In this document: piece after piece, positions 1 to 64,000 of the stretch | Numbering within the stretch: the first letter of the stretch is position 1 | How the letters are laid out: each line of letters starts with the position of its first letter | NCBI RefSeq assembly: GCF_900129175.1 | Contig: NZ_FQUI01000007.1 | Span: forward strand, 1-64,000 | DNA from: Marinitoga hydrogenitolerans DSM 16785 | Lineage (GTDB): Bacteria; Thermotogota; Thermotogae; Petrotogales; Petrotogaceae | Direction: 5' to 3' | DNA length: 64,000 nt | Translations under genes and position numbers: made by a program | The notes under the pieces: generated by a model | What the model was told of the DNA's origin: nothing | The model's input: the letters and a program-made list of their open reading frames with translations, nothing else | Database searches by the model: none

Positions 1-268
1 CTTCTATTATTTTTATTCCATCTTCTGTTTTTATCCTTGGTACTCTCGCATGTATATATGTTTCATATTGAAATAAATTTAAATGTCTCCATGTCTTTTT
101 GACTGTATCGTAGGCTCCATATCTCTTCCCGTTTATTTCAAATTTCGCTCCTCTTTTGAAATTTACATATATGTTTACTTTATTCCCATCTTGTTCTATT
201 TTTTCTATTCTCCATGGTTCATTTATATTTAGTATTTTTTCAAAAAATCTTGGCAATTCATTTATCAT
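1..268 (-). CDS. ISL3-family transposase, N-terminal part (runs off the window edge)
   Basis: The minus strand is open from an ATG at 268 to the window edge, about 89 codons, with a good ribosome binding site (ggagga) just upstream. The protein begins MINELPRFFEKIL and ends in the window with YIHARVPRIKTEDG. That is the N-terminal zinc-binding region layout of ISL3-family transposases, where a His-Ala-Arg-Val-Pro-Arg stretch precedes the catalytic part. The DDE domain would lie beyond the edge and cannot be checked. The coding strand is intact as far as seen, so the element may still be active. The family call rests on remembered motif similarity plus the terminal sequence at 328-348. Confidence 0.8.
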   Translation of the reverse strand, partial: MINELPRFFEKILNINEPWRIEKIEQDGNKVNIYVNFKRGAKFEINGKRYGAYDTVKKTWRHLNLFQYETYIHARVPRIKTEDGIKIIE

Positions 269-348
269 TTTGGTCCTCCTCCTTTTTTCTTTCATTCCTA
301 TAATATCATATTTTTTCTTTTTTTACCCACTGTTTTTAGAAGAGAACC
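1..348 (-). mobile_element. ISL3-type insertion sequence, one end visible
   Basis: The transposase start at 268 is followed outward by a short AT-rich stretch ending in a terminal sequence that reads ggttctcttctaaaaaca on the minus strand (about 331-348). ISL3 inverted repeats typically begin GGYTCTT, so position 348 is the likely outer boundary. Directly beyond it, from 350, a transporter reading frame resumes mid-protein. The other end of the element and the expected 8-bp target duplication lie outside the window. Confidence 0.72.
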
Positions 349-349
349 G

Positions 350-805
350 GTTTTAGGTTTAAATGATGCATTAGTTGAATTAACTGGAACTCTAGCAGGG
401 TTAACATTTGCATTTCAAAATTCAAGACTTGTTGCATTATCTGGTTTAATCACAGGAATAGCTGCATCATTTTCTATGGCAGCTTCAGAATACTTATCCC
501 AAAAAGCTGATAAAAATTCAACAAATCCTCTTAAAGCATCTATCTATACGGGTATAGCTTATATAATTACTGTAACTTTACTTGTTATTCCTTATTTTAT
601 TTTTTCAAACCCTCTTATTTCTTTAGCATTTACAATTATAAATGCGATTATCGTCATAGTATTTTTCTCTTTTTTTGTTTCTGTTGTTCAGGAAAAAACA
701 TTCAAGTATTATTTTTTTGAAATGCTAATAATTAGTTTTAGTGTTATGCTTATATCATTTGGTATTGGTCTAATTGCACGATATTTTTTCAATATTGATG
801 TATAA
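350..805 (+). pseudogene. VIT1/CCC1-family metal transporter, N-terminus removed by the insertion sequence
   Basis: Frame 2 is open from about 350 to the stop at 805 and reads VLGLNDALVELTGTLAGLTF, then AASFSMAASEYLSQKA, then three hydrophobic segments. The GLNDALVELTG and SMAASEYLS stretches are hallmarks of the VIT1/CCC1 family of Fe/Mn transporters. The family has five membrane helices; here the first residues and the true start are missing because the ISL3 element ends at 348. An internal ATG at 476 could be called as a start but would delete the conserved first helices. The downstream part is undamaged, which suggests a recent insertion. The protein is almost certainly non-functional. 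Confidence 0.8.
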
Positions 806-827
806 AATTTGAATATATAGAAAACAT

Positions 828-857
828 AAAGCGGGGAAATTATCCCCGCTTTATTTT
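828..857. terminator. Bidirectional terminator
   Basis: A 10-bp stem, aaagcgggga paired with tccccgcttt, has a 5-base loop and is followed by a T-rich tract. It lies between the convergent VIT fragment and hpf and can serve both. Confidence 0.85.
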
Positions 858-860
858 ATA

Positions 861-1403
861 TTAACCTATTAATTCTATTAATCCTAAAGATCCGTCTTTT
901 CTTTTATAAATCACATTAACCTCTTCTGAATCAGAATTTCTAAATACAAAAAATTCATGTCCTAATAATTCCAATTGCATAACTGCTTCTTCAAGAGAAT
1001 ACATATTTAAATCAAAACGTTTTCTTTTATCTATTTTACTAAAAATATCTTCTTCTTCAACAATATTTGTATTAATTTCTTTTAATGGATTGACTGCATC
1101 ATGATTTTGTAATTTGTCTTTAAATTTTTTCAATTTTCTTTCAAATGCATCTGAAACTTTATCAATAACCTCATAGAGATCTGTTCCTCTTTCTTCTACC
1201 TTTAAAAGGCTGCCTTTGAATTTCAAATGAGATGTCACTTCAACTTTAAAAATCTCCCTTTCTTTTGTAACTCTGATGTCTGTTCCCATTAATAAATCAT
1301 TATGTTTCTTGAAAACTCTGTCAATTTTTTCCATTCTTTTTTCTAAATAATCTTCTAATGCTTTTGTTAATTCGATGTTTTTCGTATATAATTTGTAATC
1401 CAT
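861..1403 (-). CDS. hpf: Ribosome hibernation promoting factor, long form
   Basis: This 180-residue protein belongs to the HPF/RaiA family, which binds the 30S decoding centre in slow growth. The long form also dimerises ribosomes into 100S particles. The N-terminal beta-alpha domain (about 1-100) starts MDYKLYTKNIELTKALEDYLEKR. A charged linker follows, and then the C-terminal dimerisation domain (about 125-180) with FDLNMYSLEEAVMQLELLGHEFFVFRN. Length and two-domain layout match the long type of Firmicutes and Thermotogota. The ATG at 1403 has an aaaggaggtg site. A sigma-70-like promoter lies at 1436-1464. Confidence 0.95.
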   Translation of the reverse strand: MDYKLYTKNIELTKALEDYLEKRMEKIDRVFKKHNDLLMGTDIRVTKEREIFKVEVTSHLKFKGSLLKVEERGTDLYEVIDKVSDAFERKLKKFKDKLQNHDAVNPLKEINTNIVEEEDIFSKIDKRKRFDLNMYSLEEAVMQLELLGHEFFVFRNSDSEEVNVIYKRKDGSLGLIELIG

Positions 1404-1435
1404 ACGAACACCTCCTTTGGACGTTCCCTATTATA

Positions 1436-1464
1436 ATAATATCACTTTTTTTAAAAAAAGTCAA
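1436..1464 (-). promoter_or_regulatory. Promoter of hpf
   Basis: On the minus strand TTGACT (1459-1464) and TATTAT (1436-1441) are separated by exactly 17 bases. A poly-T/poly-A dyad fills the spacer. The start codon is about 33 bases downstream of the -10 box. Confidence 0.7.
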
Positions 1465-1525
1465 ACTTTCTTAATATTTTCATAAAATATATAGCTTAGA
1501 TAAAAAAATAGTTATTACATACATA

Positions 1526-1550
1526 AAAAGGCACCAATGGTGCCTTTTTA
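1526..1550 (-). terminator. Terminator of the Opp-type operon
   Basis: An 11-bp stem, aaaaaggcacc with ggtgccttttt, ends in a T run on the minus strand, 19 bases past the stop of the last permease gene. Confidence 0.85.
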
Positions 1551-1568
1551 TTAAATAACTCTAATTTA

Positions 1569-3236
1569 TTAATGTCCTAATGCTCTTGGATCCAATGCAT
1601 CCCTTATAGCATCACCAAATAAATTAAATGCAAGAACAGTTATAAATATAAATAATCCTGGTAACAATAACCATGGATAATTAGTTAATGCTGTAATATT
1701 CTGAGCTTGAGATAACATTAAACCCCAACTTGCAGAAGGTTCTCTAATACCTAATCCTAAGAAGCTAAGACCTGCTTCACCGAGAATATAACTTGGTATT
1801 GATAATGTTGCTGAAACTATAACATATGTTGCTGTATTTGGCAACAAATGTTTCCAGATTATCCTTCTAGAAGGATATCCTAATGCCACAGCTGCCTGTA
1901 TAAATTCTGTTTCTTTTAAACCAAGCGTCATTCCTCTGATAACCCTTGTCATACCTGGCCATCCTATAAATGAAAGAATTACAATAATCAAAATGTACTT
2001 AACTGAAGGCGACAACTCAGATGGTAAAATTGCACTTAAAGATACCAATAAATAGAAACTTGGAATTGACATTAATATTTCCGTAAATCTCATTAATATT
2101 TCATCTATCCATCCACCAAAATATCCTGCAGTACCACCTAACATTAAACCTATTGTGAATGTTATTGCTATACCTAATAAACCTATTGTTAAGGAGACTC
2201 TACTTCCAAAAATTAACCTACTTATCATATCTCTACCAAATTTATCAGCACCCCATAAATAAATTATTCCATCTTTTGATGAATAATCTTCTGCTAAAAA
2301 TGGTAATTTACTCTTCTCAACACCAAATAGATGCAAATTCCCTGGGATAAAACCTAGCCATTTATATTCCCAACCTTTTGTAAAAAATTTAATATTAAAC
2401 TTTTTAAAATTAACTCCTTTAAAATTTTCCGGATAATATTCATAAACATCATTTTCTGTTTCAACTTCTATAACATCTAATGATACGTATTTCTTAAATT
2501 CTATAATATCTTTTGGTTTTAAATTATATCTGGCTAGATTAGCTTTTGTTTTATAATTTTCTTCAAAATAAAATGTTGATGCAATCCCTCTACTTTCAAC
2601 ACTGAGTAAAACTTCTTCTCCACTTAACAATGGAACTTGTTCAGCAGATATAAATCCTTCATCATTTTTACTCAATATTTTGTCTTTTATTCCTAATTCT
2701 TCAAAAGTCAATAATGGTTCTGTTTTTGTCTCTAAATCGATTTTATATTCTTTACCATCGTGAGTAACAGCAACTGTTTTATAATTTAAAACAAATTGAT
2801 AGTTTGTAACTGTAGATTCAAAATCAGGATTATATTTCCCAATCTCTAAAACTGTTTCTTTTTCAATATCAAAATTCAAATCATCATATACTTTAAAATT
2901 TGAAAAATAGGTTGCTTCTTTAAACCTACTTTGAAAAGTAACAGGATCTTTTACTCTTTTATATAAATAAACATGTGGTGCAGAAAATTTACCTGTTTCA
3001 TCTTTCCAAAAAACCTTCATTGGAGGTGCATATTTATATTGTATATGTTGGACCCTATAGTCCATCGGGGAAAGGAAATCTGCAAATATCGCTAATAAAT
3101 ATAATATTATTAAAACCCACATTGAAATAAGTCCAAATTTATGTCTTTTCAAAGCTCTCCAAACTAATTGAGGGGTAGATAAAAATTGTTTCTCAAATAC
3201 ATCCTGATTTTCTTGATTTTTAATTTCCTCAGCCAT
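1569..3236 (-). CDS. Peptide/oligosaccharide ABC transporter permease (OppC/DppC type) with large extracytoplasmic insert
   Basis: This is the second inner-membrane permease of an Opp/Dpp-type importer. The first membrane helix is at about 36-56. A polar region of roughly 260 residues follows, before the usual transmembrane domain resumes at about 321 (YLWGADKFGRDMISRL). The EAA coupling loop is ALGYPSRRIIWKHLLPN (about 447-463) and the end motif is FGDAIRDALDPR. At 555 residues it is far longer than the usual ~300. The insert sits where it would face outside and could dock the binding protein, as the MalF P2 loop does; that role is inference. It is the last gene of the operon, 13 bases after the partner permease. 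Confidence 0.92.
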   Translation of the reverse strand: MAEEIKNQENQDVFEKQFLSTPQLVWRALKRHKFGLISMWVLIILYLLAIFADFLSPMDYRVQHIQYKYAPPMKVFWKDETGKFSAPHVYLYKRVKDPVTFQSRFKEATYFSNFKVYDDLNFDIEKETVLEIGKYNPDFESTVTNYQFVLNYKTVAVTHDGKEYKIDLETKTEPLLTFEELGIKDKILSKNDEGFISAEQVPLLSGEEVLLSVESRGIASTFYFEENYKTKANLARYNLKPKDIIEFKKYVSLDVIEVETENDVYEYYPENFKGVNFKKFNIKFFTKGWEYKWLGFIPGNLHLFGVEKSKLPFLAEDYSSKDGIIYLWGADKFGRDMISRLIFGSRVSLTIGLLGIAITFTIGLMLGGTAGYFGGWIDEILMRFTEILMSIPSFYLLVSLSAILPSELSPSVKYILIIVILSFIGWPGMTRVIRGMTLGLKETEFIQAAVALGYPSRRIIWKHLLPNTATYVIVSATLSIPSYILGEAGLSFLGLGIREPSASWGLMLSQAQNITALTNYPWLLLPGLFIFITVLAFNLFGDAIRDALDPRALGH

Positions 3237-3249
3237 TATTTTCCCTCCA

Positions 3250-4227
3250 TTATCCTAATCTTAAACGCACTCTTGGATCAACTGCTGCAAGCAATATATC
3301 TGCAATTAAATTACCAATAACCAATAACAATGAAGCAAGCATAATGTTAGCCATTATAACAAACATATCTTGTTGTAATAAAGACTCTATTATTAATTGC
3401 CCCATACCCGGCCATCCAAATACATTTTCCGTTAAAACTGCCCCTCCTAAAAGACCTGATATGGAGAAACCCAAAGCTGTTATAATAGGATTAATTGCAT
3501 TTCTTAAAGCATGCTTGTAAATAACAACATTTTCCGGCATACCTTTTGCTCTTGCAAACTCTACATAATCCTGTTTTAACTCATCAAGTAATTGACCTCT
3601 CATAATTCTCATCGTTCCAGCTAACCCTGAGGTCCCAAGTGTAATCATAGGCCCAAGAACATGCCAAAATATATCCAAAAGTTTTTTCCATGTTGGAAAC
3701 GAATCATAACCTAACGAAATAAATCCACCTACTGGAAAAATCCTTCCTCCAGTTCTTGCTGCAAAAAACAAAAATAGTAATGCAAAGAAAAAGTTTGGTA
3801 TAGACAATCCTATGAAACCTAAAACTGCTACCAATTGATCACCAATACTATATTGATGTAAAGCCGCATATATACCCAGCGGGATACCTATCCCCCAGGT
3901 AAAAATGAATGTTGTAATACTCAATAATAAAGTTGCTCCAACCCTTCTCCATATCAAATCCCAAACAGGTATTTGATAAGTAAATGATTGACCCCATTCG
4001 CCCTGCAACATGTTTCTTAACCATAAAAAGTATTGAACAACTGGTGATTTATCAAGCCCAAATCGTTTTTCTAAAGTTTTTACTTGATCCGCACTTACTG
4101 CAGGATTAAGCCTATAACTATCCAAAAAATCACCAGGGGCTAAAAGAATTATCATAAACGAAACTACGGATACACCTAATAAAACAGGTATAGCCATTAT
4201 AATTCTTCTGAGAATATATTTTAACAT
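3250..4227 (-). CDS. Peptide/oligosaccharide ABC transporter permease (OppB/DppB type)
   Basis: This 325-residue integral membrane protein of normal family length starts MLKYILRRIIMAIPVLLGVSVVSF, the classic OppB N-terminus. It has about six helices, the EAA-type loop YVEFARAKGMPENVVIYKHA and the end motif AAVDPRVRLR. It forms the translocation pore with the neighbouring OppC-type subunit. The ATG at 4227 follows gaggaggt. The gene is separated from the binding-protein gene by 86 bases that hold a strong hairpin (4259-4292). Confidence 0.93.
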   Translation of the reverse strand: MLKYILRRIIMAIPVLLGVSVVSFMIILLAPGDFLDSYRLNPAVSADQVKTLEKRFGLDKSPVVQYFLWLRNMLQGEWGQSFTYQIPVWDLIWRRVGATLLLSITTFIFTWGIGIPLGIYAALHQYSIGDQLVAVLGFIGLSIPNFFFALLFLFFAARTGGRIFPVGGFISLGYDSFPTWKKLLDIFWHVLGPMITLGTSGLAGTMRIMRGQLLDELKQDYVEFARAKGMPENVVIYKHALRNAINPIITALGFSISGLLGGAVLTENVFGWPGMGQLIIESLLQQDMFVIMANIMLASLLLVIGNLIADILLAAVDPRVRLRLG

Positions 4228-4258
4228 ATTAAAAAGACCTCCTCACATTAATTTGAAA

Positions 4259-4292
4259 GGGAGTGGAGAAAACTCCACATTCCCCCACTCCC
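4259..4292 (-). promoter_or_regulatory. Intercistronic hairpin after the binding-protein gene
   Basis: On the minus strand gtggag-tttt-ctccac forms a tight inner hairpin. It is nested in a longer pairing of gggagtgg with ccactccc. There is no strong T run. It may act as a leaky terminator or a 3' stabiliser that keeps binding protein in excess over the permeases. Confidence 0.6.
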
Positions 4293-4313
4293 AATTGAAA
4301 ATAAAATTAAATA

Positions 4314-6056
4314 TTATTGATCTTTCCAGATATTCCAAGCTTTCCACAAAACGCCTGCTGCAGGATTTGGCTCTGGATTGAAAATATGTACTGTGTTTTT
4401 ATATGCAATCAAATAATTTTGTGCTACTGTGTATACTAATACTTGATGTTCTGCTACTAACATTTGGAATTCATCAAATAATTTTCTTAATTCATCTTTA
4501 TCAACTGTACTTACCTGCAATCTCATAATTTCATCTATTCTCTTTTCATATTCTGGTACAAAATAGTCAGCTTTTAATTCTTCATCATACATATTTGGTT
4601 TAACTTCTGGTGAATAATTCCAGAAATGTAATCCACCATCTAATCTCCATACATTCCATCCTGATGCAGGGTCTACACTACCTGTTAAACCTATAATAAC
4701 AGCTTCCCAATCACCAGTAGATACTAATTTTCCAACTAATGCATTAAATTGCATTGGTGCAAAGTTTACGTCAATACCCAATTTTGATAAGTTTTCTTTT
4801 AAAATATTTCCGATTTCTTCCCTAACATTATTACCAGCATTTGTTGTTAATTCAAATTTAACCTGATTTCCATCTGCATCGTATAATTTTCCACCTTTTA
4901 ATACAAATCCACCTTTTTTAAGTTCTCTTTTAGCCCTTGCTAAAGAGTATCTGAATCCTAAATCTTCAACTGCAGGATTATAGAATCCTGATGAAGGTGA
5001 TACTGGTCCATATAAAGCAGCTCCTAAACCGTTATATAATACATCAATTAATGTTTGTTTATCGATAGCATAAGCTATAGCTCTTCTGAAATTATCATTT
5101 CTAAACCATTTTCTCTTTACAGGATCCTTTGCATTAAAGTTAAATGTTACAAAGTTTGAACCTAAGTTTGGACCACCTTGTCTTACAATCCAGCCTTTTT
5201 CTTCTGCCATTGCTCTAATTTCTGGGAATTCTTCAGCTGTTGGTGAATATATATCTGTTTCTCCAGCTTCAAACTTCAATCTTGCTGTGTTTAAGTCTTT
5301 AACTATAATATAGACAATTTGATCTACATATGGTAATTGTACTCCATTTTTATCTTTTCTATAATAATTTGGATTCTTTTCTAATACAACTCTAACTCCT
5401 TCTCTATACTCTTTTAAGATGAATGGTCCTGAAGATACAACTTTATCCATTTCTTTCAATGACCATGCTTCTGAAAATTTACCTTCTTCATAATATGGTT
5501 CTAAAACGTGTTTTGGTAAAATTTCTGTCCAACCAATTGATTCATGACCTCTTCTGAATTTTGAATTATAAACAAATTGAACTGTATAATCGTCTACTTT
5601 TACGATTTCTGGCAATTCATCATTTGAATCCATATAACCAGCATTTCCATTTGCTGTCATGTTTTCATCAAACCAAATTTTTTCAAATGACCAGATAACA
5701 TCATCAATTGTTAATGGAACACCATCTGACCATTTTAACCCTTTTCTTAAAACATATGTATATACTGTCTTTCCATCTTCTGTAACCTTAGCAGAAAATT
5801 CTTTTGCTAAACCTGGTAATTCTGCTAAACCTTTGTTTGAAGAATGTACTAATGTGTCTAATACCCAACCGATAATATCTGTTGATGAAGTTTCTTGTGC
5901 CCATGCTGGATTCATTGTTTTTGGGCCAGATGTTGTACTCAAAAACAATGTTCCCCCTGGTTTCCCAGCTACATCTTCAATCGCCCAATCTACTTCTTCA
6001 GCAAACACAGCTAATGCTGTAACCAGAACAAACAATAAAACTAAAAGCTTCTTCAT
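4314..6056 (-). CDS. ABC transporter substrate-binding protein, family 5
   Basis: This is the extracellular binding protein (SBP_bac_5) of the Opp/Dpp-type importer, about 580 residues. Starting at the ATG at 6056 gives a clean Sec signal peptide MKKLLVLLFVLVTALAVFAEE. That ATG follows aagggaggg at good distance; the upstream ATG at 6092 would add 12 polar residues and is unlikely. The mature part has the family features: GGTLFLSTTSGPKTMNPAWA, the LKWSDGVPLTIDDVIWSFEK motif region, and VVLEKNPNYYRKDKNG. No lipobox is seen, so it is probably periplasmic. Substrate is unknown; in Thermotogota such proteins often bind oligosaccharides rather than peptides. Confidence 0.92.
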   Translation of the reverse strand: MKKLLVLLFVLVTALAVFAEEVDWAIEDVAGKPGGTLFLSTTSGPKTMNPAWAQETSSTDIIGWVLDTLVHSSNKGLAELPGLAKEFSAKVTEDGKTVYTYVLRKGLKWSDGVPLTIDDVIWSFEKIWFDENMTANGNAGYMDSNDELPEIVKVDDYTVQFVYNSKFRRGHESIGWTEILPKHVLEPYYEEGKFSEAWSLKEMDKVVSSGPFILKEYREGVRVVLEKNPNYYRKDKNGVQLPYVDQIVYIIVKDLNTARLKFEAGETDIYSPTAEEFPEIRAMAEEKGWIVRQGGPNLGSNFVTFNFNAKDPVKRKWFRNDNFRRAIAYAIDKQTLIDVLYNGLGAALYGPVSPSSGFYNPAVEDLGFRYSLARAKRELKKGGFVLKGGKLYDADGNQVKFELTTNAGNNVREEIGNILKENLSKLGIDVNFAPMQFNALVGKLVSTGDWEAVIIGLTGSVDPASGWNVWRLDGGLHFWNYSPEVKPNMYDEELKADYFVPEYEKRIDEIMRLQVSTVDKDELRKLFDEFQMLVAEHQVLVYTVAQNYLIAYKNTVHIFNPEPNPAAGVLWKAWNIWKDQ

Positions 6057-6075
6057 GCTACTCCCTCCCTTGATT

Positions 6076-7239
6076 TTAAGATTTTGGTTCATATTTATAA
6101 CAACCTACAAAATGATTTTTCTCAACCTCAAAATAAGATGGATATTTTTTTGTACATGGTTCGAAAGCATATTTACATCTTGGTGAAAAGAAACAACCTT
6201 TAGGTCTATTAATTGGTGATGGAACCTGTCCTTTAATAATAAATTGTTTTCTGTCTCTTCTTTTCCTGGGATCTGGAACAGGTGCTGCATTTAACAAAGC
6301 CTCTGTATATGGATGCTTAGAATTATCAAAGATTTCATCCGAATTACCATATTCCACCATTCTTCCCAAATACATTATACCAACATAATTAGAAATAAAT
6401 CTAACAACTCCTAAATCATGTGAGATAAATAAATATCCTGCATTTAATTCCACCTGTAAATCCTTTAACAACTTTATGATTTGTGCCTGAACAGATACAT
6501 CAAGAGCAGAAGTTGGTTCATCTAAAATAATCAAATCTGGTTTTAAAATAGCTGCTCTTGCAACAGCAATTCTCTGTCTTTGACCACCAGAGAATTGATG
6601 AGGATATCTATCAACATGATATTTTTTCAACCCAACATTTACAAGTATTTCTTTAACAATATCGAATGCGTCATTTTTATTCTTTGCTATACCATGAAAT
6701 ATTAAAGGTTCAGATAATATATTCCCAACTGTCATCCTTGGGTTCAAAGAAGATGTTGGATCCTGAAAAACAATTTGCACTTTTCTTCTAAAATGCATTC
6801 TTTTTCCTTTTAAATCTGAAAGCATGTAATCTATAAATTTAGCTGGTCCATTTTTTATAAGAAATTCAAAATAAGGTTTTTTATAATCTGGTAATTCTTT
6901 TAAAAATTCTGACTCTGATTTTTTCTTTATTTCATTGTTCAAAACATCAATATAATGCCTCTTTAAATAATCTTTTGCTTCACTTCTTTTCATAAAAAAA
7001 TAACTTGTATCTTTATCATCTATAAAAATTTCACCATCTGTTTGATTATAAAGTCTTAAAATCGTTTTACCAATAGTTGTTTTTCCACACCCAGACTCTC
7101 CAACAAGACCATATGTTTCTCCTTTTTCTAGAGAAAAGGTAACCCCATCAACCGCTTTAACATAACCAACCGTTTTTTCAATTATAAATCCATGTTTAAT
7201 AGGAAAATATTTTTTTAATTCATTTACTCTTAAAAGCAT
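6076..7239 (-). CDS. ABC transporter ATP-binding protein (OppF/DppF type) with helical insert
   Basis: This 387-residue ATPase has Walker A GESGCGKT at 47-54, Q-loop VFQD at 157-160, signature FSGGQRQRIAVARA, Walker B LIILDEP and H-loop ISHDLG. The C-terminal oligopeptide extension is CFFSPRCKYAFEPC; its cysteines resemble the Fe-S or zinc site of Opp ATPases. Residues ~80-148 are an extra charged, helical insert between the first beta sheet and the Q-loop that typical OppF proteins lack or have much shorter. The ATG overlaps the last base of the stop of the upstream ATPase gene, so translation is coupled. It pairs with the OppD-type subunit. Confidence 0.93.
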   Translation of the reverse strand: MLLRVNELKKYFPIKHGFIIEKTVGYVKAVDGVTFSLEKGETYGLVGESGCGKTTIGKTILRLYNQTDGEIFIDDKDTSYFFMKRSEAKDYLKRHYIDVLNNEIKKKSESEFLKELPDYKKPYFEFLIKNGPAKFIDYMLSDLKGKRMHFRRKVQIVFQDPTSSLNPRMTVGNILSEPLIFHGIAKNKNDAFDIVKEILVNVGLKKYHVDRYPHQFSGGQRQRIAVARAAILKPDLIILDEPTSALDVSVQAQIIKLLKDLQVELNAGYLFISHDLGVVRFISNYVGIMYLGRMVEYGNSDEIFDNSKHPYTEALLNAAPVPDPRKRRDRKQFIIKGQVPSPINRPKGCFFSPRCKYAFEPCTKKYPSYFEVEKNHFVGCYKYEPKS

Positions 7240-8264
7240 TATTTATCTCCCTCCGTTCTTGTGTCCAAAATAGGATTCCAACATCTTACAAAATGCCCGG
7301 GTTCAACTTCTTGTAACGTTGATAATTCCTTTTTACATCTATCAGTCGCTTTTGGACATCTTGGTAAAAATGGACACAATGATGGGGGATCTAACATAAT
7401 CGGTGGTTGCCCTGGAATTGGTTCCAGATCTTCCTTTTTGGCATCATGTCTTGGAATACAATTAAGTAACATATTAGTGTATGGATGTGTTGGTTTTTCA
7501 AAAATAGTATTTACATCAGCCATTTCCATTTGCATACCACCATACATAACCATAACTTTATCAGCAATTTCTGCTACAACAGATAAATCATGTGTGATAT
7601 ATATCATAGCAGTATTGAAATCATTTTGCAAATCCTTCATTAATTCTAAAATTTGTGCTTGAATTGTAACATCTAATGCCGTAGTTGGTTCATCAGCTAT
7701 TAACAATTCTGGATTACAGGATAAACCAATAGCTATAACAATTCTTTGTCGTTGACCCCCAGAAAATTGAAAAGGATAATCATCAATTCTTTTATCTGCA
7801 TTGGGGATTCCAACCTTCTTTAGAAGATTTATAGCCCTTTTTCTTGCTTCCATTTCTGATACATTTTGATGATACATTATAGTTTCAATCATTTGGTCTG
7901 CTACAGTATACATAGGGTTTAAAGAAGTCATAGGATCCTGGAAAATCATGGCAATATGTCTTCCTCTGATCCTAGTAAATTGATTGTATGGAAGTTTAAC
8001 CAAATCTACATATTCCTTTTTTCCATCTTTACTGAACTCATCTGTATAAAAAAGAATCTTTCCTTCTGGAATATACCCTGGTTTTTTTATAAGTCCCATT
8101 ATAGTTTTCATTGTTACACTTTTCCCAGAACCTGTTTCACCAACAACACCAAGAGATTCATTTTTATTTAAAGTAAAAGATACGCCGTTAACTGCCTTAA
8201 CTGTTCCCTCAGCTATGTCGAAATATGTTTTCAAGTTTTCTACTATAAGAACTGGCTCAGACAA
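7239..8264 (-). CDS. ABC transporter ATP-binding protein (OppD/DppD type)
   Basis: First gene of the importer operon, about 341 residues. It shows Walker A GETGSGKS, Q-loop MIFQDPMTSLNPM, signature FSGGQRQRIVIA, Walker B LLIADEPTTALD and the C-terminal Cys-rich region LCPFLPRCPKATDRCKKE. I place the start at the TTG at 8264: gaggtgat lies six bases upstream, whereas the GTG at 8273 is part of that binding site. The operon order ATPase, ATPase, binding protein, permease, permease differs from the classic oppABCDF order. Confidence 0.93.
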   Translation of the reverse strand: MSEPVLIVENLKTYFDIAEGTVKAVNGVSFTLNKNESLGVVGETGSGKSVTMKTIMGLIKKPGYIPEGKILFYTDEFSKDGKKEYVDLVKLPYNQFTRIRGRHIAMIFQDPMTSLNPMYTVADQMIETIMYHQNVSEMEARKRAINLLKKVGIPNADKRIDDYPFQFSGGQRQRIVIAIGLSCNPELLIADEPTTALDVTIQAQILELMKDLQNDFNTAMIYITHDLSVVAEIADKVMVMYGGMQMEMADVNTIFEKPTHPYTNMLLNCIPRHDAKKEDLEPIPGQPPIMLDPPSLCPFLPRCPKATDRCKKELSTLQEVEPGHFVRCWNPILDTRTEGDK

Positions 8265-8408
8265 CTCTATCACCTCATAATTTATTATTAAATTTATTGT
8301 AATTGATAATTATTGCTAAATATATTATAATTGTTTTAAAGCAACATGTCAAGTATTAAGATAATATTTTTATTTACAATTATGAAAAAAATTTCATGGG
8401 GGTGTAAT

Positions 8409-8639
8409 ATGAGATTAGATAAATTTCTAAAAGTCAATAAAATTATTAAAAGACGCACTATTGCAAATGATTTAGCAAAAGCTGGAAAAATTTTTAAAGA
8501 TGGTAAACCTTTAAAGCCATCTTATGAAGTCAAGGTAGGAGATACTATTTGCATTTTATTATACAATAAAAAAATTATTTTCAAAGTGTTAGAAGAACAC
8601 AAAATCGAGATTTTACAGGTAATAAATGTGAATAAATAA
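8409..8639 (+). CDS. rqcP: S4-domain RNA-binding protein, RqcP/YabO (Hsp15-like) family
   Basis: A 76-residue single S4 domain: MRLDKFLKVNKIIKRRTIANDLAKAGKIFKDG. In Bacillus, RqcP (YabO) binds obstructed 50S subunits and helps RqcH add alanine tails in ribosome quality control; Hsp15 is the E. coli relative. The start at 8409 is preceded by gggggtg and begins with the conserved RLDKFLK; upstream ATGs would add an unrelated hydrophobic stretch. The gene stands alone between the divergent transporter operon and the convergent rarA gene, whose stop is two bases away. Confidence 0.8.
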   Translation: MRLDKFLKVNKIIKRRTIANDLAKAGKIFKDGKPLKPSYEVKVGDTICILLYNKKIIFKVLEEHKIEILQVINVNK

Positions 8640-8641
8640 AT

Positions 8642-9871
8642 TTAATACTCTTTAACTCCGTTCCATAACTTTTTTAATCTTTGTTTTATTTTGCCTTCAA
8701 ATCCTATATTTTTTGGTATATAAAACTGAAATTCTTTTAAAATTTCTGGCAAATATGTTTCTTTAACGAATCCATTAAAATCATGAGGATATTTATAACC
8801 TTTACCATAACCTTTATTTTTCATCCATTTTGTAACTGGATTCCTTAATTTCATAGGTATATCAAATTTCATATTAATATACTTTTTTGCTTCAAAATAA
8901 GCCTTTGTCGAGTTTGATTTTGGAGCAGCGGATAAATATAATGTTGCTTCACTAAGTGGATATACACATTCTGGATAACCAATTTCCTTTGTTGCTAAAA
9001 ATGCAGAAACTGCTATATTTATTGCCATTGGATCAGCAAGTCCTACGTCTTCAGAAGATAGTATTATGAGTCTTCTGGCTATATATAAAGGATCTTCACC
9101 ATTTTCAAGCATATATGATAGATAAAAAATTGCCGCATCTGGATCACTGCCTCTGATGCTTTTTATAAAAGCGGAAATTGCATCGTATTTATCTTCTTTG
9201 GAATATCCAAAAGATGTCAGTATTTCTTTAAATGAATGTGGTGTTATATCTTTTATACCCATATCAATTAGTGCTTCTATTGTGTTGATTATTCTTCTTA
9301 CATCATAATTAAAAAAACTTTTTAGATTAATGCTTAAATCATCTGAAAATTTTATCTCTTTATACATATTTTTTAATCTTCTTAATAATTCTTCTATTTC
9401 TTTTTCAGATAAAGGGGTAATTTCAAATGTTAATATCCTTGAAAGCAATGCAGGATTAACAGAAAATGATGGGTTCTCTGTAGTTGAACCCACCAATATT
9501 AAATCTCCCTTTTCTACGTGTAATAACAAAACATCCTGCTCCGCTTTATTTAGTCTGTGTATCTCATCAACAAATAAAACCGTTTGTTTTTTAAATAGTG
9601 GATTTTCAGTATTTGAAATGATATTTTTTAATGTTTTTGCACCTTCTAATGCCCCAGAAATTTTATATATATCATACTTTCGATTGTCTAATTCATTTAA
9701 AAAAGCGGAAATAACTGTTGTTTTACCAGAACCAGGAGGGCCATAAATAACAAATGATTTTATCTTATTCATATTTATCCAGCTTTTTAATATCTTTTTT
9801 AATTTTTCATTTCCCAAAACTTCATTTAAATCTTTTGGCCTTAATCTTTCATATAATGGTATATTATTCAA
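8642..9871 (-). CDS. rarA: Replication-associated recombination protein RarA (MgsA)
   Basis: A 409-residue clamp-loader-like AAA+ ATPase that acts at stalled forks and DNA ends. It starts MNNIPLYERLRPKDLNEVLGN, with Walker A GPPGSGKT (44-51), Walker B LFVDEIHRLNKAEQD and sensor 1 GSTTENPSF, a RarA/WRNIP1 signature. The C-terminal tetramerisation region includes GSDPDAAIFYLSYMLENGEDP and SSEDVGLADP. Length is slightly below the usual 430-450. The start is a TTG at 9871 with a ggggt site upstream. It lies 15 bases upstream (in coordinates) of the DegV genes and may be co-transcribed with them. Confidence 0.93.
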   Translation of the reverse strand: MNNIPLYERLRPKDLNEVLGNEKLKKILKSWINMNKIKSFVIYGPPGSGKTTVISAFLNELDNRKYDIYKISGALEGAKTLKNIISNTENPLFKKQTVLFVDEIHRLNKAEQDVLLLHVEKGDLILVGSTTENPSFSVNPALLSRILTFEITPLSEKEIEELLRRLKNMYKEIKFSDDLSINLKSFFNYDVRRIINTIEALIDMGIKDITPHSFKEILTSFGYSKEDKYDAISAFIKSIRGSDPDAAIFYLSYMLENGEDPLYIARRLIILSSEDVGLADPMAINIAVSAFLATKEIGYPECVYPLSEATLYLSAAPKSNSTKAYFEAKKYINMKFDIPMKLRNPVTKWMKNKGYGKGYKYPHDFNGFVKETYLPEILKEFQFYIPKNIGFEGKIKQRLKKLWNGVKEY

Positions 9872-9886
9872 TTTCTATACCCCGCT

Positions 9887-10753
9887 TTAATCAACAATTA
9901 TTGCACCAATCCCATACATATCCGGTCCTGCGTGAACCAATAATGTACTTGAAAGTTTTCCAACAAAAACTTCCATGGTGTTTTCTAACTCCATAATTTT
10001 CTTATAAACATCATTTTGTAATTTTTCTATTTCTTTTGATGCTCCACTTATATAAACTGCCGCTAAATACTTGTTATTATCCACAAACTTTAAAAATTCA
10101 TTATAAACCCTCTTATACGCTTTTTTTAATCCTCTTACTTTTGTTACTGTATAATAAATACCTTCATCGCTATTTGATATAATAGGCTTAATATTCAATA
10201 ATTCTCCAATTTTTGCTGATACTTTACCTATCCTTCCACCTTTTGCTAAATATTGTAATGTTGGAATTACAAAGAATATTTTGGATTTTTTCGCATTTTC
10301 TTTTCCCCATAAAGCAACTTCTTCAAAAGACTTTCCTTCTTCAAGCATCTTTATTGATCTATAAGCTACCAAACCTGCCCCTATAGATATGTTTAATGTA
10401 TCTATATTCTCTATTTCAACATCTGTATATTCTTCTTTGATTTTATTAGAAACAAGTCTGAAAAGGTTATATGTTCCACTCATGCTTCCTGAAATATTAA
10501 ATGTTAATATTTTTTTTATTCCACTGTTTATAAACTCTTTTATTGCTTTTTCAATTTTTTCAGGATTTGGTAAAGATGTCTTCACTTCACTATCGTTCAA
10601 CCGTTCAATTAAAAATTCTTCACTTATTGTACCTTCTTCATATTCTTTACCATTAATGATTATTCTTAATGGAACAACTTTTATGTTATATTTTTCTATA
10701 ATATCTTTTGGGATGTCTGTACCTGAATCAACAATAAAACCAACTTTTTCCAT
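9887..10753 (-). CDS. DegV family fatty-acid-binding protein (copy 1)
   Basis: A 288-residue DegV protein. The family binds a fatty acid and supports fatty acid kinase (FakB role) in Firmicutes. Visible motifs are VGFIVDSGTDIPKDI at the start, VVPLRIIINGKEYEEG, SLPNPEKIEKA, NISGSMSGTYN and ATP-free lipid pocket residues near FVIPTLQYLAKGGRIGK. The start is the ATG at 10753 behind ggaggttga; an upstream in-frame codon at 10771 lies inside the neighbouring gene. No fatty acid kinase gene is in the window. It is a tandem paralogue of the next gene, four bases away. Confidence 0.9.
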   Translation of the reverse strand: MEKVGFIVDSGTDIPKDIIEKYNIKVVPLRIIINGKEYEEGTISEEFLIERLNDSEVKTSLPNPEKIEKAIKEFINSGIKKILTFNISGSMSGTYNLFRLVSNKIKEEYTDVEIENIDTLNISIGAGLVAYRSIKMLEEGKSFEEVALWGKENAKKSKIFFVIPTLQYLAKGGRIGKVSAKIGELLNIKPIISNSDEGIYYTVTKVRGLKKAYKRVYNEFLKFVDNNKYLAAVYISGASKEIEKLQNDVYKKIMELENTMEVFVGKLSSTLLVHAGPDMYGIGAIIVD

Positions 10754-10757
10754 AAAA

Positions 10758-11633
10758 TCAACCTCCAACACTTAATTTTAATACGCCAATCCCTATTAAT
10801 CCGGGGCCAGTATGAGCAGACAATGTACTTGAAACCTTTCCTCTAAAAACTTCTATAGATTTATTAATAGAATTTAATCTTGATATTAACTCATTTTGCA
10901 TATTTATTAGCCTATCACTATTGCCACTAATTACAACACCAGCAATAAAATTTTGATTATTTATAAATTTTAAAATTTGATTATATAATTCTTCTATAGA
11001 TTTATTAAATCCTCTAATCTTTGAAACTGTATAATATATTCCCTCGTCGTTAACTGAGATTATTGGTTTAATATTCATTATTTGGCCTAACATTGCAGAA
11101 ACCTTTCCTATTCTCCCACCTCGAGCAAGATATTTTAATGTAGGCACAACATAAAACACTGTCGCATTTTTTATATCTGTATTTATCAAATCTATAATTT
11201 CATCAAAATCCTTTCCTTCTTCTATATATTGAGCAGCTCTATATACCACTAATGCTGAGCCTATAGAAATATTCAAAGAATCTATATTAACAATTTGTAT
11301 TGTATCATTTTCTTTCATAATTCCATCTGAAATCATTTTAAAAAGATTGTATGTTCCGCTTAAATTTTTTGATATATTAATAGTAATAATTTTATTATAT
11401 CCTTTTTCAATCATAGTTTCTATTGTATTTTTAATTTTTTCTGGTTTAGGTAACGAAGTTGCTATTTTTTCATCTAAATGTTCAAAAAGATATTCCTCAG
11501 AAAATGTTCCTTCATCATATTCTTTATCATTAATAATCGTCCTTAATGGAACAACTTTTATATTGTCGAATCTTTCTAAAATTTCTTTTGGTACATCACA
11601 ACCAGAATCCACAATAATACCTATTTTTTTCAT
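10758..11633 (-). CDS. DegV family fatty-acid-binding protein (copy 2)
   Basis: A 291-residue paralogue of the neighbouring DegV protein, with the same landmarks: IGIIVDSGCDVPKEIL, VVPLRTIINDKEYDEG, SLPKPEKIKNT, NISKNLSGTYNLFK and FYVVPTLKYLARGGRIGK. The two diverge mainly in helices and near the C-terminus, so they may prefer different acyl chains, as FakB1 and FakB2 do. That is inference. The start at 11633 follows a G-rich site (ggggggtt). A TGCTATAAT extended -10 box lies at 11676-11684. Confidence 0.9.
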   Translation of the reverse strand: MKKIGIIVDSGCDVPKEILERFDNIKVVPLRTIINDKEYDEGTFSEEYLFEHLDEKIATSLPKPEKIKNTIETMIEKGYNKIITINISKNLSGTYNLFKMISDGIMKENDTIQIVNIDSLNISIGSALVVYRAAQYIEEGKDFDEIIDLINTDIKNATVFYVVPTLKYLARGGRIGKVSAMLGQIMNIKPIISVNDEGIYYTVSKIRGFNKSIEELYNQILKFINNQNFIAGVVISGNSDRLINMQNELISRLNSINKSIEVFRGKVSSTLSAHTGPGLIGIGVLKLSVGG

Positions 11634-11675
11634 TTTAACCCCCCCAAACAAATATTGAGTTTTTTATATAGTTTA

Positions 11676-11684
11676 ATTATAGCA
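11676..11684 (-). promoter_or_regulatory. Extended -10 promoter of the degV pair
   Basis: The minus strand reads TGCTATAAT, an extended -10 element, about 43 bases upstream of the first DegV start. No good -35 box is visible. Confidence 0.45.
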
Positions 11685-11738
11685 CAAAATTTATTGTTTT
11701 TGGTGTATAATATAAGAAAAGAGTGAAGGAGGCTTTTT

Positions 11739-12347
11739 ATGTACGTAAAATTATGGATGAAAAATTCTTTTAATACATTACATGCAACTAACACTGTTGA
11801 CGACGCTATAAAGCTTTTTTTTGAAAAAGACGTTGAAATTGTTTTAATAATAAGAAAAAACGGAACTTTACTTTCATCCATACGGCGTGAAGATATCGCT
11901 GTCCTAATGGAATACAATAGTGAAGACCCATTAATAGACGTGCTTGATCCAATAGAAGATTTTTTATATGAAGATGATTTAGTTGAAGACGTTTTGCTAA
12001 CAATGTTGGAAACAAATTATAAAGTATTACCTGTTGTTGATTATGATATGAAACCCGTAGGTTTATTTGGTTTTCATGAATTGATTAAAGCCATGGTAAA
12101 TATAACTGCTCTCAATGAAACAGGTACAAAAGTTATTTTAACACTAACCGACAAACCTGGTGAACTAAAAAAAATAGTTGAAACTATCAGTAATAATAGT
12201 TTAAATATCCTCTCAATGACCACATGTAAAATAAACAAAAACAGAAGAATGTTATCTATAAAATTATCCTTAAAAGACGTTAATATTGTATCATCTATAT
12301 TGGACGAAAATAATATCGAATATGATGGTATATATGAAGAAGCTTAA
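11739..12347 (+). CDS. CBS-domain pair plus ACT domain protein
   Basis: A 202-residue cytoplasmic protein. Two CBS motifs fill about 1-125 (MYVKLWMKNSFNTLHATNTVDDAIKLF and EDDLVEDVLLTMLETNYKVLPVVD). An ACT domain follows, about 128-200 (VILTLTDKPGELKKIVETIS). CBS pairs bind adenine nucleotides and ACT domains bind amino acids, so a small-molecule sensor is likely; the layout resembles AcuB-like proteins. The target is unknown. It has a gaaggagg site and is the first gene of a run leading to an MBL hydrolase and glycogen synthase. Confidence 0.85.
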   Translation: MYVKLWMKNSFNTLHATNTVDDAIKLFFEKDVEIVLIIRKNGTLLSSIRREDIAVLMEYNSEDPLIDVLDPIEDFLYEDDLVEDVLLTMLETNYKVLPVVDYDMKPVGLFGFHELIKAMVNITALNETGTKVILTLTDKPGELKKIVETISNNSLNILSMTTCKINKNRRMLSIKLSLKDVNIVSSILDENNIEYDGIYEEA

Positions 12348-12359
12348 GGAGGTTCAAGA

Positions 12360-12977
12360 ATGAGATTTAAGACCATATTAGACGGCGGATTACTAACTAT
12401 AACAGGAAGAGTTCATGGTACATTTTCATCTGTTTTTTTATTAGAAGATGAAAAAAGAAAAATATTAATAGACCCCAGTCATGTTCATGTAATACAGGAT
12501 ATAGAATCCAATCTAGACATATCTCCTGACGAAATCACAGATATTGTACTAACTCACGTTCATTTAGACCATGCCTATAATTCTATTTTTTTTCCAAAAG
12601 CCACAGTAAGAATTCATGAAAATTATAAAGGAAAAAATTATAGAAACTTTGGTCCATTAATTGGCCAAGCCTATCAGCAAATAATAAATTCATGGGAAAA
12701 CCGTGTTAAAACTTTTAAAGATAATGATGTTTTATTTAATTCAATACAGATAATATACACACCTTATCATTCTAAAGAGCATGTTTCGCTATTTATCAAG
12801 TCTGATAACATGGGAAATCTTTTCTTGCCTGGAGATATTTGTATGACAAAAATTGATTTTTATGATATTATGAGAAACTTGAGAACTGATAAAGTTGCTG
12901 AAATTGTTAAAAAATGGAGTGAAAAGTCTGATTATGTGCTTTTCACACATGATACTCCATATAAAATAAAAAAATAA
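12360..12977 (+). CDS. MBL-fold metal-dependent hydrolase
   Basis: A 205-residue compact metallo-beta-lactamase-fold protein. The zinc/iron motif is THVHLDHAYN (HxHxDH), followed by a third ligand region YTPYHSKEHVSLF, the Asp-bearing LFLPGDIC and the last His in FTHDTP. It resembles the short MBL proteins related to quinolone-like or N-acyl hydrolases; the substrate cannot be told. It lies 12 bases after the CBS-ACT gene with an aaggaggtt site, so the two are probably co-transcribed. Confidence 0.85.
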   Translation: MRFKTILDGGLLTITGRVHGTFSSVFLLEDEKRKILIDPSHVHVIQDIESNLDISPDEITDIVLTHVHLDHAYNSIFFPKATVRIHENYKGKNYRNFGPLIGQAYQQIINSWENRVKTFKDNDVLFNSIQIIYTPYHSKEHVSLFIKSDNMGNLFLPGDICMTKIDFYDIMRNLRTDKVAEIVKKWSEKSDYVLFTHDTPYKIKK

Positions 12978-12992
12978 AATACTCAACAATAT

Positions 12993-13014
12993 CCATACAT
13001 AATTTAATGTATGG
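12993..13014 (+). other. Intercistronic hairpin before glgA
   Basis: A perfect 8-bp stem, ccatacat with atgtatgg, has a 6-base loop and lies between the MBL gene and glgA. It has no following T run, so it looks like a processing or stability element more than a terminator. Confidence 0.5.
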
Positions 13015-13042
13015 GATTTTGTAATAAAAAGGTGGTGGAAAA

Positions 13043-14503
13043 ATGAATGTAACGATGGTTTCATATGAAGTTGATCCGTTTGCAAAAGTTGGAGGATTAG
13101 CTGATGTTGTTGGAACTTTACCAAAATTTTTAAAAAAAATCGTTGATAAAATCAATGTTATTATGCCTTTCCATAAAGTTGTCGAAGAAAATATAAAAAA
13201 ATATAACCTTCCTTTAGAAAAAGTCGCTGAAGATTTATATCCAATTAGTCATTCCTTTAAATACCCATTCTCTGTTTACAAATCCCATTTGCCAGATACT
13301 GATATACCTATATATTTTATAAAAAACGAAAACCTTTTTTCCACAAAAGATATATATGAATATCCAAATAAAGAACATCAAACTTCATATTTTTCCGATT
13401 GCGTTTTATCCTTTATAAAAAATTATCTTTCAGATACTGAAATAATACATATAAATGATTGGCAAACTTCCTTAATATCCGTATATTTGAAGAATAATTA
13501 TCGAGATGATCCAATATTATCAAAAACATCTACAATTTTAACTATACACAACCTGGGATATCAAGGAATCTTTCCTCCAGAAATTTTAAACATATCCGGT
13601 CTCCCTGGTTATTTATATAATATAGATGCTCTGGAATTTTTTGGACAAATAAATTTTCTAAAGGGCGGCATCCTTTTCAGCGATATTATTAATACAGTTA
13701 GTAAAACTTATGCGGAAGAAATACAAACAGAAGAATATGGTTATAAACTTGATGGTGTATTAAAGGTAAGAAATGATGATTTATATGGTATTTTAAACGG
13801 CATTGATTATAATATATTTAATCCAGAAACAGATAAATCAATTCCTTATAACTTTAATAAAGACAAATTAGAAAATAAAAACAAAAATAAAGTTTATCTC
13901 CAAGAAAAGCTTGGCCTTCCAAAAAACGAAAATGTTCCTATTTTAAGCTTTATTGGTAGAATTGTTGAACAAAAAGGTATCGATTTAATTTCAGAAATTC
14001 TTGATTATTTAACCTTATTAGATGTCCAAATAATTATTCTCGGAACTGGTGAAAAACGATATGAAGATTTATTAAGCAAATATCAGAATAAATATCCAAA
14101 AAAATTATCAATAAATATAAAATTTGATAAAGATTTAGCGCAATTGATTTATGCTGGAAGTGATATATTTATAATGCCTTCAAAATATGAACCATGCGGC
14201 TTAGGGCAAATGTATGCCATGAGATATGGCACAATACCTATTGTAAGATATACTGGTGGCTTAGCTGACACTGTAAGGGAATTTTCATGTGAAACATTAT
14301 CTGGAACAGGTTTTGGTTTTTATGAATACTCTTCTTCTAATTTATTAATAAAAATTTTAAAATCTATTCATCTATATAATAGAGAAAAAAACTGTTGGAA
14401 AAAACTCATTACTAACGCAATGAATGAAGATTTTTCGTGGAATAAATCTGCTGATGAATATCACTATATATATAAAAGAGCTTTATCCAAAAAAAGGTTT
14501 TAG
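13043..14503 (+). CDS. glgA: Glycogen synthase (ADP-glucose type)
   Basis: A 486-residue GT5 enzyme that extends alpha-1,4-glucan from nucleotide-glucose. The N-terminal substrate loop reads EVDPFAKVGGLADVVGTLPK (family KxGGL). Other landmarks are HINDWQTSL, TIHNLGYQG, GILNGIDYNIFNPETD, FIGRIVEQKGIDL and the C-terminal MPSKYEPCGLGQMYAMRYGTIPIVRYTGGLADTV. Length and order are complete. The ATG follows a ggtggtgg site. With galT nine bases downstream, the neighbourhood links storage glucan and galactose use. No glgB, glgC or glgP is present here. Confidence 0.95.
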   Translation: MNVTMVSYEVDPFAKVGGLADVVGTLPKFLKKIVDKINVIMPFHKVVEENIKKYNLPLEKVAEDLYPISHSFKYPFSVYKSHLPDTDIPIYFIKNENLFSTKDIYEYPNKEHQTSYFSDCVLSFIKNYLSDTEIIHINDWQTSLISVYLKNNYRDDPILSKTSTILTIHNLGYQGIFPPEILNISGLPGYLYNIDALEFFGQINFLKGGILFSDIINTVSKTYAEEIQTEEYGYKLDGVLKVRNDDLYGILNGIDYNIFNPETDKSIPYNFNKDKLENKNKNKVYLQEKLGLPKNENVPILSFIGRIVEQKGIDLISEILDYLTLLDVQIIILGTGEKRYEDLLSKYQNKYPKKLSINIKFDKDLAQLIYAGSDIFIMPSKYEPCGLGQMYAMRYGTIPIVRYTGGLADTVREFSCETLSGTGFGFYEYSSSNLLIKILKSIHLYNREKNCWKKLITNAMNEDFSWNKSADEYHYIYKRALSKKRF

Positions 14504-14512
14504 GAGGCAATT

Positions 14513-15517
14513 ATGCCAGAATATAGAAAAGATCCTATTACAAACAGATGGGTAATTATATCTTCAGAAAGATCAAATAGGCCCATAGAAAAAGCAGAAT
14601 TAACCACCTCAACAAGTATTTTTTGCCCCTTTGACAAAGGAAATGAACATTTAACTCCACCAGAAATTCTGGCTTTTAAACCTCAAAATTCTAAACCAAA
14701 TGATGAAAATTGGTGGTTACGTGTTGTTCCGAATAAATTTCCTGCAGTTACCCAAGAAAAACCACCAATTATCAAAAAAAATGGAATGTATTTTTCAATT
14801 GATGGTTATGGTTATCATGAAGTAATCATAGAAACTCCAAACCATAATACAACCATTGCTTATATGAATGATTTCGAAGTTGAAGAAATTATATGGGCAT
14901 ATCTTCAAAGATTTAATGAAATAAAAAAAGATAAAAAAATAAAATATGTTCAAATCTTTAAAAATTATGGTCCAAATGCTGGCGCATCATTACCTCATCC
15001 TCATTCACAGTTAATAGCCACACCAATAATTCCAATATTCATCGAAGAAGAACTAAAAGGCTCTAAAGCATTTTACAATATCAAAAAAGAATGTATTTTT
15101 TGTTCAATTATAAACCAAGAAAAAAAAGAAAATGTCAGAATAATAGAAGAAAATAATAATTTTATTTCTTTTGAACCTTTTGCTCCACGATTTCCATATG
15201 AAACGTGGATAATCCAAAAAGAGCATAATTCAAACTTTGGAAATTTAGATATTCATTTAGTAAAAGACTTTGCAAAAATTCTAAAAAATACACTATTAAA
15301 ATTAAATAGATTGTTAGGAATTTTCCCTTTTAATTATATGATTCACACATCTCCATTTGATAATCTCAATAATTCATATTATCATTGGCATTTGGAAATT
15401 ATTCCAAGATTAACAAACGCTGCTGGATTCGAATGGGGATCAGGTTTTTTCATTAACTCTGTTTCACCAGAAAATGCAGCTCAAAATTTAAAATCTTTAG
15501 AGGAGGGATTTTTATGA
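14513..15517 (+). CDS. galT: Galactose-1-phosphate uridylyltransferase
   Basis: A 334-residue HIT-superfamily enzyme of the Leloir pathway that swaps UMP between UDP-glucose and galactose-1-phosphate. The N-terminus EYRKDPITNRWVIISSERSNRP is typical. The active-site nucleophile motif is LPHPHSQL (HPH). A second HIT half carries SYYHWHLEIIPR. The zinc-type motif is seen as CPFDKGNE and ECIFCSII. It has an aggaggc site and ends overlapping the next ATG by four bases. Thermotogota GalT proteins may also act as broader nucleotidyltransferases. Confidence 0.93.
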   Translation: MPEYRKDPITNRWVIISSERSNRPIEKAELTTSTSIFCPFDKGNEHLTPPEILAFKPQNSKPNDENWWLRVVPNKFPAVTQEKPPIIKKNGMYFSIDGYGYHEVIIETPNHNTTIAYMNDFEVEEIIWAYLQRFNEIKKDKKIKYVQIFKNYGPNAGASLPHPHSQLIATPIIPIFIEEELKGSKAFYNIKKECIFCSIINQEKKENVRIIEENNNFISFEPFAPRFPYETWIIQKEHNSNFGNLDIHLVKDFAKILKNTLLKLNRLLGIFPFNYMIHTSPFDNLNNSYYHWHLEIIPRLTNAAGFEWGSGFFINSVSPENAAQNLKSLEEGFL

Positions 15518-16713
15518 AAAAAACTTTTATGATTGTACTTGTATTTTTATTTGTGATTACAGCCTTTTCATCATTTTACGTAAGACCATTCTTTAATACA
15601 GTAAAAGAAAACGGTCAGGATTATTTAACCTATTCTATAACAGGTGTCTTTGAAAATCAAAATTTTGGTATAGGTCTCGGTTTAAATGCTTATCAAACGG
15701 AAATTGGTGGTCCTTTATATTACGGAAAACCTGGAATGGAAGAAACAACAGATGTTTTAAGCGGGTTAACCATTAATCTTTTAAAATTAAGAGTGGGTCC
15801 TTTATATTTTAGATATGGCATGTCTTTCCCAAAAACTGTGGGTTTAGGAATGTTAATGTATAACTATACAAATAATTTCCAGAATGCTCTTGATCTCGGT
15901 ATAATCTCATCAGCTGCAAATATTGAAATACATGTACCATATTCTTTAGATTCTCTTATGCCTTTTACATATAATCAAACTGCATTTTTATACTATGGTA
16001 TTTTAAAAACAAGATTAGGTTTTATAAATATTGAAACACTTGCAGGTAAAACAATGAAAAAAAATGAAGTTGAACCTCTAAGAGATGACTTATTAGGTAG
16101 TGTTTCTGCATATTTAGGTGGCGGTGTTCTAAAACTTGGCGGCGAAATAGGATATATTAACTCAACATTTGATTCAACAACATTAACAGGATATGGCGCT
16201 GGAGTAGGTGGAATACTAAACCTTGGAGTTTTAACAATTAAAGCTCTTCCTGTTGTTTTGCAAATGCCGTATTATAAACTTGGTTTTGTAAATGCCAACT
16301 ACGAAAATAATTTAGAGGATACAAATAATTATAATGAATTATTATCATATTCCGATACAAGACTTGGAGGTATTGGTGAATTACAATTAACTTTGGGAAA
16401 TTTATTAAAAGCTAATGCAAGGTTAAATTATGATTTAACCACAGATTTTGAAATTTTAAATCCTGAACTTAATGGATCTTTGCAGGCTAAAATACCTTCA
16501 GAACAATTCCCACTAATAATAGTAGGAAAATATTATAAACCTATGAAAAACTTAGATGAATTATCAAGTTTGTTAGATGAAAATACATCTGCAGAACTTT
16601 CTATAGGTTATCCTATTTCAAATGGTTTATTCATGCTATATACAAAATATTATGATAATGCTTCTGATGAATTTAAAGATAAAATAGAATTCAGTGTAAT
16701 TGCTGATTTTTAA
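15514..16713 (+). CDS. Exported beta-rich protein, probable outer-sheath barrel
   Basis: A 399-residue protein with a Sec signal (MKKTFMIVLVFLFVITAFSS). The rest is alternating polar and hydrophobic beta strands rich in Gly, Tyr and Asn, such as RFGLGLG-like and VPALN-like strands, and it ends in a strand with terminal Phe (KIEFSVIADF). A terminal aromatic residue is common for outer membrane barrels, and Thermotogota have a toga with porin-like proteins. I do not recognise a named family. Its ATG overlaps the galT stop (ATGA), so it is translationally coupled to galT; sugar entry is a reasonable guess only. Confidence 0.65.
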   Translation: MKKTFMIVLVFLFVITAFSSFYVRPFFNTVKENGQDYLTYSITGVFENQNFGIGLGLNAYQTEIGGPLYYGKPGMEETTDVLSGLTINLLKLRVGPLYFRYGMSFPKTVGLGMLMYNYTNNFQNALDLGIISSAANIEIHVPYSLDSLMPFTYNQTAFLYYGILKTRLGFINIETLAGKTMKKNEVEPLRDDLLGSVSAYLGGGVLKLGGEIGYINSTFDSTTLTGYGAGVGGILNLGVLTIKALPVVLQMPYYKLGFVNANYENNLEDTNNYNELLSYSDTRLGGIGELQLTLGNLLKANARLNYDLTTDFEILNPELNGSLQAKIPSEQFPLIIVGKYYKPMKNLDELSSLLDENTSAELSIGYPISNGLFMLYTKYYDNASDEFKDKIEFSVIADF

Positions 16714-16816
16714 TAATTAACTAAATTTATTTGTTATTATTGTTTTTTTTCTTAAATTTTTTTCATTTTTTGACTACATACTTTTTAAGTGTTAGTTTTT
16801 TAAAATTTAAAAAATG

Positions 16817-16870
16817 TGTTATAATCGAAACAGATTTGTTTTTACAAATTAACGAAAACGGTTGCGCAAA
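16817..16870 (+). promoter_or_regulatory. Promoter and LacI-like operator of the sugar importer
   Basis: An extended -10 box TGTTATAAT occupies 16817-16825. Just downstream is a perfect dyad ATTTGT-tttt-ACAAAT (16834-16849). Next comes an imperfect palindrome cgaaaacggttgcg centred on CG (about 16852-16865), which resembles operators of LacI-family repressors. Both sites lie between the -10 box and the start codon, a location suited to repression. No regulator gene is adjacent. Confidence 0.5.
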
Positions 16871-16889
16871 TGAAAGGGAGGGTGTTAGC

Positions 16890-18140
16890 ATGAAAAAATT
16901 ATTAGTATTATCTCTAGTTATTTTAATGGCTGTTATTGGTATGAGTGTGAAAATTACTATGGCTGCTGGTGCTGTTGGAAGAGAATTAGAAGTATTAATG
17001 AACCAGATTAAAGCTTTCAATAAAATTTACCCAGACATCGAAGTTCAACTTTTGCCTATGCCAAATAGTTCTACAGCAAGACATGATTTATACGTTACAT
17101 ATTTAGGCGCTATGACATCAGATCCAGATATTTTAATGATCGATGTTATCTGGCCTGCAGAATTTGCTCCATTTGTAGCTGATTTAACCGATGATTATGA
17201 TTATTTTGAATTGGATAAATTTTTACCTGGTACAGTAAAATCTGGTACCGTTCAAGGTAGAATAGTGGCTATTCCATGGTTTACAGATGCAGGATTATTA
17301 TATTATAGAAAAGATTTATTAAAGAAATATGGTTATGATGTTCCACAAACATGGGAAGAATTAAAAACAGTTGCTGCAGATATTTCTTCCAAAGAAAAAA
17401 TAAATGGTATGTTGTTTCAATTAGCTCAATATGAAGGTTTAGTTTGTGATGTTGCAGAATTTGTTCATTCCTACGGTGCCGATTTCTTAGACGCTAATGG
17501 AAAGGTTATTATAGGAGATCCTGACAATCATGCAAGATTAGTAAAAGCATTGACAATGTTAAAGAGTTTTATTGACGATGGTGTTGCTCCTAAAGGCGTT
17601 TTAACTTATATGGAAGAAGAAACAAGAAGACCTTTCCAAAACGGAGAATCAGTATTTTTAAGAAATTGGCCATATGTTTGGTCATTAGCTAATGACCCAA
17701 AACAATCAAAAATTGCTGGAAAAATTGGCGTTGCTCCATTACCAAAAGGTGACATTGAAGGCGGAAGACATTCAGCTACGTTAGGTGGATGGATGTTAGC
17801 TATAAACAATTATTCATCAGATGCAGAAAAAGATGCTGCAAAAAAATTCATTAAATTCTTAACTTCATATGATCAACAACTATACAAAGCAATGAATGCT
17901 GGCCAAAACCCAACAAGAAAAGCTGTATATTCAGATCCAAAATTAAAAGAAGCTGCTCCTTTCATGGTTGAACTTTATAATGTATTCATCAATGCTGAAC
18001 CAAGACCAATTACCCCATTATATACAGAAGTTTCTGATGCTATTCAAAGACAAATTCACAGCTTCTTAATAGGTAAAAAAGACGTAGAAAAAGCTTTAAA
18101 TGATTTAGAATCTGAATTAAAAATGATAACTGGACAATAA
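16890..18140 (+). CDS. Sugar ABC transporter substrate-binding protein, family 1
   Basis: A 416-residue binding protein, homologous to maltose/trehalose-type receptors. The start at 16890 follows aaagggaggg and opens a signal peptide MKKLLVLSLVILMAVIGMSV; the reading frame extends upstream but that part is noncoding leader. Landmarks are TARHDLYVTYLGAMTSDPDILMIDVIWPAEFA, IPWFTDAGLLYYRKDLLKKYG and LGGWMLAINNYSSDAEKDAAKKFIKFL. No lipobox Cys is seen. It is followed by a hairpin and two MalF/MalG-type permease genes. No ATPase gene is present, so a shared MsmK-like ATPase elsewhere probably energises it. Substrate unknown. Confidence 0.92.
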   Translation: MKKLLVLSLVILMAVIGMSVKITMAAGAVGRELEVLMNQIKAFNKIYPDIEVQLLPMPNSSTARHDLYVTYLGAMTSDPDILMIDVIWPAEFAPFVADLTDDYDYFELDKFLPGTVKSGTVQGRIVAIPWFTDAGLLYYRKDLLKKYGYDVPQTWEELKTVAADISSKEKINGMLFQLAQYEGLVCDVAEFVHSYGADFLDANGKVIIGDPDNHARLVKALTMLKSFIDDGVAPKGVLTYMEEETRRPFQNGESVFLRNWPYVWSLANDPKQSKIAGKIGVAPLPKGDIEGGRHSATLGGWMLAINNYSSDAEKDAAKKFIKFLTSYDQQLYKAMNAGQNPTRKAVYSDPKLKEAAPFMVELYNVFINAEPRPITPLYTEVSDAIQRQIHSFLIGKKDVEKALNDLESELKMITGQ

Positions 18141-18150
18141 TATTTTAAGT

Positions 18151-18190
18151 TTTAACCGGGGGGTAATTCCTCCGGTTAAAATTTTATAAA
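18151..18190 (+). terminator. Hairpin between binding-protein and permease genes (likely leaky terminator)
   Basis: The stem ttaaccggggg pairs with cctccggttaa with one G-U pair and a short loop, followed by a weak T-rich tract. It sits directly after the binding-protein stop while the permeases follow in the same direction. Behind it, a 14-base unit tataaataattttt is repeated (about 18185-18212). Confidence 0.65.
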
Positions 18191-18252
18191 TAATTTTTTA
18201 TAAATAATTTTTTATTTTAAGATTGTCTTCAGTTTTAAGAGGAGGTGTCCTT

Positions 18253-19149
18253 TTGAGCACAAAAATTAAAATAAAATATAAAAAGAAAGAATTATGGCTT
18301 GGATTTTGGTTAATTGTACCTGCATTATTAGCTATTTTCATAACTGCATTTTTTCCTCTATTAAAAACATTTTGGGATAGTTTTTTCTCATTTGGACTAA
18401 GACCTGGTATTCCCAAAGAGTTTATTGGTTTTGATAATTATATTAGATTACTAAATGACACAAGGTTTATGACAAGTTTAACAAATACTCTTATTTTTAC
18501 TGGCATTTCTGTTTCACTGGAATTTATGTTAGGTTTAATAACCGCATTAATATTAAATGCCGATTTCGCTTTAAGAGGACTTGTTAGAGCTGCAATACTA
18601 ATCCCTTGGGCTATACCCACATCAGTTTCATCACAAATGTGGAAATGGATGTATAATGATCAATATGGTATTATTTCACAAATATTATACAATCTTGGAT
18701 GGTTAGCTCCAGGAACCCCTATCTTAAGTGGAAAATGGCCATCTATGTTTGCTATTTTAGCTGTTGATGTTTGGAAAACTGCTCCTTTCATGGCTTTACT
18801 TTTGTTAGCTGGCCTCCAAACAATACCATCTGAACTTTACGAAGCCGCAAGAATTGATGGTGCTTCTGGCTGGAAGCAATTCACTAAAATAACTTTACCA
18901 ATATTAAAACCCACAATAGCTGTAGCTTTAATATTTAGAACATTAGATGCTTTAAGAGTTTTTGATATTTTCTATATTATGAATAAATCTGTGGAAACAT
19001 TAGCTGTTTATAATAGACATATATTAATGGATAGAGCCTTTACTGGCGCATGGTTTGGATATGGCTCAGCTATTTCTGTGGTTATATTTTTGTTGATTAG
19101 CATTTTTGCTATAATCTACATTAGATCATTAAACTTAAAGTTTGATTGA
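18253..19149 (+). CDS. Sugar ABC transporter permease (MalF/UgpA type)
   Basis: This is a 298-residue six-helix permease. The chosen start is TTG at 18253, eight bases after gaggaggtg; an in-frame ATG-like start at 18223 would place the ribosome site inside the coding region. The N-terminus is STKIKIKYKKKELWLGFWLIVPALLAIF. The EAA loop is LYEAARIDGASGWKQFTKITLPILKP, a strong match for carbohydrate permeases. It forms the channel with the next gene product, 19 bases downstream. Confidence 0.92.
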   Translation: MSTKIKIKYKKKELWLGFWLIVPALLAIFITAFFPLLKTFWDSFFSFGLRPGIPKEFIGFDNYIRLLNDTRFMTSLTNTLIFTGISVSLEFMLGLITALILNADFALRGLVRAAILIPWAIPTSVSSQMWKWMYNDQYGIISQILYNLGWLAPGTPILSGKWPSMFAILAVDVWKTAPFMALLLLAGLQTIPSELYEAARIDGASGWKQFTKITLPILKPTIAVALIFRTLDALRVFDIFYIMNKSVETLAVYNRHILMDRAFTGAWFGYGSAISVVIFLLISIFAIIYIRSLNLKFD

Positions 19150-19168
19150 TCTAAAGGAGGAATAAAAT

Positions 19169-20026
19169 ATGGATTTAATAAAATCGTATAAAACAAAAAA
19201 GAAAATTGGCACTGTTATTTTATATATTCTGGTTATTATTATGCTTATTTTTTATATTTTTCCGTTTTATTATGCTATAACCTCCTCTATAACACCAAAT
19301 TCAGAATTATTTTCTAGAGATATTAAATTATTTCCAAAACACCCTACCTTTAAAAATTATATATTAGTTTTTACAGAAAGGCCTTTTTATCAAAATATCA
19401 TTAACTCTGTTATAGTTGCAGGAGCAACTACAATATTATCTTTAATATTTGGAGCATTTGCTGGATATGCTGTTGCAAGACTGAAAATACCTGGAAAAGT
19501 ATTGATAATGTCTATGATTCTTGCTGTTAGTATGTTCCCTCAGGTTTCGATATTAGGTGCTTTATTCCAAATATTAAGAAGTATGAAATTAATAAATACA
19601 TATCCTGGATTGATTTTACCATATATCGCTTTAAATTTACCTTTAACGACATGGATATTGCATAACTTTTTTAAAGATATTCCCATCTCTATTGAAGAAT
19701 CTGCTGCAATTGATGGCTGTTCAAAATTTATGACATTATGGAGAATAATAATTCCATTATCTGCTCCTGGTCTTGTTACAACAGGTTTGTTAACCTTTAT
19801 TGCCGCCTGGAATGAATTCTTATTTGCATTAACCTTTATGCAATTACCTGAAAAATATACTGTACCTGTAGCTATCGCCATGTTTTCCGGAAAAACATTC
19901 TATGAACTTCCATGGGGTCAATTAATGGCAGCTGCTGTAATAGTTACAGTTCCATTGGTCGTTTTAGTATTAATTTTCCAAAAGAAAATAGTTGCTGGTT
20001 TAACAGCAGGTGCAGTAAAAGGCTAA
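19169..20026 (+). CDS. Sugar ABC transporter permease (MalG/UgpE type)
   Basis: A 285-residue permease with the usual N-terminal helix (ILYILVIIMLIFYIFPFYYAITSS) and EAA loop SIEESAAIDGCSKFMTLWRIIIPLSAPG. The C-terminus ends KKIVAGLTAGAVKG, the conserved tail of MalG-type subunits. It has an aaaggagg site, is the last gene of the importer operon, and is followed by a strong terminator shared with the opposing HD-PilZ gene. Confidence 0.93.
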   Translation: MDLIKSYKTKKKIGTVILYILVIIMLIFYIFPFYYAITSSITPNSELFSRDIKLFPKHPTFKNYILVFTERPFYQNIINSVIVAGATTILSLIFGAFAGYAVARLKIPGKVLIMSMILAVSMFPQVSILGALFQILRSMKLINTYPGLILPYIALNLPLTTWILHNFFKDIPISIEESAAIDGCSKFMTLWRIIIPLSAPGLVTTGLLTFIAAWNEFLFALTFMQLPEKYTVPVAIAMFSGKTFYELPWGQLMAAAVIVTVPLVVLVLIFQKKIVAGLTAGAVKG

Positions 20027-20060
20027 AAATAAAATCCCCTAAAAAGGGGATTTTATTTTT
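20026..20060. terminator. Bidirectional terminator
   Basis: A long stem, aaaataaaatcccct with aggggattttattttt, has a short loop. It separates the convergent sugar importer and signalling operons. Confidence 0.85.
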
Positions 20061-21762
20061 ATTTATAAATTTCAGAAACTCCACCAACAGTTCTTATTGA
20101 TGATTGTCTTCTAAATATTATTCTATATATCGCTGACTGCAATCTTTCAGGCAATTCAAAAAATTTCGCTTCATATTGACTGTGATACAAAAGTTTCTTT
20201 TTGGATATTAACGTTGCAGGAACAAATAATTTTTCACCAAATTCTTCAATATATAACATTATTACATCATCTTGCTTAAAGATATCATTTTCATTCTCTA
20301 TTGTAAATATTATTCCTTCTGCACCAAAAACCTTACATCTTGCTGACTTCATTTTTGATTTTAATACATTCCACATAACAGGAGTTAATTTTTCTCTTAA
20401 AATTGGAGTGATTTCGTTTTTATGACCAATTAAAAATTCAAAACTCCAAAAAACTTTTAATTTCGATTTTTTTGATTCTCTTTTTTCAATAACTTTAATA
20501 ACATAACCATATGGATTTTTTAAAATAACTTGAGCCTTTGCAATTAAAGGAAAATCCTTTGTTGTAATTTTTACTTTTAAAATAGATCCTACATTTATTT
20601 GTTCTATAGTTCTTACGTTAACATACAATGTATCACCCATAACCTTTTCGATAACTCCTGTTAATTCTATTAATTCTTCTCCTAATCCTTCATATCTTAA
20701 ATTAATTGTTCTGGATTGCAATATTAATCCCCAAAATTTACCATTATCAAATTCTGTATAATAAATTTTTAATGCTTCAATTGCTGCATTAACAACATTT
20801 TTATCATATAACCTTCCAGAATTTTTTTCCATATGTTCAATTATACTTTTAGTCTCTTCTTTTCCTGAAAGAACCATTTCTCCATCTATATAATTGGCAA
20901 TAATTAATACATTATCTTCTAAACTCAAATCTTTTTTCTTTAAATATCCCGTCCCACTCATATTTTCATGATGATTCAAAGCTAAATCAACATATGGTTT
21001 CATTAAAACATTTCCAAAAAACATTTCTTCAAGTCTTTTTAAATGGACACTTATTAATGGGTCTTTTTCTTTTGAATCTACATTTTCTATATATTCAGCC
21101 AATACTTTTTCTGAAAACCATATATAACCAAGGTCATGTATAAATGAGGCTATTTGCAATTTATACAAACTATCTTCATCTAAACCTAATAATGCACCTA
21201 TAATACCTGTCAAATCTGAAACTCTTAATGTATGTTCATACAAAACTTCAGAATGGTTTTGAAGCAAAGTGAGATAATTTTTAATAAAAGCATTTATAGT
21301 ATATTTTGTATATTTATTAAAATAAATAGCATCTATATTTTTTTCAAATACAGATATAAATCTTAGAAATATATCTTTTTTATCTATATTAAAATTACCC
21401 TTTGAGATTAAATAAAAAAATCCATAATTTTTTCCTTTCTCTGGTAATAATATTGTTTTTATAACAAAATCATCAAATCTATTATTGATTAAAAAAGAAA
21501 ATTCATTGGAAAATGTAACTTTGAAATTCGATTCTCTCTTTTCTTCAAAAACATCATACATTTTTTTTGGAACAGCAAAAATAACGTCTTCTGAATTGTT
21601 GAAATATTCTTTGTTTAAATTATCAAATGTGAATATATTTAGAAAGCTTGTACCTTCTAAATTTACAGCTAATCCTATAAATATTTCCTGATTTTGAAAT
21701 AATGTTCTGGAATATATATTTATAGCTCTTTTAATAATTTCTATATTAAAAATTCTAATCAC
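20059..21762 (-). CDS. HD-domain (degenerate HD-GYP) protein with C-terminal PilZ-like domain
   Basis: A 567-residue soluble protein and the last gene of the chemosensory operon. The N-terminal ~150 residues are unassigned. An HD domain follows (about 175-345) with HTLRVSDLTGIIG, FIHDLGYIWFS and NHHENMSGTGYLKKKDL. This matches HD-GYP except that the GYP triad reads GYL. The C-terminal part resembles PilZ/YcgR-type c-di-GMP receptors: beta-rich, ending YEAKFFELPERLQSAIYRIIFRRQ. If so, it may couple binding and turnover of c-di-GMP. The GTG start at 21762 overlaps an apparent binding site (ggggtgat), so the exact N-terminus is uncertain. Confidence 0.72.
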   Translation of the reverse strand: MIRIFNIEIIKRAINIYSRTLFQNQEIFIGLAVNLEGTSFLNIFTFDNLNKEYFNNSEDVIFAVPKKMYDVFEEKRESNFKVTFSNEFSFLINNRFDDFVIKTILLPEKGKNYGFFYLISKGNFNIDKKDIFLRFISVFEKNIDAIYFNKYTKYTINAFIKNYLTLLQNHSEVLYEHTLRVSDLTGIIGALLGLDEDSLYKLQIASFIHDLGYIWFSEKVLAEYIENVDSKEKDPLISVHLKRLEEMFFGNVLMKPYVDLALNHHENMSGTGYLKKKDLSLEDNVLIIANYIDGEMVLSGKEETKSIIEHMEKNSGRLYDKNVVNAAIEALKIYYTEFDNGKFWGLILQSRTINLRYEGLGEELIELTGVIEKVMGDTLYVNVRTIEQINVGSILKVKITTKDFPLIAKAQVILKNPYGYVIKVIEKRESKKSKLKVFWSFEFLIGHKNEITPILREKLTPVMWNVLKSKMKSARCKVFGAEGIIFTIENENDIFKQDDVIMLYIEEFGEKLFVPATLISKKKLLYHSQYEAKFFELPERLQSAIYRIIFRRQSSIRTVGGVSEIYK

Positions 21763-21767
21763 CCCAT

Positions 21768-23135
21768 TTAATCATCTTTTGCAGGTATTTCTAATTTAAA
21801 CAAGATTTCTTTCTCTTCTTTTAACGAATAATTGAAATTGATATGGTAATTATTTAACATAACCTTTGATATATTAATAGACTTTTCAAATTCTACAAAA
21901 TTTATTGAAAGAAATGTACTTTTTATTTCTAAAATATAAAACATACCCTTTTTACACAAATCAACATTAAATATTTTATATTCATTAAACTTGGCATATT
22001 TCAAAACAGAAACAATAATATTTAAAACAGCATTTAAAAGTATTTTCTTTGAACCATATATAAATGCATCAATATATGTATTAATATTAAACTTTATATC
22101 TGGATCCAAAAAAACTAATTTTTTCTCTATTTCTTTTAGTAACCTTTTCAAATCAATTAATTCAATACTTTCTATATTATAAAATCTTGATTTATATGAA
22201 GACACTGCATTTTTTATTCTATTAATTAATTTTTTTATCTCATCTGCAGCATCAGGATATTGTTCCTCAAAAAAGAAAGTAATTAAATTTAAAGAGGTTA
22301 ACGCACTATTTATCTCCTGAATCAAATCCCAGGATACAAAATTCATTAAAAGTGTTTCCTTAGCAAGATCTGAATAATTATCTAAAATTTTATTTAATTC
22401 CTCGGCATGTTTGATTAATAAAATCTTTTCAAAAAACTGTTTTATCTTCTCTACTATTTCTTCATCATATTCATAATAATACTTAATCTCAAAGTATTTA
22501 TCTCTTATTTTTATTAACCCTTTTTTCTTGGGTAATCTGTGTTCAACAAATTTTATTTTTACGTCATATTTTTTTTCGAGTTTTAACGTAATTTCATTCA
22601 TGAAGTCTATAACATTTTCTGTTTTCGAGTACGTTTCTACAATTAATTCCATTACATATACATAATTTTTAAATCTCTCTTTTTCTTTATGCATTTCTTC
22701 TAATAATATAATGTTATATATAGAAGGTAATAAATATTTTCTTTCTTTAAAAAGGTATTTTAAATCTTTTTCTACAAATTTTTCTTTTTCTCTATTTAAA
22801 TTTATTATGCCAATTAATTTATCTTTAAAATATAGCGGAAAAATTATAGATGATATAATATCTTTCTTTTTTTTAGAAATATTAAAGTTTTCTAAATCTT
22901 CATCATTTATAATAATAGGTTCTTTTTTTTCCAATACCATTTTATCAATATTTCCTATAGAAATATTTTCTACATTAATCTTTAAATTTTTTTCAATTTT
23001 AAATATTATATCTTCCTTATCATTCATAACTATTAAGGAACCTGAGTCCACATTTAATTTATCAACAATTCTATTAAATATATCATTTATATATTCATCA
23101 AATTCCTTAAACGTTAAATTTGAAAAAAACCCCAC
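21768..23135 (-). CDS. GAF-domain protein with histidine-less kinase-like C-terminus (pseudo-kinase)
   Basis: A 455-residue soluble protein. Residues 1-145 form a GAF-like domain (NVDSGSLIVMNDKEDIIF, SIIFPLYFKDKLIGIINLN). Near 265-300 a helix pair resembles the phospho-acceptor hairpin of histidine kinases, but the block reads SWDLIQEINSAL, with Gln273 where His is expected. The C-terminus keeps the order of an ATPase domain but lacks recognisable N, G1 and G2 boxes. It probably binds partners and does not phosphorylate. A paralogue is encoded at 41713-43098. Start GTG at 23135 follows gaggtgat. Confidence 0.65.
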   Translation of the reverse strand: MGFFSNLTFKEFDEYINDIFNRIVDKLNVDSGSLIVMNDKEDIIFKIEKNLKINVENISIGNIDKMVLEKKEPIIINDEDLENFNISKKKKDIISSIIFPLYFKDKLIGIINLNREKEKFVEKDLKYLFKERKYLLPSIYNIILLEEMHKEKERFKNYVYVMELIVETYSKTENVIDFMNEITLKLEKKYDVKIKFVEHRLPKKKGLIKIRDKYFEIKYYYEYDEEIVEKIKQFFEKILLIKHAEELNKILDNYSDLAKETLLMNFVSWDLIQEINSALTSLNLITFFFEEQYPDAADEIKKLINRIKNAVSSYKSRFYNIESIELIDLKRLLKEIEKKLVFLDPDIKFNINTYIDAFIYGSKKILLNAVLNIIVSVLKYAKFNEYKIFNVDLCKKGMFYILEIKSTFLSINFVEFEKSINISKVMLNNYHINFNYSLKEEKEILFKLEIPAKDD

Positions 23136-23146
23136 TTTTTATCACC

Positions 23147-23539
23147 TCACAAAAGGCCTAAAGAACTCTTCCACCTTTTTACTCTTTTTACATTTTCTTT
23201 TACTATTTGAAGCATTTGTTCAGGTTCAAAGGGTTTTTCAATAAAATCTGTTGCTCCTAATGTTAATGCATGAAGGACATAATCAGGACTTGAATATGCT
23301 GTCATCATTATTACCGTTGTTAAAGGAGATAACTTTTTTGCTTTTCTTAATACTTCTATACCATCAAGATCTTCCATAATGATATCAAGCAAAATAACAT
23401 CATATTCTGTATTCTTTATCATTTCAATAGCTTTAATTCCACCTTCTGCCAAGTCAACTTCATAATTAGCCTGTTCTAAAAATTTTTTTAATACGTTTCT
23501 AATAACATTATCATCATCAACTACTAATATTTTTCCCAT
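23147..23539 (-). CDS. Single-domain response regulator (receiver)
   Basis: A 130-residue receiver protein: MGKILVVDDDNVIRN supplies the acidic pair, VILLDIIMEDLDG the phospho-acceptor Asp, MMTAYS the conserved Thr and FIEKPFEPEQM the Lys. There is no output domain beyond a short RVKRWKSSLGLL tail. Two other receivers in this island (35602-36006 and 36908-37315) share the ending pattern I/VxRWKxxL/F, suggesting related partners. It lies three bases after the HD-GYP gene in transcription order. Confidence 0.93.
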   Translation of the reverse strand: MGKILVVDDDNVIRNVLKKFLEQANYEVDLAEGGIKAIEMIKNTEYDVILLDIIMEDLDGIEVLRKAKKLSPLTTVIMMTAYSSPDYVLHALTLGATDFIEKPFEPEQMLQIVKENVKRVKRWKSSLGLL

Positions 23540-23541
23540 AA

Positions 23542-24684
23542 TTATACCTCCTCCAAAAAGCTGTTTATCTTTAAAAACTTAATAAATTCTTCTGTTAGAT
23601 ATGGATCAAATTGCTTACCTTTACTTCTTCTTAATTCGCTTATAGCTTCATTAATAGCAAATGCTTTTCTATACGGCCTTGTTGTTGTTATTGCATCAAA
23701 TGCATCAGCTATAGTAATTATTCTCGACTCTAATGGAATTTCTTCACCATTTAACCCATCTGGATATCCTTTGCCATCCCATCTTTCATGATGATGCCTA
23801 ATAATTTTCCCAATTCTTTCAAATCCTTCAAAAGAATTTACAAGTTCTTCTCCTTTTATCGGATGTTCCTTTATTTTTTCATATTCTTCTTTGGTTAATT
23901 TCTCTTTTTTCAACAATATTGTTTGAGGTATAGATAATTTTCCTATATCATGAAGAGCGCTTGCGAGAAATATATCATTTATTATATTTTCTTTTCCAAT
24001 AGTTTTTGCAAGAGACGTTGCATAATAAGATACTCTTTCAGAATGCCCTTTTGTATATGGATCATAATAATCAATTGCTTTTAAAAAAGCAAATGCTGTA
24101 TTTTTAAGATATTTCTTTTGTTTATTATATAATTCTCTTGACATAAAAAAAGTGGAGGCTATATTGCTTATTACTCTTATCAGTTCAATTTGATGTTGTT
24201 TAAAATTATTTTTTACTAAATCTAATATAATATAGCCGTGTAAAGTGAATGTTTTTATAGGTATAACCAGACTTTTTTCAACATTCATTATTTTATCCTT
24301 TATAACATTTATGTTTTTTATATTGTTATAATAAAAATTTTCAATTAATTTTATTTCATCTATTTTTTCCTTTAAAATTGCAATATTATAATAGAGTTTT
24401 TTACTGTGACCAAAAATTGAAATAAATCTAAAAACGTCGTCTTCTTTTTTTAATATACAACCATACTTAACTTCTGGCAACAATTCCACAAAAACTGATA
24501 ATATTTTATTAAAGTATTTTTCCATAGAAACATCTATAGATATATTAGAGATTAAATCTACAACTTTAACAAATCTATTATTTAGTTCTTCTAACTCCTT
24601 ATACGAATATTCAAGTTGCTCATAAGCATCTTCAAGTTCCTCTTTAAGCATTCTTAATTCTTCATATTTTTTTTCATAGTTCAT
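23542..24684 (-). CDS. HD-GYP cyclic di-GMP phosphodiesterase with coiled-coil and GAF-like N-terminus
   Basis: A 380-residue soluble protein. A coiled coil (about 1-45, KKYEELRMLKEELEDAYEQLEYS) leads into a GAF-like region with the block YGCILKKEDD and FGHSKKLYYN. The HD-GYP domain (about 205-375) is complete: HSERVSYYATSLAK, ALHDIGKLSIP, HHHERWDGKGYPDGL and IADAFDAITTTRPYR. It should hydrolyse c-di-GMP to GMP. The ATG overlaps the cheB stop by 11 bases. Placement inside a cheA operon suggests it is an output of that pathway. Confidence 0.9.
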   Translation of the reverse strand: MNYEKKYEELRMLKEELEDAYEQLEYSYKELEELNNRFVKVVDLISNISIDVSMEKYFNKILSVFVELLPEVKYGCILKKEDDVFRFISIFGHSKKLYYNIAILKEKIDEIKLIENFYYNNIKNINVIKDKIMNVEKSLVIPIKTFTLHGYIILDLVKNNFKQHQIELIRVISNIASTFFMSRELYNKQKKYLKNTAFAFLKAIDYYDPYTKGHSERVSYYATSLAKTIGKENIINDIFLASALHDIGKLSIPQTILLKKEKLTKEEYEKIKEHPIKGEELVNSFEGFERIGKIIRHHHERWDGKGYPDGLNGEEIPLESRIITIADAFDAITTTRPYRKAFAINEAISELRRSKGKQFDPYLTEEFIKFLKINSFLEEV

Positions 24685-25741
24685 TCCTTAGCCCAACCTT
24701 CATTATTATTTCTTTTGCTATATTATATGAAGGTAATACTTTATGTGTTCCTCCTAATCTAATAGCTTCTGCTGGCATACCAAAAACTACAGCCGTTTCT
24801 TCCGACTCTGCAATAGTATAACCCCCAGCCTTTTTTATTTTCACCATCGCATTTGCGCCATCATTTCCCATACCGGTCATTAAAACACCAACTGTTTTAT
24901 TACCATAAACTTCTAATACGGATTCCATCATAATATCAGCAGATGGGATAAACAAATGATTTGGAGTTTTTGAAAGTAATATTTTTATTCCATCTATATC
25001 TTTTCTTACCTTTAAATGATAACCACCTCGACCTACATATACATAACCAGGTTTAATTTTCATATTTTCTTCTGCTTCAACAACCTTTAATTCACAATTC
25101 ATATCTAATCTTTCTGCATAAGTTTTAGTAAATTGCGCTGGTATATGTTGTACTAAAAATACTGCTGCATTTAAATTTGCCGGTAATTTTGGTAATACAT
25201 CATATATTGTTCTTGGACCACCTGTAGAAATTCCTATAGCCACTGCATAATAATCTGCATCTACTGCTGTAACAATTTCTTTTTTTTCTTTTGATTCAAT
25301 AGATATCTCTTTTTCAGCAAAAAATTTTTTCTTTGCTTTTTCTGAAAGAGAAAATAAATATGCCGCATACATTTTTTTTATTAACTCGTCTTTTAAATAA
25401 TATAAATCATCAGGCTTTTCAATATAATCAAATGCACCTAATTCTAAAGCTTCATAAGCTATAATAGAATGTCTTTCTCCAAGAGAAGATATAACTATAA
25501 CTGGTATATTTTTTTTCTCTAAAATATATTGCAATGCGGTTAGCCCGTCCATATTGGGCATTTTTATGTCCATTAATATAACATCTGGATTTAATTCATT
25601 TGTTTTTTCTATAGCTTCAATTCCATCTCTTGCCATTCCAATAACTTTAAATCTTTCATCTGATTCAACCAGAGTTTTTAAAATTTTCCTTGTTAAAGGT
25701 GAATCATCAGCAATTAATACTTTAATAGATATAAAAATCAC
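24674..25741 (-). CDS. cheB: Chemotaxis response regulator protein-glutamate methylesterase
   Basis: CheB removes methyl groups from receptor glutamates. The receiver is N-terminal (VLIADDSPLTRKIL, VILMDIKMPNMDG, VISSLG, YIEKP). The methylesterase domain carries the catalytic triad blocks GISTGGPRTI (Ser), VQHIPAQF (His) and MTGMGNDGA (Asp). Length about 355 is normal. The only canonical start keeping the receiver intact is GTG at 25741, but it is embedded in an apparent binding site (gaggtga). An ATA at 25732 sits at ideal spacing; translational coupling to the cheW stop may also explain it. Confidence 0.93.
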   Translation of the reverse strand: MIFISIKVLIADDSPLTRKILKTLVESDERFKVIGMARDGIEAIEKTNELNPDVILMDIKMPNMDGLTALQYILEKKNIPVIVISSLGERHSIIAYEALELGAFDYIEKPDDLYYLKDELIKKMYAAYLFSLSEKAKKKFFAEKEISIESKEKKEIVTAVDADYYAVAIGISTGGPRTIYDVLPKLPANLNAAVFLVQHIPAQFTKTYAERLDMNCELKVVEAEENMKIKPGYVYVGRGGYHLKVRKDIDGIKILLSKTPNHLFIPSADIMMESVLEVYGNKTVGVLMTGMGNDGANAMVKIKKAGGYTIAESEETAVVFGMPAEAIRLGGTHKVLPSYNIAKEIIMKVGLRNEL

Positions 25742-27183
25742 CTCGATTTTTTTAACTTATTATTTTTCATTTCAATACTTTTATTATTTTTTACTACTTT
25801 TGAATTCGATAATTTTTCATTTGTTTCTTCTTCATTTTTCTTCGTAATATTTTGAATCTTTTTATTCAAGTTCATTAACTCATTTTTATTAAAAATCTTT
25901 TTTAAATCGAGAATAAGAACAACATCTCCTTTATAATCTCCTGCTCCCATAACAAATTTATTGTTAGATTCAAATTCTATCTTGTTCATTTGAACAATTT
26001 CATTAACCTGATTAGTAAGAAAGCCTAACTTTTGGTTATCAATTGATACTATTATAACTCTTGAAAAATCTGTGATATCTGTAACTTTTCCCCATTTAAA
26101 CCTTTTTTTTAAATCTATAATTGGAAAAATTTCCCCTCTTAAATTCATAAATCCTCTAACATAATCTGCAGAATTAGGAATTCTGGTAATTTTACCTAAT
26201 TTATTTATTTCTATTATAGAATTCATTTCAATAGCATATTTTTCATTATCAAGTTCAAATAATATATATTTTTCTTTTTTTATAGTTTCTTCTTTCTTTG
26301 TGCATTTACTTTTTTTATTTAATACCCTTATATTATTATTTATAATAAATTTTGGATCTAAAATCATTACCGACATATTTTTATATTTTAAAAAACCTTT
26401 TAGATTTTTATTTTCTTTTATTGTTAATGGAATTTTTTTTATCTCAGGTGTTGATATAAGGAAATAAGTGTTATCAACAATCAATGCTACCTTTACGCCA
26501 TCAACGTTAATAATAATAAGTTTTGTATATTCCGAAATAAACGTTTTCTTATTATACAAAAACATATTTAAATCCACTACAGGTAAAACTTCATCTCTTA
26601 CTGTTATTATTCCTTTAACATATTTAGGTATTTTAGGAACTTTATTTGGAATAATATATTTTATTATTTCTTGAATATCATTAATTATAAATCCATATTT
26701 TTCATTATTTAATTCGAACACCATAACCTTTTTTAGATTTTCTTTCTGAATTTTCCTCTTGGTTTTTTTATTTAATTCTATTTTAGTTATATTTGTTTTT
26801 TTTATTTCAATTAATTTTTCTATATTCAGCAAAATATAATCCTTATTATTTTTTTTCAAAACAGAATCTATATATTTTGATTCTGATTCTATTTTACTGT
26901 CTATTTCATTAAGTATTCCTTTAGTTTTATCAACCATTATCCCAAATGGTGTTTTTCCATTTATAATTATTATTTTAGATAATTCATTATAATTACCATT
27001 ATATCCTAAACGTTTTTTTAGATTAATAATTGGCAAAAGTTCCCCCCTTAAATTTATTAACCCTTCAATATAATCAGGAAGAAGTGGAATTTTCGTTATT
27101 TTTTTCATTTTAATAATCTCTCTAATTTTCATCATAGAAATGCAATAATTTTGATTATTAAGTGAGAAAACCAAATAATTCAT
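25738..27183 (-). CDS. Triple CheW-domain coupling protein
   Basis: A 481-residue protein made of three CheW modules in a row. Each has the FxLxxxxYxIxxxxIxEI opening and a GxxxLRGExxPxxDL core: about 1-115 (LPDYIEGLINLRGELLPIINLKKRLG), 145-275 (IPKYVKGIITVRDEVLPVVDLNMFL) and 310-440 (SADYVRGFMNLRGEIFPIIDLKKRF). The middle copy has RDE in place of RGE. The Lys/Asn-rich tail (440-481) is low complexity. Normal CheW is ~150 residues and single. It should bridge the soluble receptor and CheA, perhaps linking several array units. Confidence 0.9.
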   Translation of the reverse strand: MNYLVFSLNNQNYCISMMKIREIIKMKKITKIPLLPDYIEGLINLRGELLPIINLKKRLGYNGNYNELSKIIIINGKTPFGIMVDKTKGILNEIDSKIESESKYIDSVLKKNNKDYILLNIEKLIEIKKTNITKIELNKKTKRKIQKENLKKVMVFELNNEKYGFIINDIQEIIKYIIPNKVPKIPKYVKGIITVRDEVLPVVDLNMFLYNKKTFISEYTKLIIINVDGVKVALIVDNTYFLISTPEIKKIPLTIKENKNLKGFLKYKNMSVMILDPKFIINNNIRVLNKKSKCTKKEETIKKEKYILFELDNEKYAIEMNSIIEINKLGKITRIPNSADYVRGFMNLRGEIFPIIDLKKRFKWGKVTDITDFSRVIIVSIDNQKLGFLTNQVNEIVQMNKIEFESNNKFVMGAGDYKGDVVLILDLKKIFNKNELMNLNKKIQNITKKNEEETNEKLSNSKVVKNNKSIEMKNNKLKKSR

Positions 27184-27195
27184 ATCAACACCCCA

Positions 27196-29130
27196 TTAAA
27201 ATTGCAAATCATTTGATTGATCAATAATTTCTTTGACAATATGCATCATTTCATTAATTCCTCTTTCGTGTTCACTGGAAGCTTTTGATGCTTCTTCAAT
27301 CGAAGCAAATGATTCTTCAACGGCACTTTGAGCTTGTTCAACTGCTTTTCTGGATTGCTCTATTGCAATTACTATTTCAGAAATCGAATGTGAAATTGCT
27401 CTATATTTTTCTAATAAACCGTTTAAAGATTTTTCCATTTCTTTTAAAACATATACTGTTGAATTTGCTTCTAATGCTTCAGAATATGCTCTTTTTTGGT
27501 TTTCGTAAATGTTCTCTTGTGATGTCTTTAGATTTTCATTTATTTCATCTAAAACATCATTAATTGTTTCAAGGTTTTCCTCCGCATTGATGGATAAATT
27601 CCTTATGTCATTAGATACTACATTAAACCCTTTTCCATATTCTCCAGACCTTGCTGCTTCAATAAAGCCATTCACAGCCAACATATTTATTTGAAGTGAC
27701 ATTTTTTCCATCTTCGAAATTGTTTTTTCTATTTGCCTAAAATTAAACGATATTTTTTTTATATTAGAATATACATCAGAGAATTTAGTATTTGTTACAT
27801 TCATACCTTCAATTAATTTATCTATCTTATTTTTATTTTCCTTTATTTTTTCAAATATATGTTTTAAATATTCTTCGTATTTTTTATTCATTTTCTGTAA
27901 CTTATGTGATAGATCAACAAATTTAACCACAAGGTTATTCATATTATCCATTTCTTCAGAAAAAATAGATGATATTTTTTCTAATTGAGAAAGATGCTTT
28001 TTTATATTTTCAGATCCATTGTATGTTTCATCAATAATTCCAAACAATTCATCAATAGATGCTGACAATAATTCAATTGAAGATCTATCTTCTGTGGAAT
28101 TAAGTATTTTTTCTGAAATATCCACTAAATTTTGTGTTGCATGTGAAATATCTACAAATGTTCTTTCTTCTTCCTGTAAAGAAATTGATATTTCTTCTGA
28201 TTCTCTAGAAACCTGTTCAGAAAGGCTTACCACATTTTCTGCTGAAGCTAAATACTTCTCTGACAAATCTGCAAATGTGCTTATTATATTTATTTCTTCT
28301 AAAATATTTTCTTTAATTTCATCAAAATTCATTTTTAGTATTCCAAAATCTTCACTTATTTCTTTTCCATGTTGCCCCTGTTTTTCAAAAAAATGATTCA
28401 AATTTTCAACACTTTTCATTACAAAATCCATATTTTCTTTTAAATCATTTACATAAATATTAATATTTTTTGCATGCATTTCAGAAATTTCTGCAAGATT
28501 TCTAACCTCTTCTGCAACAACTGCAAATCCAACACCATATTCTTCAGCCCTTGCTGCTTCAATAGCTGCATTCAACGACAATAAATTCGTTTGATCTGCA
28601 ATTAAAACTACAGTGTTTATTATTTCAATTATCTTTTCTGACTTTGTTTTCAAATCCACAATATTATTATTTGTTTCTTTATTAAACTCTATTGATTTAT
28701 TAATAGAGTTTATAAGGTTTCCAACACTATTTATTGATTGTAATATTTGAACTTGAGATTTATCCGTTTCATATAAAATATCATTAGCAGATTTTTTTAT
28801 TCCCTCTGAATTTTTGTTGATTTGATATATTGCTGCCCTTATTTCATGAATTGAATTTGATATTTGCTCTGTCCCAGCTGTAATCTGCATCATAGATTTA
28901 GAAAGTTCTTCCACACTTGAACTTAATTCTTCAACTGCTGCCAACAGTTCCTCAGAAGATGAAGTTAAATTTTCCGCTACAACCTGCCTTTTTAAATGTG
29001 ATTGTCTCCTTGCTTTCTCTATTGCTTTTCTTCTTGCCTCTTCACGCTTTTTTTTCAATTCTTCATTTTTTATTTGACTAACATCGGTTTTTTTATGAGA
29101 ATCTGGAACAAGCAATTTTTTATCCTCCAT
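27196..29130 (-). CDS. Soluble chemoreceptor with two methyl-accepting signalling tips
   Basis: A 644-residue cytoplasmic receptor with no membrane segment. A basic N-terminal stretch (about 24-50, rich in Lys/Arg) is followed by long coiled coil. The first hairpin tip at ~183-212 is canonical ([27 protein letters not shown]). A second, divergent tip lies at ~480-512 ([24 protein letters not shown]), about 300 residues on. Normal receptors have one tip. The basic N-terminus and lack of a sensor domain recall FrzCD of Myxococcus. Signal input must come from partners or from nucleoid or array context. Start ATG at 29130 follows ggggga. Confidence 0.88.
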
Positions 29131-29204
29131 ATTGTTTCCCCCTTCATGTCATTATTTTATAAATATTTCGACTCTTTATTTTAAAATGTATATTTTTAAT
29201 TTAA

Positions 29205-31103
29205 CTATTGTATTATTAAACCAATAGGTCTAAGTATTAAAACAACTTCTCCATTTCCTAAAATTGTAGAACCAAAAATAAAATTCTGTTTCAAATATTC
29301 TGGTAAAGGTTTTATTAGAAATTCATTCTCCTCAATAAATTTATCTATTAATATTGCTAAATTGTCTCCATTATAATTTATAATAATCATAGGCATTAAA
29401 TCATATTCATATTCTCTTTGTATAATTTCTTCAAAATTATACATTTTATTCTCTAAAATCCCTTTTAGATCATACACTGGAATTAATTCACTGTTATATT
29501 CTGCAAATACCGTATTTGAATAATTATGTAATTTGTTTTTCTCTAATTTTATCACCTGTTCTATTTCCTCAAAAGGGAATATATATTTTTCCTTACCGCA
29601 ATAGAACATTATTCCATCGATAATTGAAAGAGAACTTGGAATTTTTAAAATAAATTTTGTTCCTTGATTTAATTTTGTTTCAAAAGAAATAGATCCATTT
29701 AATTCTTCAATATTATTTTTAACAACATCCATACCAACTCCACGTCCCGATATTTCATTTATTGTTTCAGATGTACTAAATCCTGGTTCAAAAATATATT
29801 GTATTATTTCATCATCTGATAAATTTGTATTAAAACCTTTTTCTTTTGCTTTTTTCCTGATTTTTTCTGGATCAATTCCTTTTCCATCATCTATTATTTC
29901 AATTAAAACATAACCACTTTCATAATAAGTATTTATTTTTATTAAACCTTCTTTATTTTTTCCTAATTTTACCCTTTCATCAATAGTTTCAATACCATGA
30001 TCAACAGCATTTCTAATCAAATGTGTTAAAGGGTCTACCAAACGTTCTAAAACTAATCTATCTATTTCTATTTCTCCTCCAGAAATTTCATAATTTATTT
30101 CTTTGTTCTGATTTTTTGATAATTCTCTAATTAACCTTTTATATTTATAAAGCAATTCTTTTATAGGTACCATTTTTAACTTTCTTATTTGATCCTGTAA
30201 ATCTGTGGTTATTTTTTCTAAGTTCGAAAAAATTTTTTTATATTCTTTATACAAAGATGATGAAACATCCAATAATTCTTTTAATAGAAAAGAGGAAGAA
30301 TTTTTTAATGTGATTAATTCACCAACTAAATTCATAATATTATTAAGTTTTTTAACATCAATTCTAATTGTATTAGAAAATTCTGGTTTATATTGCAATT
30401 CAGGTTTGTTTTCTATACCATTCTTAATAAATAATTTTTTATAAAATTCATCTATATTCTTTTTTGCAGAATCTCTATCCCCTTTTAATGCAAAATCTAT
30501 TATTTTCTGAAAACTTTGTGTTAAATCTTCTTTTCCAAGGCGTTTTAATGCATTAATTGCCGGAAATGACATTCTTTTTAATTGTGATTCTTCATATTTT
30601 TCTGCCTTTTCTAAATATTCAAAAAGTTGTGAAGATATATTTAAAAAAACCTTTAATTTTCCATCAATTTCTTCTTTTTCATAAATTTTATTCTTGCTTT
30701 TTATTCTTTTTAAAAATGGTTTTATATCTATTGATTTTTCTTTGTTTTCAAATGATTTCAATAAACTTTTTAAAATATCTATACCTTCATAAATCTTATC
30801 TATATTTTTTACACCTTTTGGATTTTTTTCAAACATTAGTACATAGTCCTCAAGAGAATGGGATATCTTTTCTATTTTCTGAGCATTTTCTACATAATCC
30901 TCAGGGATATCCATAGATAATAATAATCTTGATACTCCCTTTATACTATGGAAAGCTCTCATTAAAGAATTTATAATCTCTGGAGCTGGATTGTTTTCAA
31001 ATTCTATTATTGAATTTTCTGCAAAATTTATATTTTCACTCAATTCTTCCTTAAAATCTTTCAATACACCTTTAATAAAATCTTTATCAAATTGCATTTT
31101 CAT
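29205..31103 (-). CDS. cheA: Chemotaxis histidine kinase CheA
   Basis: This is a 632-residue CheA. The Hpt domain carries the phospho-acceptor His52 in RAFHSIKGVSRLL. The P2 region is replaced by an unusual helical stretch (~110-255). Dimerisation (P3) begins near LNNIMNLVGELITLKN, the ATPase shows HLIRNAVDHGIE and DDGKGID with GRGVGMDVV, and the C-terminal CheW-like domain ends the protein. I chose ATG at 31103, nine bases after ggag; an in-frame ATG at 31124 lies inside the preceding cheY. It is the central kinase of the operon. Confidence 0.95.
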   Translation of the reverse strand: MKMQFDKDFIKGVLKDFKEELSENINFAENSIIEFENNPAPEIINSLMRAFHSIKGVSRLLLSMDIPEDYVENAQKIEKISHSLEDYVLMFEKNPKGVKNIDKIYEGIDILKSLLKSFENKEKSIDIKPFLKRIKSKNKIYEKEEIDGKLKVFLNISSQLFEYLEKAEKYEESQLKRMSFPAINALKRLGKEDLTQSFQKIIDFALKGDRDSAKKNIDEFYKKLFIKNGIENKPELQYKPEFSNTIRIDVKKLNNIMNLVGELITLKNSSSFLLKELLDVSSSLYKEYKKIFSNLEKITTDLQDQIRKLKMVPIKELLYKYKRLIRELSKNQNKEINYEISGGEIEIDRLVLERLVDPLTHLIRNAVDHGIETIDERVKLGKNKEGLIKINTYYESGYVLIEIIDDGKGIDPEKIRKKAKEKGFNTNLSDDEIIQYIFEPGFSTSETINEISGRGVGMDVVKNNIEELNGSISFETKLNQGTKFILKIPSSLSIIDGIMFYCGKEKYIFPFEEIEQVIKLEKNKLHNYSNTVFAEYNSELIPVYDLKGILENKMYNFEEIIQREYEYDLMPMIIINYNGDNLAILIDKFIEENEFLIKPLPEYLKQNFIFGSTILGNGEVVLILRPIGLIIQ

Positions 31104-31104
31104 A

Positions 31105-31476
31105 TTATTCATCTCCAAGTGCAAGTTTCACGCTTTCAATAAGCGATTCAGGATCAGATGGTTTTACAATATAAAAGTTTGCTCCTACCTCAAATCCCTT
31201 CATTTTATCCGTAGATTTATCAAGTGTTGTAACTATTATTATAGGAACATTTTTATAAAATTCATCATCTCTAATTTTTTTTATTAAAGAAAATCCATCC
31301 AGATTTGGCATATTTAAATCTGTCAAAATTATATCTATTTTATCTTCTCTGTATAAAATATCCAAGGCTTTTGCTCCATCTTCAGCCTCATATATTTCAT
31401 ACCCAGCAGATTTTAAAATACTGGCGTGATAACTTCTTGTCATTTTTGAATCATCTATTATCAATACTTTAGGCAT
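31105..31476 (-). CDS. cheY: CheY-type response regulator
   Basis: A 123-residue receiver: MPKVLIIDDSKMTRSY, IILTDLNMPNLDG, IIVTTLDKS and YIVKPSDPESL hold the Asp pair, phospho-Asp, Thr and Lys. The start at 31476 has ggagggag upstream; an earlier in-frame codon would add 15 residues encoded inside cheR. It lies between cheR and cheA and is probably a direct CheA target. It lacks an output domain. Confidence 0.93.
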   Translation of the reverse strand: MPKVLIIDDSKMTRSYHASILKSAGYEIYEAEDGAKALDILYREDKIDIILTDLNMPNLDGFSLIKKIRDDEFYKNVPIIIVTTLDKSTDKMKGFEVGANFYIVKPSDPESLIESVKLALGDE

Positions 31477-32311
31477 TGTTTTCTCCCTCCTTAAACGGTT
31501 TTCTATACAATATAAAGTCATTTGCTTTAACTATTTGAAATGCATTTGTTATTCTATTTATTGATTCTGAATGCCCTAAAAATATATATCCACCATCATT
31601 TAACATGAAATAAAATCTTTCAATGATTTTCCTTCTAATATCATCTGTAAAATAAATAAAGACATTTCTACAAAATATAAAGTCATAATCTTTATCCAAT
31701 CTTTCATAGGTTGTATCTTCAATCATGTTTAAATTATAGATATTAACATTTTTTTTAATGAACTCTCTTATTTTATACAAACCATCATCTGTTTTTTCAA
31801 AATATTTTTTTAAATATTCTTTTGGAACATCTCTAACTGCGTATTTATTATATATACCTATTTTAGCCTTCTTTATCATATTATTATCTATATCAAATGC
31901 ATCTATTTTGAAAGTATATTTCGATTCAAGCATTTCATTTAAAATTATAGATATTGTATACGGTTCTTCTCCAGATGCACATCCTGCAGAAAGAACTTTA
32001 ATTATTCTATTATTTTTTCTGCTTAAAACATCTTTCAAGGCATATTCAGCAAACGTTTGCAACTGCTGAAATTCTCTAAAAAAATATGTTTCGTTTACTG
32101 TAATTTCATTTATAAGTTTTGATAATTCAATTTCAGAATATTCGCTATATTTTAAGAAATTAAAATATAGCATAAGATCATTTATTGCTAATTTTTTCAT
32201 TCTTCTTAATATCCTGTTTTTAAAATAATATATTCTCTTATCTTCAATATATATACCTGTCTTTGAATATATATAATCTCTTATTTGGTTGAAGTCTAAT
32301 ACATTGATCAT
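31469..32311 (-). CDS. cheR: Chemotaxis protein methyltransferase
   Basis: A 280-residue S-adenosylmethionine-dependent enzyme that methylates receptor glutamates. The N-terminal helical domain (~1-75) precedes the catalytic fold with LSAGCASGEEPYTISIIL (SAM loop), FKIDAFDIDNN and FIFCRNVFIYFTDD. The final GGYIFLGHSES is also typical. The ATG at 32311 overlaps the HEAT-protein stop (ATGA) and follows gggagatgg. Together with CheB it should set methylation of the two-tip receptor. Confidence 0.94.
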   Translation of the reverse strand: MINVLDFNQIRDYIYSKTGIYIEDKRIYYFKNRILRRMKKLAINDLMLYFNFLKYSEYSEIELSKLINEITVNETYFFREFQQLQTFAEYALKDVLSRKNNRIIKVLSAGCASGEEPYTISIILNEMLESKYTFKIDAFDIDNNMIKKAKIGIYNKYAVRDVPKEYLKKYFEKTDDGLYKIREFIKKNVNIYNLNMIEDTTYERLDKDYDFIFCRNVFIYFTDDIRRKIIERFYFMLNDGGYIFLGHSESINRITNAFQIVKANDFILYRKPFKEGENNA

Positions 32312-33351
32312 TCTTCCATCTCCCAATCTTCAAATGTTTCTTCAATTAAATATTTCATCTCTTCTGGAAGATTCATATTTAAAATCTCTTTTTTTAAAGA
32401 TATTAACTTTTTCTCATTGATAATTTCTATTGCAGCAATTAATCCTGCTCCTTCTAAATGTTTAATATTTTCTTTTATCACTTCAATAATTTCATCTTCA
32501 AGTAGATTATCTAAAATCATTAAAATATCATATTTATATTCATTAGGAATATTCTCTTTTAAAAGAGCTGATAAGATACTTGCAATTTCTTTTCTTAATT
32601 TGGTATAAAGATATATATTGCGAGAATTTTTAGAAATGAATTCCAAAAATTCTTTTAAAATTAATTCCTTTTTCTCCGAGTTTTTAAAAAACTCTATACC
32701 TTTAAATATATTTTTTCTTTTAAAAATATATTTAGCATAGGGGAGATACAGATAAGGATTGGATATTGTTTTAAGTTTTTCTTCTATAATTTTATCGGTA
32801 TTTTCGTTTCCAATAATTGAAAGAGTTTCTAATATTGTTGAAATTAAAAATAAATTTTTTGTATTTGATAGTTTTTTAGCAATCTTTTCAGCATAATCTT
32901 CTGCGCCAAGCAATCCAAGATATTCCACTGCCGCTATTTGATTATTTATATCTGGGTCATCAAGACATTTAGCTATTAGCGGAATAGCCTCTTTTGTATT
33001 AGTTCTATATAAACCATCCAAAGCGTATTTTCTAAAATCTTTGTCTTCTGATTCTAATAGTTTTCCTAAAACTTTAACCTTTTTTGATGTACTCAATATT
33101 GAAAGTACAAATTCCTTTAATAGCAAATTTTCCTCTTTTAAAAACTCAAAAAAAAGATCATCTGAAATATTATCTAAATTCAAATGTTTTAATGTATAAA
33201 TTATGGATTCCTGAATAAGAATTTCATTTTCATATTTTAATAATTTAAATAATTCTTTGGCATACTCATTTTTATTATCCCTAAGAATAATTTCTAATGC
33301 TTTTAATATTTGATATTTATCAGATGAAAAAAGCATTTTTTTCAAATCCAT
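32308..33351 (-). CDS. HEAT-repeat scaffold protein
   Basis: A 347-residue all-helical protein with HEAT-like repeats, clearest in LLESEDKDFRKYALDGLYR and LIAKCLDDPDINNQIAAVEYLG. First gene of the cheA operon. Such proteins usually act as protein-protein scaffolds; here a role in receptor or kinase assembly is inferred from position only. The start at 33351 gives good spacing from ggggtga; ATG at 33357 is too close to it. Confidence 0.75.
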   Translation of the reverse strand: MDLKKMLFSSDKYQILKALEIILRDNKNEYAKELFKLLKYENEILIQESIIYTLKHLNLDNISDDLFFEFLKEENLLLKEFVLSILSTSKKVKVLGKLLESEDKDFRKYALDGLYRTNTKEAIPLIAKCLDDPDINNQIAAVEYLGLLGAEDYAEKIAKKLSNTKNLFLISTILETLSIIGNENTDKIIEEKLKTISNPYLYLPYAKYIFKRKNIFKGIEFFKNSEKKELILKEFLEFISKNSRNIYLYTKLRKEIASILSALLKENIPNEYKYDILMILDNLLEDEIIEVIKENIKHLEGAGLIAAIEIINEKKLISLKKEILNMNLPEEMKYLIEETFEDWEMEE

Positions 33352-33375
33352 TAACATTCACCCCAGATCAAATAT

Positions 33376-33448
33376 TTGCTTTTTATTAAAAAAATAGTAT
33401 AATATTAGTATATATTAAAATTATATCACAAAACAATTATCAAATGAA
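33376..33448. promoter_or_regulatory. Overlapping divergent promoters of the two signalling operons
   Basis: On the plus strand TTGCTT (33376-33381) and TATAAT (33398-33403) are 16 bases apart, upstream of the receiver gene. On the minus strand an extended -10 TGATATAAT (33420-33428) with TTCATT (33443-33448) at 17 bases faces the HEAT-cheR operon. Predicted start sites fall within a few bases of each other, so the promoters should compete for polymerase. Confidence 0.55.
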
Positions 33449-33457
33449 GGTGAAAAT

Positions 33458-33829
33458 ATGAAAATACTCCATATTGATGATTCTAATCTTTCTTTAAAAA
33501 TGCTAAGGGTTTTATTGGAATCACATTTTGAAAATACCGAAATTATATCAATAAAGCCTGATAAATACAAAGAACATAAAGCTAAATTTAAAAAATATGA
33601 TATGATTATTATTGATTTAACTATGCCTGTGATTTCTGGTTTTGAGATAATTGAAGATTTAAAAAAAGAAAATATCGATATTTTTAAAGTTGTATATTCT
33701 TCTAATGTTCAAAATATTGTAAAGAAAAGACTCTCAAAAGATATAAATTTATTTTTAGAAAAACCTGCAAATAAGGAACAAATCAAATTATTAAAAAGGA
33801 TGTATGAATTATGGAAAGAAAAAAAATAA
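33458..33829 (+). CDS. Single-domain response regulator (receiver)
   Basis: A 123-residue receiver: MKILHIDDSNLSLKMLRVLL, MIIIDLTMPVISGF, VYSSNVQN (Ser in place of Thr) and LFLEKPANKEQ. The ATG follows gaaggtga. It is the first of four coupled genes. Its last 19 bases overlap the start of the CheX-like gene, which suggests that the receiver is the substrate of that phosphatase. Confidence 0.92.
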   Translation: MKILHIDDSNLSLKMLRVLLESHFENTEIISIKPDKYKEHKAKFKKYDMIIIDLTMPVISGFEIIEDLKKENIDIFKVVYSSNVQNIVKKRLSKDINLFLEKPANKEQIKLLKRMYELWKEKK

Positions 33830-34308
33830 TTATAGGAATTAAAAAATCGGAAACAGTTTTAAGAAATTTAACTGGTATGGATATTATTATGGAATTCGAT
33901 AAATTACTAATATCGAAACTAAATAATATTATAAATAATAAATCTTATACCTTATATCAAACGGCAATAAGTAAAGAAAAAAAATGGGACTTTTATTTCA
34001 CCATGCTTTCAGACGAATTTTTAAAATTTCTGGCTTTAGTAGAACACTACTCACAAATTGACACCATTGAAGCAGAAGATGTTTTAGATTCTTTTTTAGA
34101 AATTGGCAATATAATTTGCGGAAATGTTATAAGTGTTTTAACCAGTGGTCATAATGAGGTTAAATTCGCTATTCCTATATTGCTTAAATCCTCAGAAATT
34201 AAATCGTTAACGGTAAATGCGATAAAAATCAAATTTGAAGTGAAGGAAACAGATATTACTGGTTATTTATTATTCGCCTTTAATGAAGGTGACAGAAATG
34301 TATATTGA
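33811..34308 (+). CDS. CheX/CheC-like phosphatase domain protein
   Basis: A 165-residue protein. The block DSFLEIGNIICGNVISVL carries the ExxN pair that CheC/CheX/FliY phosphatases use to remove phosphate from CheY-like receivers. The surrounding pattern (N-terminal beta strand, long helix, then beta sheet) fits CheX. Overall similarity is low, so the call rests on this motif and on the receiver gene directly upstream. It overlaps both neighbours. Confidence 0.65.
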   Translation: MERKKIIIGIKKSETVLRNLTGMDIIMEFDKLLISKLNNIINNKSYTLYQTAISKEKKWDFYFTMLSDEFLKFLALVEHYSQIDTIEAEDVLDSFLEIGNIICGNVISVLTSGHNEVKFAIPILLKSSEIKSLTVNAIKIKFEVKETDITGYLLFAFNEGDRNVY

Positions 34309-35599
34309 TATTGACTACATTTTAATTCCAATAGCTGTTATTAATGAAAATGGAGAAATCATAAAGAGTAATTTATCTTTTAAAAATTTTTTTGATAATA
34401 AAAATTTCTTTGAACTACTAAACAAAAATTTTATTAATATAATCAAAAATATTTTAAAAGAACGTGGTCTATTTTTTAGTATTGAAAGAAAAAACAAAAA
34501 AATATTAAAATCAAACTATTTCTTCACCATAAATATTCATCCTATTAACGATCTTTTCATTGTTGAATTAACACCGAAAAACAAAGAAATTATTGCAGAA
34601 AGCTCTTTTAATAAAAAAATATCTATGCTTTATTCTTTAATCAATTTTACAATAAAGATTCCTAACCTTTATTATTCATTAAAATCTCTTAATAAAAAGG
34701 AAGTTATAGAAAACTTTATTAATCTTCTAATTGAATATAATCTAATTTCTAACTATTCTGAAGAAAAAAAATATAAGCATTATTTTGAAATATTTGATAC
34801 TAAATTTTATTATGATATAACAGAAGATATTCCTATAAACATTAAAAATTTTATTATAAAGATTATAGATATTCATTCCCAAGCATTAGAAATAATGTTT
34901 AAAAACATATACTCTCAAAAAAAGAGTTTTGATTATTTGAGTATTGCAAATAATTTAATCGTTGGTATGTTTCATGAAATAAATAATCCATTATCAATTA
35001 TATTAATGGAAACAGAAATGCTTTCTGCAAAGATTGATGAAAAATATCAAAAAGACCTTAAAATAATTTCTGATAATTTATATAGAATTATTGAAATAAC
35101 AAAATTATTTAAAAGTCTTGTTAAAGGTGATGAAATACAAATAAAATTAAATTTAATAGATATACTAAAAGATGTTGTTAAATTTATGCGTTATAAAGCT
35201 AATCAAAAAATTCAAATAAATTTATATGTCGATTCATGGAAACCACATTATATTATTGGAAATCGCCAGGAATTGATGATTGTATTTTCGAATTTAATAG
35301 AAAATGCTATTGAAGCTATACAAGAAACTGAAAAAAATGGAATTATAAATATATCCTTAAATGAATTTCCTACTTTTTATAACCTTATTATTGAAGATAA
35401 TGGTATAGGTATTTCAGAAGAAAATATAAATAGAATATTTGAACCTTTCTTTACAACAAAATCAAAAAGAGGTATGGGTTACGGATTATTTTTTGTATAT
35501 AATATTTGCATGAAACATAATATTGAAATAAATGTCGATAGCACTTTAGGTAAAGGCACAACCTTCATTTTAAAAATACCTAAAATAAAGGAGGAGTGA
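34298..35599 (+). CDS. Sensor histidine kinase, soluble
   Basis: A 433-residue kinase without membrane helices. An N-terminal PAS-like segment (~1-95) is followed by an unassigned region. The phospho-acceptor block is GMFHEINNPLSIIL (His226). The ATPase has NLIENAIEAIQ (N box), DNGIGISEENINRIFEPFFTTK (G1/F) and GMGYGLFFVYNI (G2). I start it at ATG 34298 behind gaaggtga, overlapping the CheX-like gene by 11 bases. Its likely partner is the receiver gene two bases downstream. Confidence 0.92.
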   Translation: MYIDIDYILIPIAVINENGEIIKSNLSFKNFFDNKNFFELLNKNFINIIKNILKERGLFFSIERKNKKILKSNYFFTINIHPINDLFIVELTPKNKEIIAESSFNKKISMLYSLINFTIKIPNLYYSLKSLNKKEVIENFINLLIEYNLISNYSEEKKYKHYFEIFDTKFYYDITEDIPINIKNFIIKIIDIHSQALEIMFKNIYSQKKSFDYLSIANNLIVGMFHEINNPLSIILMETEMLSAKIDEKYQKDLKIISDNLYRIIEITKLFKSLVKGDEIQIKLNLIDILKDVVKFMRYKANQKIQINLYVDSWKPHYIIGNRQELMIVFSNLIENAIEAIQETEKNGIINISLNEFPTFYNLIIEDNGIGISEENINRIFEPFFTTKSKRGMGYGLFFVYNICMKHNIEINVDSTLGKGTTFILKIPKIKEE

Positions 35600-35601
35600 T
35601 T

Positions 35602-36006
35602 ATGGCTTGGAAAGTTTTAATTGTTGATGATGAACCTGGAATAAGGGATGTTTTAAAAGATTATATAGAAATGAATTTCGAACATACAAAAATTGAAACT
35701 GCTGAAAATGCCGATATTGCATTAAAAAAAATAAACGAAGATCAATATCATGTTGTTTTACTAGACATTGTTATGCCTGGATTAGATGCTTTTGAATTTT
35801 TAAAAAAAGTAAAGGCTTTAAATTCATTAATACATGTAATAATGATTACTGGAAATTCCACAATGGAAAGGGTGCTTGAAGCTATTGAATCAGGTGCTGA
35901 TGATTATATACTAAAACCTTTTTCAACAAAAGAAATTGAAGAAATATTAAAATGTTCCTTTGCAAAAATTGAAAGATGGAGAAACGCATTCAAAAACTCA
36001 TTCTAA
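35602..36006 (+). CDS. Single-domain response regulator (receiver)
   Basis: A 134-residue receiver: WKVLIVDDEPGIRDVLKDYIEM, VVLLDIVMPGLDAFEFL, MITGNSTME and YILKPFSTKEIEE. The C-terminus ends AKIERWRNAFKNSF, resembling the receivers at 23147 and 36908. Start ATG 35602 follows ggaggag. Last gene of the plus-strand signalling operon; a strong terminator follows at once. Confidence 0.93.
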   Translation: MAWKVLIVDDEPGIRDVLKDYIEMNFEHTKIETAENADIALKKINEDQYHVVLLDIVMPGLDAFEFLKKVKALNSLIHVIMITGNSTMERVLEAIESGADDYILKPFSTKEIEEILKCSFAKIERWRNAFKNSF

Positions 36007-36042
36007 CAGAAAACCTTTATAGGTTTTCTGTTAGTTTTTTTC
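36005..36042 (+). terminator. Terminator of the receiver-CheX-kinase-receiver operon
   Basis: A 12-bp stem, aacagaaaacct with aggttttctgtt, has loop ttat and is followed by a run of seven T. Confidence 0.9.
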
Positions 36043-36055
36043 CAACTAACAAACT

Positions 36056-36883
36056 TTATCTTAAATGAAGATTTTTTATTTCTCTATATTTTGCTGCATC
36101 TAAAATTTTCTTTACTTTTTTTACCATTTCATCATTCTCATCTGATAAATCTTCTTTATTTTCTAATTTAATCAAAATTCTATCCAAATCTGCATAACTT
36201 ATTCCCATAGCATATTCATCTGTAATTCCAGGAACTAAATCTGGTGATGGTGATTTATATATTATTTTTTCTGGTATTCTTAATTCTTTTGCTATTTCAA
36301 AAACCTGTGTTTTATATAAATGCATAATAGGTTCTATATCAACTGAATCATCGCCATATTTTACATAAAATCCTGTTTTTAATTCTGATTTATTTGTTGT
36401 ACCAATTACTGCATAATTTAATTGTTCTGCATAAAAATATAATAAAATCATTCTAACTCTATGTTTTGATCTATAATATGCAAGACCTTTTAAAAATTTT
36501 TCATCTCCTTTATTCATTAAATCATTTATATAACGTCTTTTTTCAAATTCTTTTTTGACATAATTTTCTTGTATTTTTCTTGGAATGAAGAATGTAGGCG
36601 GTTCTAATCTATACACACCCATCTTCCTTAATATTGGAGATATATTAACTATTTTATATTCTATATTTAAAAATTCACATACTAATTTTGCATCATTTAA
36701 TGTCTCTGGAGACGAATCTCTTTCAGGCAAAATTAAACCTTTAACTCTTTCTTTTCCAAGGGTATCTACACATAATTTTCCAACAACTGCTGAATCTATT
36801 CCACCGCTAATTCCTATCATAGCACCATTATATTCATATTTATCAATGTTATCTTTAATAAAGTTTTTAATTTTTTCAATCAT
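36056..36883 (-). CDS. nadE: NH3-dependent NAD synthetase
   Basis: A 275-residue enzyme that amidates nicotinate adenine dinucleotide using ATP and ammonia. The PP-loop is GISGGIDSAVVGKL near the N-terminus; GTTNKSELKTGFYVKYGDDSVDIEPIMHLYKTQVFEIA and SPSPDLVPGITDEYAMG are conserved synthetase blocks. There is no glutaminase (nitrilase) domain. An insert around 90-140 is Arg/Lys-rich. It is an odd metabolic gene between two sets of signalling genes and shares their direction with the upstream receiver genes. The ATG follows aaggggga. Confidence 0.94.
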   Translation of the reverse strand: MIEKIKNFIKDNIDKYEYNGAMIGISGGIDSAVVGKLCVDTLGKERVKGLILPERDSSPETLNDAKLVCEFLNIEYKIVNISPILRKMGVYRLEPPTFFIPRKIQENYVKKEFEKRRYINDLMNKGDEKFLKGLAYYRSKHRVRMILLYFYAEQLNYAVIGTTNKSELKTGFYVKYGDDSVDIEPIMHLYKTQVFEIAKELRIPEKIIYKSPSPDLVPGITDEYAMGISYADLDRILIKLENKEDLSDENDEMVKKVKKILDAAKYREIKNLHLR

Positions 36884-36907
36884 AACTTTTCCCCCTTAAG
36901 TTTTTTA

Positions 36908-37315
36908 CTATAATGTGTTATTCAACACATGTTTCCATCTATGCAATTTTCTAATGCTATATTCTAAAACATCTTTAACATCATCAATTGAAAATGGTTT
37001 AATAATATAATCATCAGCTCCATTCTTTATAGCTTTTATTATATTATCATAATTATTATGAGCTGTAACTATAATCACCTGTATCAATGGATTAAGTTCT
37101 TTAATCTTATTCAAAAATTCAAATGAATCCATGCCCGGCATCATTATATCAAGAAAAATTATATGTATAGCTTTCCTCTCATTTAACATTTTTAATCCAT
37201 TATCTGCATTTTCTGCTTGAAAAATCTCAACGTCATTAACTATATTTAAAATATATTCCTTTAAAAACTCCCTTGATGTAAATTCATCATCAACTATCAT
37301 TATCTTCCACTTCAA
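36908..37315 (-). CDS. Single-domain response regulator (receiver)
   Basis: A 135-residue receiver: WKIMIVDDEFTSREFLKEYI, IIFLDIMMPGMDSFEFL, IVTAHNNYDN and YIIKPFSIDDVKDVL. The tail YSIRKLHRWKHVLNNTL resembles the ends of two other receivers in the island. Start is TTG at 37315, overlapping the stop of the receiver-HD-GYP gene. Probably receives phosphate from the hybrid kinase branch. Confidence 0.92.
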   Translation of the reverse strand: MKWKIMIVDDEFTSREFLKEYILNIVNDVEIFQAENADNGLKMLNERKAIHIIFLDIMMPGMDSFEFLNKIKELNPLIQVIIVTAHNNYDNIIKAIKNGADDYIIKPFSIDDVKDVLEYSIRKLHRWKHVLNNTL

Positions 37316-38361
37316 TTTAACTTTCCCCCTTCGTAAAATGTTTTTATTTTATCTTTTATTTTAAATAATGTTTCAACTACTTTTGGTGAATACATTATTC
37401 CACTAAGCCTTTTTATTTCATCAAAACCTTCTTTTAATTCTCTTTTATCTTTATATATTCTTTTGGAAACTATTGCATCAAAACTATCTACAACTCCTAC
37501 TATCAACCCTTCTATTGGTATCTCATTACGTTTTAATCCTCTTGGATAACCACTTCCATCCCATCTTTCATGATGAGTTATTGCAATTGATGCTGCTAGT
37601 TTTAATATAGATGATTCGGATTTTGATAGAATTTTATATCCTATTGCTGCATGATCTTTCATCACTTCATATTCTTCTATTGTTAACTTTCCTGGTTTTA
37701 ATAATATATTATCTCGAATACCTATTTTTCCTATATCATGTAATGGTGCTGCAAAATAAATCTCATTTATTAAATTACTATCTAAATTCATCGCTTGTGC
37801 TATTAATTTTGAAAGACTCCCCACTCTTTTTGTATGCTCATATGTTTCATCATCTCTGAATTCAGACACAAGATACATTTTTTCAAGAAGTTCAAAAACC
37901 AAATTTTGATTTTTTTTATATAAATTCTCAAGATTTTCAAGTGCCACAATATTTTCATTTAATAGAGATGCGAAAAATTGATTTTTATTTTCGTAAAATA
38001 TTTTTACTTTTAAAATTGTATTCAACCTTATTTTTAATTCATCAAAATTAACTGGCTTTATTAAAAAGTCATCTGCTCCATTTTTTGCTGCTTGTTTTAA
38101 ATCGCTTTCATTTGTCGCCGTTGTAAGAATAATTATAGGTGTTGGTATATTCATATCTCTTATTTTTTTTATAGTCTCAAAACCTCCCATAACAGGCATA
38201 TATATATCCATAAGTATTACGGATACAGCTTCTTTTTTCAATATTTTCAAGGCTTCCTTTCCATTTGATGCAATAATAGGTTCGTAATTTAATTCTCTTA
38301 TATATTCTGATATTATCAAACATGTGGTTGAATCATCATCAACTATTAAAATTTTTTCCGT
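37312..38361 (-). CDS. Receiver-HD-GYP cyclic di-GMP phosphodiesterase, probable non-ATG start
   Basis: An RpfG-type protein: receiver (VILMDIYMPVMGGFET, ILTTATN, FLIKPVNFDEL), coiled linker, then a full HD-GYP domain ([55 protein letters not shown]). The first usable canonical codon is TTG at 38319, which would delete the first strand and acidic triad. The frame continues upstream as EKILIVDDDSTTC, with ggaggg seven bases before an ACG codon at 38361. I therefore extend the gene to 38361. It overlaps the hybrid-kinase 3' end, and is its likely phosphorylation target. Confidence 0.85.
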   Translation of the reverse strand, partial: TEKILIVDDDSTTCLIISEYIRELNYEPIIASNGKEALKILKKEAVSVILMDIYMPVMGGFETIKKIRDMNIPTPIIILTTATNESDLKQAAKNGADDFLIKPVNFDELKIRLNTILKVKIFYENKNQFFASLLNENIVALENLENLYKKNQNLVFELLEKMYLVSEFRDDETYEHTKRVGSLSKLIAQAMNLDSNLINEIYFAAPLHDIGKIGIRDNILLKPGKLTIEEYEVMKDHAAIGYKILSKSESSILKLAASIAITHHERWDGSGYPRGLKRNEIPIEGLIVGVVDSFDAIVSKRIYKDKRELKEGFDEIKRLSGIMYSPKVVETLFKIKDKIKTFYEGGKLN

Positions 38362-41300
38362 TTTTTATCCCTCCATCCTTTAAAAATTTTTCTATAATTT
38401 CTTTTAAAATTTCAAATTCTCCTAACAGCTCTTCAAAATTTTTTTCTGTATTTTTTTTATTCTGGTTTATTTCAATTTTTTCTGCTATTTTTGCCAATTT
38501 ATTCGCTGAAACATTTCTCGATGAGCCTTTTATTGTATGTGCATAAAATTTAATATTTTCCTCTTCATCTTTATCCAACGCAATTTTTAACTTTTTTATA
38601 TTTTTTTCTGTGTCATCTATATATTTTTCTAAAATTTTCAAAGCCAAGTCTCTTTTATTTAATACTCTTTTCATAAATTCTTCTTTATCAAAATGAGTAT
38701 TTTGGAGAAAAATTCTTTCATCTTGGTTTTCAATAAACTTTTTATTTAAACTTTTGCAATATTTTTTTATTATTTGTAAAAGTCTCTCTATTTCTATTGG
38801 TTTTGTTATAAAATCATTCATCCCACTTTTTATTGCTTCTTCTTTATATTGGAGTATTAAATGAGCTGTCATAGCTATTATAGGGATACTTTTATTAAAT
38901 TCCCTTATTTTTTTTGTTGCTTCATATCCATTCATCACTGGCATTTGTATATCCATAAAAACTATATCGAAATAATTATTTTTTATCATTTCAATTGCTT
39001 CTTCACCATTTTCAACTGTAATAACTGTAGGTCCTAATGATTCTATTATTATTCTTCCAACTTCTCTATTTATTTCATCATCATCCACATACAATATTTT
39101 TATTTCATTGGATATTTTAATCTTCTCTTCATCATTTTTTTGTTTTATAATTTCAGGTTTAAAAATAGATATAATACTATTTATTAAATCATTTCTTTTT
39201 ACAGGCTTTCCTATAATAGCATCAAATTTATAATACTTTATTTCTATTTCAATATCTCCATCTTTATTTAAAATAGATGATAATAATATTTTCTTTACTT
39301 TTTTTAAATCTTTATCTTTATTCATTTCCTCCGCAAGTTCCAAACCTGTCATTTCCGGCATTTGTCTATCAGTCAATAATATATCGTATCTTTTTAACTT
39401 TAATTTTTTTAATGCCTCTATACCATTTCTGGCTTCAACACATTTCATACTCAAACTTTCAATATATTTTCTTATTATAAACCTATTTGTTTTGTTATCA
39501 TCCACAATTAATACGTTCTTTTCCGAAAATTTTATAATTTCATCAATTTCAAAAGATTCTCTACTTTCAATTTTGAATGGTAATTTGACTAAAAATGTTG
39601 TTCCTATATTTGGAACAGACATTACTTCAATTTCTCCATTCATTAATTTCACCAATTTATATACAATGCTTAATCCTAATCCTGTTCCTCCATAAAGACG
39701 TGATGTTTTAGATTTTTCCTGCACAAATGGCTGAAAAATTTTTTTTATATTTTCATTTCTGATCCCAATTCCTGTATCAATTACTTCAAAATTAATTATT
39801 ATATCGTTTAAATCCATATTCTTTTTTTGAGTAGTTACCTTTAAATACACTTCTCCTTTTTCTGTAAACTTTATGGCATTATTTACTAAATTATTTAAAA
39901 TTTGCTTTAATTTGGTTGTATCTCCTTTTAAAACTTTTGGAATATTTTCATCCACATAAAAATTTAATTCAAGACCTTTATTATATGCAATATATGCATT
40001 TGTATCTATTATCTCCGCTATTTCTTTTTCAATATCAAAATATATTTCTTCAAAATATATTTCATTTGATTCCAATTTTGATAAATCTAAAATATCATTA
40101 ACAAGGCTTGATAAAAGTTTGGCACTATTGTTTAACATATCTAAATATTTTTTTTGTAAGTCATTTACTTTTGTATTTTTAAGTATATATATCATTCCTA
40201 TTATTCCATTTAATGGTGTTCTTATATCATGACTCATATTTGCAAGAAACTCTGTTTTTATATTACCAGCTTTTTCTGCCTTTTTCTTTTCATTAATAGA
40301 CAAAGCTAAAAAAATTCTATTCTTAAAATAAATACTGCTTAAGTTTCCTAATATTTCCAATATTTCTAAAGATTCTTTAGAAAAATCATTTTCATCTTTT
40401 TTATCAATACATATATTTATGTAAAAATCATCTTTTATCTTAACACTATATATGGCGGATTTTTTAATTTGCTTTGATGCATTTTCTAATATCTCTTTAT
40501 TAATTCCATCATATTTATCCAAAATGTTGTCAGCTATAACTATTTTTGAATTAATACCTTCTTTAAAATTATCACTTACCATATGAATTTTTCTTAACAT
40601 TTCTAAATTATGTCCCACTGCACTAAGAAAAAATACTTTATTTTTATTTTTTAACATTACGCTACCATAGTCAGCCTCCGGAATTATCTCTAAGATTTCA
40701 CTTAATATTCTTTTACTAAACTGTTGTATTGTATATTTACTTTCTGAAAACTCTGATATGATGCTTACTATTTTAGAAAATTTTATAAATAATCTTTTAT
40801 TCATTTTCAATAAATCTTCTGTTATTTTATTTTGCAAATTCAACTCATCATTATGTTTTTTTAATTTTATCAAAGATTTTTCATATCTCATTTTATAAAT
40901 AGCCGCTGTAAAAAATACTGCGATAAAAATTACCATAAATAGCATAAATAGATAATATAGCCATTTTGGGATTTTCATTGTTACTCCATAAATATATTCA
41001 TCCAATAATTTATAATATATTGAATTTTTATCATTTTTATATTCAGTAAGATAATCATCAATTTTATCTAATATTCCTTGATTTAAATTATTGCTATTTT
41101 GAATTAACAGTCTTATAGGAAACACTTCCATTCTAAACCCAAAAAGATTATGTAATAATTTTTCCATATCTTTTGGTGGAATTATCGCAAAATTTGTCTC
41201 ATCTTTTTTTAATTTATCTATTTTTTCTTCTAATGTATTCACTTCTATAATTTTACCCAGTTCACTAAATACCTCATAAAAATCTGTTAAAAAATCTCCT

Positions 41301-41698
41301 TTTTTTAACACAAATATCTTATTTTTTGTTTTACTGATTTCAATATCTTTTTTATGTAATACTCCCATATATGTAAGAAACAAACCGTTTTTCAATTTTG
41401 TTTTTTCATCTTTTTCATTAACAAACATCTCAATAAAAAACTTTGGTAATAAATCTATTTCATTGTTATCTAGTTTATTTTCTAATTCTGCTTTTGTTCC
41501 ATATATAAATTCAATATTCCATTTTTCTTGTTTTGCAATTTCTCTTAATAAATCTACTACAAAACCTTTAAATATATAATGAAAATTTCCATTTTCTGTA
41601 TAAAAAAAGGGTGGTGTGTTGTATATTCCAACTTTCAATGTAGTTCCAAATATTGAAATAGAAAATATTATAATAAAAAAAATCATTATTTTTCTCAT
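38339..41698 (-). CDS. Hybrid sensor histidine kinase (solute-binding sensor, GAF-like, kinase, two receivers, Hpt)
   Basis: A 1119-residue membrane-bound phosphorelay protein. Domains in order: signal peptide (1-19); family 3 solute-binding sensor (~20-240, TLKVGIYNTPPFFY); membrane helix (~246-268); coiled coil; GAF-like domain (~335-460, ADYGSVMLKNKN and VGHNLEML); phospho-acceptor NMSHDIRTPLNGII (His490); ATPase with NLVNNAIKFTEKG and GGTGLGLSIV; two receivers (~745-865 and ~885-1000); and C-terminal Hpt with FYAHTIKGSSRN. The external domain probably senses an amino acid or similar solute. Its 3' end overlaps the receiver-HD-GYP gene. Confidence 0.94.
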   Translation of the reverse strand: MRKIMIFFIIIFSISIFGTTLKVGIYNTPPFFYTENGNFHYIFKGFVVDLLREIAKQEKWNIEFIYGTKAELENKLDNNEIDLLPKFFIEMFVNEKDEKTKLKNGLFLTYMGVLHKKDIEISKTKNKIFVLKKGDFLTDFYEVFSELGKIIEVNTLEEKIDKLKKDETNFAIIPPKDMEKLLHNLFGFRMEVFPIRLLIQNSNNLNQGILDKIDDYLTEYKNDKNSIYYKLLDEYIYGVTMKIPKWLYYLFMLFMVIFIAVFFTAAIYKMRYEKSLIKLKKHNDELNLQNKITEDLLKMNKRLFIKFSKIVSIISEFSESKYTIQQFSKRILSEILEIIPEADYGSVMLKNKNKVFFLSAVGHNLEMLRKIHMVSDNFKEGINSKIVIADNILDKYDGINKEILENASKQIKKSAIYSVKIKDDFYINICIDKKDENDFSKESLEILEILGNLSSIYFKNRIFLALSINEKKKAEKAGNIKTEFLANMSHDIRTPLNGIIGMIYILKNTKVNDLQKKYLDMLNNSAKLLSSLVNDILDLSKLESNEIYFEEIYFDIEKEIAEIIDTNAYIAYNKGLELNFYVDENIPKVLKGDTTKLKQILNNLVNNAIKFTEKGEVYLKVTTQKKNMDLNDIIINFEVIDTGIGIRNENIKKIFQPFVQEKSKTSRLYGGTGLGLSIVYKLVKLMNGEIEVMSVPNIGTTFLVKLPFKIESRESFEIDEIIKFSEKNVLIVDDNKTNRFIIRKYIESLSMKCVEARNGIEALKKLKLKRYDILLTDRQMPEMTGLELAEEMNKDKDLKKVKKILLSSILNKDGDIEIEIKYYKFDAIIGKPVKRNDLINSIISIFKPEIIKQKNDEEKIKISNEIKILYVDDDEINREVGRIIIESLGPTVITVENGEEAIEMIKNNYFDIVFMDIQMPVMNGYEATKKIREFNKSIPIIAMTAHLILQYKEEAIKSGMNDFITKPIEIERLLQIIKKYCKSLNKKFIENQDERIFLQNTHFDKEEFMKRVLNKRDLALKILEKYIDDTEKNIKKLKIALDKDEEENIKFYAHTIKGSSRNVSANKLAKIAEKIEINQNKKNTEKNFEELLGEFEILKEIIEKFLKDGGIKNGKNFNS

Positions 41699-41712
41699 GG
41701 TTTCACCCCAAA

Positions 41713-43098
41713 TTATTTTATAGGTATAAAAATTTTAAATATCGTATTTTTTGTATTTTCAATTTTTAATTTCATATGAAAATTATCCAGAGTTTGTTTG
41801 ATAATATTAATATCAATATCTTTTTCTTGAATTATTATATTTTTTAAAAAAATTTCTATAACGCCACATCTCTCATCTTTTTTATATATTTTAATTATTA
41901 TTTCTTCTGTATATTTTTGAAAATGTAGTATTTTAAAAATTTCAACAATAAAAGATATCAATGTGTTTTCAAAAATTTTTTTATCTATATATAATTCTAT
42001 ATCTTCCTTAACATTTTTTTCCATTTTAAAATTTAAAATTCTTAATTTATCAATTATTTCTTTCATAAATTTACTTAATGAGATCTTAGAGATCTCTGTT
42101 TTTATAAATTCTTTTTTATATGCAGTAATGGAATTTTTTATTCTATCAAGTGAAGGAATAATTTCGGAAAGTTCATTTTTGCAATTATCATCAATTGTAT
42201 AAAGGGATAAGTATATGCTAGAAAGAGCACTGTTTATTTCTTGGAAGACTTTCCAGGATGTAAACCTAAGCATTAAATCTTCTCTGGACTCTTTTAAAAT
42301 CTTTTCTATCTTTTTATCTATTTCTTCTAATTTCTTTAACCTTAATAGTTTTTCTACGAACATAAGTATATTAATATATTCTGTTATATCTACCTGTCTT
42401 TTTTCTTCAAAAAAATCTAAAACATTTAATTCATCTGTATATTTTATTTCTATATTATAATATTCATCATTTACTTTTATCGAATATTTTCCCTTTTCTT
42501 TCGTTCTTTTAATATAAATATCAATATGAAATTCTTTTCTCAGATTTTCAATTAAATGTTCTATAAATCTTTCCTGGGTTTTTGTTTTTTCAAAAATATT
42601 TAGTATTAAACTTATTAATTTAGTTTGATTTTCAAAAAAAGTTTTTTGAGACGCTATCTTTTTTATATAAAATATATTTGATATGGTTGACATCAACAAT
42701 TTTTTATGATTTTTTAGTATTTCAATCTCTTTAGTCTCATAAAAAGAATCTTTTTTATTTAAATTAATAATACTCAACAACTCTCCATTAAGATATATTG
42801 GAAATATTATTGCGTCTTTAATACCTCTTTTTAGGTGATCTTTTAATCCTGATATTTTTTTTATATCTGACAAATGAATAAGATTTTTATTTTTTAAAGC
42901 CCACTTATCTATTATTCCAATATCCAAAGATTCTATATGAATATTGATATTTTTTAAGCTTTTAAAAATAACTTTTTTATTATGATTAAAAACAAACATA
43001 GACCCAGAATACGAATTTGTTTTTAATAATATATCATCAAATAATGTTAATAAATTCTCTTCAATTGTTTTAAATGGTATTTCAGAATAAAATTCCAT
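41713..43098 (-). CDS. GAF-domain histidine-less kinase-like protein (paralogue of 21768-23135)
   Basis: A 461-residue soluble protein with the same layout as the pseudo-kinase at 21768-23135: N-terminal GAF-like domain (SYSGSMFVFNHNKKVIF, AIIFPIYLNGELLSIINLN), long helical middle, then SWKVFQEINSAL with Gln286 where a kinase would have His, and a C-terminal domain without ATP-binding boxes. The SWxxxQEINSAL block is the best-conserved part, so it is presumably functional. Start ATG 43098 follows aagtgat. First gene of the hybrid-kinase operon. Confidence 0.65.
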   Translation of the reverse strand: MEFYSEIPFKTIEENLLTLFDDILLKTNSYSGSMFVFNHNKKVIFKSLKNINIHIESLDIGIIDKWALKNKNLIHLSDIKKISGLKDHLKRGIKDAIIFPIYLNGELLSIINLNKKDSFYETKEIEILKNHKKLLMSTISNIFYIKKIASQKTFFENQTKLISLILNIFEKTKTQERFIEHLIENLRKEFHIDIYIKRTKEKGKYSIKVNDEYYNIEIKYTDELNVLDFFEEKRQVDITEYINILMFVEKLLRLKKLEEIDKKIEKILKESREDLMLRFTSWKVFQEINSALSSIYLSLYTIDDNCKNELSEIIPSLDRIKNSITAYKKEFIKTEISKISLSKFMKEIIDKLRILNFKMEKNVKEDIELYIDKKIFENTLISFIVEIFKILHFQKYTEEIIIKIYKKDERCGVIEIFLKNIIIQEKDIDINIIKQTLDNFHMKLKIENTKNTIFKIFIPIK

Positions 43099-43234
43099 AA
43101 ATATCACTTCTTTACAAAAAATAAATATTTGTTATCATCTATATTATATATTTTTTTTATAAAGATTGCAACTTTTTTATAATTACATCTTTATTTCTCT
43201 AACTTCATTATCTAATAATTATTTAAAATTAATA

Positions 43235-43243
43235 TGATATAAT
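43235..43243 (+). promoter_or_regulatory. Extended -10 promoter of the serine dehydratase genes
   Basis: The sequence TGATATAAT forms an extended -10 element, 30 bases before the sdaAB start. The 165-base gap around it is otherwise AT-rich without further clear signals. Confidence 0.45.
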
Positions 43244-43273
43244 TAGTAAAACATATATTGAGGTGATCTTATT

Positions 43274-43930
43274 ATGTCTATGTTAGATGTTGTTGGTCCT
43301 GTAATGGTTGGTCCATCTAGTTCACACACACTCGGTGCATTAAAGATTGCAAGATTCGCTTATAAATTGTTTGGTGAAAAACCCGAAAAGGTTGAATATT
43401 ATCTACATGGTTCTTTTGCAAAAACATATTTGGGTCACGGAACAGATAGAGCCTTAATTGCTGGTATTTTAGGATTACGGGAATATGATTATGAAATAAA
43501 AAATGCCTATAACCTTGCAAAAAAACAAAATTTAAAATATTCGTTTATTGAATCTGATCTTGGTGACGTTCATCCTAACACTGTTCTAATAAGAATGTTT
43601 AAAGATAAAAAAATAAATGAAATACAGGGAGCATCTGTTGGCGGTGGCGCAATAAAAATAACCAAAATAAACGGTGTTGATTGTGATCTCTCAGGAGATT
43701 ATAATACATTAATAATCGTTAATAAAGATATAAAAGGAGCTTTGGAAAATATTCTAAAAATAATACATGTCAACGTTGCCAATCTGTATTTAAAAAGAAC
43801 AAATATTATAGAAGGGAAATCTTTAACTATTTTGGAATTAGATGAAAAACCCATTAATTTAAATGAATTAGAAAAATTAGAATGTGTAATAAAATATTTT
43901 TATGTTGGAAGTGATAAAGATGAAATTTAA
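43274..43930 (+). CDS. sdaAB: L-serine dehydratase, beta subunit
   Basis: A 218-residue subunit of the two-chain iron-sulfur L-serine dehydratase, which deaminates serine to pyruvate. It opens SMLDVVGPVMVGPSSSHTLGALKIA, the family's defining block, followed by GSFAKTYLGHGTDRALIAGILG and GASVGGGAIKI. A short ACT-like C-terminal part follows (~150-218). The start follows gaggtgat. It overlaps sdaAA by 11 bases. Confidence 0.94.
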   Translation: MSMLDVVGPVMVGPSSSHTLGALKIARFAYKLFGEKPEKVEYYLHGSFAKTYLGHGTDRALIAGILGLREYDYEIKNAYNLAKKQNLKYSFIESDLGDVHPNTVLIRMFKDKKINEIQGASVGGGAIKITKINGVDCDLSGDYNTLIIVNKDIKGALENILKIIHVNVANLYLKRTNIIEGKSLTILELDEKPINLNELEKLECVIKYFYVGSDKDEI

Positions 43931-44783
43931 TCATATATTAGAAATGTGGAAAGAAACAAAAATACCTTTTGATGAAATAATTTTGACTGAAGAAATGATT
44001 GAAACTGGGATGGATCCTGTTATTATAAAAAATAATATGAGAAAATTAGTAGAAGTCATGCTTACTGAAGCGGATCAAAATTATGGAAAAAAACACGAAA
44101 GTTTAACCGGACTAACAGGTAATAATGCTGAAAAGTTCCTTAAACACACACCAAAAATGCTAAGCGAATTCAATTATGTAGCAACAATCACTGCTCTTTC
44201 AACAGCAGAAAATAACGCATCCATGGGTAGAATTGTTGCTTGCCCTACTGCAGGTGCTTGTGGAATTGTCCCAGCTATATTATATGCTTTAAAAAAGGTT
44301 TATAATGCAAATTTTGAAGAACTCCTTTCTGCTTTTATAATTGCAGGAGCTATTGGAAATATAATAGCTAAAAAAGCTACAATATCTGGTGCAGCTGGCG
44401 GATGTCAGGCTGAGATAGGGACAGCTACTGCAATGGCTTCTGCAGCATTAACCTATTATTTTTCCAAAGATGCCGAAAAATGTGGTCATGCTGCTTCATT
44501 AGCATTAAAATCATTAATGGGGCTTGTTTGCGATCCAGTTGGTGGATTTGTAGAGGTACCTTGTGTTAAAAGAAACGCATCAGCCGCTAATATTGCTATA
44601 TCCACATCAGAAATGGCATTATCTGGCATTGAAAGTGTAATTCCTTTTGATGAGGTTGTTGATGCAATGTATAGAGTAGGAAAAATGATGCATGAAGATT
44701 TACGAGAAACAGGTAATGGAGGAATAGCTGCTACTCCTACTGCAAGAAAATTAGTAGAAGATATTAAAAAAAGCTGGAAATAA
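43920..44783 (+). CDS. sdaAA: L-serine dehydratase, alpha subunit
   Basis: This is the catalytic [4Fe-4S] subunit, 287 residues. Cysteine-bearing blocks that hold the cluster are visible: RIVACPTAGACGIVPA, AAGGCQAEIGTATAM and MGLVCDPVGGFVEVPCVKRN. The end reads ETGNGGIAATPTARKL, also conserved. The ATG at 43920 follows ggaagtgat; an upstream in-frame start at 43902 lies deeper inside sdaAB. The 3' end overlaps the convergent patatin gene by 20 bases. Confidence 0.95.
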   Translation: MKFNHILEMWKETKIPFDEIILTEEMIETGMDPVIIKNNMRKLVEVMLTEADQNYGKKHESLTGLTGNNAEKFLKHTPKMLSEFNYVATITALSTAENNASMGRIVACPTAGACGIVPAILYALKKVYNANFEELLSAFIIAGAIGNIIAKKATISGAAGGCQAEIGTATAMASAALTYYFSKDAEKCGHAASLALKSLMGLVCDPVGGFVEVPCVKRNASAANIAISTSEMALSGIESVIPFDEVVDAMYRVGKMMHEDLRETGNGGIAATPTARKLVEDIKKSWK

Positions 44784-45543
44784 CTTTTGCATCTTCATAT
44801 CCCATTTCTATTAAAATTTCTGAATAATTTGGAGAAAAATTAAGTGGAAATGGAACAGAGTCTGAGGGTCTTATTATCAATATATTTTTTTTTGTTTTTA
44901 ATATGGCATATAATATAAAATCTGTTGGTGTATCTATTACAGGAAAAACAGCAATTACTTTATTATAACCATATTTATCTGCTAAAAATGCTGGATATGT
45001 GTTTGAGAAAACACCGCCATCTGTATATTTTTTTCCATCTATCTCTATTGCACCAAATAAAGGATAACTTGCACTTGCGAATATATAATCAACCATTTTT
45101 CCTTTCATTTCTTCTTTTCGAATAAAGACTGGTTTAAAGTCAGTTATATTAAAGGTTAATATTCCATAATCGTATTTGGAATTTAAAATTAATTCCTCCG
45201 ATATAATTTCATTTAAAAAATTATACAATGGTGAAGGGTCAAAAATAAATGGTTTTAATTTATAATGATGATTTTTTGTATCAAGGTCAAAAATGTCTTT
45301 ATCATCAATATTTTTCCAGAGTTTTTCAATTTCGCTCAATTTTCCCATAACATATCCAGCACCATTTAATGCGCCTACCGAAACTCCATAAACACCCTCT
45401 ACTTCAATATTATTCTCTACCATATATTTTAAAACACCTATTTCATAAGCACCTGCTGCTCCCCCACCACCAAGGACTAATAGTGTTTTTGAAAAAATGT
45501 TAATACTTAACAGTATCGCTAATATTACTAATGTTTTTTTTAT
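44764..45543 (-). CDS. Patatin-like phospholipase, exported, probable ATA start
   Basis: A lipid acyl hydrolase of the patatin/RssA type. The Gly-rich oxyanion block LVLGGGGAAGAYEIGVLKYM and the nucleophile block GVSVGALNGA (GxSxG) are both encoded, with the catalytic Asp in DGGVFSN. The first ATG (45423) lies after the oxyanion block, so it cannot be the true start. Upstream the frame continues as KKTLVILAILLSINIFSKT, a signal peptide, preceded by an ATA codon at 45543 with aaggga nine bases ahead. No ATG, GTG or TTG exists there. Length from ATA is 259 residues. Confidence 0.8.
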   Translation of the reverse strand: MKKTLVILAILLSINIFSKTLLVLGGGGAAGAYEIGVLKYMVENNIEVEGVYGVSVGALNGAGYVMGKLSEIEKLWKNIDDKDIFDLDTKNHHYKLKPFIFDPSPLYNFLNEIISEELILNSKYDYGILTFNITDFKPVFIRKEEMKGKMVDYIFASASYPLFGAIEIDGKKYTDGGVFSNTYPAFLADKYGYNKVIAVFPVIDTPTDFILYAILKTKKNILIIRPSDSVPFPLNFSPNYSEILIEMGYEDAKVISSFF

Positions 45544-45594
45544 GCTCTCACATCCCTTTTTTATTTTTATCTCTGATATTTCTATTATAACATA

Positions 45595-45627
45595 ATAAAA
45601 ACTCCCCTGAAAAATCAGAGGAGTTTA
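45595..45627 (-). terminator. Terminator after ptb
   Basis: A 10-bp stem on the minus strand, actcctctga with tcaggggagt, has a short loop and is followed by T's. It lies nine bases past the ptb stop. Confidence 0.85.
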
Positions 45628-45635
45628 ATCTTTTT

Positions 45636-46526
45636 TTATTTTTCTGCTTTTAATACTGCTAAAGCTAATGAAGCTAATTTTGATTCAGCTGTATCTGCCC
45701 TTGAAACAATAACTATTGGAGCTTTTGCACCTAAAACTAACCCGGCAATTTTTCCATTTGCAAGATATACTGCTGATTTTCCTAAAACATTACCCGCATG
45801 AATATCTGGTACTACTAAAATATCAGCATGACCAGCTACTTCACTATTTATCTTTTTTATTTTTGCTGCCATTTCGCTTAAAGCATTATCCAATGCCAAA
45901 GGTCCGTCTATTGTACAGTCTTTTATTTGTCCTCTTTTATTCATTTGAGTAATTATTGCTGCTTCAAGAGTTTCTGGCATATCAGGATTTACAACTTCTA
46001 CTGCAGCTAATAATGCCACTTTTGGGTTCTCTATTCCCATAGAATGTGATAATTCTACTGCATTTTTAATTATTGCCACTTTTTGATCCAATGTTGGCTT
46101 TATTATCATTCCTCCATCTGTTACTATTTTTAATGAATCCAATGCTGCTGTTTCTATCAAGGCTACATGACTTAATACACTTCCTGTTCTTAATCCCCAC
46201 TCTTTATTCAAAACTGCTTTCAAAAGTTTTGATGTTTTTATTAAACCCTTCATCACAATATCTGCAGCACCTGATGAAACCAATCTTACACCCTGTTCTG
46301 CTGCTGCTTCTTCGGTTCGTGTATCTATAATATCGAATTCTCTTCCTAATTCTTTTAAATTTTCTTCTATAACTTCTTTTTTTCCCACTAAAACTGGTTC
46401 AATAAAACCTTCATCATATGCTGCGGATACTGCTTTTAATGCTTCTTTATCTTCAGCACCAACAACTACTACCCTTTTTTTGCTAACAGTTTTTGCTTTT
46501 TCTATTACGTTCTTTAATGTTTTCAC
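45636..46526 (-). CDS. ptb: Phosphate butyryl/acetyltransferase
   Basis: A member of the PTA_PTB family (about 296 residues), which converts acyl-CoA and phosphate to acyl phosphate, often followed by an acyl kinase to make ATP. Landmarks: VVVVGAEDKEALKAVSAAYDEGFIEPVLVG, GAADIVMKGLIKTSKLLKAVLN, GSVLSHVALIE and the C-terminal PDIHAGNVLGKSAVYLANGKIAGLVLGAKAPIVIVSRAD. Length and motifs fit Ptb better than long Pta. I prefer the GTG at 46526 (seven bases after aaggggg); an ATG at 46532 is too near that site. No kinase gene (buk or ackA) is adjacent. Confidence 0.9.
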   Translation of the reverse strand: MKTLKNVIEKAKTVSKKRVVVVGAEDKEALKAVSAAYDEGFIEPVLVGKKEVIEENLKELGREFDIIDTRTEEAAAEQGVRLVSSGAADIVMKGLIKTSKLLKAVLNKEWGLRTGSVLSHVALIETAALDSLKIVTDGGMIIKPTLDQKVAIIKNAVELSHSMGIENPKVALLAAVEVVNPDMPETLEAAIITQMNKRGQIKDCTIDGPLALDNALSEMAAKIKKINSEVAGHADILVVPDIHAGNVLGKSAVYLANGKIAGLVLGAKAPIVIVSRADTAESKLASLALAVLKAEK

Positions 46527-46553
46527 TTGCATTCCCCCTTGCAACAATGTTTT

Positions 46554-47366
46554 TTATTGTCCTTCTCCTATATATAAATTTATTTCCTCTTTATTAGTAT
46601 CTAAAGTTGTTGCACTATCTGTAATTATATAAGAAGAAAAATCTAAAGAATTGCTATCTATATTTATACCTGAATAAGCTACAGCTATTTTATAATTTTT
46701 TGTTAAATCCAATTTTATTTTATTAAACCTATATTCTCCATTTGAATTAGAAAGCGTTGAATAAAGTATTGTAGAATAATTTGTATCGGTTATTAAAACA
46801 GTTCTATGAGGCTTTGGTGTTTGACTTTGAATATCATCGAAAACATATCCTGATACATTTTTATAATCGGCGTTTGAATCAGCTATCATCCATAATCTAA
46901 AATTAGGTGTAAAATTTGTGTCTCCACTTAACGATGTTCCTAAATCAAGATCGACTATTACATTATAATCTCTACCAGGATAAAATTCTGATGTATCTAA
47001 TTTTAAGGTTATTTCTGTTGAAGTTATAGTAATTTTTTTACTTCCAATATCTATTGTAGAATCCAAAGTAATGTTTATTTTTGAATTTTTTAATAGATTT
47101 TCATCTATTACTTCAATTCTTTTCATTATTAGTAATGTTCCTGATAATGTTAAAAAATTTATATTTTCGTTTCTAAGTAAAATTATTTTTGTAGCATCTG
47201 AAGATAAATTTATTTCTTTTATATTTATTTCTGCTTTTGATATATTTTCATCTGGTGCATCTGTTAAATAAAAAGATATTACAGATTTTTCTGAATTATC
47301 ATTTTGAGTTATACAAGAAGCCAATAGTAATAATATTATTAGTAATAAATATAATATTTTTTTCAT
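46554..47366 (-). CDS. DUF4382-type lipoprotein
   Basis: A 270-residue exported lipoprotein: signal MKKILYLLLIILLLLASC with lipobox LASC. The mature start VISFYLTDAPDENISKAEINIKEINL matches the DUF4382 opening (LTDAP). Two beta-rich domains follow; the second (about 185-265) resembles a carboxypeptidase-regulatory-like fold (VSGYVFDDIQSQTPKPHRTVLITD, SNGEYRFNKI). Surface location is expected. Function unknown. It sits near lnt, which would acylate it. Confidence 0.75.
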   Translation of the reverse strand: MKKILYLLLIILLLLASCITQNDNSEKSVISFYLTDAPDENISKAEINIKEINLSSDATKIILLRNENINFLTLSGTLLIMKRIEVIDENLLKNSKINITLDSTIDIGSKKITITSTEITLKLDTSEFYPGRDYNVIVDLDLGTSLSGDTNFTPNFRLWMIADSNADYKNVSGYVFDDIQSQTPKPHRTVLITDTNYSTILYSTLSNSNGEYRFNKIKLDLTKNYKIAVAYSGINIDSNSLDFSSYIITDSATTLDTNKEEINLYIGEGQ

Positions 47367-47374
47367 TTCTCACC

Positions 47375-48013
47375 TCAAAGGTCAAACAATAATATTTTCG
47401 ATTCTGTTGCATTTAATTGTTCTTTGCTTAATACATAGTCTTTTCCAGCATTTGTAACTGAACTCATCATCAAATTTAAAAAATTTTCTACTGAACTAAT
47501 TGGAAAATTTATATATTTTGTTTTAAAATGCATTGGAATAATTAATTTTGGTTTTACTTTGTTAACAATATCTTTTGCTTCATTTGCATCTATAGTATAA
47601 TATCCTCCAACAGGAATCATTAATATATCTATGTCTTTTAATTCATTTAAAACTTTTTCATCTGGTATATCGCCTAAATCTCCACAATGAGCTAAGGTTA
47701 ATCCATCTGAAAATTTCATTTTAAAAATAATATTTTCTCCTCTTTCATGACCATAAGACTTATCATGATATGTTTTTAATCCTGTAATTTTTACACCTTT
47801 TGATAAATGTTTTCCTGGTGTGTTTATTAATATATATTTACCTCTAATCAAATGATGTGCATTGTGATCAAAATGTTGGTGACTCTCAGTTATTATATCT
47901 GGACTATAATCTGGTAAAGGATAACCAACAGTTTCATCAAACGGATCAGTTAATATCTTTATATTCAAATACTCAATCCCAAAACAAGAATGTCCAAACC
48001 ACTTTATTTTCAT
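47375..48013 (-). CDS. Metal-dependent hydrolase, UPF0173 (YtkL) family
   Basis: A 212-residue MBL-fold protein with the UPF0173 hallmarks: MKIKWFGHSCFGIEY, ILTDPFDETVGYP, ESHQHFDHNAHH (HxHxDH-like with Gln), LAHCGDLGD and IPMHFKTKY. Start ATG 48013 follows ggaggggtgg. Enzymatic substrate unknown. Co-directional with the lnt gene, 46 bases away. Confidence 0.9.
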   Translation of the reverse strand: MKIKWFGHSCFGIEYLNIKILTDPFDETVGYPLPDYSPDIITESHQHFDHNAHHLIRGKYILINTPGKHLSKGVKITGLKTYHDKSYGHERGENIIFKMKFSDGLTLAHCGDLGDIPDEKVLNELKDIDILMIPVGGYYTIDANEAKDIVNKVKPKLIIPMHFKTKYINFPISSVENFLNLMMSSVTNAGKDYVLSKEQLNATESKILLFDL

Positions 48014-48059
48014 ATCCACCCCTCCTTTTTTTGTCTCATTTCTAATATTAAAAAAATAT

Positions 48060-49538
48060 CTAAATCAAACTAAAGAGCATAGCTAATATTAATATTATAA
48101 TAATTATAATATTTGCATATTTTGTATAAAATGTTTCTTTACTTTCAATTGGAACATTGAAATTTGCACTCGAATATGTTTTTATAGGTAATGTTTCAAC
48201 TATTCTTCCATATTTATCTACTATACCTGTGATTCCAGTGTTAGAAACCTGAATAAATGTTCTTCTATTTTCTGCTGCTCTTAAAACACTTTTTGAAAAA
48301 TGTTGAAGTAATGCTGTTTTATGACTAAACCAGCCATCATTTGATATTGCAATTAAGAACTGCGCCCCATTTTTTACAAAATTTCTCGATACTTCAGGAA
48401 AATATGTTTCAAAACATATTTGAACACTAAATTTTTTATCTTTTAAATTTAAAACCGAATAATCACTACCTGGTGTATAATAATTAACTAACTTAAAGAA
48501 AGAAAATATTCTAAATATATTTTCATATGGCAAAAATTCCGCAAATGGCATCAATTTTATTTTGTTATATATATTTTCTATTTCTCCACTTTTATTTAGA
48601 TATAATGCACTATTATAAAACTCTTTTTTCTCTGAATTATATATTGGAAATCCTATTATCCAATTTTTATTCGATATTTTTACAGCTTCTTGAATTATTC
48701 TAAATATTTCTGATTCTCTAATATCTTTTATAAATATTGCTTCTGGTAAAATTAACAAATCTGTTTTATCATTATTTTCCTGCAAATAATTTGATATTTC
48801 AACATATGAATTCCACATATTATCTGAATATTTTACTTCCTGTGGAACATTTGTCTGAAAAACACTTATTTTTACAGCATTTTCATTCATTTTTATTAAT
48901 GGTAGTTTTTCTGAAATTGCAAAATTTATTACATATAATGATCCTATTATAATAATAGCATATTTTAATCTTTCTCTTTCACGAACAAACGCAATAAAGG
49001 AATTAACTAAAAGAATTAATATTGTTAAACCTATTGTCCCTGTAAATGGTAGAATTTGTAAAAAACCTGTATGCAAATATAATGCATCTGAAAGATTCCC
49101 ACCAGTAAAAGCAAAATCACCAAATTGTTTTAACACCTCTGCTGCAGCATATGAAAAAACAGAAAATAATGTTATGGATTTAAAATTTATTACTCTTGAT
49201 TTTCTAAAATATAATTCCCCTAAAAACCAGATTATATAATATGGTAGGGTTAATATTAATATCATCAATAAAAATGAAAAAAATCCTATATATCCTGGAA
49301 ATGAATTTATTACCTCTGGTATGTTTTTTGATAATACAGGTATTTCCCACCATAATGTGGAAAACATTAAAGAATATGAATAAAGAAAAACTTTAAATAA
49401 TCTTTCAAAGGTTCCTTTAGATTTTGAAAATGAATATAAAAATGGAGCTACTGAAAACCAAATTAAAAATGAAAAAAGATTTCCTGGCATTGCCAGTCCT
49501 GTCAACACCCCTGAAATAATTGGCAATAAATAATTCAA
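48060..49538 (-). CDS. lnt: Apolipoprotein N-acyltransferase
   Basis: A 492-residue enzyme that adds the third acyl chain to lipoproteins. The N-terminal ~200 residues form about six to seven membrane helices; the nitrilase domain follows with catalytic Glu in LLILPEAIF, Lys in IKLMPFAEFLPYE and Cys in VQICFETYFPE. A last helix anchors the C-terminus. TTG start at 49538 follows gaggagtga. Presence of Lnt supports a didermic-like envelope. Confidence 0.95.
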   Translation of the reverse strand: MNYLLPIISGVLTGLAMPGNLFSFLIWFSVAPFLYSFSKSKGTFERLFKVFLYSYSLMFSTLWWEIPVLSKNIPEVINSFPGYIGFFSFLLMILILTLPYYIIWFLGELYFRKSRVINFKSITLFSVFSYAAAEVLKQFGDFAFTGGNLSDALYLHTGFLQILPFTGTIGLTILILLVNSFIAFVRERERLKYAIIIIGSLYVINFAISEKLPLIKMNENAVKISVFQTNVPQEVKYSDNMWNSYVEISNYLQENNDKTDLLILPEAIFIKDIRESEIFRIIQEAVKISNKNWIIGFPIYNSEKKEFYNSALYLNKSGEIENIYNKIKLMPFAEFLPYENIFRIFSFFKLVNYYTPGSDYSVLNLKDKKFSVQICFETYFPEVSRNFVKNGAQFLIAISNDGWFSHKTALLQHFSKSVLRAAENRRTFIQVSNTGITGIVDKYGRIVETLPIKTYSSANFNVPIESKETFYTKYANIIIIIILILAMLFSLI

Positions 49539-49542
49539 AATA

Positions 49543-50517
49543 TCACTCCTCTATAAACTGAAAATCTACAGCATGAAAAGTTGACAATCTTTCATTTCTT
49601 GATTTTTTCCATATTACTTTTATAGGTGCAGCAAATTCTGGTTGTAATCTTCCTTTTTCTATCCAATATCTCGATTCTTCATTTCCAAATATTCCAGGAT
49701 TTGCACTAATAGTTAGCTCTATTGGTTTATTTATAATATAAACCTCATCTATACTCTTTTCATCTTTTAATATTTCAACAATTTCATCATATATCTCTTT
49801 TGGAGGATGTGGCTTTATATTTATTAAAGCTATATTTTTTGATAAAGGTCCTATTATTTTTACATTTGCTATTTCTCGTTTATATTCATATCTATCTAAA
49901 ATATCGTGAATTATCTCATTTGCAAATGAAACAGCTCTTCCATGATAATCCATATTTACCAATAATTTTAATAAATGCTTTAGTTTGCAGCCCTCTCTGT
50001 GAGCATTTTCACCTACTCTTCTTATATTTAAATTATATTTTTTAACTATCGCTCTTAATTCTTCTTTGGTTAATCCTATAATAGGTGAATATAGATTGTT
50101 CATAACCTTTATGCATGTTTTTCCCCATGAATCAGACTGATTAGCTCCTGTTGCTACTAGATTATTTTTTGCTATATCCTTTACTCCTGACATTTTTAAT
50201 TGTTTTGTACATTGATTACAATTTGGACCGTGGATCATAATTTTATGCTGCGCTTTATGTTTGTCTGCAAATTCTATTTCAAGCCCTAATTCTTCTGCTG
50301 TTTTTAAAACGGATTCTACACTTTTTGAATATGTAAATGGGCCAAATAATACATTTACAAGTTTTACCTTTTCTGGACCTAAAGCTTCTTTTGCCAAAAA
50401 AGCTGCCACTGTACTATCCATACCACCAGAAAAAGCTACATATAATATTTCGTCTTTCACAATGTTTTTTATTTCTGTCTTTATTTGTTCAATTTTTAAG
50501 TTTAAACTTGCATCCAC
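49543..50517 (-). CDS. PP-loop ATP-pyrophosphatase, probable sulfur-transfer or amide-forming enzyme
   Basis: A 324-residue protein. The PP-loop is FSGGMDSTVAAFLAKEAL (about 30-47). A CNQC motif (PNCNQCTKQLK, near 115) and further Cys/His (HREGCKLKHL) could bind a metal or carry sulfur, as in LarE/ThiI/TtcA-like proteins. The C-terminal ~90 residues are a separate beta-rich domain. Closest recognised group is the ExsB/LarE-type PP-loop superfamily; exact role unknown. The GTG start overlaps the phosphoesterase gene's end by 16 bases. Confidence 0.7.
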   Translation of the reverse strand: MDASLNLKIEQIKTEIKNIVKDEILYVAFSGGMDSTVAAFLAKEALGPEKVKLVNVLFGPFTYSKSVESVLKTAEELGLEIEFADKHKAQHKIMIHGPNCNQCTKQLKMSGVKDIAKNNLVATGANQSDSWGKTCIKVMNNLYSPIIGLTKEELRAIVKKYNLNIRRVGENAHREGCKLKHLLKLLVNMDYHGRAVSFANEIIHDILDRYEYKREIANVKIIGPLSKNIALINIKPHPPKEIYDEIVEILKDEKSIDEVYIINKPIELTISANPGIFGNEESRYWIEKGRLQPEFAAPIKVIWKKSRNERLSTFHAVDFQFIEE

Positions 50518-50969
50518 ATTAATAATATTTCATCACCCCTTATCTCTAATTCTGCATAACTTCCTTCACAAAATGCTCCTGGATTAATACATCGAATACC
50601 ATTTATATTTTTATCGTCTTTTCTATGAGAATGACCATATACTAAAATATCTATATTTTGAAATCTTTTAATTAACTTCGTTGGATCACCCCAACCTGCC
50701 TGATGGCCATGTATCATTCCAATATTATAATTGCCTAATTTTATTATTCTTTTTTCTGGTAAAGTGTATTTTACATCATAATAATCAACATTTCCAAAAA
50801 CACCGTAGAAAATAGGTTTTTGTGCTTTAAAATAAAAAATTACATCTTCTTCAACAAAATCTCCAGTTGCTAAAATATAGTCGTAATTGGAATAATTTAT
50901 TTTCTCTAAATATTCATATCTACTTCTTGTTGGAATATGAATATCTGAAATTAAAAGAACCTTTATCAT
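50502..50969 (-). CDS. YfcE/MJ0936-type metallophosphoesterase
   Basis: A 155-residue calcineurin-like phosphodiesterase. The metal-ligand blocks are LISDIHIPT (DxH), ATGDFVEE (GD), GVFGNVDYYD (GNxD), IGMIHGHQAG (GH) and VYGHSHRKD (GHxH). Short MJ0936 proteins act on bis-p-nitrophenyl phosphate and probably small phosphodiesters. Start ATG 50969 follows gggtgat. First gene of the pair with the PP-loop enzyme. Confidence 0.9.
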   Translation of the reverse strand: MIKVLLISDIHIPTRSRYEYLEKINYSNYDYILATGDFVEEDVIFYFKAQKPIFYGVFGNVDYYDVKYTLPEKRIIKLGNYNIGMIHGHQAGWGDPTKLIKRFQNIDILVYGHSHRKDDKNINGIRCINPGAFCEGSYAELEIRGDEILLMWMQV

Positions 50970-51063
50970 ATTATCACCCACATTTATTATATCAAAATTA
51001 TCTTAAAAACTTTATTACTTTTTTATAATTTTCTTTTTTTATTAGGAAAATTCTTCTACCCTC

Positions 51064-51092
51064 TTGATTAAATTGCAATTTTACAGTATAAT
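51064..51092 (+). promoter_or_regulatory. Promoter of tRNA-Arg
   Basis: TTGATT (51064-51069) and TATAAT (51087-51092) are 17 bases apart, and the tRNA begins 12 bases after the -10 box. Confidence 0.75.
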
Positions 51093-51104
51093 ATATTTTG
51101 AGAC

Positions 51105-51181
51105 GCACCTGTAGCTCAATTGGATAGAGCGTCGGACTTCGGATCCGCAGGTTGGGGGTTCAAATCCCTCCAGGTGCGCCA
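51105..51181 (+). tRNA. tRNA-Arg (anticodon TCG)
   Basis: This is a 77-base cloverleaf with acceptor GCACCTG/CAGGTGC, D stem GCTC/GAGC, anticodon loop CTTCGGA (anticodon TCG, reads CGA), T stem GGGGG/CCCTC with TTCAAAT loop, discriminator G and encoded CCA. The outermost anticodon-stem pair is a T-C mismatch. No terminator separates it from spoVS. Confidence 0.92.
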
Positions 51182-51231
51182 ATTCCACTAATACATGTAG
51201 AAATAGTAGTAAAAAAAGGGAGGTAAGATTT

Positions 51232-51504
51232 ATGGCAGAGGTAGAAGTATTGAAAGTTGCTGCAAATTCAAAACCTATCGCTATCGCTGGCGCATTAGCT
51301 GCAATTATTAGGGAAAAGGGGAAAGCTGAAATTCAGGCTATTGGTGCTGGTGCAGTTAACCAAGCTGTTAAAGCTATTGCTATTGCAAGAGGTTATGTTG
51401 CACCAAGTGGTGTTGATTTAGTATGTATTCCAGCATTTGTTGATGTTAAAATTGAAAGTGAAGAAAGAACAGCTATTAAATTTGTTGTACAACCAAGATC
51501 ATAA
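51232..51504 (+). CDS. spoVS: Stage V sporulation protein S homologue
   Basis: A 90-residue SpoVS, an Alba-like small protein that is widely conserved in Thermotogota and Thermus although they do not sporulate. The sequence is near-consensus: VLKVAANSKPIAIAGALAAIIREKGKAEIQAIGAGAVNQAVKA in pieces, ending DIKIE-like VKIESEERTAIKFVV. It has a strong gggaggt site. It follows tRNA-Arg by 50 bases with no visible promoter or terminator between, and ends at its own terminator. Confidence 0.95.
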   Translation: MAEVEVLKVAANSKPIAIAGALAAIIREKGKAEIQAIGAGAVNQAVKAIAIARGYVAPSGVDLVCIPAFVDVKIESEERTAIKFVVQPRS

Positions 51505-51538
51505 AATAAAAAGGGCTTTAAAGCCCTTTTTATTTTAT
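51501..51538 (+). terminator. Terminator after spoVS
   Basis: A palindromic stem, aaaaagggcttt with aaagcccttttt, is followed by tattttat, directly behind the spoVS stop. Confidence 0.9.
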
Positions 51539-51584
51539 GATTTATTCTCTTTCTATAAATTTTTAATGCTTTTTTATATTATGT

Positions 51585-52385
51585 TTATATTGCATTCTCT
51601 TCAAAGAAAAATCTTGTTATTTTTTGTACAGTTTCAAAAACATCTGATTCTTCTTTTTCAATTACAGTATCTCTGGAAATAACTAGAATATATTTTAGTT
51701 CACCATTTTTTGAATACGGTGTAATATATTTAATGTTAAAAACTTCATAATAAGCTTTTTCCTCATCTGTAAAATTAAAAATATTATAACTTTTTCCGTT
51801 TATTAATCCTTCATTCATTCCTTCAAATAATTCTATTTCATCTGGCAAACTTAATTTTCCAAATTTTTTCAATAATTTCTTATCCTGAGAATATAATCCT
51901 ACTGTTGAAAAGAATATTTCTGATATACTTCCTAATAATGTATCCATAAAGTCTTTTTCATCCATTTTTTTTGACAACAATTTAACAATACTTTCTATAC
52001 CGGACAATTGGTAAGATAGCCTATCAACAACCATTTCAAGTCTATATTTTTCATATATTTCTTCCTCTTTATCAAATACCATATTTAAAATTCTAATTAA
52101 CATTTTATCTTCAAAGCTACCGTCAAATAATAAATAGGTGTTAAATGGAAATTTAAGTATATTTACATCTTCTAATTCTATCATTAGCTCTTCAAGAGTA
52201 TCAAAATCTAACTTTTTGGGATTATACCCTTTAGAATCTAAAATTATCCACTTATTTTTTTCTGATCTAACTATAACTATTTTTTCACTATTTGTCTCTT
52301 TTTTTATTAATTCGCCAATTATGTTATAAAATGAAGGTGTACCAAGATATGATGCTAATTGATAAACTAAATATTTATTCTCCAT
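51585..52385 (-). CDS. Partner protein of the H-NOX chemoreceptor, GAF-like (unassigned)
   Basis: A 266-residue soluble protein with no family I can name. Two alpha/beta segments (about 1-100 and 165-266) flank a helical, probably coiled-coil linker (~105-160, EEIYEKYRLEMVVDRLSYQLSGIESIVKLL). The pattern resembles a degenerate tandem GAF arrangement. No catalytic motif is visible. It lies 15 bases after the H-NOX receptor gene, so it is probably a signalling accessory of that receptor. Confidence 0.5.
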   Translation of the reverse strand: MENKYLVYQLASYLGTPSFYNIIGELIKKETNSEKIVIVRSEKNKWIILDSKGYNPKKLDFDTLEELMIELEDVNILKFPFNTYLLFDGSFEDKMLIRILNMVFDKEEEIYEKYRLEMVVDRLSYQLSGIESIVKLLSKKMDEKDFMDTLLGSISEIFFSTVGLYSQDKKLLKKFGKLSLPDEIELFEGMNEGLINGKSYNIFNFTDEEKAYYEVFNIKYITPYSKNGELKYILVISRDTVIEKEESDVFETVQKITRFFFEENAI

Positions 52386-52399
52386 TTTTCCATCCCCTT

Positions 52400-54232
<1,833 letters not shown>

Positions 54233-54291
54233 TCATTGTCTAAAAAAATTTTATCTTATTCATTTAAATTATACCATAATTTATTTTTTTA

Positions 54292-54300
54292 TGATATAAT
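54292..54300 (+). promoter_or_regulatory. Extended -10 promoter of tRNA-Pro
   Basis: TGATATAAT ends 11 bases before the tRNA. No clear -35 box is seen. Confidence 0.5.
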
Positions 54301-54311
54301 ATTTTTTAGTT

Positions 54312-54387
54312 CGGGGAGTAGCGCAGATGGTAGCGTGTCAAATTCGGGATTTGAAGGTCGCCGGTTCGACTCCGGTCTCCCCGACCA
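54312..54387 (+). tRNA. tRNA-Pro (anticodon CGG)
   Basis: This is a 76-base cloverleaf with acceptor CGGGGAG/CTCCCCG, D stem GCGC/GCGT, anticodon stem TCAAA/TTTGA with loop TTCGGGA (anticodon CGG), T arm GCCGG-TTCGACT-CCGGT, discriminator A and encoded CCA. Confidence 0.93.
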
Positions 54388-54393
54388 GAACAA

Positions 54394-54420
54394 CCTGGAT
54401 TAAAATCCAGGCATTTTTTT
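54394..54420 (+). terminator. Terminator of tRNA-Pro
   Basis: The stem cctggat with atccagg has loop taaa and is followed by seven T's. Confidence 0.88.
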
Positions 54421-54430
54421 ATAAAAAATA

Positions 54431-54468
54431 TAAAAGATAAAACCGGATTTGCCCGGTTTTATCTTTTA
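54431..54468 (-). terminator. Terminator of the adenosine-specific kinase operon, overlapping the stop codon
   Basis: A 16-base arm, taaaagataaaaccgg, pairs with ccggttttatctttta. On the minus strand it begins within the last codons and includes the stop at 54459. Confidence 0.8.
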
Positions 54469-54950
54469 TACCCTGTTATATTTCTTAAAAATTCATATCT
54501 TTTCTTTTTATCTTCTTCTCCTTCAACTCCTAATGGTGGTTGTCCATCAACAACTCCAATAACACCTCTTCCTAAATCACTTTCTGCAACTAAAACTTGC
54601 AAAGGATTAGCTGTTGCTGCAAAAATATTTACTATCTCTTGAATCTGTTTCAATCGAGGAAGAATATTTATTGGATATCCATTCCTTATTATTAAAATGA
54701 AAAAATGACCTGCTCCAACATTTTTTGCATTTTCTATTGCTATATTTATTAATTCATTATCATTCCCATCAAATCTTACCAATCTTGGCCCACTTGCTTC
54801 ATTAAAAGCAACTCCAAATTTCATTCCAGGAACTGTTGTCACAATTGTTTCATAAATATCCTCTACAGTTTTTATAAAATGCGATTGACCAATTATAACA
54901 TTACAATCAGAAGGAAATTTAATATCAACAGTTTCAATTTTTAATTCCAC
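54459..54950 (-). CDS. Adenosine-specific kinase family protein
   Basis: A 163-residue protein of the family founded by an archaeal structure (Pyrobaculum). Conserved blocks are [66 protein letters not shown]-like [14 protein letters not shown] and [23 protein letters not shown]. Biochemical role is poorly established beyond reported adenosine kinase-like activity. I choose GTG 54950, six bases after ggaggtg; an earlier GTG at 54965 is inside that site. It overlaps the upstream sensor gene. Confidence 0.9.
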
Positions 54951-57135
54951 TATTTTCACCTCCACTGTTATTTATTTCATTCCATATTTTATCTAATTCA
55001 TTATGATAATTTTTAAATATTTCTAAAATTTCCTTGTGAAAATGTGCAGGATTTGTTCTATTATCTCCTTTAATTATTATTTCAACACATTTTTCATGAG
55101 AAAGACTTTCTTTATATGGTCTTTTTGCCCTTAATGCATCATATATATCTGCTATTTTTACAATTGCCGCTTCAATAGGAATTTGTTCGCATTTTAATCC
55201 ATATGGATATCCACTACCATCACAATTTTCATGATGATATAGAGATATATTTAAAGCCATATCAAAGTATCTATCATCTGCAAATAAATCTTTTGCATGT
55301 AATGTATGCTTTTTCATTATTTCAAATTCTTCATCTGTTAATTTCCCTTTTTTATTTAAAATTTCATAAGGAACATATATTTTACCTATATCATGTAAAG
55401 GGGAAAATTTTCTAATTTTTTCAACAAAAGTTTCATCATATCCCATTTTTTCTGCTAAAAATGCCGAAATTTCTCCAACTCTATATATATGTTTACCTGT
55501 AATATCATCATGCCCTTCAGCTATTGAAGCTAATTTTTCTGCAAAATTAAAATATATATTTTCAATTTTAGTAAGTTCGAACTTTTTATATAAAAATATT
55601 TTAGCTAAATTAACATAAGCTTTAAAAATTTCCTGACTGTCTTTTGAAAAGCCTTTTTCATGTATTGTTTCCACTGATATAACTAAAGAACACCCTTCTA
55701 AATCTGTTATATAGATTAGTGCATATTTGAATTTTTTTGTTGCTAATTCTAATTTATCAACAACATCTTTATTCAAAATATCTTTATCATAATTAAATAT
55801 CTCATCAAAACTAAGAACATTTACAGTATCTCTATTTCCTTTTAAATCTATATTCATTTCTATTTCTAAATTTTTTAATATTTCAATATTATGCCCTATT
55901 GCCGCAATATATTGCCATTTTCCATTTTTTATAATCGATATACTACCATATTTTGCTTCTTCTATATGATTAATGACATAATTTAATACAGACTCAAAAT
56001 ACTCTTCCATCATCAAGTCTTCATTATCTAACATCGTTATTAATTTTATTATTTCATAAAACATCTCATTTACATTTTTTAATCTATTATATACCTTTTT
56101 TATCTCATCTGTTAATAATTCAAAATTCATAAAAGAGGCTATCATTGTTCCTATTAACTTTTCATAACTTTCAGAAATCAAATTTATTTCTTTAATTTTA
56201 TATTTATTTGAAAAATATGGTACTTTCTTTTCTTTTATATTTAAAGAAAAATTATTCATTGATTCTGAAATTACTAATATTGGTTTTATTACATTTTTTA
56301 TTAAAAAATTATAATACACATATCTAAAAATAACTATAATTAAAATCGATATCAAAACAAATATACTCATTCTTTTTATTACATTTGTTTTTAATATATC
56401 AATATTAAACTGAGAAATAATATAAATATCTGGTATAATTTCGCTATATGCATATATATTATCATCATATTTCACAACATCAAACTCTTTTTTTATTTCT
56501 ATTTTTTTTATTTCATTTTTATCCATAGTATTATTAAATAATAATTCTCTATTACTTTTCTTTATAATATAAAAATTATAATACTTGCCTTGTACTGTGG
56601 ATTTTAACATTTCATTTATTTTTTCACTATTCAGATCCAATCCAACTACACCAATAACTTTTCCCTCTTTTTTTATAACTTTTGATAAAGTAAAAACTAT
56701 TTTTTTTTGCTCAGGAGTTTCATATGAATGGCTGATTATAACTTTTTTGTTATTTAAAGCCAATTTATACCAATCTTTATTTAAAGGATTGAAATTTTTC
56801 GGTATATTTATTTTTGGATATACATATAAATCCCCTTTTGTACTTGAAAAATAAGCATATTTTAAATCAAATTTATTAAAATCATAAATTGTTTTTATTA
56901 TTTTTTTTATATCCTCTGTTTCTCTTATAAGATTATCGATATTTTCCAATATATATTTTTTATTTTCAACTAGTTCAAACAATCTGTTGGATATAATATT
57001 CATATCTTTCTTTAAATCTTTTATTTTTTCACTTTCTTCATTTTTATAAGACTCATAAGTAAAAAATATTCCTATAGATAAAATTATAATAAATAACGTT
57101 ATTATAACACTATCAAAAAATTTCTTTATTTCCAT
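54934..57135 (-). CDS. Membrane sensor with Cache-like domain, GAF-like domain and HD-GYP phosphodiesterase
   Basis: A 733-residue c-di-GMP phosphodiesterase. Membrane helix 1 (~9-28) and helix 2 (~257-277) bracket an extracellular dCache-like domain ([60 protein letters not shown]). The inner part has a GAF-like domain ([21 protein letters not shown]) and a complete HD-GYP domain (~540-720: [53 protein letters not shown]). It should hydrolyse c-di-GMP in response to an external small molecule. Confidence 0.92.
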
Positions 57136-57215
57136 TTTACCATCTCCAACTCCAAAAAGTTTCTTATAATTCTCATAATTATTATATCACAAAATCTTAT
57201 TTTTATTTTAACAAA

Positions 57216-57243
57216 AAAAAGCGCTTCACAATGAAGCGCTTTT
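57216..57243 (-). terminator. Terminator after the peroxiredoxin gene
   Basis: The stem aaaagcgcttc with gaagcgctttt is followed on the minus strand by a run of T's. Confidence 0.9.
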
Positions 57244-57251
57244 AATTTTTA

Positions 57252-57896
57252 TTAATCATCTATTTTCTTAAATACAAACCACCAATCATAACCTTCATAA
57301 TTTTTTAACCTTTCTTGAGCTGATTTTACATTTGATGCTGGTGGAATAATAACTTTATCTCCTATTAACTCATTATTTGGCCAATTTGCAGGCATTGCAG
57401 CTTTTGATTTATCAGATAATTGCAAAGCTTTAACAGCTCTAATAATCTCATCTAAGTTTCTTCCTAATTCTGGTGGATAATAAATAATTGCTCTTACAAC
57501 ACCTTCTGGATCCACAATAAATACTGCTCTTACTGTATGTGAAGCAGATGCATGAATTAACCCCAATCTTTCTGCAGCCTTTCCTCTGTCATCCGCAATA
57601 ACTGGATATTGAATTTCAACTCCTAATTTCTCTTTAATCCAGTTAATCCAACTGATGTGAGAAAAAACCTGATCAATACTTAAACCTATTAATTCAGTAT
57701 TTAATTTTTTAAATTCATCATATCTTTTTTGGAATCCTACAAACTCTGTTGTACAAACAGGTGTAAAATCTGCTGGATGGCTGAATAATACAAACCATTT
57801 ACCTTTAAATGCTTCTGGCAATTTCATTTTTCCATGAGTTGTTACTACCTCTAATTCTGGGAATTTTTCTCCTATCAATGGAATTCTATTTTCCAT
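57252..57896 (-). CDS. Peroxiredoxin (Prx6-like, 1-Cys)
   Basis: A 214-residue thiol peroxidase that reduces H2O2 and alkyl peroxides. The active site is [18 protein letters not shown] with peroxidatic Cys near residue 48; the conserved Arg is in [14 protein letters not shown]. It resembles the thermophile Prx of Aeropyrum, but I see no C-terminal cysteine (the end is [14 protein letters not shown]), so it should depend on an external thiol. The ATG follows ggaggtgg. Likely part of oxygen defence in an anaerobe. Confidence 0.93.
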
Positions 57897-58004
57897 TTTA
57901 CCACCTCCGAAATTTGTTATAATTTTATAATGATTTCATTTTTATTATAACTCTTTTTTTGGTTTAAGTCAACTATAAAATATTAAAAAACATTTGCAAG
58001 TATA

Positions 58005-58035
58005 TTAAAAAAAGCAGCTGATTCCTCAGCTGCTT
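58005..58035 (-). terminator. Terminator after the aldo/keto reductase gene
   Basis: The stem aagcagctga with tcagctgctt has a 4-base loop and is followed by a T run on the minus strand. Confidence 0.9.
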
Positions 58036-58046
58036 AATAATTATAA

Positions 58047-59015
58047 TTATTCTGGTTTATTATTCAATATTTTTTCAATTTCTTCCATTATTTCATCTGA
58101 AAGTTTTTCTTTTATTTCAACTGCCTTCATATTATCTTTGACCTGTTCCACTCTACTTGCACCTGTTATAACTGTTGAAACATTTTGATTTTTTAATAAC
58201 CATGCTAATGCTAATTGAGCCATTGTTGCATCTAAATCTTTTGCAATTGCTGACAATTTCCTTACTTTTTCTATATTTTCATCAGATAATAATCCTTTTT
58301 CTTTCATATTTTCTGCCAGTCTTGAGAATTTAGCTAATCTACTATCTTCTGGGATTCCATCGTTGTATTTTCCTGTTAAAATTCCACTTGCTAAAGGACT
58401 CCATGTAGTTAAACCCAAACCATATTTTTCATATAAAGGTTTAAACTCTTTTTCAACTTTTTCTCTTACAAACATATTGTATTGAGGTTGTTCCATGGTC
58501 GGCGGAATACAATTTAATTTTTCTGCTGCTTCAAACGCTGCCTCTATTTGCTCTGCACTCCATTCTGATGTTCCCCAATACATAGCCAAACCATTTCTAA
58601 TAATATAATCCATAGCTAAAACTGTTTCTTCAATTGGTGTATCTGGATCTGGTCTGTGACAAAAAATCAAATCCACATAATCTAATTGCAATCTTTTTAA
58701 TGAATTCCATGTTCCCTCGAGTAAGTGTTTTCTTGATAAACCTCTATCATTCGGACCATTTCCTCCCCAAAAAATCTTTGTTGATATAACTAAATCTGTT
58801 CTTCTGTATTCTTTTAAAGCCATACCCATTAATGATTCTGAAAGTCCATTTGCATATGCTTCAGCATTATCAAAAAAATTCACTCCATGATTAAACGCCT
58901 CTCTCATACAAGCTTTTACATTTTCAACATCTAATTGATTTCCAAATGTTAACCATGAACCAAAAGATAATTCACTTACTTTGATACCTGCTTTTCCAAG
59001 TCTTCTATATTCCAT
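58047..59015 (-). CDS. Aldo/keto reductase (Kv-beta-like group)
   Basis: A 322-residue NADPH-dependent oxidoreductase with a TIM barrel. It opens [21 protein letters not shown]; the catalytic tetrad is in [11 protein letters not shown] (Asp, Tyr), ISTKIFWG (Lys) and IFCHRPDPD (His). The C-terminal [16 protein letters not shown] binds the cofactor. Start ATG 59015 is eight bases after aaggggg; ATG 59021 is also possible, and the further upstream extension is not coding. Substrate unknown. Confidence 0.92.
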
Positions 59016-59085
59016 TTTCATACCCCCTTGTTTTTTGTTAGTTATACTAATTATATCATATTTAATTTTAAAATCAAAACAAATT

Positions 59086-60237
59086 TTATAAGAATTCCTC
59101 AAATTCTTTAGGGAGTATAGTATTTTCTAATTTTCTTTGATTAAACATATATCTTCCATCACATACAAATCCTAACTCTTCCCAATCCACATTATTCAGC
59201 ATATCTTTAAATCTAATAATATCTATTTCTTTTTTTGGAAATATTCCCAATATAGTACCATCATAATATATAGAATTATGAATAAAAAATGGTTTTTTAT
59301 CTCTTGTTCTGGTATTTACATATACTCGCGGTTTATTTGAAATATAAAAATCCCTGCCCCATTTAAACCAATTTTTCTCGTCAAACTTTCTTATTTTTCT
59401 TTTTATCAATTCTTTTTTATATTTTTTTATATGCTCATTTACTATATTATAAATCATTCTTTTTGTTTTTCCTGTTCTTTTCGTATATGAACAAACTACA
59501 TCTATATTTCCACTTTCATGGTTAAAAATATTATTTGCACCAGTAACCCCTCCAACTTTTACATATGCTATATCTTTTAGTTGTAAAGTATAATTATTAT
59601 TTTTTAAAAATAAATAATGCCCATCTATATTGTAAAAATATTTTATTTCTCCATTATAATTGCATCTTCTATCAAAATTATTTTTTTCATATCTCCATAT
59701 TACAACATTTGGAGAAAACTCATAACCAAAAATTCTTTCGTCACCAAATTCAATAACATCAGTAATTGTTCCATTTTCATATAATAGATTATTTAATTTA
59801 ATTGATGAGGTTAAACTAAAAAAATCTCTTGGTGTAATAAAAATTATTTCTCCATTATCTGTTAAATGTAAAAATGATTTATATATAAAATATAAAAACA
59901 AATTACTCCTTTTATCAAGAAATTCCATTGGTAATTTCTTTTTTGTTGTTGGTATAATATCTTTAAAAGCGACATATGGTGGATTACCAATAATAGTATC
60001 AAATTTTTCCATTATTGGATAATCAAAAAAATCCATTTTTAAACAATTTGAAGATTCAACTTCTTTTTCAATTCCAACTACATTTTTTCCTTTTAATAAA
60101 CGCAAAAAAACTCCATCCCCACATGATGGCTCTAATATTCTATTTCCATTTTTTATTAAATTAATCATTTTTTTTGCAATAAATTCTGGTGTAAAAACCT
60201 GTCCTAAACTCTTAATTTTATAATTTTCTTTCGCCAT
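59086..60237 (-). CDS. Orphan N6-adenine DNA methyltransferase (gamma class, TaqI-like)
   Basis: A 383-residue methyltransferase. The N-terminal SAM-binding domain has [26 protein letters not shown] (motif I), GIEKE, the catalytic NPPYVAF (motif IV) and ITPRDFF. The C-terminal ~180 residues should be the target-recognition domain. Layout resembles M.TaqI. No restriction endonuclease gene is adjacent: neighbours are a reductase and a transporter. It may be solitary or act in phage defence or regulation. The ATG follows ggagag. Confidence 0.9.
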
Positions 60238-60309
60238 TTCTCTCTCCTATATATTTTTTCTAAAAATATAGAAAAACTACCATTTCAATAATATTTCTTT
60301 AATTTTTAT

Positions 60310-61149
60310 TTATAAGTAAATTACAAAGGCTCCTAAGATTAATAATATAGTTCCAAAAACACGAATAGTGATATTTTCTTTAAAAATATATTTAGCAAAA
60401 AATGCTGTTATCAGAGCAGAGCTCATAGAAACTGGTTCTGCAATACTAACATCAATATATTTAAACATCTTTAGTAATGCAATATATGAATATGCATTAG
60501 ATATACCGCCACTTATTAACGAAGAAAATTTTCTTTTAATTATATTTATATGTGGTTTTATTGATTTATACTTTATAATAGTTATTATAAAAAAGTATAT
60601 GCTTACAATTAAATATATTGATATAGAATAACTCAGCGAATCTATATTTTTAACAAAATATCCATCAATTGTTCTTCCTATAGCCATTAAACCTGAAGAA
60701 AAAAGCATAGCTAATGCCCCTTTACTTTTAAAAATATTCTTATATGATTCTTTTAAATTTATATCTTTTTTCAAAAAAGAAACTCCATATAGCATTAATA
60801 AACTTCCTAATATTTTGGTAATTGTTATTTTTTCATTTAAAAATATAGCTGTTGTTATAATCAAGAATATAACATTCATATTATATAATGGTGCAATTAC
60901 AGAGGCATCTTCATTTGCTAAGGCATAAACATATAAAAAAAATGATAATGAATAAATAGTGCCACTAAATATTGCTGATTTTAATGACAATATAGTTATA
61001 TAATTAAAAAATGGGAAAAATGCCAAAAATGAAAAAAAGAAAAAAGCCCACGAAGAAAGTATTTCATCTTCATGGGTTGCTATTTTTTTTCCTGCAATTC
61101 TTTCATAACCTAGTAATGTTATTCTTATGATTAACCATAAATACACCAT
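60310..61149 (-). CDS. EamA/DMT-family transporter
   Basis: A 279-residue membrane protein with about ten helices in two EamA halves (first half ends near LGSLLMLYGVSFLKKD; second half ends FGTILLILGAFVIYL). The halves carry the paired SGTIYSLSFFLYVYAL and SGGISNAYSYIALLK patterns and the ...EPVSMSSALITAFFAKYIFKE end block. The substrate is unknown (metabolite or amino acid export is common). Start ATG 61149 gives better spacing after agga than 61158. Coupled to the ZIP gene. Confidence 0.85.
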   Translation of the reverse strand: MVYLWLIIRITLLGYERIAGKKIATHEDEILSSWAFFFFSFLAFFPFFNYITILSLKSAIFSGTIYSLSFFLYVYALANEDASVIAPLYNMNVIFLIITTAIFLNEKITITKILGSLLMLYGVSFLKKDINLKESYKNIFKSKGALAMLFSSGLMAIGRTIDGYFVKNIDSLSYSISIYLIVSIYFFIITIIKYKSIKPHINIIKRKFSSLISGGISNAYSYIALLKMFKYIDVSIAEPVSMSSALITAFFAKYIFKENITIRVFGTILLILGAFVIYL

Positions 61150-61154
61150 TTTAA

Positions 61155-61928
61155 TCATCCTAATGCATTATCAAGTGTCATCATTAATAAAAATCCGAAA
61201 ATTAATGAAAAAGTTGCAGCTCTTTCATAACCATGCGAATGTGTTTCTGGAATAATTTCATCACTAATAACATACAACATTGCCCCCGCTGCAAGAGCAA
61301 GGAAAAACGGCAATGCTGGTCTCATTAATACAATAAATCCTGCTCCAACAACTCCACCTATTGGTTCAACCCATCCAGAAAATGCAGAATACCAAAAAGC
61401 TTGTTTCTTAGTATATCCTGCTTTTAAAAAGGATACTGCAGTTGCTGTGCCTTCTGGAATATTTTGAATCCCTATTGCCGTTGCCACAACTATACCATTT
61501 TTTATCATATCTGTTGTACCACCACCAAAACTAACTCCAACTGCCATACCTTCTGGAAAATTATGCAAAGTTATAGCAATTACAAAAAGCCATACTTTTT
61601 TTACTAACGCCATATTTGGACCTTCATGCCCTTTTAAAAAATGTTCATGAGGAGCAAATGTATCCATTAATTCTAAAATTACAGCGCCTACTATTATACC
61701 TATTGCTGTAATAGTAATTCCACCTAAATCTATTGCTGGAACAATTAATGAAAACATTGTCGCCGCAAGCATAACACCAGCTGCAAACCCTAAAGCCATA
61801 TCTAATTGTTTTTCTGTCATTGTTTTTTTCATAAAAAAAATTGGCAATGCACCAAGTGATGTAGCACTACCAGCTATTAAACTCGCTAATGCTCCATACA
61901 TAAATACCTGACTTCCAGTTAATTCCAT
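61155..61928 (-). CDS. ZIP-family metal transporter
   Basis: A 257-residue, eight-helix divalent metal transporter of the GufA/ZIP type. Metal-binding signatures are ITLHNFPEGMAVGVSFGGG (helix IV) and IGIQNIPEGTATAVSF (helix V). The His-rich loop is short (APHEHFLKGHEGP). It likely imports Zn2+ or Fe2+/Mn2+. The ATG follows ggaggtga. The upstream region holds two tandem 13-base repeats at a promoter. Confidence 0.92.
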   Translation of the reverse strand: MELTGSQVFMYGALASLIAGSATSLGALPIFFMKKTMTEKQLDMALGFAAGVMLAATMFSLIVPAIDLGGITITAIGIIVGAVILELMDTFAPHEHFLKGHEGPNMALVKKVWLFVIAITLHNFPEGMAVGVSFGGGTTDMIKNGIVVATAIGIQNIPEGTATAVSFLKAGYTKKQAFWYSAFSGWVEPIGGVVGAGFIVLMRPALPFFLALAAGAMLYVISDEIIPETHSHGYERAATFSLIFGFLLMMTLDNALG

Positions 61929-62046
61929 ATATTCACCTCCATAAAATATTTACTCTTCTTTTGATATATCCGATTATTTACAGCTATAAAAAATAGTTTT
62001 TTAACTTTTATTTTATTATTATATTATATCATATCTTAAAACAAAA

Positions 62047-62076
62047 ATTATAAGAGTGTCTAATAAGAGTGTCTAA
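62047..62076 (-). promoter_or_regulatory. Tandem 13-base repeats at a putative ZIP-operon promoter
   Basis: Two perfect direct copies of ataagagtgtcta lie at 62050-62062 and 62063-62075. On the minus strand they place TTAGAC (62071-62076) 18 bases from TATAAT (62047-62052). An alternative extended -10, TGATATAAT, lies closer to the gene (about 62023-62031). The rest of this 200-base gap is AT-rich. Confidence 0.4.
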
Positions 62077-62112
62077 AATTTTCTCTATAATGATTAAATT
62101 ATGCTGTGAGAT

Positions 62113-62134
62113 AAAAAATGAGGCCTTCGCCTCA
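62113..62134 (-). terminator. Terminator overlapping the stop of the small barrel gene
   Basis: On the minus strand tgaggc-gaag-gcctca is followed by a T run. The first TGA of the stem is the stop codon of the gene. Confidence 0.85.
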
Positions 62135-62611
62135 AAATTCATATTCTCCTTGTAAAAAAGGAATTGGAATATATGGCTCTCTATCTTTTTCCCATGTTCT
62201 TTCTCCTGCACTTATTGGAAGTACAAAATTTCCTGATAAAGATAAATTAATTTTATTATTATTCAATGGAAATCCATATTTTACACCAATTCCAGATAAA
62301 TATAGTTGTTCATATTGATATGGAACAACAATCAATACCCTGCTGTTAAGTCCTATAGACAAATTTTTTGTAATAAAATAGTCTACATTTAAAGCTGGTG
62401 AAAACAAATAATTCCATTGCTCTGGATTTTTTTTATCTGGTTCTAGTATGAAACCTAAGGAGCCTCCAATTTGAATACTATCCATGTTATAACAAACACC
62501 AAAATATGGAAATAATGCACCCGATACTGCTATTCCTATTGTATAAGAAAAACTGTTAGAAAAGGAGAATATTGACAGAATCAAAATAAAAATAATAATA
62601 TTTTTTTTCAT
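62132..62611 (-). CDS. Small exported protein, probable beta-barrel (unassigned)
   Basis: A 159-residue protein with a signal peptide (MKKNIIIFILILSIFSFSNS). The rest alternates hydrophobic and polar residues in strands, with repeated IGIAVSGA, IQIGGSLGF and LSIGLNSRV patterns. I recognise no family. It ends in Phe (LQGEYEF), typical of outer membrane barrels, but is short. It follows the membrane-protein gene with a small gap and shares its operon. Start ATG 62611 follows ggagtgag. Confidence 0.55.
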   Translation of the reverse strand: MKKNIIIFILILSIFSFSNSFSYTIGIAVSGALFPYFGVCYNMDSIQIGGSLGFILEPDKKNPEQWNYLFSPALNVDYFITKNLSIGLNSRVLIVVPYQYEQLYLSGIGVKYGFPLNNNKINLSLSGNFVLPISAGERTWEKDREPYIPIPFLQGEYEF

Positions 62612-62616
62612 TTTTC

Positions 62617-63237
62617 TCACTCCTTTCTTAGGGTTTGAAAACCTAAAAATATTAAAGGGATCCCTATTAATGAATATACTAAAATTCCAACATAATCAAA
62701 TCTCCTTTTAAAGATTAAAAAAGTAAAAAAAATTGCTGCGAAAAAAAATAATATTGAACCCAATATTCTATATTTTATCGATATCCATGTCATTAATAAA
62801 ACTAATAACCATGGGATTAATTGTATTAATGTTTCAATAGAAAAACCATGTGATAATATTGTAAACATAAATAAAATCAGAAATATTGTATAACCTGTTC
62901 TCTTTATAACCTTTTTTCTTTCATATATATATCCAATATACAAAATATTTTTCAATAAAAGAGGAAAAAGTGTATAGAAAAAAAATATTTCTTTAATAGG
63001 CTGTCTTGAAAGAGATAGAAAAAAAGCAGATATTGCAATAGTTATATACAACGTAATATTAGATGTTTTATATCTTAAATATCTTTCCATTTCATCAATT
63101 TTCTTTGAAAAAATATCTTTATATATCTCTATTCCTATTATTATTAAATATAATAAACCAAACCAACTATTTGCTGAAACTAATTGAGTTATCAAAAATA
63201 ATAATAATATTTCAACAATAAATAAATATTTTTTCAC
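62617..63237 (-). CDS. Integral membrane protein of unknown function
   Basis: A 206-residue protein with about six predicted helices. After the first two comes the cytoplasmic block KKIDEMERYLRYKTSNIT. Similar DExxRxxxxK blocks occur in small membrane proteins (DUF2178/DUF3796-like) that are encoded next to compact XRE regulators, as here; that match is tentative. GTG start at 63237 follows ggagtga. The gene is two bases from the regulator. Confidence 0.6.
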   Translation of the reverse strand: MKKYLFIVEILLLFLITQLVSANSWFGLLYLIIIGIEIYKDIFSKKIDEMERYLRYKTSNITLYITIAISAFFLSLSRQPIKEIFFFYTLFPLLLKNILYIGYIYERKKVIKRTGYTIFLILFMFTILSHGFSIETLIQLIPWLLVLLMTWISIKYRILGSILFFFAAIFFTFLIFKRRFDYVGILVYSLIGIPLIFLGFQTLRKE

Positions 63238-63238
63238 T

Positions 63239-63472
63239 TTAATTCACTCCTTTCGTTAAAGTGCTTTCATTTAAATCTTCTTTTTCTAAAATAAATAAAT
63301 CTTCCACTTTACAATTAAAAAAATATGCTAATTTTAAAGCTAATGATACTGATGGAGAATATTTGCCTTTTTCTATATAATTAATTGTTTGTCGTGAAAC
63401 TCCTATTTTTTTTGCTAGTTCTTCTTGAGTTATATCAAACATTGCTCTATATACCTTTAATTTATTTTTCAT
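63239..63472 (-). CDS. XRE-family transcriptional regulator (small, YozG-like)
   Basis: A 77-residue protein that is almost entirely one helix-turn-helix: MKNKLKVYRAMFDITQEELAKKIGVSRQTINYIEKGKYSPS. The short C-terminus (ALKLAYFFNCKVEDLFILEKED) is typical of YozG-type regulators paired with membrane proteins. Start ATG 63472 follows ggagggag. A palindrome overlapping its own promoter (63504-63522) suggests it represses itself and the two genes after it. Confidence 0.9.
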   Translation of the reverse strand: MKNKLKVYRAMFDITQEELAKKIGVSRQTINYIEKGKYSPSVSLALKLAYFFNCKVEDLFILEKEDLNESTLTKGVN

Positions 63473-63491
63473 AAAACTCCCTCCTATTGTA

Positions 63492-63522
63492 ATTATAAAA
63501 CTTACTTGACAAAATGTCAAGT
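63492..63522 (-). promoter_or_regulatory. Promoter with palindromic operator of the XRE operon
   Basis: TTGACA (63515-63520) and TATAAT (63492-63497) are exactly 17 bases apart on the minus strand. The perfect 7-bp inverted repeat ACTTGAC-n5-GTCAAGT (63504-63522) covers the -35 box, the expected place for an autorepressor site. Confidence 0.8.
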
Positions 63523-63567
63523 TTTTTTGATATTTAATATTAACATTATATTTCTAAATGTATACGA

Positions 63568-63783
63568 TTTTGTTTATTTACAGACGAATACGATCATTTT
63601 GCAAATGAATTATTGAGTTTTAATCTTGATTTATTCAAAGATAGCGTAACAAAGCATGGATTTGTAAGGAAATTCTATGAAGAAATAAAAAAAGGAACAC
63701 AAACAATAATAGAAAGACTCTTCATGACAGGTGTGAGTCCGGGACTATCCAAAATTCTGTGCAAATTGATAATAGTTGATTAA
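63568..63783 (+). pseudogene. Fragment of an AAA-ATPase-like/PD-(D/E)XK nuclease-family gene
   Basis: The plus strand encodes TDEYDHFANELLSFNLDLF, then KHGFVRKFYEEIKKGTQTI and ERLFMTGVSP. This is the Walker B region and following helices of the large AAA-ATPase-like proteins that carry a C-terminal PD-(D/E)XK domain (formerly DUF1703). There is no start codon or P-loop, and after MTGVSP the family sequence stops where an insertion-sequence-like end begins. Only about 70 codons remain from a protein normally over 500 residues. Many thermophile genomes carry many copies of this family. Confidence 0.75.
63741..63766. mobile_element. Possible IS256-type terminal remnant
   Basis: The stretch gggactatccaaaattctg, continuing tgcaaa, resembles terminal inverted repeats of IS256/Mutator-type elements (tccaaaattntgtgnaaa). 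It begins exactly where the AAA-ATPase fragment loses similarity. No transposase or second end is nearby, so it is a remnant at most. The remaining sequence to 63846 is AT-rich with nothing recognised. Confidence 0.4.
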
Positions 63784-63846
63784 TGGAGATTATTATAAAA
63801 TATTAGTTATTATATGTTTTATTAATTTTTAATAAAAAGTTAGAAT

Positions 63847-64000
63847 TTACACTGAGATTATTTTATAATTATTGTTTTTATCAATCCCTAATGCTGATAA
63901 TTTTCCACCATAAACACATCCTGTATCTATATCTATACTGATAATTTCATTGTTTTCATTTTTATGAAAATATATTTCATATTCTCCTGTTATATAAAAT
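63847..64000 (-). CDS. Calcineurin-like serine/threonine phosphatase, C-terminal end
   Basis: The minus strand is open from the window edge to the stop at 63847, about 51 codons. It reads GEYEIYFHKNENNEIISIDIDTGCVYGGKLSALGI in parts. The block SIDIDTGCVYGGKLSAL is the conserved C-terminal block of PP2A-like metallophosphatases and diadenosine tetraphosphatases (iDtGcvyGgkL). The catalytic residues lie beyond the window edge. Confidence 0.8.
   Translation of the reverse strand, partial: FYITGEYEIYFHKNENNEIISIDIDTGCVYGGKLSALGIDKNNNYKIISV

Follow-up and report, generated by a model that had tools for sequence, protein, structure and literature searches.

The window analysed here is a stretch of 64,000 nucleotides from Marinitoga hydrogenitolerans DSM 16785, a bacterium of hot vents. 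On its reverse strand, at 21768–23135, lies the gene for a 455-residue protein, PK1, which was assigned as a GAF/DHp-like/CA-like pseudo-histidine kinase on the evidence of its open reading frame, Pfam, an AlphaFold model, PDB fold matches and orthologues in all seven Marinitoga genomes searched (42–69% identity). The GAF domain (residues 9–140; 22716–23111, reverse strand) was identified by Pfam GAF_2/GAF matches (GAF_2: 4.7e-7, 30.5 bits versus a cut-off of 28.6) and by PDB profile matches to GAF proteins. The DHp-like helices (residues 256–319; 22179–22370, reverse strand) were recognised from the modelled helices, from hhalign within the whole C-terminus and from conservation. They include the emptied H-box SWDLIQEINSAL (residues 268–279; 22299–22334, reverse strand), in which the codon for Gln273 (22317–22319) stands at the phospho-His position. 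The CA (ATPase)-like domain (residues 325–451; 21783–22163, reverse strand) was recognised by hhalign and by its modelled CA fold, and is without the N-box Asn, the D-box, the G-boxes and the lid. Pfam and NCBIfam recognised no part of PK1 beyond its GAF domain: neither library matched a transmitter or kinase domain, HATPase_c included, in PK1 or in its paralogue PK2, and the PK1 sequence profile run against the PDB returned GAF proteins and chance matches only. That the Pfam and NCBIfam models miss the PK1 transmitter is a warning for annotation.

The paralogue PK2 is encoded on the same strand at 41713–43107 and was recognised by its open reading frame, its 34% identity to PK1 across the full length (E=4e-43) and its histidine kinase fold matches; no other full-length homologue of either protein was found in the genome. 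The preliminary description had placed this paralogue at 41713–43098 and stated that it keeps the H-box block, and the block SWKVFQEINSAL is indeed present (42223–42258, reverse strand; Gln codon 42241–42243). The open reading frame reaches a GTG at 43107, giving 464 residues, and the in-frame ATG at 43098 is its codon 4 and probably the true start. The PK2 GAF domain scored below the Pfam cut-off, although the protein is homologous to PK1 along its full length.

PK1 sits in a signalling cluster comprising CheR, CheY, CheA, MCP, triple CheW, CheB, HD-GYP, receiver, PK1 and HD/PilZ-like genes. Directly upstream, across an 11 bp gap, is a single-domain receiver (23147–23539, reverse strand; Pfam Response_reg 4e-32), the candidate binding partner of PK1. 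The operon also encodes an HD-GYP protein whose HD and GYP motifs are both intact, as judged by alignment (23542–24684, reverse strand; HD_5 7e-42), and, 5 bp downstream of PK1, a degenerate HD-GYP-like protein with a C-terminal PilZ-like region (20059–21762, reverse strand; Pfam HD_5 6.6e-10, PilZ below cut-off). In all five aligned orthologues the latter carries HD[LI]GY for HDxGK, GYL or GYF for GYP, and AN for AD; thus, two eroded enzymes adjoin at this locus.

PK2 heads an operon of its own, 14 bp upstream of a hybrid histidine kinase (38339–41698, reverse strand) that Pfam resolved as SBP-HisKA-HATPase-REC-REC-Hpt and that has an intact His in its SHDIRTPL H-box. A receiver-HD-GYP gene and a single-domain receiver (36908–37315, reverse strand) complete the operon. 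In the receiver-HD-GYP gene (37312–38385), the first receiver strand, KILIVDDDS, lies upstream of the first ATG, GTG or TTG, with a stop shortly before that strand and an overlapping preceding gene. A separate four-gene unit at 33458–36006 consists of a weak receiver, a CheX-like phosphatase, an active kinase (HK_34283, at 34283–35599, H-box FHEINNPL) and a receiver, and forms a self-contained two-component unit that has a CheX of its own. The receivers at 23147–23539, 35596–36006 and 36908–37315, near PK1, HK_34283 and PK2 respectively, have a C-terminal RWK/RWR tail in common (RWK in the PK2-operon receiver, like that of the 23147 receiver), a hint from sequence that PK1, PK2 and HK_34283 may handle the same receiver subfamily.

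We used hhalign to compare a profile of seven homologues, taken over their C-terminal 216 residues, with one of 13 genuine kinases, of which the same genome supplied 11. The two profiles aligned with E=9e-10 over 205 columns, and a reversed-query control gave E=0.04. The CA-like part alone matched kinase CA domains at E=2.3e-7, and the DHp part alone was not significant (probability 8%). The CA-like part and the C-terminus as a whole therefore carry most of the homology signal, and the register of the H-box rests on continuous alignment through the CA domain together with the likeness of QEINSAL to HEINNPL. In that register Q273 was paired with the His of SHDIRTPL, E274 with Asp/Glu, S277 with the Thr/Asn at +4, and A278 with Pro. 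Five of the seven single-kinase alignments that covered the H-box gave the same placement of Q273, among them the one with HK_34283, the active kinase within the window, in which HEINNPL stands against QEINSAL. Gln stands at the phospho-His position in all eight PK1/PK2 sequences, and S268, W269, Q273, E274, N276 and S277 are invariant among them. The claim of the preliminary description that Gln stands where kinases have the phospho-His was thus confirmed, and the demonstration that Q273 replaces this residue in register is a useful addition of the present analysis.

In the AlphaFold model of PK1 (m4febe335fbcf; mean pLDDT 72), the GAF domain is accompanied by a small second alpha/beta domain, by helices resembling those of a DHp domain and by an alpha/beta sandwich of CA-like form. 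The DHp helices were modelled at residues 256–266, 269–292 and 294–319 with a pLDDT of only 40–60, and the CA-like region showed the secondary structure of the CA fold with a pLDDT of 72–91 over most of its length. Foldseek matched the model to histidine kinases at about 1e-8 (HK853, YycG, ZraS and phytochrome kinases) and to the NifL-NifA complex. The TM-scores were modest (about 0.5 on the target), since the placement of the domains relative to each other is uncertain. The PK2 model gave the same fold picture and histidine kinase matches, with lower confidence. We concluded from hhalign and the structure search that the PK1 C-terminus is a remote but genuine histidine-kinase transmitter.

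Losses at the nucleotide site accompany the loss of the phospho-His. The N-box Asn was replaced by Ser, Ala, Thr or Glu depending on the copy; the D-box, both G-boxes and the ATP lid were missing from PK1 and PK2 in the profile alignment; and a GxG motif after the H-box was absent from all eight sequences, in agreement with the earlier statement that the ATPase boxes are missing. The preliminary description had also named two findings that would speak against it, a nearby conserved His and intact ATP-binding residues. A search of the sequences between about −20 and +45 relative to the Gln found no conserved His, the only one present being an unconserved His at +20 in two orthologues, and an alternative phospho-His for PK1 was accordingly rejected. 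Intact ATP-binding residues were sought by profile alignment, not by structural superposition, and none were found. By sequence, PK1 and PK2 are without the features of an active HisKA-type histidine kinase (phospho-His; N, G1/D, F and G2 boxes). Because the acceptor site is Gln and there is no ATP site, autokinase activity and His-to-Asp transfer are excluded on established chemistry.

That PK1 might be a phosphotransfer protein with another acceptor residue, in the manner of Spo0B and ChpT, which likewise derive from kinases and have a dead ATP site, we judge very unlikely. Both proteins retain the DHp His, whereas the DHp region of PK1 has no conserved His, and the sole invariant His of the family, residue 431, lies within the CA-like domain. 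An Hpt-like role was also considered and rejected.

What persists at the emptied site is an invariant E-x-x-S, formed by Glu274 and Ser277, where HisKA proteins have the phosphatase motif E/D-x-x-T/N. On this ground PK1 could serve solely as a phosphatase that speeds dephosphorylation of the 23147 receiver through E-x-x-S, under GAF control; both residues are kept in all copies and stand in register with the acidic residue and with Thr/Asn at +4, His is not strictly required for HisKA phosphatase chemistry, and a receiver partner is at hand. We nevertheless consider this activity unlikely, because Ser is unusual at +4, because the CA domain, which often supports phosphatase activity, has no nucleotide site in PK1, and because DivL had no phosphatase activity (PMC4211667).

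The family was confined to Marinitoga as far as we searched. A profile search of 96 other genomes of the phylum (E<=1e-6) found no PK1 relatives beyond Marinitoga; GTDB contigs yielded none outside the genus when scanned with the single PK1 protein, and M. lauensis only when scanned with the alignment. Weaker matches in other genera (E 1e-5 to 6e-4) aligned via the DHp/CA boundary and proved to be true membrane kinases with HDLRTPL or HELRTPL; we rejected them as members of a wider pseudo-kinase family, and by sequence they support a kinase ancestry instead. Pattern-search matches elsewhere in the phylum were short frames out of context and were rejected as relatives. Separately, the element TGGCGAATCGGACAGGAGGTAAACTC matches the search pattern by chance; it is an interspersed DNA repeat that occurs 22 times in genome G048 (contig L055 and others), which belongs to the same class of bacteria.

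Conservation within the PK1 family peaked at the emptied H-box. The alpha1 helix that carries it was the best-conserved segment (75% mean pairwise identity, versus 41% for the CA-like region and 50% overall), and the 12-residue H-box block was the most conserved window between the PK1s and PK2 (69% versus 29% overall; permutation p about 0.03). Ortholog pairs of PK1 had dN values of 0.19–0.60 and dS values above 1 (saturated), so that dN below dS is consistent with purifying selection on these sequences. The open reading frame was intact in six of the seven genomes, the M. lauensis copy being frameshifted. In the corresponding region of M. lauensis LG1 (L043, G003:C11:81000-100999), PK1, HD/PilZ-like, HD-GYP, CheB and CheA are all split by frameshifts; because the neighbouring genes are broken as well, the most likely cause is assembly indels or sequencing error. 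The notion that PK1 is a decaying kinase remnant with no present function could appeal to this frameshifted copy and to the fast divergence between species (42–69% identity). It is scarcely credible given the intact reading frames, the peak of conservation at the emptied H-box, a dN well below dS, and the probable sequencing error in M. lauensis, and the pseudogene reading was rejected.

The preliminary description had argued that the same substitution in both copies pointed to selected loss of catalysis. Selection is upheld by the seven of seven genomes and by dN below dS, but parallel losses are not: PK2 has an orthologue in none of the six other genus genomes, which return only their own PK1, and the two proteins, by sequence, probably inherited one ancestral loss of the His. 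Given this common ancestry, the presence of Gln in both copies adds no independent support for selection, which comes instead from the conservation of PK1 from species to species. A tree of PK1 and PK2 did not place PK2, a long branch, reliably. We concluded that this is a real pseudo-histidine kinase family under selection, and that PK1 is a pseudo-histidine kinase in the sense of a protein with a kinase fold that has lost its phosphoacceptor and is kept by selection.

The linked receiver, which the preliminary description had touched on just in speaking of neighbouring receivers, provided the strongest clue to the function of PK1. The 23147 receiver lies directly upstream of PK1 in seven of seven genomes, is 75–87% identical among them, and retains its active-site Asp, Thr and Lys. 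In genome G002 only the receiver-PK1 pair is left at the locus, between unrelated genes; genome G005 lacks the adjoining CheA, CheB and HD-GYP genes and keeps the receiver, PK1 and the HD/PilZ-like gene. The HD/PilZ-like gene is next to PK1 in six of the seven genomes and has an orthologue in all seven, unlinked in G002.

This gene content bears on the proposal that the target of PK1 and PK2 is a true histidine kinase, which they would bind or heterodimerise with and whose balance of kinase and phosphatase activity they would shift, in the manner of RocA with CovS and DivL with CckA. The obvious client for PK2 would be the intact hybrid kinase 14 bp downstream, and precedents exist in RocA-CovS (PMC7028121) and in the ChrS pseudokinase, which promotes transfer from HrrS (PMC9491836). 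However, no kinase is consistently linked to PK1. The cluster CheA has no orthologue in G002 or G005 (best matches 37–38%, to another CheA) and G002 is without a close orthologue of HK_34283 (best match 38%), yet the PK1-receiver pair persists; thus the receiver, and not a kinase, is the constant companion of PK1. We regard action on a kinase as improbable for the family as a whole, PK2 being a more plausible case than PK1.

From the fold relationship, the residue losses, the conservation and the strict gene pairing, we propose that PK1, and PK2 by descent, is a soluble GAF-gated pseudo-histidine kinase whose DHp helices bind the 23147 receiver without modifying its phosphate, a reading that we find the most economical and to which we assign an even chance. 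An ancestral sensor kinase would have lost its phospho-His (now Gln) and its ATP site and retained the DHp-CA fold. The GAF domain may bind a small ligand or sense the state of a protein, and the DHp helices would bind the receiver, probably favouring one phosphorylation state, as DivL does with DivK~P. PK1 would then read, hold or release the receiver, leaving the phosphate on it unchanged, and the signal might be relayed to the HD-GYP/PilZ-type proteins encoded alongside. In both HK853-RR468 and DivL-DivK the receiver docks on the DHp helix around the His; if this docking helix is the part that counts, one would expect the H-box helix to be best conserved and the CA-like domain to drift, as is seen in PK1. 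The pairing of receiver and PK1 genes in seven of seven genomes is circumstantial support for DHp-receiver binding; adjacency could mean co-expression and not contact. More tentatively, the two genes may form a module in which the former kinase serves as a ligand-gated receptor of the phosphorylated receiver, a unit that outlives the loss of its operon and that, in PK2, was redeployed beside a hybrid kinase feeding c-di-GMP control. Such a module, if true, would reverse the usual direction of two-component signalling.

Few histidine-less kinases have been characterised to our knowledge, and the best-studied of them, DivL, belongs to a large, essential network; the DivL gene, as far as we know, is not paired with its receiver gene. 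PK1 is small and soluble, comes from a thermophile, has a stand-alone receiver as its one-to-one gene partner and resembles the HK853-RR468 model pair in fold, and for these reasons the idea of a kinase turned receptor for its own regulator is testable with two purified proteins. HK853-RR468, from Thermotoga maritima, is well studied, comes from the same phylum and shares with PK1 the DHp-CA fold and a stand-alone receiver partner, but HK853 has His260 and an intact ATP site and is active both as a kinase and as a phosphatase. ChpT and Spo0B resemble PK1 in their kinase origin and dead ATP domain; they keep the phospho-His and pass phosphate on, whereas PK1 has no such His. In DivL of Caulobacter crescentus, as in PK1, the phospho-His is replaced (Tyr550), the transmitter fold is kept, and the protein works without kinase activity (PMC4211667). 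DivL binds DivK~P, a single-domain receiver like the candidate partner of PK1, and has neither kinase nor phosphatase activity (PMC4211667). It differs in having PAS sensors and not GAF, Tyr and not Gln, some weak nucleotide binding where PK1 has lost the boxes, and the hybrid kinase CckA as its downstream client. PK1 was rejected as a DivL orthologue on its GAF domain, its Gln and its occurrence in Marinitoga and not in alphaproteobacteria. RocA of group A Streptococcus is likewise kinase-like with a degenerate CA domain and functions without a phospho-His (PMC7028121); unlike PK1, it is a membrane protein, acts on the kinase CovS and still has a His (H246) in its DHp domain. NifL is a kinase-like protein of DHp-GHKL architecture and regulates its operon partner through direct contact (PMC8063818), as PK1 may do, but has PAS sensors, a nucleotide-binding GHKL domain and a partner, NifA, that is not a receiver. 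The suggestion that no described family carries this signature therefore stands for the sequence family with Gln, whose transmitter no Pfam or NCBIfam model matches, but not for the kind, which was already known from DivL (with Tyr), RocA and NifL. New here are the strict pairing with a receiver and a Marinitoga-restricted pseudo-kinase with Gln at the site.
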